Shown here piece after piece: positions 1 to 25,044 of a DNA stretch of 25,044 bases. The position numbers and the translations under genes are program-made. The DNA comes from a virus. How positions within the stretch are numbered: the first letter of the stretch is position 1; each line of letters starts with the position of its first letter. The DNA lies in the IMG/VR virus record IMGVR_UViG_3300009183_000343, positions 1-25,044 of that record, one strand, 5' to 3'. Below the pieces are notes generated by a model, which saw only the letters and a list, made by a program, of their open reading frames with translations, made no database searches and was not told where the DNA came from.

Positions 1-67
1 AGTTGGATGCTTTATCACCACCCTCAACTTTCACTTGATAATTCACTAGTTCATTTAAAACACCCAT
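1..67 (-). CDS. 5' end of an unknown leftward gene (cut by window edge)
   Basis: An ATG at 67 opens a leftward frame that runs off the left edge without a stop; 22 codons are visible, beginning MGVLNELVNYQVKVEGG. A TATATATA box lies 19 nt upstream of the ATG, as for other genes here, which supports a real start. The N-terminus resembles from memory the first residues of large tail or tape-measure-type proteins of Bacteroidota phages, but 22 residues cannot establish this. It is divergent from the ancestral start site of gp4 at 100. Confidence 0.5.
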   Translation of the reverse strand, partial: MGVLNELVNYQVKVEGGDKASN

Positions 68-85
68 ATCAGAGATTAATTTTTA

Positions 86-97
86 TTATATATAAAT
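86..97. promoter_or_regulatory. TATATATA box between divergent genes
   Basis: TTATATATAAAT. Leftward it sits 19 nt before the ATG at 67. Rightward it ends 5 nt before an ATG at 100 that is a duplicate of the gp4 start (see the 15-bp repeat), so it was probably the original gp4 promoter. Confidence 0.45.
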
Positions 98-112
98 ATA
101 TGTTAAACTCAA
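98..112 (+). repeat. 15-bp direct repeat, left copy, flanking the homing endonuclease
   Basis: ATATGTTAAACTCAA is identical to 1174-1188, where it holds the start codon of gp4. In this left copy the ATG at 100 opens only M-L-N-S-I before a TAA, so it looks like a relic of the gp4 start left upstream of the inserted gene. Confidence 0.8.
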
Positions 113-134
113 TATAATTTTTCCCACTTTTGGA

Positions 135-146
135 TATTTATATATA
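135..146 (+). promoter_or_regulatory. late-type promoter box of the homing endonuclease
   Basis: TATTTATATATA ends 4 nt before the ATG at 151, the same tight spacing seen at several other genes in this window. Confidence 0.5.
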
Positions 147-150
147 CAAT

Positions 151-1182
151 ATGAGAGAATTGAAAAAGTCAGAAATTGATAAATTACCGAACTTAGGACT
201 AAAATACTTAGGAATTATAGATGGATCAAAGAAGAAAGTAGTATATGATTGTATATCACATGGTTTGGTTTCCCAGAGGTTTGATGTTCATGTTAAGTTA
301 AAAAAATGTTCAAAATGTTCAAATAAAACGGAACTAAAATATACAAAAGAGTACATCAATAGTATAAAGACAAGATATGATTATATATTTGATAAGAATG
401 AATATGAGTCATTTGATAAGATAAAAATCGTTTGTAAAACACATGGTCTGTTTAGTCAGAGAATACATAATCATTTTATACTTGGTCAAAATTGCCCAAG
501 TTGTAGCAGAATTAGGCTAAATAAAGATTTAGTTAATTTCTTATCTAAAATTGATATAAACATTATAAAATATAATGGGTATAGAAGTAAATCAGAATTT
601 TCTTGTAAGGAAGGACACATAATAAAATCAACGGTTGATAACATTAAAAGACATGGATGTTCTGTCTGTAGAAGAGAGTCCAATCTAAAAATAGAAAGGC
701 TTAAATTTATACAAAAATCAATAATGGTTTGGGGTGAATTACTTGATATAGATTATTCAACACTTTACTATAGAGGAAAAAGATTCAAAATGATATTAAA
801 AACCGATATAGGCGATATTGAACAATTGCCCGACTATCATCTAATGGGATTCTTGCCAAAAAAATCTACAAGTGAGATAATTATTAAAAAAATATTAGAA
901 AAAAATCAAATAAATTATATAAGAGAAAAGACATTCAATGGTTGTGTTAATAAAAAAAAGTTAAGATTTGATTTCTATTTACCTGATATAAAAGTATGTA
1001 TAGAATATAATGGAATTCAACACTATGAATCGGTTGATAAATTTGGTGGGTTGGATGGTCTAAAGTATACACAAGTAAATGATGATATTAAAAGAAATTT
1101 TTGTAAAGTAAATAATATAGAACTAATAACTATTAAATATAACGAGTCAATAATAGAAAAATTAAAAAATATAATATGTTAA
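151..1182 (+). CDS. free-standing homing endonuclease, zinc-ribbon repeats plus Vsr-like nuclease
   Basis: A 343-aa protein. Three repeated units of the form C-x2/3-H-G-x4-QR-x-H-x5-C-x2-C lie at about residues 34-56, 95-118 and 152-173; these look like the small zinc-binding DNA-recognition repeats of phage homing endonucleases. The C-terminus (about 270-330) has a Vsr/EDxHD-like PD-(D/E)XK core: RFDFYLPD (D274), CIEYNGIQHY (E285, H291) and a following DDIKRNFC helix. I chose the ATG at 151 because the promoter-like box ends at 146; a TTG at 130 would add 7 residues but overlaps that box. Its stop overlaps the gp4 start by 7 bp, so gp4 is probably translated by coupling. It is flanked by a 15-bp direct repeat that includes the gp4 start codon. 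The role (spread into gp4-region alleles lacking it) is inferred from family and position. Confidence 0.8.
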   Translation: MRELKKSEIDKLPNLGLKYLGIIDGSKKKVVYDCISHGLVSQRFDVHVKLKKCSKCSNKTELKYTKEYINSIKTRYDYIFDKNEYESFDKIKIVCKTHGLFSQRIHNHFILGQNCPSCSRIRLNKDLVNFLSKIDINIIKYNGYRSKSEFSCKEGHIIKSTVDNIKRHGCSVCRRESNLKIERLKFIQKSIMVWGELLDIDYSTLYYRGKRFKMILKTDIGDIEQLPDYHLMGFLPKKSTSEIIIKKILEKNQINYIREKTFNGCVNKKKLRFDFYLPDIKVCIEYNGIQHYESVDKFGGLDGLKYTQVNDDIKRNFCKVNNIELITIKYNESIIEKLKNIIC

Positions 1183-1188
1183 ACTCAA
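1174..1188 (+). repeat. 15-bp direct repeat, right copy, at the gp4 start
   Basis: ATATGTTAAACTCAA, identical to 98-112. The ATG at 1176 in this copy is the current gp4 start codon and the TAA at 1180-1182 is the homing endonuclease stop. Confidence 0.8.
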
Positions 1189-1703
1189 AGCCGAATAATA
1201 AAAACTATCACCAGGGAAACTATACTCCTAAGAACAAGGATAAAGTTATTAAGTTAAATACTCAAGGTGGTGTTTACTATAGGAGCTCTTGGGAGTTGAA
1301 AATAATGACTTGGCTAGATATGAATGTTAAAGTCACGAAGTGGGGATCTGAGAACTTGAGAATTCCTTATCAAATGACTCACTTTGAAAATGGTGATCAA
1401 AAAATAAAAGAACATAGTTATTATCCGGATTTCTATTATGAAATGATGATAGATGATAGGCTAAAGCAGGTTGTGGTTGAGGTTAAGCCAAATGAGGAAT
1501 ATAAAGATGCTATATTATTCACAGAAGGTAAATTTAACATACCGGATGGATTGTCTTTAAAAAAACTAAAAAACTTAGAGTTTAAATTTAAAATGGCTCA
1601 GAGAAATTCCGAAAAGTGGAAAACTATGATAGCTTGGTGTAATAAAAAAGGTTATGAGTTTATTATCATAACAGAAGACCATTTGAAAAAGTTTAACTTG
1701 TAA
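1176..1703 (+). CDS. 4: head completion nuclease, T4 gp4-like
   Basis: A 175-aa protein matching the T4 gp4 (gene 4/50) head-completion family, which acts on packaged heads before tail joining. Visible signature: YRSSWELKIMTWLD (34-47), KWGSE (55-59), then a PD-(D/E)XK-type core with YYPDFYYE (82-89, D85) and VVVEVKP (99-105, E102 and K104). The length is close to the T4 protein. The start overlaps the stop of the homing endonuclease by 7 bp and there is no promoter box directly upstream, so it is now expressed by read-through from the endonuclease. The 3' end overlaps the convergent membrane-protein gene by 11 bp. Confidence 0.85.
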   Translation: MLNSKPNNKNYHQGNYTPKNKDKVIKLNTQGGVYYRSSWELKIMTWLDMNVKVTKWGSENLRIPYQMTHFENGDQKIKEHSYYPDFYYEMMIDDRLKQVVVEVKPNEEYKDAILFTEGKFNIPDGLSLKKLKNLEFKFKMAQRNSEKWKTMIAWCNKKGYEFIIITEDHLKKFNL

Positions 1704-2040
1704 ACTTAATTAAAAGTATAACTCCTAAAATAAACACAGATAGTATAGGAAATATATTATCAAATATAACATAAAGAGACTTTTTCTTTGACTTGAATGT
1801 TATTAGTTTTATAATCACCAATGATAATAGTATTATAAAGTATGGTGATAGATATGTAAACATACCAATTATTAGCCAAGACCAATATAATACTTTTGTG
1901 AGATAGTAAGTAAGATCTAGTATTGTTGTAGACTCAATATCTTTATTTTTGAAATTAAGACTTAATCTGTGTTTATTTTTTATATAATAGATTTCATTCC
2001 AGATAAATACTATTATAAATGTATAAAAAAATGTTATCAT
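1693..2040 (-). CDS. small membrane protein, unknown
   Basis: A 115-aa hydrophobic protein with about three membrane segments: an N-terminal one (about 2-20), a middle pair region around 50-78 and a C-terminal one (about 92-112), separated by basic loops such as KSKKK. I do not recognise a family. It starts 1 nt after the stop of the upstream 96-aa gene, so the two form a coupled leftward pair. Its last bases overlap gp4 on the other strand. Confidence 0.6.
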   Translation of the reverse strand: MITFFYTFIIVFIWNEIYYIKNKHRLSLNFKNKDIESTTILDLTYYLTKVLYWSWLIIGMFTYLSPYFIILLSLVIIKLITFKSKKKSLYVIFDNIFPILSVFILGVILLIKFTS

Positions 2041-2041
2041 T

Positions 2042-2332
2042 TTATTTTATAATTATTTCTTCAAATTTAATTAAATTATTAAATTCTGGTTCAATTAATC
2101 TTATGGATTTTTCTTCATTTAATTTCTTAAATAACTCATCATCTATAAAAGCCTCTAATTCAGATCCTATAATTTTATCATATGTATTAGGTACCATATC
2201 ACCTCTTGAATCATAGATAGATTTAATATAATTATTTCTATTTTCAGAGTCTGTGTGAATTGAACACCCGTCCGATCTAGTTCCAAATCCTCTTTCAGAT
2301 TCTTCCCAAAGTTGTAAAATTACTCTATTCAT
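2042..2332 (-). CDS. conserved phage hypothetical protein, 96 aa
   Basis: A 96-aa soluble acidic protein starting MNRVILQLWEESERGFGTRS, with DGCSIH next and FIDDELF later. From memory a protein with this W-E-E-S-E-R-G-x-G-T-R-x-D-G-C-S start occurs in other phages of Bacteroidota, but no function is known to me. It is the first gene of a leftward pair with the membrane protein and is divergent from glutamine synthetase; both probably use the AT-rich box at 2355-2367. Confidence 0.65.
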   Translation of the reverse strand: MNRVILQLWEESERGFGTRSDGCSIHTDSENRNNYIKSIYDSRGDMVPNTYDKIIGSELEAFIDDELFKKLNEEKSIRLIEPEFNNLIKFEEIIIK

Positions 2333-2354
2333 ATTTTAAAATTGTTACTTAATT

Positions 2355-2367
2355 TTTATATAATATT
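2355..2367. promoter_or_regulatory. shared divergent promoter box
   Basis: TTTATATAATATT lies 48 nt before the glutamine synthetase ATG and 22 nt before the leftward ATG at 2332. The glutamine synthetase leader that follows is almost pure A with no Shine-Dalgarno sequence, as in Bacteroidota. Confidence 0.4.
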
Positions 2368-2415
2368 CTAAACAAAGTTTAAAAAAATAATAAAATAAAA
2401 AAAACAACAACACTT

Positions 2416-3507
2416 ATGAATATTAAATTAGAGTATATTTGGCTTGATGGTTCTAACCCTCAACAAATTAGGAGTAAGACAAAGATTGTGAATAAAATGG
2501 ATACAATGATTCCATTTGACTATCCTGTTTGGTCATTTGATGGTAGTTCTACTGGGCAAGCTCAGTCTGGTAAAGGTAAAAACACCGACTGTCTATTAAA
2601 GCCAGTATTTGTTACTATGGATCCATTTAGAGGTAATCCACATAGATTAGTTTTATGTGAAGTTCTTAATCCAGACGGTACACCACATGAATCAAACAAC
2701 AGAAGAAAATTATCTAAAAAAGTAAATGAGTTAAATATTGAATCAAATGAGAAATCAGATCTTCCATGGTTTGGTTGGGAACAAGAATATACATTAACTC
2801 ATAAACCTATGATTCCATTTGGATATGGTGAAGGTATTCCTTTAGGATTTACTTTAGATCCAAACAAAACTCCTAGACCTCAAGGTGATTACTATTGTGG
2901 TATTGGTTCTGATAATGTTGTAGGTAGAGGTATTGTAGAAGAGCATATGGATGTATGTATGGAAATTGGATTAGATATTTCTGGTATAAATGCTGAAGTT
3001 CTTTTAGGTCAATGGGAATATCAAATAGGACCTGTTACCGCTTTAAATGGATCAGACCAATTATGGATATCAAGATATCTTTTACAAAGAGTTGCTGAGA
3101 AACACAATGTAAAGATTTCATTACACCCAAAACCATTAAAAGGAGACTGGAATGGAACTGGATGTCATGTTAACTTCTCTACTAAGGAAATGAGAGAAGA
3201 AGGTGGTTTAGAAATCATTAAAGAACAAATGGAGAAATTAGATAAATTTCAAAAAGAACATATTGCTGTTTATGGTTTATACAATGATGAAAGATTAACA
3301 GGAGCTCATGAAACTTCAAGTATCAATGACTTTAGTTATGGATTCTCTACAAGAGATACTTCTATTAGAATACCTGCTCAAGCAATTGTAGAAGGTAAAG
3401 GTTATTTTGAAGATAGAAGACCAGCATCTAATTGTGATCCTTATTTAGTATCAGAAAGAATGTTACAAACTGTTTATAGTGAAGTTGAAGTTCCAGCAGA
3501 AGCTTAA
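2416..3507 (+). CDS. glnA: glutamine synthetase, type II (beta-grasp), phage-encoded
   Basis: A 363-aa GSII-type enzyme that makes glutamine from glutamate, ammonia and ATP. It covers the whole family: beta-grasp N-domain with YIWLDG (7-12) and VWSFDGSSTGQA (38-49); catalytic barrel with WFGWEQEYTL (118-127, E122/E124), INAEVLLGQWEYQIGP (191-206, E194/E201), NGTGCHVNFS (246-255, H251), GAHETSSINDFSYG and EDRRPASNCDPY near the C-terminus. All metal, glutamate and ATP-site motifs I know for GSII are present, so it is probably active. The closest family I recall is the 340-residue Bacteroidota GSII, suggesting host origin; base composition is like neighbours, so transfer is not recent. It is a single-gene unit with a long A-rich leader and a strong terminator. 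Glutamine synthetase is uncommon in phages. Confidence 0.93.
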   Translation: MNIKLEYIWLDGSNPQQIRSKTKIVNKMDTMIPFDYPVWSFDGSSTGQAQSGKGKNTDCLLKPVFVTMDPFRGNPHRLVLCEVLNPDGTPHESNNRRKLSKKVNELNIESNEKSDLPWFGWEQEYTLTHKPMIPFGYGEGIPLGFTLDPNKTPRPQGDYYCGIGSDNVVGRGIVEEHMDVCMEIGLDISGINAEVLLGQWEYQIGPVTALNGSDQLWISRYLLQRVAEKHNVKISLHPKPLKGDWNGTGCHVNFSTKEMREEGGLEIIKEQMEKLDKFQKEHIAVYGLYNDERLTGAHETSSINDFSYGFSTRDTSIRIPAQAIVEGKGYFEDRRPASNCDPYLVSERMLQTVYSEVEVPAEA

Positions 3508-3521
3508 TATAAATAAAAATG

Positions 3522-3549
3522 AAAAACCTCTCAATTGAGAGGTTTTTTT
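3522..3549. terminator. bidirectional intrinsic terminator (glutamine synthetase / gp55)
   Basis: An 11-bp stem AAAAACCTCTC / GAGAGGTTTTT around an AATT loop, followed by T's on either strand, between two convergent genes. Confidence 0.85.
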
Positions 3550-3577
3550 AGTTTAAATATGTTTTGAATTTTTATTT

Positions 3578-3943
3578 CTAGAGTGAGTGTAGACCCATAC
3601 CATCGTTTGATCCTTCAATTGAAATTAATTTAATTAAATGTTCATTATCGCCTTTCTTTTTATAAAGTTCATTATAACCTTTAGCAATTCCTCTTTTAAA
3701 TACTTCTGTAAAATAAGCAAAAGCATTTACAGACTTTTCTTCATTAAAATTATACCAGTTTTGAAACATATCAAGTAGCCCAGATTGATAACAATCTAAC
3801 CTGTCATCATTTGACCAATATCTCATTTTTTTGATTGTTTTTTTCGCTAATAATTCTAACATTTTTTCAGAGTTTCTTGTTAATTTTCCTTGTGCTTTTG
3901 ACACGATGACCTCAATGTAGAGGTCTTTATTATTTAAATAAAT
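3578..3943 (-). CDS. 55: late-transcription sigma factor, T4 gp55-like, with no canonical start at its expected N-terminus
   Basis: A small sigma-70 region-2 protein that would direct host RNA polymerase to phage late promoters. Key region: DRLDCYQSGLLDMFQNWYNF, then AFAYFTEVFKRGIAKGYNE, matching region 2 of T4-like gp55 proteins. The first canonical start is GTG at 3904 (108 aa), but the frame stays open upstream and encodes IYLNNKDLYIEVIV, which aligns with T4 gp55 YNYVNNKELLQAII. I therefore extend the gene to at least the ATT at 3943 (121 aa); initiation there is inference. The frame is closed by a TAA further upstream in the hairpin region. It is much shorter than T4 gp55 (185 aa) and I see no T4-like clamp-binding tail (SLDFLYE). 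There is no TATATA box upstream, unlike most genes here. Confidence 0.75.
   Translation of the reverse strand: MYLNNKDLYIEVIVSKAQGKLTRNSEKMLELLAKKTIKKMRYWSNDDRLDCYQSGLLDMFQNWYNFNEEKSVNAFAYFTEVFKRGIAKGYNELYKKKGDNEHLIKLISIEGSNDGMGLHSL
3908..3925. repeat. small inverted repeat at the gp55 5' end
   Basis: GACCTC-AATGTA-GAGGTC, a perfect 6-bp palindrome with 6-nt loop, lies just upstream of the GTG at 3904 and inside the extended gp55 frame. It could fold in the mRNA near the start region. Confidence 0.45.
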
Positions 3944-3984
3944 AAGCGTTGGATTATTTTTTTGAGTAAAAAACTTTTTAGATT

Positions 3985-4026
3985 TTAAACTTTCATGTTA
4001 TAGGAACATGTAACATGAAAGTTTAA
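3985..4026. promoter_or_regulatory. 16-bp perfect hairpin upstream of gp55
   Basis: TTAAACTTTCATGTTA and its exact reverse complement flank a 10-nt loop (TAGGAACATG). There is no T-run after it in either direction, so it is not a simple terminator, and a separate terminator already lies at 4035-4066. It sits where the gp55 promoter or leader should be and may be an operator or mRNA structure controlling the late sigma factor. Confidence 0.55.
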
Positions 4027-4034
4027 TTTAAAAT

Positions 4035-4066
4035 AAAAAATCCTCAAATTTCTATGAGGATTTTTT
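4035..4066 (-). terminator. intrinsic terminator after the 427-aa gene
   Basis: A 12-bp stem AAAAAATCCTCA / TGAGGATTTTTT with an 8-nt loop; T-rich tails occur on both strands. It follows the leftward gene ending at 4081. Confidence 0.8.
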
Positions 4067-4080
4067 ATTTAATTTAATAA

Positions 4081-5364
4081 TTAAAGTTTAATTCTTTCGT
4101 TATATTGAAGTTCCTTAGTAACTTGTAGTTCAGCATCTAAGTTGTTTTTCCTTTTTTCTAAGTTTTTAAGAGCTGTTGTTAAAACTTCAGATTCTCCAAT
4201 CATTTGGATAGAACCTTTGACTTTTTCAATGTTAAAATTAACATCTTCAAGTTTTAAAGAGATTTCTCTTTCTTTATCTTCAAGTTTTCTCTTAACTATT
4301 AATTCTTTATCTAATTTATTTTCAAAGAAATAAGTTAAATCATAGTTTAATTCATTTCTAACCTCATTTACTAATTCTAAAGCTGATTCATATTTAAAGA
4401 ATGAGTTACCATATCTTTCATCACATCTATAAACAAAAGTATTATTTTTGTAGTTGAATGCAAATACTTCTAAGTGAGGGTTAATTAAATTGTTAACTTT
4501 TTTAACAACATCTAATTCAATGAATTTATCTAAACTTTTAGATACTTCAAGTAAAACTGGATAAAAGTTTTTATTAACAATTGGAACAATTGGAGAAGAG
4601 AATAAACTTTCTAAAGTAGTTTCTTCATTCATCTCATCATCATTGATATAGATAGAACCTTTTTTATTAACTGGTAATCCAATAGTTAAATATTCAGAAA
4701 TTCTGAAATTAATTCTATCTTCAGTAACAGTAGCATATTTCATAGCTGTTTCTAACATTCTTAAAGATTTTAAATCTTCTTCATTTTTAACATGATTCTC
4801 TAAAAGAGTTTTTTCAATATTAGACTCAGTTAAAATAAACCAAGAATCTCTTACTAAAGCAATATGACCTTCTTCAACTTGTTCAACAACTGTGAAGATA
4901 GATTCACCTTTACCACCACTTAAAAGATTTGTTCTTTTTTCTGGAGATTTAGTTAAGTTATGTACGAATAATTTAACTTCAGGAACCCAATCATAGATAG
5001 CTAGTTCATTAAGAATCTTAGACATTCTGTCTTGATCAGTATCAAGATTAATAGTCTGTAAAAGAACATTAATTGGTTGTCTATAAAGTTCTCCTTGATT
5101 TTTAGTATTTAAAACATTATATAAATTTTTTAATTCATATAATAATTCGTAATTTTTCATATCATCATTAAGATTTTCTAATAATGATTTAACACTTTTA
5201 TCGTAAGTATAAGGCTTTAATCTTTCGTTAAGTGAGTTTATAATTACTTTTTCCGATAACTCATTACAAGCATTCATGTGTCCTTCAATTACAAATGAAA
5301 TCTCCTCTTGATCAAGAGAAAGTTCTTTTTTGAAGTTATACAGTTCAAGTTTAAGATTCTTCAT
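4081..5364 (-). CDS. unknown 427-aa phage protein with C-terminal coiled coil
   Basis: I do not recognise this 427-aa soluble protein. It is mainly acidic and helical in composition; a Gly-rich turn LLSGGKGES is at about 147-155, and the C-terminal 75 residues (about 350-425) read as a long charged coiled coil. It lies between gp55 and gp15, is a single-gene leftward unit with its own promoter box and terminator, and has no signal peptide or membrane segment. A structural or virion-assembly role is possible from context only. Its promoter region is nearly duplicated in front of the 189-aa gene at 10400. Confidence 0.75.
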   Translation of the reverse strand: MKNLKLELYNFKKELSLDQEEISFVIEGHMNACNELSEKVIINSLNERLKPYTYDKSVKSLLENLNDDMKNYELLYELKNLYNVLNTKNQGELYRQPINVLLQTINLDTDQDRMSKILNELAIYDWVPEVKLFVHNLTKSPEKRTNLLSGGKGESIFTVVEQVEEGHIALVRDSWFILTESNIEKTLLENHVKNEEDLKSLRMLETAMKYATVTEDRINFRISEYLTIGLPVNKKGSIYINDDEMNEETTLESLFSSPIVPIVNKNFYPVLLEVSKSLDKFIELDVVKKVNNLINPHLEVFAFNYKNNTFVYRCDERYGNSFFKYESALELVNEVRNELNYDLTYFFENKLDKELIVKRKLEDKEREISLKLEDVNFNIEKVKGSIQMIGESEVLTTALKNLEKRKNNLDAELQVTKELQYNERIKL

Positions 5365-5391
5365 ATTTTAAAATATTTTTTTTTATATACT

Positions 5392-5424
5392 CTATATATT
5401 AAGGTTAAAAAGTCATTTTTTCTC
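5392..5424 (-). promoter_or_regulatory. extended late-type promoter module, copy A
   Basis: Read leftward it contains ATGACTTTTTAACC then TTAATATATAGAGTATA, about 30 nt before the ATG at 5364. The module is repeated with few changes at 10423-10455. Confidence 0.5.
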
Positions 5425-5428
5425 ATTT

Positions 5429-6292
5429 TTAATTATTTCTATTTGGATTTTCAGAATTTGGGTTATTTGTTCCTGGATTTGTTTTTTCTCTTGTTTTTAA
5501 GAGGTTATTATACCATCTTGTTCTCTTCGGTGCTACTATATAATTTGGATCGTAAACTCCACCTGGTAACACTTTGGATAGGTCAAGATTATTTCCAGCA
5601 CCATTATTCCAATAATCAGCACCAGAACCAGCAGCACCTCCACCAGCACCACCACCAACTCTATCTCTTCTTAATGCTGGATAATATGTCTGAACTTCAA
5701 ATGAAATAGACAATTTAATAGTATTGTCACCAGTCATATTCTTTTCTCTATTTATCTCAACAGTATTTGAATCTGGTAGTAACATTACCGCATCAATATT
5801 CATGAAGTTATGTTCAAACCACATAAATCTATATAACCAAAGAGTATCTAATATAGCTTGGCTACATTTGAATATATCAATTTCACTAGATAAAATAATA
5901 GCTAGGTCATAACTAACCGTAATTGGAACAGCTCTTACTTTAGATAAAACTTTTCTTATTTCGACATCATCTTCTAATACCATCTTTAACCAAACATTTG
6001 GATTAGCAAACTCATCAGATCTAATAGCAAAGTTAGTCATTGTTAAATGGCCTCTTGGAACTTGGTCAGTATTTAACTCAATAAATCTGTTTTCTGAAAC
6101 TATATCATCTGAAAATGAATCTAATAAGAATCTTTCATCTCCTGTTAATGAGTAGTAGAAAGGAACCTTAACATAAACATCGCCTGAGCTAAATCTATTA
6201 ACCCAGTTAATTTGACCCTCCATTGTATCTAAAACACAAACAGTTAGATCTCTGAAAAATACATCTTCAAAATTAAACTTTTTACCTACCAT
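5429..6292 (-). CDS. 15: tail completion and sheath stabiliser protein, T4 gp15-like
   Basis: A 287-aa protein resembling the T4 gp15 family, which caps the tail tube and sheath and joins tail to head. Similar landmarks in order: an N-terminal segment ending SGDVYVKVPFYY (36-47; T4 has SGDKFIRVPITY), LTMTNFAIRSD (about 83-93; T4 NLHLVDFSY), VRAVPITVSYDLAIIL (about 119-134; T4 SPIKMIYELSIF) and IKLSISFEVQTYYPALR (about 193-209; T4 IEWSLTFEVNGWMYPP). Length is close to T4 (272 aa). The C-terminal 75 residues are a Gly/Asn/Pro-rich tail including VGGGAGGGAAGSGA. A TTTAATATATA box ends 5 nt before the ATG. It is divergent from the gp44 gene. Confidence 0.75.
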   Translation of the reverse strand: MVGKKFNFEDVFFRDLTVCVLDTMEGQINWVNRFSSGDVYVKVPFYYSLTGDERFLLDSFSDDIVSENRFIELNTDQVPRGHLTMTNFAIRSDEFANPNVWLKMVLEDDVEIRKVLSKVRAVPITVSYDLAIILSSEIDIFKCSQAILDTLWLYRFMWFEHNFMNIDAVMLLPDSNTVEINREKNMTGDNTIKLSISFEVQTYYPALRRDRVGGGAGGGAAGSGADYWNNGAGNNLDLSKVLPGGVYDPNYIVAPKRTRWYNNLLKTREKTNPGTNNPNSENPNRNN

Positions 6293-6296
6293 GAAG

Positions 6297-6308
6297 TTAT
6301 ATATTAAA
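6297..6308 (-). promoter_or_regulatory. tight late-type promoter box of gp15
   Basis: Leftward TTTAATATATAACTTCATG: the TATATA ends 5 nt before the gp15 start codon at 6292, implying an almost leaderless message. Confidence 0.55.
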
Positions 6309-6328
6309 TAAACTTTGTCTCCAATTTG

Positions 6329-6339
6329 TAATATATTAA
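6329..6339 (+). promoter_or_regulatory. promoter-like box of the clamp loader gene
   Basis: TAATATATTAA, 17 nt before the ATG at 6357, followed by an A-rich leader ending AAAATAAAAT. Confidence 0.45.
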
Positions 6340-6356
6340 TTACTAAAAAATAAAAT

Positions 6357-7325
6357 ATGTCTACTATAAAATCACTTTTACTATGGGAAAAATGGCGACC
6401 AAAAACTTTGGAAGAAGTTGTCTTATTACCCAGAATAAGAAAACAATTTGAAAATGGAGTTACTCAAAATTATATATTTCACGGACATTATGGTACTGGT
6501 AAAACTAGTTTAGCTAGAATTTTAATTGGTAAATACACAAAAGATAAACCTTTCTTAGAGTTAAATAGTTCCTTATACACCTCTATTGATGTTTTGAGAT
6601 CAGAGATTGAAAACTTCTGTAAGACCACTCCCATGATGGATGTTGAGTCTGATATTAAATATGTATTTCTTGATGAGTTTGAGAGAGTTTCAGTTCAGTT
6701 TCAAGACGCCTTCAAGGCATTTATTGAGAAGTATAATAAAAATGTAAGATTTATTATTACTACCAATCACTTAAATAAAGTATCTGATGGTATTAAGTCT
6801 AGAATTCCTCAAATAAGCTTTGATTGTAAGTCTGTTGAAGAGGAGAAATATCTTAAGATGGAAATTTTTAAGAGAATAAATAATGTCATTCTACCAAAAG
6901 AAGGAAAAGAAATTACTAAAGAAGATTTAATTACTATAGTTAGTAAGAAGTTTCCGGACTTTAGGTCTATAATGGTGGAGGTTCAAAATTATTTAGAAAC
7001 CGGTAGCCTCAGTAGCGCATCATCTAATATTTCTAATAAATTAAAATTGGATCTTTATAGTTGTATCTATGATAAATCAATGGATTATGAAAAGATATAT
7101 CACTTTTTGATGTCTACATTTGGACCAGATAAGATAGATGTTATGATATCTCTTTTAGGTAGACCATTTATTGATTGGTCACTAAATGAAAAGAGTGATA
7201 ATGTTGATAAATTATTTAAGTGTAATTATATTGTATCTGATTATACTTCAAAATTAGAAACAAATACTGATCCAATAGTATTGGGTATGACCATACTTGG
7301 TAAGTTTAGGGATATTCTAAATTAA
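6357..7325 (+). CDS. 44: sliding-clamp loader ATPase subunit, T4 gp44-like
   Basis: A 322-aa AAA+ ATPase (T4 gp44 is 319 aa) that loads the replication and late-transcription clamp on DNA. Visible motifs: WEKWRPKTLEEVV (10-22), Walker A GHYGTGKT (43-50), Walker B VFLDEF (103-108), sensor 1 ITTNH (134-138) and the SRI arginine finger (148-150). The C-terminal 150 residues are the helical collar region. The partner subunit (gp62-like) and clamp are not in the window. gp25 follows after 10 nt but has its own promoter box spanning the junction. In T4 the clamp also activates late promoters with gp55, which is also encoded here. Confidence 0.88.
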   Translation: MSTIKSLLLWEKWRPKTLEEVVLLPRIRKQFENGVTQNYIFHGHYGTGKTSLARILIGKYTKDKPFLELNSSLYTSIDVLRSEIENFCKTTPMMDVESDIKYVFLDEFERVSVQFQDAFKAFIEKYNKNVRFIITTNHLNKVSDGIKSRIPQISFDCKSVEEEKYLKMEIFKRINNVILPKEGKEITKEDLITIVSKKFPDFRSIMVEVQNYLETGSLSSASSNISNKLKLDLYSCIYDKSMDYEKIYHFLMSTFGPDKIDVMISLLGRPFIDWSLNEKSDNVDKLFKCNYIVSDYTSKLETNTDPIVLGMTILGKFRDILN

Positions 7326-7331
7326 TATATA
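7322..7331 (+). promoter_or_regulatory. tight late-type promoter box of gp25
   Basis: TTAATATATAGTACATG: the box overlaps the gp44 stop region and ends 4 nt before the gp25 ATG. Confidence 0.6.
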
Positions 7332-7335
7332 GTAC

Positions 7336-7713
7336 ATGGCGTCATTTAATTTTTCAGATTTTTATATTGGGTATCCTGGTCATCCTAGATTTGTTAACAA
7401 AGAACTTATTGAAGATGAGTTAGTTAGAGTTATTGTTCAAAAATATGAAATGATAGTATTTACTAATAAGGGTGAAGTTTTTGGAGATCCCCAGTTTGGA
7501 GCTGACTTACCTAAATTACTATTTGAAACTAAAGTATCTGCTACAAATGTTGAAAATGATATAAGAGACCAAATTTCTACTTATATTCCAGAAATTAGAA
7601 GTATACCTTATAAACTTTCTGTTTCTTTTTATCAAGATCCTGAGAATTATCAAGATGTAATGGAAGTATTCTTTACTATAAAAGAATATGATGTTTACTT
7701 AACTATAAATTAA
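7336..7713 (+). CDS. 25: baseplate wedge subunit, T4 gp25-like
   Basis: A 125-aa protein of the gp25/GPW family, a conserved small subunit of the contractile-tail baseplate wedge. The family core is clear: VFTNKGEVFGDPQFGADLPK followed by LLFE (about residues 41-64), with the acidic helix VENDIRDQISTYIPEIR after it (about 74-90). Length (T4: 132 aa) fits. A promoter-like box ends 4 nt before the ATG, so it is expected to be a late transcript. It converges on the small leftward gene at 7724. Confidence 0.88.
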   Translation: MASFNFSDFYIGYPGHPRFVNKELIEDELVRVIVQKYEMIVFTNKGEVFGDPQFGADLPKLLFETKVSATNVENDIRDQISTYIPEIRSIPYKLSVSFYQDPENYQDVMEVFFTIKEYDVYLTIN

Positions 7714-7723
7714 TTTCACCTCT

Positions 7724-8059
7724 TTACTTAAGAGTGTATATTATTTGTTTTACTGTTTCTTTACTTAAATCAGACTCAAGTGCTAATTGACCTATATCTG
7801 TAATTCCTTCTTCATATAACTCTTTAACAAATTCCATATCACTTAAAGTAAAATCTTCAAATTCATATTGTTCATTAAATTCTTCAAATCTCATAATGCT
7901 TTCATTTTCAGCATATTTAGGTAAAGATTTCATTTTAATTCCTTCAGTCCATTCTTTATCAAAGACCCATTTCATATTCTTAGGAGCTTTCTTTTTAGAA
8001 CCATACTTATTTCTCATCGCCCAAATAAATTTAGCTTGTTGTTGACTTCTCGCTGGCAT
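7724..8059 (-). CDS. small conserved phage protein, unknown function
   Basis: A 111-aa protein with a basic N-terminus MPARSQQQAKFIWAMRNKYG followed by KKKAPKNMKWVFDKEW, a pattern I recall from short uncharacterised phage proteins. The C-terminal 40 residues (LSDMEFVKELYEEGITDIGQ, then LALESDLSKETVKQII) look like a helix-turn-helix and could bind DNA. Its own TTAAATATATAA box overlaps the stop of the upstream gene and ends 4 nt before the ATG. Confidence 0.65.
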   Translation of the reverse strand: MPARSQQQAKFIWAMRNKYGSKKKAPKNMKWVFDKEWTEGIKMKSLPKYAENESIMRFEEFNEQYEFEDFTLSDMEFVKELYEEGITDIGQLALESDLSKETVKQIIYTLK

Positions 8060-8062
8060 GAT

Positions 8063-8074
8063 TTATATATTTAA
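8063..8074 (-). promoter_or_regulatory. tight late-type promoter box
   Basis: Leftward TTAAATATATAAATCATG; ends 4 nt before the ATG at 8059 and overlaps the TAA of the upstream gene. Confidence 0.55.
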
Positions 8075-8451
8075 TTTTTTACCCAGTTATATTCTGGATG
8101 TTTTTGTATAACTTTATCCCAAAATCCATTACTAACATCTTGATCTATAATAATTGTAAAATCTTTATCTATTGAACTTAATATTATTCTCATAACTTCT
8201 TGAGATAAACCCTTTTCTCCTGTTGAATTTACAATAGATTTTATTTCAATTGAATTTTTTTCAAATTTTAACATAAGAGCTTTAAGAGGAATTTTAGAAT
8301 CTATTCTAACATTTGGTTTTCCTGACTTATCAAGAATAGATGATGCTAATAATATATTATTAACAATTTTAACATTTGGAAATATGCCTGATAATTTATC
8401 AGATATCTTATCCATTAATGTATACTCTTTATATTCTCTAATTAATTTCAT
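8071..8451 (-). CDS. unknown 126-aa protein with capsid-targeting-like N-terminus
   Basis: The start is taken at ATG 8451, 1 nt after the stop of the upstream gene, giving MKLIREYKEYTLMDK. A longer frame from 8514 would overlap that gene by 62 bp and hide this N-terminus inside the protein. The start matches the M-K-x-[I/L]-[K/R]-x-[F/Y] tag shared by six proteins in this window. The C-terminal part (SQEVMRIILSSIDKDFTIII, then DVSNGFWDKVIQKHPEYNW) resembles short C-terminal segments of phage acetyltransferase-like proteins, but I cannot assign a fold. It is the last gene of a coupled three-gene run (9765 to 8071). Confidence 0.65.
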   Translation of the reverse strand: MKLIREYKEYTLMDKISDKLSGIFPNVKIVNNILLASSILDKSGKPNVRIDSKIPLKALMLKFEKNSIEIKSIVNSTGEKGLSQEVMRIILSSIDKDFTIIIDQDVSNGFWDKVIQKHPEYNWVKN

Positions 8452-8452
8452 A

Positions 8453-9067
8453 TTATTTAATTGGGCAACTATTAGCAGTATAAATATACTTATAGTCTCT
8501 TTTAATTTTAACACCTAAACTTTCAGCGGTTGTAACAACATCTTCTAAGCATTCTGAATCAGCCCCACCAACAATAGTAACTTCTTTATCTTTTAATGAT
8601 TTTAAAAGTTCATATAGTTTTATAGGAGAATGGAACCAAACATGCTTATTCCCTATATAAGTAATAATAGTTCCTTCTTTAGTATTAAATATATCACCTT
8701 TCTTTAGTGATTTAGATTCTTCCATATCACTTATTTTATCATAAACCTCTTTATCTAAAATTTTTTTATAGAAATCAGCATCTACATCATAGTTATATCT
8801 TTTTTCAATTAAATCTGTTTGATTAGGGAAATGATATAAGTCATCATGTATAGGAATTTCAGGTTCATCTTCATATAGATAATCTTTATCTACACTCTTA
8901 CCATCTATATGGTTGTCCCAAAGTTGGTAGACATTTTGAAAGTTATTACAATATTTATTTAACTCATTAAGATACATTTCTGAAAAGAACTTCTTAAATG
9001 ATTTCTGAACATCAACTATAATTAATGTTTCACTATTATAACTTTCAAATGTTTTAATATATTTCAT
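8453..9067 (-). CDS. isochorismatase/nicotinamidase-like cysteine hydrolase with N-terminal tag
   Basis: A 204-aa protein. After the tag MKYIKTFESY, residues 14-22 are TLIIVDVQK, matching the catalytic Asp strand of the isochorismatase superfamily (D19). VYQLWDNHID (46-55) matches the second strand; K141 in GNKHVWFHSPIKLYELL is the likely triad lysine; VTIVGGADSECLEDVVTTAE (163-182) contains the likely nucleophile C173. Together they give the D-K-C triad seen in nicotinamidases and related amidases. The substrate is unknown; NAD-pathway amide hydrolysis is only a possibility. The start codon overlaps the upstream stop (TAATG), so it is translationally coupled to the metalloprotease. Confidence 0.65.
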   Translation of the reverse strand: MKYIKTFESYNSETLIIVDVQKSFKKFFSEMYLNELNKYCNNFQNVYQLWDNHIDGKSVDKDYLYEDEPEIPIHDDLYHFPNQTDLIEKRYNYDVDADFYKKILDKEVYDKISDMEESKSLKKGDIFNTKEGTIITYIGNKHVWFHSPIKLYELLKSLKDKEVTIVGGADSECLEDVVTTAESLGVKIKRDYKYIYTANSCPIK

Positions 9068-9765
9068 TATAAATAAGTATCATATGTTTTTTCAATATTG
9101 GAATCTAAGATTGTGTAATTTATATCAAATGTTTTTGGCATAACATTAACAACATCTGTTATATTATATGGCTCTTTACCAATAGTATACCATTTTCTAT
9201 TCTTTCTCATCCATAAATAGAACAGAACATAAGCATTTGACTTCTGTATATATTCATCAATATTTATAATTGAATCTAATCCATATTTTTTAATCTTTTC
9301 CACAGTTCTCTTTTCACAATCTACTTCAACTATTATAGATGTTCTTATTTCATTGTCAATATTATTCATATTAACAGTATCATCACCATTTAACCATTTT
9401 TCTATATTGTCCATTCCAACATTTTCAGTCCATTCTGGAACTTTTTCAACCCATTGATCCATATGACAAGATTCGTGTAGTAATATAACTAACCATTGTG
9501 ATACATCTTTGCCAAGTGCACAAGCTAAAGTGCTAGTAATATCATCGAAATATCCATTACACAAGATACCACCCTCAGAGAATTGAACTCCTTTTTCAGG
9601 TGATAAAACTAATTTAATATTATTTTCTTTAGTGTATAATTTTAAGTCCTCTATAAAGACTGTAATTTTGGTAATATCTGATTCAGTTAATTTACCATAG
9701 TTAAACTCACCACCGTGTGGATTATCAATCTCTTGAAAATTTTCAAATAACTTTAAATATCTCAT
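9067..9765 (-). CDS. putative zinc metalloprotease (HExxH) with N-terminal tag
   Basis: A 232-aa protein starting MRYLKLFENFQE, the shared tag. The active-site helix WLVILLHESCHMDQWVE is at about 91-107, with HESCH at 97-101, an HExxH zinc motif, and a downstream acidic segment VEVDCEKRTVEKIKKYG (about 151-167) that could supply the third zinc ligand. This layout resembles small uncharacterised phage HExxH proteins. There is no secretion signal, so it would act in the cytoplasm or be packaged in the head. It has its own promoter box and heads a coupled run with the isochorismatase-like gene and the 126-aa gene. Protease activity is inferred from the motif alone. Confidence 0.65.
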   Translation of the reverse strand: MRYLKLFENFQEIDNPHGGEFNYGKLTESDITKITVFIEDLKLYTKENNIKLVLSPEKGVQFSEGGILCNGYFDDITSTLACALGKDVSQWLVILLHESCHMDQWVEKVPEWTENVGMDNIEKWLNGDDTVNMNNIDNEIRTSIIVEVDCEKRTVEKIKKYGLDSIINIDEYIQKSNAYVLFYLWMRKNRKWYTIGKEPYNITDVVNVMPKTFDINYTILDSNIEKTYDTYL

Positions 9766-9769
9766 TAAC

Positions 9770-9780
9770 TATATATTAAA
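9770..9780 (-). promoter_or_regulatory. tight late-type promoter box
   Basis: Leftward TTTAATATATAGTTAATG; the box ends 4 nt before the ATG at 9765. Confidence 0.6.
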
Positions 9781-9784
9781 TAAA

Positions 9785-9810
9785 AAAACCTATCATTTCT
9801 GATAGGTTTT
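9785..9810 (-). terminator. intrinsic terminator after the repeat-rich acidic gene
   Basis: An 11-bp stem AAAACCTATCA / TGATAGGTTTT with a TTTC loop and a T-run on the leftward strand; it separates the 189-aa gene from the metalloprotease unit. Confidence 0.85.
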
Positions 9811-9830
9811 AATTTATATTTTTATTAAGA

Positions 9831-10400
9831 TTAAGCTGGTAATTCTTCTTCACCTTCTTTTTCTTCTTGAGATCCTTGAGCTTTTGCTTGAGGTTCTTCC
9901 TCTTTTTCTTCTTCCTCTTGAGATCCTTGAGCTTTTGCTTGAGGTTCTTCCTCTTTTTCTTCTTCCTCTTGAGATCCTTGAGCTTTTGCTTGAGGTTCTT
10001 CAAATTCTTCACCTTGAACTTGTGTTTGAGGTTGAACTTCCGTTTGAACTTGTGTCTGAGGTTGAACTTGCGTTTGAGCTTCAGGTTGAGCTTCTGTTTG
10101 AGTTTGAGGTTGAACTTGACCACCCATTAATGCTCCACCAGGAATTTTTTCAACATCTAAGTTGTTCATATTTATATACTTAACAATTTCTTCAGCGATG
10201 TCAACATCACCAAAAAACTGACGTAAATTTTTACCAGTAGTATCTTTAACCTTTTTTACATAAGCATTAATCAATGATTGAGGAATATCAATCATAGTTT
10301 TTACTTTGTAGATATCGTTTACTTGGAAAACAGATTCTTTAATAATCTCTTCTCTCTTACTCTTAGTACGATAATTTTCAAATGTTCTAATATGCTTCAT
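9831..10400 (-). CDS. tagged protein with disordered PQTQ and acidic repeat tail
   Basis: A 189-aa protein starting MKHIRTFENYRTKSKREE (shared tag). Residues about 20-90 are an ordered helical domain (SLINAYVKKVKDTTGKNLRQ). From about 95 on it is low complexity: repeated P-Q-T-Q/E-A-Q units, then three 17-residue units of the form EEPQAKAQGSQ followed by an E/K run. The tail is strongly acidic and Gln-rich, so probably disordered. The repeat is encoded by a 51-bp tandem DNA repeat. The function is unknown; a packaged internal protein is suggested by the tag. The promoter is a near copy of that at 5392-5424 and it ends at its own terminator. Confidence 0.75.
   Translation of the reverse strand: MKHIRTFENYRTKSKREEIIKESVFQVNDIYKVKTMIDIPQSLINAYVKKVKDTTGKNLRQFFGDVDIAEEIVKYINMNNLDVEKIPGGALMGGQVQPQTQTEAQPEAQTQVQPQTQVQTEVQPQTQVQGEEFEEPQAKAQGSQEEEEKEEEPQAKAQGSQEEEEKEEEPQAKAQGSQEEKEGEEELPA
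9869..10001. repeat. 51-bp tandem repeat inside the acidic protein gene
   Basis: The unit starting GAGATCCTTGAGCTTTTGCT begins at 9869, 9920 and 9971; the first two are complete and identical by eye and the third is about 31 bp. The 51-bp period keeps the reading frame (17 codons), so copy number can vary without breaking the gene. Confidence 0.9.
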
Positions 10401-10422
10401 TTTACAATTTATTTTTTATAGT

Positions 10423-10455
10423 TTATATATTAAGATTAAAAACTCATTTTTTTCA
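10423..10455 (-). promoter_or_regulatory. extended late-type promoter module, copy B
   Basis: Leftward ATGAGTTTTTAATC then TTAATATATAAACTATA, about 25-30 nt before the ATG at 10400. Compared with copy A at 5392-5424 it has about 4 changes in 29 bases. Confidence 0.5.
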
Positions 10456-10457
10456 CT

Positions 10458-10955
10458 TTATGGTACTAATAGAATTATAAATAAAAGACCACCTATTATA
10501 GCTGCTCCTACTCCACCTCCTAATATCATTTTAAGTTTCATTTTCTTAATTTGCTTGTCTTTTTCACCAATAACCTCTTGTCTATTATCAACTTGGTCTT
10601 GTAAAATCTTTTCTTTTACTTCATGTTGTTTAATCTCACTTTGTAAAGTAGTTATTTGTTCATCTTTATTGTTTAAAGATTCTTTTAATTTAGATATTTG
10701 TAATTTTTGAGAAGATATAACCACATCTTTGTCATTTATTACTTTTACACAAACAGAATCATAACTACCTATTTGACTATTTAATTTTTCAAATAATGAT
10801 AACATCTCTGAGTTATTATCTAAAGATTGTGCTTGTTCAATAGTCATAACAATAACTTTTTGTCCAAGAGAATCTACTTCATATTTTGGATAATCTATTT
10901 GTGAATAAACATTAATACTTATTAATGTTAATAAAAATATTAAAAATACTTTCAT
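10458..10955 (-). CDS. exported coiled-coil protein with C-terminal membrane anchor; spanin-like candidate
   Basis: A 165-aa protein. Residues 1-19 (MKVFLIFLLTLISINVYSQ) read as a signal peptide with a signal-peptidase I-type end, typical of Bacteroidota; there is no lipobox cysteine. Residues about 80-140 form a heptad-rich coiled coil and the C-terminus (about 144-163, GGGVGAAIIGGLLFIILLV) is a membrane segment. An exported coil anchored at the other end resembles unimolecular spanins, which fuse inner and outer membranes during lysis, but the lack of a lipid attachment site argues for caution. It follows the 137-aa gene with a 1-nt gap, so they are an operon. Confidence 0.6.
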   Translation of the reverse strand: MKVFLIFLLTLISINVYSQIDYPKYEVDSLGQKVIVMTIEQAQSLDNNSEMLSLFEKLNSQIGSYDSVCVKVINDKDVVISSQKLQISKLKESLNNKDEQITTLQSEIKQHEVKEKILQDQVDNRQEVIGEKDKQIKKMKLKMILGGGVGAAIIGGLLFIILLVP

Positions 10956-10956
10956 A

Positions 10957-11370
10957 TTATTTAGTTTTATTTTTTAAAGATTGTAAAAGGTCATCTCCCG
11001 TTCTTTTTACAGGATTCTTCTCTAACTTTTTAATTTTATTTTTAGTTTCAGTCATCTCATTTCTCAATTTATCTAAATTAGATTTAGATTTATTAGCCTC
11101 AGATTCAGCCTTCTTTGTTTCCGCTTCTAATTTAATATTTTCTTGTTTAAGTCTATCTCCTTCTTTTTGAAGAGTGTCGAATTTACATTTCCATTTGTTT
11201 ATTTCTAAATCAACCAGTTTTTTCTTATTCTCTAATTCAGTAAATTCTTTTTCAAGTTGCTTAACTCTTTCTTTGGATGCACTATCACCTCCAATAAACC
11301 ACTTGTATCCGAATAATATCGCAACAATTAATAATACTAATATTATTGTGTTTTTAATGTTAAACTTCAT
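10957..11370 (-). CDS. membrane-anchored coiled-coil protein; spanin-like candidate
   Basis: A 137-aa protein with one N-terminal membrane segment (about 8-25, NTIILVLLIVAILFGYKWF) followed by a long charged coiled coil (about 33-120) and a basic C-terminus. This is the layout of an inner-membrane spanin (Rz-like), and it is paired with an exported coiled-coil gene starting 1 nt downstream. Such layouts also occur in other envelope proteins, so the lysis role is a guess. It has a TTTATATATA box and is divergent from the HAD gene at 11461. Confidence 0.6.
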   Translation of the reverse strand: MKFNIKNTIILVLLIVAILFGYKWFIGGDSASKERVKQLEKEFTELENKKKLVDLEINKWKCKFDTLQKEGDRLKQENIKLEAETKKAESEANKSKSNLDKLRNEMTETKNKIKKLEKNPVKRTGDDLLQSLKNKTK

Positions 11371-11390
11371 AAATTTTGATAATTTTTAGG

Positions 11391-11400
11391 TATATATAAA
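11391..11400 (-). promoter_or_regulatory. late-type promoter box of the coiled-coil pair
   Basis: Leftward TTTATATATACC, about 20 nt before the ATG at 11370. Confidence 0.45.
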
Positions 11401-11421
11401 AAATAATATCCGACTTCGGTA

Positions 11422-11437
11422 TATTATATATATATTT
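11422..11437 (+). promoter_or_regulatory. late-type promoter box of the HAD gene
   Basis: TATTATATATATATTT, 23 nt before the ATG at 11461, followed by an A-rich leader ending AATAATAAAATAA. Confidence 0.45.
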
Positions 11438-11460
11438 GTAATTCTAAAATAATAAAATAA

Positions 11461-11985
11461 ATGTATAAAAAACTAATTTGTTTTGACTTTGACGGTACTC
11501 TGTGTCATACACCTGACCCTTTACAAGGTGAAAAGATATGGTTAGAAAAAACTGGAACGGTTTGGCCATATAGAGGTTGGTGGGGCAAAGAAGAAAGTTT
11601 AGATACTGATATATTTGATATACCTGTTAATGATTGGGTCTATAAAAAATACTTAGAATCAATCGCTGATGATGAGGCTTATGTTATCTTAGCTACTGGT
11701 AGATTAGACAAAGCGGATAATATGAGAAATAGAGTAGAATCTATCTTAATTAAGAATAATCTTTCTTTTGATGAGATTTATTTAAATACTGGTGGTGATA
11801 CATTTAGATTCAAAACAAAATTATTTGAAACTCTTACTGAAGAAATTGGAGCAACTGAAATGATTATGTATGATGATCGTCAAGAACATCTTTTTAAATT
11901 TGAACAATGGGCAACTGGGCAACCATTTGATGTTGCTATTGTAGATGTGATTAATAAGGAAATTAAAACATTTGAAAATAAATAA
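11461..11985 (+). CDS. HAD-superfamily phosphatase, Swiss-Army-Knife RNA-repair-like
   Basis: A 174-aa protein. Motif I is FDFDGTLCHTPDP (8-20; nucleophile D9, D11). The following WPYRGWWGKEESLD and ATGR segments and the late YDDRQEHLFKFEQW motif (about 139-152) match the HAD family annotated as Swiss Army Knife RNA-repair-like proteins, which are linked with RNA end repair. Phosphatase chemistry is well supported by the DxD motif and the C-terminal DD; the RNA-repair link rests on family memory. ClpS follows 31 nt downstream, with a promoter box in between. Confidence 0.7.
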   Translation: MYKKLICFDFDGTLCHTPDPLQGEKIWLEKTGTVWPYRGWWGKEESLDTDIFDIPVNDWVYKKYLESIADDEAYVILATGRLDKADNMRNRVESILIKNNLSFDEIYLNTGGDTFRFKTKLFETLTEEIGATEMIMYDDRQEHLFKFEQWATGQPFDVAIVDVINKEIKTFENK

Positions 11986-11986
11986 A

Positions 11987-11998
11987 TATAATATATAC
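11987..11998 (+). promoter_or_regulatory. late-type promoter box of clpS
   Basis: TATAATATATAC then TAAAAATTAATAAAAAAT, 18 nt before the ATG at 12017. The TATATACTAAA start of the leader is shared with the tail sheath gene. Confidence 0.5.
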
Positions 11999-12016
11999 TA
12001 AAAATTAATAAAAAAT

Positions 12017-12301
12017 ATGGCAACAATTACAAAAAAACAAACAAAGACTAAGGCAGACCAAATACTTTCTAAGCCTTACCGTTTGACTTTACACAATGAT
12101 GATCATAATTCATTTGATTGGGTTATTACTTGTTTAATTAAAGTGTGTAAACATGACCATGAGCAAGCTTCACAATGTGCTCAGATCGTTCACTTTAACG
12201 GTAAGTGTGATGTTAAATATGGTGACCTTGAGACAATCTCTGAAATGAAAAATAAACTTCAAAGTGCTGGATTATCAGTTACTATGGAAGTAAATAACTA
12301 A
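12017..12301 (+). CDS. clpS: ClpS adaptor protein, phage-encoded
   Basis: A 94-aa protein covering the full ClpS core. ClpS hands N-degron proteins to the ClpAP protease. Seen: LTLHNDDHNSFDWVITCLIK (23-42) with the NDD that contacts the substrate amino group, EQASQCAQIVHFNGKCDVKY (49-68) with the conserved His, and the C-terminal strand. The gate position that is Met40 in E. coli ClpS is Phe here (HNSF), as I recall for Bacteroidota ClpS, and QCAxIVHxNGKC is also typical of that phylum. The N-terminal 20 residues are a basic, Lys/Thr-rich tail that could contact ClpA. It is probably captured from the host and may redirect host proteolysis. It ends in a strong terminator. Confidence 0.9.
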   Translation: MATITKKQTKTKADQILSKPYRLTLHNDDHNSFDWVITCLIKVCKHDHEQASQCAQIVHFNGKCDVKYGDLETISEMKNKLQSAGLSVTMEVNN

Positions 12302-12326
12302 AAAAACCCTCAATTGAGGGTTTTTT
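12301..12326. terminator. bidirectional intrinsic terminator (clpS / large terminase)
   Basis: An 11-bp stem AAAAAACCCTC / GAGGGTTTTTT with an AATT loop, between convergent genes and overlapping the large terminase stop. The CTCAATTGAG core is the same as in the terminator at 3522-3549. Confidence 0.85.
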
Positions 12327-14466
12327 AATTCTTATTAATACCAAACCAATTTATTCCACCATCTGAATTATTTTTATACCTGTTCATGTTTTGTTTTCTT
12401 ATTTTTAAAACTTGACTGTAATCCACAGACTGAACAAAGTCTAAGTTTTTTAAACACTGATTTACATAATTCATAAATTCTTTATCTGAAAAATGATTTC
12501 CCCAATCTTCAACCATTTCTTTGAATTCATTTTTAGCAAATATTGAAGTTGAGTTCACAATAGTCATGACTGTATCATCGTGTCCAACATCAGCCGCATA
12601 TCTAGTATTACCCGCTGAAGTGGTGTGTTTGACAAATGTTGTTATTTCTCTAATATTATCTTCATTTGATATTATAAATCCTCTACTTTGCATAAGGTCT
12701 TGGTAATCTTTGACCATCATATTCTTGTTCTCTCCAACTTTTAATCCAACCTTCTCTTCTGTTGAATCGGCTCTATGTTTATATCTTACAAATACTGATG
12801 ATCCATAATCATTATTTCCATCAAACACATGTGGTAGCTCAGCAAAAAGAGTATTACCATAGTTATTTAACTCTACTACAACTTTAATATTCTCAGGATT
12901 AAGATATTCGAAAACTAACATATAAAGTAACTCAGCTAGTTGCTTAACAGATATTAAATTACTTCTAAATAATCCAATTTGTTCTAATCTAAAGAAATCA
13001 GTTATTGATTTATATGATTGCTTTTGAACCTCAATTAAATCAATAGGCTTTTCAGATACTCTGAATATATTTATAATAGAATAATCTTGGCCTAATCCTT
13101 CTGATATATCCACCGACATAACAATCTTATAGTCTTTTCTTTTGAGAGATAAAAACACATTATCATCATCTATCCATTTAAGTCCTTCATAACTAAATTT
13201 CAACTTTTGGTCAAATTCTGATATTGGTTCAAATACATAATTTCTTTTACCTTTTAATAACTCTTCTATTATACTTTCATTTAATAATGATTTACTTGAG
13301 TTAATAAATCTTAGTCCATACTCTTGATTAAAAGCATCTTCTCCACCAATATCTTTTATAGCTTCTTCTTTCCAAGTAGTCATCTCCGAGATGGCTCTTA
13401 TTGGTACCTCATGTCCTTTTTTATCAATGAATGTCATAGATTTTACTTCTTCATCAGAACACTTGTCATTATTATAAACATAGATAACATCTTTCATATT
13501 ATCTAATATGTATTTCATTTCTATCTTTGTAACATCACTCCAAGTATCAGACATTAATTTGAATATATCTTCTTTGGTAACTCCGTATTCATGTAACTTA
13601 TGTGCATTTAATCTAATATATGTTGCAAATCTACCTGGTACTTGATACCAATAAACTCTCATCGCTTTGTAGTTATTCTTTTGTGGATCACCCTCTGGTC
13701 TTTCAGCATCCATCAATAATTTATGAAATAAATTCATACCATTTGGAGTAGATGTAATAATAATCTTTGAATTTTGAACGGCAGAAACCGTCGGAAATGC
13801 AGCCGTATAGTATGGTTCAATGATATTTGATGGAATATGTGCAAACTCATCTAAATAAAGTACGTCAATTGTAAAACCAATGGCTGGAGTCTTTGTTCTA
13901 GCTGATGTTTTAATTCTACATCCGTTCTCAAATGTTAATGACTTTTGATTCCATGTTTTAATACCCGGCTTCAAGAAGTAAGGCAATAAAGAGTAAATTG
14001 ATTTAATCTTATCAACAATCTCTACAGCGGTATCCCCTTTGTTGGCAACAATCATTATATTTTTATCATTGCTAAATAAAATAGTATGTAACATAAAGAT
14101 AGAAGATGAGATAGTCTTACCTACCTGACGAGAGGCCATTAAAATACTAAATCTATTGTTAACAAAACTATTAAGCATTTCTTTTTGATACTCTCTTAAT
14201 TTTATATTATTGATTGATCCATCCTCTGTCTTAACTTTAGAATATTTTTCGGTGAAGTAATGAACATCCAGTGCACATTTAATATACTCTGATTGTTCAT
14301 CAGCTGTCATTTTAAATGAAACACCTGATCTTCTTAAACCAATTTCTGATTTCAACCAAGGATTTTGGTATCTCTTGATAACTATACCATCATTTATTTT
14401 ATCAGTTGATTCATCAACCAACTTAGTTGTGAATATCATTTGTCTTTCTTTTTGTTCAACTGCCAT
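12325..14466 (-). CDS. 17: terminase large subunit, T4 gp17-like
   Basis: A 713-aa DNA-packaging motor (T4 gp17 is 610 aa). ATPase: Q-motif region LREYQKEML (90-98), Walker A ASRQVGKT (111-118), Walker B VLYLDE (202-207), coupling motif STPNG (239-243). Nuclease: SVDISEG (451-457, D453), VVVELNNYGN (529-538, E532) and GHDDTVM (628-634), the three acidic positions of the RNase H-like headful nuclease. The extra length relative to T4 includes a segment around 300-400 between the two domains. The ATG at 14466 is 49 nt from the start of the small subunit on the other strand, so the terminase pair is divergent rather than co-directional as in T4. Confidence 0.92.
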   Translation of the reverse strand: MAVEQKERQMIFTTKLVDESTDKINDGIVIKRYQNPWLKSEIGLRRSGVSFKMTADEQSEYIKCALDVHYFTEKYSKVKTEDGSINNIKLREYQKEMLNSFVNNRFSILMASRQVGKTISSSIFMLHTILFSNDKNIMIVANKGDTAVEIVDKIKSIYSLLPYFLKPGIKTWNQKSLTFENGCRIKTSARTKTPAIGFTIDVLYLDEFAHIPSNIIEPYYTAAFPTVSAVQNSKIIITSTPNGMNLFHKLLMDAERPEGDPQKNNYKAMRVYWYQVPGRFATYIRLNAHKLHEYGVTKEDIFKLMSDTWSDVTKIEMKYILDNMKDVIYVYNNDKCSDEEVKSMTFIDKKGHEVPIRAISEMTTWKEEAIKDIGGEDAFNQEYGLRFINSSKSLLNESIIEELLKGKRNYVFEPISEFDQKLKFSYEGLKWIDDDNVFLSLKRKDYKIVMSVDISEGLGQDYSIINIFRVSEKPIDLIEVQKQSYKSITDFFRLEQIGLFRSNLISVKQLAELLYMLVFEYLNPENIKVVVELNNYGNTLFAELPHVFDGNNDYGSSVFVRYKHRADSTEEKVGLKVGENKNMMVKDYQDLMQSRGFIISNEDNIREITTFVKHTTSAGNTRYAADVGHDDTVMTIVNSTSIFAKNEFKEMVEDWGNHFSDKEFMNYVNQCLKNLDFVQSVDYSQVLKIRKQNMNRYKNNSDGGINWFGINKN

Positions 14467-14486
14467 TTTAAGGAACTATTTCTTTT

Positions 14487-14497
14487 TAATATATATT
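14487..14497. promoter_or_regulatory. single palindromic promoter box for both terminase genes
   Basis: TTAATATATAT within TTTTTAATATATATTGT is near-symmetrical and reads as the late-type box in both directions: about 20 nt from both ATG 14466 and ATG 14516. Confidence 0.5.
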
Positions 14498-14515
14498 GTA
14501 AAAAACCGCGGTTCT

Positions 14516-15145
14516 ATGTCAAAAACAGAAAATGAAAGAAATAGACTACAGGATGAGTTTGATCAGATTCAGTCCGAAAATGGTGAGTTTGATATATCTA
14601 AACACCTTGCTAAACCTGAGGATTTACCAGATTTAGGAGAGATAGAAATATATGATTATGATTCAGATATGACAGTTGCTGCTCAGCAATCTATGCAGGT
14701 ATTGGAATCACTAGTAGATTTATATTTAAGTGATGTTCCTCAATTAAAAGAACATTCATATATTAAAACAAAAATGAGAGAAGATGCCTTAGTTTATGCT
14801 GAGTCTATATTCTTGTCTAAAATGACTCGTAAAAACTTTCTTTCACAATTAAGACAGATTGATAATGGTGATAACTCAGCTAGAATGCATGAGGTTGTTA
14901 ATCAGACTATTGGTCAAATTAGAGAAAACTCTAAGTTTTCATCAACTCAAAGAACTGAACTTGAAAAATTTTATAAAGGCTTAAGAAAAGATTTAGGTCT
15001 TAATGATATTGAAAGTCCAGATGTTCAAAGAGCTCAAACCGAAAATAAAGAAAACGCACCAGATGATGATTTAGGTGATGTTATGGATAACAGGAAACTT
15101 AATGATTTAATTAAGGCTGCTATGAATAAAGACAAAAAAGATTAA
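14516..15145 (+). CDS. 16: terminase small subunit, T4 gp16-like (probable)
   Basis: The start is set at ATG 14516 (209 aa, MSKTENERNRLQDEF); a longer frame reaching back to 14375 would run antisense through the start of the large terminase. Residues about 33-50 read KPEDLPDLGEIEIYDYDS, close to the T4 gp16 motif DISDLPGIDGEEIKVYE. The middle is helical (AAQQSMQVLESLVDLYLSD, KTKMREDALVYAESIF), fitting the oligomerising core of small terminases, and the C-terminus is acidic then basic. The position next to the large terminase supports the call. Confidence 0.75.
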   Translation: MSKTENERNRLQDEFDQIQSENGEFDISKHLAKPEDLPDLGEIEIYDYDSDMTVAAQQSMQVLESLVDLYLSDVPQLKEHSYIKTKMREDALVYAESIFLSKMTRKNFLSQLRQIDNGDNSARMHEVVNQTIGQIRENSKFSSTQRTELEKFYKGLRKDLGLNDIESPDVQRAQTENKENAPDDDLGDVMDNRKLNDLIKAAMNKDKKD

Positions 15146-15153
15146 TTTAGATT

Positions 15154-15165
15154 TTAATATATAAT
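15154..15165 (+). promoter_or_regulatory. late-type promoter box
   Basis: TTAATATATAAT, 18 nt before the ATG at 15184, followed by an A-rich leader. Confidence 0.5.
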
Positions 15166-15183
15166 AAAAATCAAATTACAAAA

Positions 15184-15828
15184 ATGAAACATTTAAAGAG
15201 ATTTAATGAAGACATATTAGATAGTAAAGGATATGGTGAAATAAGAGGTCACGGTTTAGCAGGTCAGTTTGGAAAACTATTAGCTGGTATATCAAAAGGA
15301 GTTTCTAGTTTAAAAAATAAAATAGGTAAAACAGGAAATGATGAGGATTTAGCAGTTATTGTATTAAACTATTTAAATGCTCAATCTAAAGCTTATAGTG
15401 GGACTACAGATTTTTCAAAATCAATGGTTCAAAAACCTATAGAAAGTAATTATGTTATTTTTGGTAAAATATTTCCAGCAGATGCTAACACAGAATATAG
15501 AGTGGATATAATACAAGCGTCTATTCAAAAAATGGATTACAGAATTGTTATTAGTAAGATTGTTGATAAAGGGAGTGGGTCTGGTTTTATTGGACTAAGA
15601 AGATCTAAGTCAAGTCAAGGTTTAAAACTTCCAGTCTTAAAAACTCCAAATCCAGGAGATGATGAGAAAATGACACAATTAGATTGTTCTCAACAAGTTG
15701 GTAAGAAAATATTTGATAAGGCTAAGGAGATTTATGACCTAGTAAATAAAAATACTAAAGGAGATGCTAGAGGTGGTTTGAATACAAACACTAAAGGTAG
15801 AGGTAAGTTTAGAAGCTGGACTTGGTAA
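15184..15828 (+). CDS. unknown 214-aa protein with capsid-targeting-like N-terminus
   Basis: It begins MKHLKRFNEDILDSK, the shared tag. The rest is basic, with Gly/Lys/Ser-rich stretches: LLAGISKGVSSLKNKIGK (about 33-50), an ordered core (SNYVIFGKIFPADANTEYRV then DIIQASIQ) and a basic C-terminus with NTKGRGKFRSWTW. I do not recognise a family. The basic, tagged composition would suit a DNA-associated internal head protein, but this is inference. It is a single-gene unit ending at a bidirectional terminator. Confidence 0.7.
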   Translation: MKHLKRFNEDILDSKGYGEIRGHGLAGQFGKLLAGISKGVSSLKNKIGKTGNDEDLAVIVLNYLNAQSKAYSGTTDFSKSMVQKPIESNYVIFGKIFPADANTEYRVDIIQASIQKMDYRIVISKIVDKGSGSGFIGLRRSKSSQGLKLPVLKTPNPGDDEKMTQLDCSQQVGKKIFDKAKEIYDLVNKNTKGDARGGLNTNTKGRGKFRSWTW

Positions 15829-15833
15829 AAATA

Positions 15834-15867
15834 TAAAAAAAGAGAAGTAAAAACTTCTCTTTTTTTA
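15834..15867. terminator. bidirectional intrinsic terminator
   Basis: An AGAGAAGT / ACTTCTCT stem extended by A/T pairs, with an AAAA loop and T-runs, between the convergent genes ending at 15828 and 15865. Confidence 0.85.
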
Positions 15868-16305
15868 TTTTGCTCTTTTTTCAAGAAATTCTACTTCTTT
15901 TTTTGTTAAAGAATTGAATCCAGATGCGTTAATTTTATCAAGAATTGAATCAATATTAAAATCAGTAACTTCATCTGAAAAAATCTCATCATTATCTTTA
16001 TCCATTGGTGATAAGTCACCTGGTTGAATAGACTGCATGCTACTTAAAAAAGAAAGATATTCAACAGCGAATTTTTGACCTTCATTATCTTGGTAAGCAA
16101 ACCAGTTAAGATTTTTTCTATTTAACCAAATTTTAGTCATTGGTCCAGTAGTAAACTCACCTTTTATAGATTGCCATAGATTAGTAGCATTAAGTTCTTT
16201 TGGATTGAAGTCTAACTTCATATCAACTAAAAACTTAGCTATTTCTTTTTCAGAAGAGAATTGAGTTAAGTCAATCATAAAACAATCGTGTGGGTTATAG
16301 CTCAT
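15865..16305 (-). CDS. unknown 146-aa protein
   Basis: The start is set at ATG 16305 (MSYNPHDCFMIDLTQFSSEK); an extension to 16341 would run through the promoter-like box. The middle has LWQSIKGEFTTGPMTKIW and NLNWFAYQDNEGQKFAVEYL. The C-terminus (NIDSILDKINASGFNSLTKK, then EVEFLEKRAK) resembles the short C-terminal motif of some Bacteroidota proteins (I-L-x-K-I-x2-x-G-x2-S-L-T-x2-E-x2-F-L). There is no membrane segment. Function unknown. Confidence 0.65.
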   Translation of the reverse strand: MSYNPHDCFMIDLTQFSSEKEIAKFLVDMKLDFNPKELNATNLWQSIKGEFTTGPMTKIWLNRKNLNWFAYQDNEGQKFAVEYLSFLSSMQSIQPGDLSPMDKDNDEIFSDEVTDFNIDSILDKINASGFNSLTKKEVEFLEKRAK

Positions 16306-16329
16306 AATATTTATTTTTAGTAGTGGTTT

Positions 16330-16341
16330 AATTATATACAA
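16330..16341 (-). promoter_or_regulatory. promoter-like box of the 146-aa gene
   Basis: Leftward TTGTATATAATT, about 25 nt before the ATG at 16305. Confidence 0.35.
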
Positions 16342-16440
16342 ATATACTAACTTTTTTCATTAAAACCAAATTTATTTTAATATTTTTAGTTTATATATTA
16401 TAATATGTAAATATAATAAATATTTGTAGAATAAAAAAAT

Positions 16441-16450
16441 AATATATACA
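16441..16450 (+). promoter_or_regulatory. late-type promoter box of the 982-aa gene
   Basis: AATATATACA, 20 nt before the ATG at 16471. A second box (TTATATATTATAATATG) lies at 16391 in the same 165-nt intergenic region. Confidence 0.45.
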
Positions 16451-16470
16451 AAAAAGTTATTATTTTTTTT

Positions 16471-19419
16471 ATGAATAAATCAAATAGAATAGACAAGTTA
16501 AATTTACACAGTGGTATTGTTCCTTATAAACAATCTAATATAATTATAAATGAAGAAGCTTTAACTAATACTACTCTTTGGGGAGATTCTTTACTTGGTA
16601 GATTAATAAACTCTGGTGTTAGAAAAGCCAAAATTGGATATAATCAAACAAAAGTTGCAAACTTATTAGAAGCATTTAAAAGAGAATTAGATGGTATTAT
16701 ATCAGCTTCTCTTTCAAGAGATACTAAAAAAGAATATAATACTCTATTAATTAAATCTTTATTTGATGAAATTCAAAAAACATGTACTGATGATATTGAA
16801 GATGAAAAGAAATTAGATAACCTACTTGGAGGTCACTTAGATCTATGGGATCCAGCTAAACAAGACGGTGGAATGTGGAAAAATGTCATTAGTACTGGAT
16901 TACTATTTGAAGTCTATAACACAATAGATAAAGACATGGATGATGAGGACTTAAAAAAGGCTGGAATGTCTAAGGATGCTTTACTTGATAATATTTCTAT
17001 TTTTATTGATAATTTAAGAAAAATGACTGTTGATTCTACTACCTCATCCTCAAATGTTCAAGCAAGATCTAATTTTAGAGTTAATTTTGGAAATTTAGTT
17101 AACTCCTTATCTAGAGTTAATGCTAGTTATGAATTTTTATTTGATGTTAATCTTATAAATGAAGATGTAATTAGATTTGATGAGTTTATTTTAGAAAAGA
17201 TAGATCCTAAAAAGCTAGAAGCTAATGTTGCTAAAAGAGAGGAAGATCTTAAGAAGATGGATAAGAATGATCCTAATAGAAAAACAATGGAGAATGAGTT
17301 AAATGCTGCTAAGTCCAAGTTGCCAAAATCAAACGTACCGGAACAAAATAGTCAAAAAGCTTTACCCGCTGGACAAGGAACTGGACAAGAAACAGGATTG
17401 ACCACAGTTGATAAAAAAGAAACAGGTGTTGCTACTACAACATCTGGTACTCAATCTTCTCCTCCTAAATTACAAGATCCAGCTGGTGCTACAACTAGAG
17501 ATAGAATCTTAAGATTAATAAAACTAGCTAAGGCTTGTAAGGATAAAGAATTTGATAGTCCTGAAAGTGCAATATCTGATAAATCAGGATTAGCCTTTAT
17601 TAAACAAGCGTCATCTTTAACATCTGTTGATATAGATTATTTATTTACTAAAAGTAGAGGAATAAAAGCTGAAGTAGATGGAGATGAGTTACTTGTTCAT
17701 CAAGCTTTGGATACTGTTATTTCTGAACCAGCTTTCGATCCAATACAAAAACAATTTAAAACTACTGGTATAAGATCTAAAGATAGTAATAAACAAATTT
17801 TTATTAGTAAATTATATACTAAGGAAATGAAGATTAAAGATTTCACCGATAAATTAGAACTTAATAAAAAAGTACTAAAGAAAGACTCATCTAATATTAA
17901 GGCTAAGAAAACAATAGAGGAGTTAACAAAATACTTAAAGGCTCTTGGTGCTAAAATAAAGGTTTCTCCTGAGGCACCAAAAGATAGTAAAGTAAAAGAA
18001 TCATTTGATTTTAATTCAGATATTCTTACATATGGATTATATGAGGAAATTACTCCTCAACCTGGTGGTACACAATCTCAACCAACTACTGAGCCTAAAA
18101 GAACAATAGAAGATGAATATAATGAATCTTTTGATAAAGTTCCTGATTTATATAAAGGTGGTATTACACAGAATGAGGTTGATAAGTTAAATAAACTAAT
18201 GAGTGGTAAAGGAACTAAAAATCTGGTTTTAGATCTTTCTAAAAATCCAGATCCTATTATTGCAATAATTAGAGTTTTTAGTAGAGCACATGATTTATAT
18301 TATACCGATTACATTCCTTCTGGTAGAACTGGTGGTAAGGTTTCTAACAAAACAATGAGAGAATACACACCATTGAATAAAAGTAGTGGTGGTGGTACTC
18401 CTGATGAACCTAAAGGACCATTTGCGGTTAAGTCAATTTTAAGTAAATGGACTGATGGTGTTATGCAGATTTTAGAAGACCAAAAATATAGAAAAATCTT
18501 AGCTAACATCAAATTTATTGTGGCTGGGGCTGAAGATACTTTTAATAAAGAATCTGTTGTTTTAAAGTTATCAGATTTTAAATTAATTTTAGAAGAAGCT
18601 GAGGATAAAGATGCCGATGCGACTGGTGAGGGTAAAAAGTCACAAGGACAAATTTTATTTGATTTTATTAACGCAATGTTAGATAAAGAAACAATTGCTG
18701 ATTTTGATACACAAAAGAGAAAATTACTAAGAAAGTATTTTGGTCAGTCGGTTCCTGAAGATAAAATTGAATCTACTGTATCCACTAGAGTAGATAGACC
18801 AATAAGTAAAAATGATAAAGAAGCAAAAACTCTTATTTGGAAGAAATGTGAAGATACTAAATTTAAAACAGGATCATTTTATGCTATTCCGATTAAAAAG
18901 CAACTAAATCATGAATTTATATTCATACAAACAATTAGAATGGAGAGTGGTAGAATGTTAGTTAAATTTACTTTTAACAGACCTTTAATTGTAAACGCAT
19001 ATAAAGATGATAAATATCCTGGTTATACTATTCCACTAGATTGGACAATTGATGAAGGTGATAAAAAATCTATTTATTACGCTCTTATGCCTGATAAACT
19101 ACCTGCTAGTGGTGGTAAACTAAAAATGGTTTATGCTAATGTTAATAAAGACGGTTCAGCAACTTGGGGTGGTGATGTATACTTCAGTGAGTTTGATGTT
19201 GAGTGGGGTAATAAAAGAACAATAAATAATGTATTTACTGCTAAACTATTGCAAATAGATGAAAATAAGGTTGAGAAGAAAATAGAAAATGTAGATTTTG
19301 AAAAGAGGGTACTAAGCGAAAAGAATAAACACGATGATTCCTTACTCTTAAAATCAGAAGTTGATCGTACTAAAATACTAAAAGAAGAATTAAAAAAAGA
19401 AGCAGATTCTAAATTATAA
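16471..19419 (+). CDS. unknown 982-aa protein, probable virion or internal head protein
   Basis: A large soluble protein I do not recognise. It has an ordered N-terminal half-domain (about 1-250), a Lys/Glu coiled segment (KKLEANVAKREEDLKKMDKN, about 250-270), a Thr/Gln/Gly/Pro linker (QNSQKALPAGQGTGQETG, about 290-340), a helical domain (about 340-505), a second linker (PQPGGTQSQPTTEP, about 530-545), further domains and a charged C-terminal coil. Segments VIRFDEFILEK (about 232-242) and SFDFNSDILTYGLYEE (about 511-526) resemble the N-terminal tags of nearby proteins, which hints at internal processing sites, but this is speculation. It is a single-gene unit with a promoter box and terminator, downstream of the terminase genes and upstream of the sheath, consistent with a virion role. 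Confidence 0.75.
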   Translation: MNKSNRIDKLNLHSGIVPYKQSNIIINEEALTNTTLWGDSLLGRLINSGVRKAKIGYNQTKVANLLEAFKRELDGIISASLSRDTKKEYNTLLIKSLFDEIQKTCTDDIEDEKKLDNLLGGHLDLWDPAKQDGGMWKNVISTGLLFEVYNTIDKDMDDEDLKKAGMSKDALLDNISIFIDNLRKMTVDSTTSSSNVQARSNFRVNFGNLVNSLSRVNASYEFLFDVNLINEDVIRFDEFILEKIDPKKLEANVAKREEDLKKMDKNDPNRKTMENELNAAKSKLPKSNVPEQNSQKALPAGQGTGQETGLTTVDKKETGVATTTSGTQSSPPKLQDPAGATTRDRILRLIKLAKACKDKEFDSPESAISDKSGLAFIKQASSLTSVDIDYLFTKSRGIKAEVDGDELLVHQALDTVISEPAFDPIQKQFKTTGIRSKDSNKQIFISKLYTKEMKIKDFTDKLELNKKVLKKDSSNIKAKKTIEELTKYLKALGAKIKVSPEAPKDSKVKESFDFNSDILTYGLYEEITPQPGGTQSQPTTEPKRTIEDEYNESFDKVPDLYKGGITQNEVDKLNKLMSGKGTKNLVLDLSKNPDPIIAIIRVFSRAHDLYYTDYIPSGRTGGKVSNKTMREYTPLNKSSGGGTPDEPKGPFAVKSILSKWTDGVMQILEDQKYRKILANIKFIVAGAEDTFNKESVVLKLSDFKLILEEAEDKDADATGEGKKSQGQILFDFINAMLDKETIADFDTQKRKLLRKYFGQSVPEDKIESTVSTRVDRPISKNDKEAKTLIWKKCEDTKFKTGSFYAIPIKKQLNHEFIFIQTIRMESGRMLVKFTFNRPLIVNAYKDDKYPGYTIPLDWTIDEGDKKSIYYALMPDKLPASGGKLKMVYANVNKDGSATWGGDVYFSEFDVEWGNKRTINNVFTAKLLQIDENKVEKKIENVDFEKRVLSEKNKHDDSLLLKSEVDRTKILKEELKKEADSKL

Positions 19420-19440
19420 TTAATATTTTACAACTTTATA

Positions 19441-19467
19441 AAAAACCAAGAAAATTCTTGGTTTTTT
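19441..19467 (+). terminator. intrinsic terminator after the 982-aa gene
   Basis: AAAAACCAAGA / TCTTGGTTTTT stem with a short AAAT-type loop followed by T's. Confidence 0.8.
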
Positions 19468-19544
19468 TATTTTAAATAAATTTTTATTTTTCAATGTTGA
19501 TTTTTTTGATAATTTTCAAGGTCAAGTTTTTATGCGTTTAAAAA

Positions 19545-19560
19545 TTCAATATATACTATA
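19545..19560 (+). promoter_or_regulatory. late-type promoter box
   Basis: TTCAATATATACTATA, 18 nt before the ATG at 19579. Confidence 0.45.
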
Positions 19561-19578
19561 ATAACAAATTGAAATAAT

Positions 19579-19863
19579 ATGAGATACTCCGAACTAAAAT
19601 TCAACGGAAAGGTTTACACAAACAGTTCTCAAATAAATGAAATCCTAGAAAAAGAAAAATTCTTTTGGTTAATTGACTCCGAAATTGAGAACGCTAACAT
19701 TGAAATAAATCACAACACATTAATATGGCATGGTGGTGATTACCTAACAGGTGATTGGTATTATGGTATTTTTAAAAATGGTAATTTTTACGGCATATGG
19801 GAAAATGGAATATTTGAAAATGGTAATTTTAAAGGTAAATGGTTAGATGACATTAAATTATAA
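19579..19863 (+). CDS. small GxW/GxF-repeat protein (MORN-like)
   Basis: A 94-aa protein. The second half is built of short aromatic-glycine units: WHGGDYLTGDWYYG, FKNGNFYGIWENG, FENGNFKGKW. This is the [F/W]-x-[N/D]-G-x-[F/W]-x-G pattern of MORN-like or beta-roll repeats, which form small beta sheets and often mediate binding. The N-terminal 45 residues are a separate helical segment. No enzyme motif. It is probably co-transcribed with the 153-aa gene 30 nt downstream, which has no box of its own. Confidence 0.65.
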   Translation: MRYSELKFNGKVYTNSSQINEILEKEKFFWLIDSEIENANIEINHNTLIWHGGDYLTGDWYYGIFKNGNFYGIWENGIFENGNFKGKWLDDIKL

Positions 19864-19893
19864 TCTTTAATGATATAAAAAATAAAGTAATGT

Positions 19894-20355
19894 ATGAAAA
19901 AGAAAAAAATTGTTCTAGAATCAAAAAGATCAAATGATGATTATGTAAATGAAATCGTCAGAATCAACAAATCTACTAATAATGAGTATTTTTTTGAAAT
20001 TGGTACAGAAGTTACAGAAGATATTGCAGAAGCAATATCAATCTTAATGAGAAAAGTTGATTGGACTGACTCGATTTGGGAAAAAGATCTAAAAAATATA
20101 AATATAGATTTAATAACACCTGAGAAATGTTTATTTTGGTTAACAGGTGGATATACCGAGTGGAGAACACTAGAACATTATAACAAACCTTGGTGTGATT
20201 GCTATTTGGATTTTCAGGAAGAATTTGGAATGTTAATAGTTAATATAATTAGAAAGGCGAAAAAATTTAAAGATATAAGAGATAATTTTAACAAATACTT
20301 GAATCTACCAATACTGTATAACTTTGCAGTAAGTAGAGATATGATAAGAAAGTAA
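19894..20355 (+). CDS. unknown 153-aa protein
   Basis: A soluble protein with a basic start (MKKKKIVLESKR) and several Trp residues in VDWTDSIWEKD (about 50-60), LFWLTGGYTEWRTLEHYNKPWC (two overlapping pieces, about 81-103). I do not recognise the family. There is no promoter box in the 30-nt gap after the preceding gene, so the two likely share a transcript, which ends at the hairpin at 20360. Confidence 0.65.
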   Translation: MKKKKIVLESKRSNDDYVNEIVRINKSTNNEYFFEIGTEVTEDIAEAISILMRKVDWTDSIWEKDLKNINIDLITPEKCLFWLTGGYTEWRTLEHYNKPWCDCYLDFQEEFGMLIVNIIRKAKKFKDIRDNFNKYLNLPILYNFAVSRDMIRK

Positions 20356-20359
20356 AATA

Positions 20360-20390
20360 AAAACCCATCACAAAATGATGGGTTTTCTTT
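20360..20390 (+). terminator. intrinsic terminator
   Basis: An 11-bp stem AAAACCCATCA / TGATGGGTTTT with a 5-nt loop, then CTTTTT. The next promoter box starts immediately after it. Confidence 0.85.
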
Positions 20391-20400
20391 TTAATATATA
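20391..20400 (+). promoter_or_regulatory. tight late-type promoter box
   Basis: TTAATATATACATTAATG; ends 5 nt before the ATG at 20406 and abuts the preceding terminator. Confidence 0.6.
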
Positions 20401-20405
20401 CATTA

Positions 20406-21254
20406 ATGAGAGCTTATTTTTTCGATATAGATAGTATTTTAACAGTTTATAATAAAGTTTGGATTGTGGATAAATCCAATCCTAATATACCTTTATTAAG
20501 AATTAATCAATCTGATTTTAATTTGATTAAATCTGGTGTCTATAAAAATCAAGGTAATAAAATAAACTTTGCGGGTAATTTCTATTGGATGCCAACTGAT
20601 TTAATGAATGAGATTAAGATTAAATGTAAAAATAATAAATCTGATATTTCTAAATTGGCTTTTTCAATGCAAGAATTTATGAATAAAGAATTAATTGAAA
20701 ATATTAATTATGATATTAATATTGAAAATATAATGCATGTTAAGAACTCAGATGATCATATTTATTTAATTTGTTCTAAGAATACCAAAAGAAACTATGA
20801 ATCTATAATAAAGAAGATTGAAGATAAATTAAAAGATAATGGATTAGTTATTAAAAACTATTACTTCATCTCTGAGACATTTTATAACAGAAATGAGGAT
20901 AATATATCACATAAGAAAGTTAGACTCTTATTACAACACCTAATAGGTTTAAAGACAGATGGTGATAAGTTTACATCAGAAGAAATAGAAGAGTATGATG
21001 AAGTTTGTTTCTATGATGATGAAATAGGTTCTATAAATTTAGCAAAGAAATCAAATGATGTTTTACAAATATTATTATCAAACACTGAATCTGATATAAA
21101 GACTAGAATAAAAGAAAATATTAAGTCTAAAGAACATATTTTATATGTTAATCTAGTTACACACAATAAGGTTAATAAATTTATTATGAATAAGGTAGTA
21201 ATAGGTTGGAGTAATCTTATAAAAGCATTTGAAAGCTTTAATTGGAAGTTATAA
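20406..21254 (+). CDS. HAD-like hydrolase, divergent
   Basis: A 282-aa protein starting MRAYFFDIDSILTVYNKVW, where FFDIDSILT fits HAD motif I (hhhDxDx3T; D7, D9). LICSKNTKRNYESIIKKIED (about 120-139) fits motif II in position, and DEVCFYDDEIGSINLAKK (about 199-216) fits the C-terminal acidic motif with DD. A 100-residue insertion between motifs I and II acts as a cap. It is less typical than the HAD gene at 11461 and not obviously related to it. The substrate is unknown. Confidence 0.6.
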   Translation: MRAYFFDIDSILTVYNKVWIVDKSNPNIPLLRINQSDFNLIKSGVYKNQGNKINFAGNFYWMPTDLMNEIKIKCKNNKSDISKLAFSMQEFMNKELIENINYDINIENIMHVKNSDDHIYLICSKNTKRNYESIIKKIEDKLKDNGLVIKNYYFISETFYNRNEDNISHKKVRLLLQHLIGLKTDGDKFTSEEIEEYDEVCFYDDEIGSINLAKKSNDVLQILLSNTESDIKTRIKENIKSKEHILYVNLVTHNKVNKFIMNKVVIGWSNLIKAFESFNWKL

Positions 21255-21277
21255 TTTTCTTTTTTACAAAAAAATTA

Positions 21278-21290
21278 TTAATATATATAA
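21278..21290 (+). promoter_or_regulatory. tight late-type promoter box
   Basis: TTAATATATATAATATG; the box ends within about 2-4 nt of the ATG at 21292. Confidence 0.55.
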
Positions 21291-21291
21291 T

Positions 21292-21846
21292 ATGATACAC
21301 TTAAAATCATATTTGCTTTTTTTGGAAGAAATTGAGATTATGGCAAATGATGCTCCAAATCTAAAAATTGCTAAAACAAGTTTAAATTCCAAAACTGATG
21401 AAATAGAAGAATTTGAATCTAAGTTAAAGCCTGGTTTAGATAGACTTTATAAGGATATTAAAGATCCGGTTGAAAGAAATAAGAAGGTTGATGAATTATT
21501 AGGTGTTGAAAATGTAAATACGTATGCTAATGATTATAAAATGATTTTGAATGATATAGAAAGTGTAGAGAAAAAACAAAATTCAATATTAGGTGATGTG
21601 GCTGATATAAATGCTGATAAGAGTTTATTAGCATCATCATCAAATACTGCGGATAATAAAGATATAAAGGATAAAATAAATCAGCAAATTGCTGATAGAA
21701 ATAGGAAAAAGTCTGAAACAACATCTGAAATTAATAAATTAAAGACAGATATTGATAAAAGAGAGGCTGATTTTAAACAAAAAATGACAAAAAATATTCA
21801 AGATGTTGAAAATGATATAAAAACTTTATCTAAAGGTCAAAAATAG
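21292..21846 (+). CDS. unknown coiled-coil protein with tag-like N-terminus
   Basis: The start is set at ATG 21292, directly after a promoter box, giving 184 aa starting MIHLKSYLLFLEEIE; a longer frame to 21229 would overlap the previous gene. The first residues loosely match the shared tag (Ile replaces Lys at position 2), and a second Met (MANDAPN) follows at residue 17, so a leader of about 16 residues could be removed by cleavage. The rest is highly charged and helical (about 20-180), a long coiled coil without membrane segments. It lies immediately upstream of the tail sheath gene. Function unknown. Confidence 0.65.
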   Translation: MIHLKSYLLFLEEIEIMANDAPNLKIAKTSLNSKTDEIEEFESKLKPGLDRLYKDIKDPVERNKKVDELLGVENVNTYANDYKMILNDIESVEKKQNSILGDVADINADKSLLASSSNTADNKDIKDKINQQIADRNRKKSETTSEINKLKTDIDKREADFKQKMTKNIQDVENDIKTLSKGQK

Positions 21847-21866
21847 AAAAAATATGATTTTTAATA

Positions 21867-21880
21867 TTTTATATATACTA
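21867..21880 (+). promoter_or_regulatory. late-type promoter box of the tail sheath
   Basis: TTTTATATATACTA then an A-rich leader of 26 nt (AACAAAACAAAAATAAAAG and on) to the ATG at 21907, typical of highly expressed Bacteroidota genes. Confidence 0.55.
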
Positions 21881-21906
21881 AACAAAACAAAAATAAAAGA
21901 ATAAAT

Positions 21907-24900
21907 ATGGCAATTCAAATTGGAAAATACAAAAGACCGGGTATCTTTATTGAGGAGTTCGACAATTCTATCATAAGTTCACCTACTGTAGAAGGACTAA
22001 CTAACATGGTTATAGGAGTATCTAAGAAAGGTCCTGTTAACACACCTATATTACTGAAGAATGTTAATGATTTAGAATCAATCTTTGGTCAATTAGATAG
22101 AAACTTAGAGAGAAAGGGATCTTTCTTTCATAGAACTGTTGCTAAGATGTTGGAATCAACATCAGTTTATGCAGTTAATCTATTATTGACAGATGATACA
22201 TTAGATCAAATAGAATATCAATCTTTATCAGCTGCTTCTAACTACACTAATGATGTGGAGAGATTAGGAGCTTATAGAAGATTTTTTGATACTACAGGTT
22301 TCTGGAAAAGAGACACTGAGTCATTTATTAACTTAACTAAGAGTAATCTTGGTTATAGTGATAGAGTAATGAGTATTACTAACTTATCTGATAGATATAC
22401 TACAGTTTTTATTGTTAAATCTAGTCTTAGAGGATTTGATAGAACTTTACTTGATTGGTATGGTTCTCAAGAGAAATTACCACTTTATGTTAATGCTACA
22501 GATTACGCATCTGATTATTTAGTTGATGTTGTTATTGTTGGTGGTGATTGGTCAAATTACCAAGATTTATCTATTGATAGTAGATGGGGTGCTTACTTTA
22601 ACTCAGATGGTTTAAGAAAAGAACAACTTAGTAATTTTGCCAATGACAGAAATGTTACTCTTTTATCTTATTATGAAGGACTTTCCTTAATTCCATATTT
22701 TAGAGATTCTAATGGTAGAAATATATTTATTGAAACTACAATCAATAGAGATACAGACAAAACTGGTATCTTTTGCGCATTCAATTCTGAATTACTTGAG
22801 GGTGATTATCCAAACGGATTAATTGACCTTATTGGTAATGGTATTGTTGGAGAAGATGCTGTTGAAATTGAATATCTTTCTTATAAAGAAACTATCAGTC
22901 AATCAGTTGAGTATTCTAATGTTATTTTAGATAGACCAGGTAACGTATTATCGTTGAGTGGTTTATATGATGGTGCTAGAGCTAATTATCACTCAAGAAG
23001 TGATGGTTCTAACACACCTACTATTGATGGTCCAAATTTTAATGGAAATAGAACAGGTTGGTTTTCAGAAGACTATATTTTTAACTTAGTATCAAACAAT
23101 CCTGTTTCTACTACTCAATCTATTTCAATCGCATTTGATTCAGACCTTGTTACATATACTGATGCTTATGCTGTTGTTGGTGGTGAGTATGTTCAACTTT
23201 CTGGTGTATCTGGTGCTACAACATCTATATCATCAACATTTAGTATATCAGGAACAAGTTATCCAAATTCTGGAACTACAGCTTCTTTTACAGTTGCTTT
23301 TGTTGTTGATTCTACTGGTAATGTATCAATGGTTGATAATGTTTTAACTTCTGATAATCCAGTTGTTGCAACAAGTGATATAGTTTTAGGTTACATAGAC
23401 TTTAATGTTACAAATCAAATTATTGCTACTAGTAGTGTAGTATATAATCCTGTTTCTATTGATAATTCAGGTTATGTTAATTTAGACTCTTCAACTGATT
23501 ATACAGTTACTGAGACTTCTACTGGTGTTATTTCAGTTGAATTTTTAAATACAGCTTCTACACCAAGTACTAAAAACTATGAACAATATAGAAAAATTAA
23601 AATGTTTAATAAATTGACAGATGCTTTAGATGGATCATCTAAGGATAAAATGACAATGGTTATAGATTCTACTACAATGACTAAAAAGCCATTATCTAGT
23701 ATGAGTGTTAGTTCGGTTATTACAAGTAGTTTACTAAACAAATCATTTGTTATCAATACTGGATTAGAAAGTGTTGATATTTCGGATGTTGTTAATAATG
23801 GATATTTATTATTCTTCAATATTGATGATGAGTTTATTCCAAATGAATATGAAATGGAAACTAAAGATGAAGTTGCTACAGTTTCAGGAACGGCATCTAC
23901 TGGTGTTGTTGCTAAGTTCTCTACTTTTTACACTGATTATTACGCTGGTAAAATTAATTCAGAAGATTACTTATGGAGTAATTTAGTAGAAGATAAATTA
24001 GATGAGAATGGTAATCCTGGTTATGGATTACCTGATATTATTTTCGTTTCTGGTGAAGATTCTCCTTCTATGACAGCTTCTGTAATTGGAAATGATTATA
24101 TTGTTTTTACAGACTCTGCTACAGCTTCTGGATTCGGTAGTTCATTATTAGCAAATTTAGATGTTAATGATATAATATTAGTTCCTTCATCTACAAGTAA
24201 TAAAGGAACATTTACAATTAAATCTGGTGGTTCTTCTGTAGCTATTGCTTTAGCTACAACTTTAGGATATGGTGCATATCATTGGGCTTACAAGGTTAAT
24301 GAGAATGTTGTTGTTGAGAGTTTAGTTGATGTTCCAGTTGTTTATGATTATATTACTAAACATTACTTAAAAACATACTTAGATGGTCTTAATAACTTAA
24401 ATATTAAGTTTACAGATTCTTTATTAGTAAGCTCTGAACCAATTAATGTTAATACTAATCAAACAATATTTATACAATCTTTAATTAGTAATTATAAACA
24501 ATCTATTGAAATTGAAATACCTGCTGGTTACACTCAAGTACCAAACAAAATTCTTATCAACGGTGCTAGATATACTGAGGTTAGAGCTGGTGATTTCTTA
24601 GAAGCATATTATGATTCTACTTTATTACAAGTTGGTCAAGTTCCTAAGAAATTAACAAGAATTTTAACAAAGAGACAATACGCTGCTGATACTTCATTAG
24701 TAGAACTTACTTGCGATACTAGAATTGCTACTTATAACTTTAGTGGTGATTATCAAACATTTAGATATACTTCAATGGATGATTATATATCTACTTATAA
24801 AGCTTTATCTCTTAAAGGATTTAGAGTTAGACAAGATTCTTTACCTGATGGAACAGAAACTAGACAAAATGCTATATTAAACTTGTTAGCTAAAGGAACA

Positions 24901-25044
24901 CCATTGTTCAAAGCAGCTACAAATAAAGAAGCAATTGACTTTAGATATTTAATAGATTCATTTGGATTAGGATTAACTGAAAGATCTAAACAACAATTAG
25001 TTGATATTTGTGGTGATAGATTAGATGCATTTGGTTTCATCAAT
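21907..25044 (+). CDS. 18: tail sheath protein, T4 gp18-like (3' end outside window)
   Basis: The frame is open for 1,046 codons to the right edge with no stop. It is the contractile sheath subunit. N-terminus MAIQIGKYKRPGIFIEEFDN with VIGVSKKGPVNTPILLKNVN and LESIFGQLD (about 55-63) is the classic sheath start (P-G-x-F-x-E, then G-P-x-N-x-P, F-G). The C-terminal sequence visible, EAIDFRYLIDSFGLGLTERS (about 1010-1030), is the conserved start of the sheath C-terminal core. The middle (about 400-570) is a Ser/Thr/Val-rich beta region (for example YVQLSGVSGATTSISS) that looks like an inserted surface domain. At more than 1,046 aa it is far longer than T4 gp18 (659 aa). Confidence 0.87.
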   Translation, partial: MAIQIGKYKRPGIFIEEFDNSIISSPTVEGLTNMVIGVSKKGPVNTPILLKNVNDLESIFGQLDRNLERKGSFFHRTVAKMLESTSVYAVNLLLTDDTLDQIEYQSLSAASNYTNDVERLGAYRRFFDTTGFWKRDTESFINLTKSNLGYSDRVMSITNLSDRYTTVFIVKSSLRGFDRTLLDWYGSQEKLPLYVNATDYASDYLVDVVIVGGDWSNYQDLSIDSRWGAYFNSDGLRKEQLSNFANDRNVTLLSYYEGLSLIPYFRDSNGRNIFIETTINRDTDKTGIFCAFNSELLEGDYPNGLIDLIGNGIVGEDAVEIEYLSYKETISQSVEYSNVILDRPGNVLSLSGLYDGARANYHSRSDGSNTPTIDGPNFNGNRTGWFSEDYIFNLVSNNPVSTTQSISIAFDSDLVTYTDAYAVVGGEYVQLSGVSGATTSISSTFSISGTSYPNSGTTASFTVAFVVDSTGNVSMVDNVLTSDNPVVATSDIVLGYIDFNVTNQIIATSSVVYNPVSIDNSGYVNLDSSTDYTVTETSTGVISVEFLNTASTPSTKNYEQYRKIKMFNKLTDALDGSSKDKMTMVIDSTTMTKKPLSSMSVSSVITSSLLNKSFVINTGLESVDISDVVNNGYLLFFNIDDEFIPNEYEMETKDEVATVSGTASTGVVAKFSTFYTDYYAGKINSEDYLWSNLVEDKLDENGNPGYGLPDIIFVSGEDSPSMTASVIGNDYIVFTDSATASGFGSSLLANLDVNDIILVPSSTSNKGTFTIKSGGSSVAIALATTLGYGAYHWAYKVNENVVVESLVDVPVVYDYITKHYLKTYLDGLNNLNIKFTDSLLVSSEPINVNTNQTIFIQSLISNYKQSIEIEIPAGYTQVPNKILINGARYTEVRAGDFLEAYYDSTLLQVGQVPKKLTRILTKRQYAADTSLVELTCDTRIATYNFSGDYQTFRYTSMDDYISTYKALSLKGFRVRQDSLPDGTETRQNAILNLLAKGTPLFKAATNKEAIDFRYLIDSFGLGLTERSKQQLVDICGDRLDAFGFIN

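Follow-up and report, generated by a model that had tools for sequence, protein, structure and literature searches.

Organisation of the locus

The analysed DNA, a viral stretch of 25,044 bases (hereafter the window), opens with the 5' end of a resident gene on the minus strand (1–67, MGVLNELVNYQVKVEGGDKASN...; truncated by the window edge). This upstream neighbour starts at 67, diverges from gp4 and is not read towards it; in relatives, this place is taken by an MG(A/E/D)L... gene that likewise diverges from gp4. On the plus strand follow a resident late-promoter-like box at 87–98 (TATATATA at 87–94, TATAAATA at 91–98), a first copy of the 15-mer ATATGTTAAACTCAA (98–112), an 11-base linker, TATAATTTTTC (113–123), a cassette leader, CCACTTTTGGATATTTATATATACAAT (124–150), with its own TATATATA box at 139–146, and the gene of a free-standing homing endonuclease of 343 aa (homing endonuclease gene, HEG; 151–1182, PHROG 559/9084/7140). 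The HEG runs from an ATG at 151 to a stop at 1182, which lies inside codons 1–3 of gp4, resulting in an overlap of 7 nt. The gp4 gene itself (1176–1703, plus strand) encodes the head completion/head closure protein (PHROG 218 head closure, E 4.5e-31). The endonuclease is free-standing in that its ORF, with a start and a stop of its own, is not part of the gp4 reading frame, and a search for an intron gave no Rfam match anywhere in the window.

The window also encodes a gp55-like late sigma factor (3578–3904), a T4-type terminase and a clamp loader, and its relatives include uncultured phage genomes of 634 and 642 kb (74–75% DNA identity); the host replicon of the insertion is a giant T4-like phage. 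Further genes include a glutamine synthetase at 2416–3507 (Gln-synt_C 6e-17, Gln-synt_N 2.6e-10), present at the same place in five related contigs (L002, L004, L080, L098 and L099; 75–78% aa identity), and a minus-strand ORF at 9831–10400 with in-frame repeats (QAKAQGSQEEEEKEEEP..., QPQTQVQ...).

An earlier note on this DNA had reported that ATATGTTAAACTCAA flanks the endonuclease gene, and mismatch-free copies do lie at 98–112 and 1174–1188 with the endonuclease between them. The right copy contains the current gp4 ATG (1176) as well as the HEG stop TAA (1180–1182), while the left ATG (100) opens five codons only, MLNSI, before a TAA, and stands 5 nt past a TATATA that ends at 94, all as had been described. 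The 15-mer is also as rare as supposed, at least within the window: no further copy was found at up to 2 mismatches on either strand of the 25,044 bases, and the three remaining matches each have 3 mismatches, which equals chance expectation. When the upstream region was simulated at the same composition, a 15-mer shared with the right-hand region arose in approximately 1/10,000 trials. A chance repeat was ruled out on the basis of this simulation and of the uniqueness within the window.

The tight spacing between box and start, said to be shared with other genes, holds for six other genes in the window (4–5 nt from TATATA to ATG) but not for others, where it is 16–29 nt. Both spacing classes can be seen at 87–151, 6292, 7336, 8059, 9765, 20406 and other positions of the window, and the 4–5 nt class would yield nearly leaderless late mRNAs if initiation were T4-like, at 6–7 nt past the box. 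The endonuclease has a TATATA box of its own, 4 nt ahead of its ATG, which the earlier note had missed together with the linker. Its view that gp4 had been moved away from its promoter and coupled to the stop codon of the invader thus stands as regards the stop/start overlap, but with its own promoter-like box the endonuclease does not leave gp4 dependent solely on the old, distant one.

Uninterrupted alleles in close relatives

A search pattern made up of the box, any five bases and the start of gp4 retrieved two contigs without the endonuclease, L316 and L317. L316 equals the window at 112/112 bases, through the last base of the left copy, from where it leads directly into gp4; past base 112 similarity to the window ceases. 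The DNA of the divergent gene (1–67) is identical in L316, where the ORF runs on, and the box at 87–98 is likewise 100% identical there and equally distant from the gp4 ATG. Judged from this conservation of position, the box appears to have served gp4 prior to the insertion. The empty allele that had been predicted for relatives lacking the endonuclease (box, five bases, ATGTTAAACTCAA, gp4) is present exactly in L316 and with one base off in the 13 in L317. Since empty sites occur in these two independent contigs, gp4 did begin at 100, as had been suggested. A region of L316 at 5689–6105 contains internal tandem repeats.

The site is polymorphic in close relatives, being empty in L316 and L317 and occupied in the window and in L001. 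The latter contig is 99.8% identical to the window over 5113 bases and extends 11 bases further left, which brings the identity with L316 to 123/123. An assembly chimera was judged unlikely, because L001 shares the junctions and both outer flanks fit the same lineage.

Mosaic structure of gp4

Divergence of the window from L316 and L317 starts immediately after the right copy. In the comparison with L316, mismatches amount to 116/454 over 1176–1632 and then to 0/91, and in that with L317 to 117/442 up to 1620 and then to 121/1941 (6%). Changepoint analysis gave log-likelihood gains of 24 (L316) and 66 (L317), with support intervals of 1620–1642 and 1613–1632, respectively, so that the right recombination junction, from foreign to resident DNA, lies within 1613–1642. 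The foreign part of gp4 (1176–1620 on the plus strand, approximately codons 1–148) has 75–76% nt identity and 71% aa identity to L316/L317. The resident 3' end (1621–1703, plus strand) has 98.8% nt identity to L316 and 96.4% to L317, and codons 149–175 have 93–96% aa identity. The resident allele of L316 is ordinary for its clade, as it is 87–89% identical at the aa level to those of L004 and L002; codons 1–148 of the window reach only 71–73% to any of these.

Based on these alignments, the incoming tract is shown to extend from 113 to approximately 1620 and comprises the linker, the leader, the endonuclease and, from a foreign gp4 allele, the first ~148 codons. Resident DNA, by the same comparison, is shown to be unbroken through the promoter and the old start to 112, with resident gp4 resuming after ~1620. 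The two 15-mers are accordingly the starts of two gp4 alleles, the left one a footprint of the resident start, the right one the start of the immigrant, and they form a repeat because the alleles have these bases in common. The account given earlier, in which the invader duplicated the resident start and left gp4 intact, is not supported, as gp4 is a hybrid with codons 1–148 foreign and codons 149–175 resident. A plain duplication would have kept gp4 as near to L316 as the left flank is.

The divergent part of gp4 could in principle be native and the result of fast evolution after the insertion, under relaxed or compensatory selection. The long branch of the hybrid in the gp4 tree (0.39), which leaves the placement of the window unresolved, would agree with this, but the 116/454 differences are flanked by 0/123 on the left and 0/91 on the right, the breakpoint is sharp and silent changes are many, making such an origin extremely improbable. 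Among the loci compared, no relative of the foreign part was nearer than ~76% nt identity, and a scan of genome contigs found no gp4 relatives. A mosaic derived from the clade of L014 was also considered and set aside, as sliding identity gave no clear donor clade.

Related endonucleases at gp4 and at other starts

Across a comparison set of 80 viral loci with gp4, the order of divergent gene, TATATA box and gp4 is uninterrupted except in L001, L013, L014 and L080. In L013 and L014 the insertion site is occupied by an endonuclease of 47% identity that shares the leader (CCACTTTTGRATATTTATATATACAA) and the ATATGTTAA overlap, and of the footprint the ATG alone remains before the leader. The exact leader pattern is confined to HEG-bearing records (L001, L013/L101 and L014/L102). 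The linker TATAATTTTTC, which in the window is the first incoming DNA between footprint and leader, is missing from L316 and L317 and also from L014 and L105, where the cassettes begin at (T)CCACT. The gp4 site of L105 holds a related endonuclease (44–45% identity), and the copy there, TATGTTAAATT, is 11 bp long and agrees with the gp4 of L105. In a tree of gp55 and a 427-aa gene, the window and L014 fall into different well-supported clades, and their two cassettes at this site therefore do not reflect simple shared inheritance. L080 has a different endonuclease at gp4 (528 aa) without a clear footprint; its left flank ATGAAGAACACAGTGCG was tried as a remnant of the gp4 start and rejected, the match being too weak. 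The gp4 frame of L080 (6001–6533) is interrupted past codon ~43 by a frameshift at 13 consecutive A, which is either a sequencing error or real.

The recurrence of such footprints was assessed with 122 distinct endonucleases of the family, which gave 59 testable pairs of endonuclease and downstream start; a footprint was defined as an exact repeat of at least 11 bp including the downstream ATG, and 1157 shuffled (mismatched) pairs served as control. The layout was found in 4/59 pairs compared to 4/1157 control pairs, with lengths of 15 bp in the window, 12 bp in L061/L062, 12 bp in L136 and 11 bp in L105. In all four, the left copy is situated 41–60 nt ahead of the ATG of the HEG, whose stop overlaps the right copy. 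Matches of 9 bp in L154, L155 and L157 were discarded, being weak, chance-like and 159 nt upstream.

In L061/L062 the endonuclease is on the opposite strand, at the start of the divergent gene in the same promoter region (TATATGGGAGCA). Translation of L061 gives MGALQ for the left footprint with its continuation but MGALEER for the right copy; as expected, the copies thus seem to belong to two alleles beyond the 12 bp. L136 concerns an unrelated gene pair, for which ~35 relatives show the stop of the upstream gene overlapping the start of the downstream gene without interruption (ATGTTTGTTAA). The insertion there has one copy per side, the left one being the stop of the upstream gene and the right one both the start of the downstream gene and the stop of the endonuclease. 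No near-identical empty relative was found for L105 or L136, so a foreign downstream gene is shown for the window, with two alleles also seen in L061.

Several observations were made at related loci. A second endonuclease of the same family begins in L136 at 2402, ~60 bp past the downstream gene, which is thereby bracketed by two HEGs. Five relatives of the L136 gene pair (L199–L201 and L184–L185, just 5' of the matching stretch) have a new start codon 20–40 nt past the usual overlapping stop/start; these may possibly be scars of lost endonuclease insertions. In L082 a 14-bp repeat, AAGCATATATAAGT, flanks a HEG (2880–2893 and 3799–3812) but contains no start codon and resembles a promoter box, and in L151 a 24-bp AT-rich repeat, also with no start codon, flanks a HEG near 2450 and 3368.

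The similar repeat lengths in the four cases (11–15 bp), with left copies that begin near the ATG, are what a true target-site duplication might produce, in which the resident start would have been copied to both sides, for example by fill-in of a staggered cut, and gp4 otherwise left untouched. Both copies are moreover identical in the window, L105 and L136, and a staggered-cut duplication would equally produce the L105 and L136 repeats. To the right of the right copy in the window, however, 25% nt divergence extends over ~450 bp and ends sharply, and the L061 copies come from different alleles past 12 bp. Because the ~445 bp to the right of the right copy are foreign, this explanation was rejected for the window, where it is considered highly unlikely. 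The left copy is better understood, from the alignments, as a footprint of the old start than as a target duplication of the transposon type.

Proposed mechanism of insertion

It is very probable that the endonuclease gene entered the gp4 start region by one-sided double-strand-break repair during intronless homing. The cut would have fallen in the resident allele, a few codons into gp4. Of the two ends, the one on the gp4 side may then have been resected by ~450 bp and repaired from the homologous donor gp4, while the promoter-side end would have remained intact and been joined to donor DNA ahead of the endonuclease, either end-to-end or via a short match offered by a donor with its own start footprint. 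For T4 it is established that homing can be one-sided, with illegitimate repair at microhomology, that flanking markers are co-converted and that an asymmetry arises when the enzyme remains bound to one end (PMC2988022). The left flanks of L013/L014, reduced to the ATG, and that of L080, with no clear footprint, speak against this reading. Since the element carries the start of its target gene and takes its stop from it, gp4 would remain expressible without an intron or intein.

A variant that falls somewhat short of an even chance is two-sided homing from a donor that was already footprinted. The left copy would then come from the donor footprint, or the crossover would lie within it, and the illegitimate event would be older and would have happened elsewhere. 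Homologous cassettes with a start footprint or an ATG at the same site in L105 and L014 speak for this, as would a match of 15 bp at the left end of the break. On the other hand, no change is seen in the resident promoter DNA up to and including base 112, which confines any left crossover to the footprint itself, and such a donor was not found among the loci compared. Two-sided homing would, however, alter when the footprint arose and not its nature as a remnant of a gp4 start.

The position of the footprint between two boxes, just 5' of the endonuclease gene, raises the question of whether the left half-site is kept as an operator, with the endonuclease binding the box and the start remnant and repressing its own promoter in the manner of I-TevI. 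T4 intron endonucleases do have operators that resemble their homing sites and lie over late promoters (PMC2988022). By analogy the window could be similar, but in L014 nothing more than the ATG is left of the footprint, and that of the window is young, so that its preservation requires no selection, rendering an operator role unlikely.

Both recombination junctions are legible from the sequence, and the cut site is predicted to lie within the first ~13 bases of gp4. The case shows how a selfish endonuclease can occupy the start codon of an essential gene, in the absence of intron or intein, by bringing its own start for that gene and most of the gene as well, and homing endonucleases are thereby connected with domain exchange in an essential virion protein. 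The arrangement also provides a search signature, namely a start-codon footprint 5' of an endonuclease that overlaps the following gene with its stop, with three further cases found here. We tentatively suggest, at slightly lower confidence than the variant with a footprinted donor, that start-carrying cassettes may recur in giant phages, target conserved promoter/start-codon junctions of essential genes, travel with the 5' end of their target and retain the resident start as a left half-site. If so, the left half-site would be a short left homology for the next homing event, and perhaps an operator for the endonuclease promoter, and N-terminal domains of essential virion proteins would be exchanged among phage lineages through the cassettes.

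Fold of the endonuclease

The PHROGs database labels the family as HNH or homing endonuclease. An AF2 model of the endonuclease had a mean pLDDT of 87, exceeding 90 across most of residues 241–340. The top VIA-align match of this C-terminal domain was I-Bth0305I (3r3p_A; Z 10.1, rmsd 2.7, 88/97 residues), followed by Vsr (1cw0/1vsr), and EDxHD is therefore a better name than HNH. The enzyme is thus predicted from the model to have an EDxHD (I-Bth0305I/Vsr-like) catalytic fold, with the corresponding activity presumed. Foldseek alone returned weak matches only (best nuclease 1vsr, E 0.14), and a search of the HEG profile against PDB sequences found nothing. Across 26 relatives, D274, E285, H291, D311 and K314, among which catalytic residues may lie, are invariant and E242 is nearly so. 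Zinc-finger-like DUF4379 and DUF723 matches occur at the N-terminus in 21/26 and 19/26 relatives, respectively; the DUF4379 score of the window protein itself is under the cut-off (22.0 vs 24.5 bits). Some members of the family contain a CapR domain.

Comparison with known systems

I-Bth0305I is intron-encoded. The window protein resembles it in the fold of the catalytic domain and in having a multi-domain N-terminal DNA-binding part, but its gene is free-standing and it is only 23% identical over the aligned domain. I-Bth0305I has been reviewed alongside group I intron enzymes (PMC3943268).

Intronless homing is known from the free-standing T4 endonucleases SegF, SegG and MobE (reviewed in PMC2988022). 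As in these systems, a free-standing HEG adjoins an essential phage gene, its presence varies among relatives, and flanking DNA is co-converted. The T4 enzymes, in contrast, reportedly cleave at distances of hundreds to thousands of bases from their own gene, and none of those in that review carries the start of its target gene (PMC2988022), whereas in the window the start codon itself is the point of insertion, and a footprint of the old start was left behind. With one-sided homing in T4 the locus shares homology on one side, an illegitimate junction on the other and long one-sided co-conversion; there the events were laboratory crosses, while the event described here would be a natural one, reconstructed from its products. 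HEGs of ICP1-like phages likewise lie by essential genes and accompany allele exchange, with the HEGs situated at the exchange boundaries (Barth et al. 2023, PMC10448857), and the CapR domain is a further point of likeness between that case and some members of the present family. A text search of PMC10448857 found neither a start-codon footprint nor a hybrid gene, and no description of phage start-codon footprints was found in the open-licence literature searched.

The nearest analogues are the mobile ORFs of fungal mitochondria that carry a gene terminus, described for Glomus atp6, atp9, cox2 and nad3 and for Allomyces atp6 (PMC3630166). In both settings an endonuclease ORF brings a foreign gene end, creating a hybrid gene and displacing the native end beyond the endonuclease. 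The fungal elements carry the 3' end, and hence the C-terminus, and encode LAGLIDADG or GIY-YIG enzymes, whereas the window element carries the 5' end with the start codon, resides in a phage and encodes an enzyme of the EDxHD type. As the fungal type concerns 3' ends, the window element works alike but is not classed as one; it is its mirror image, with a foreign 5' end fused to a resident 3' end and the resident start displaced upstream.
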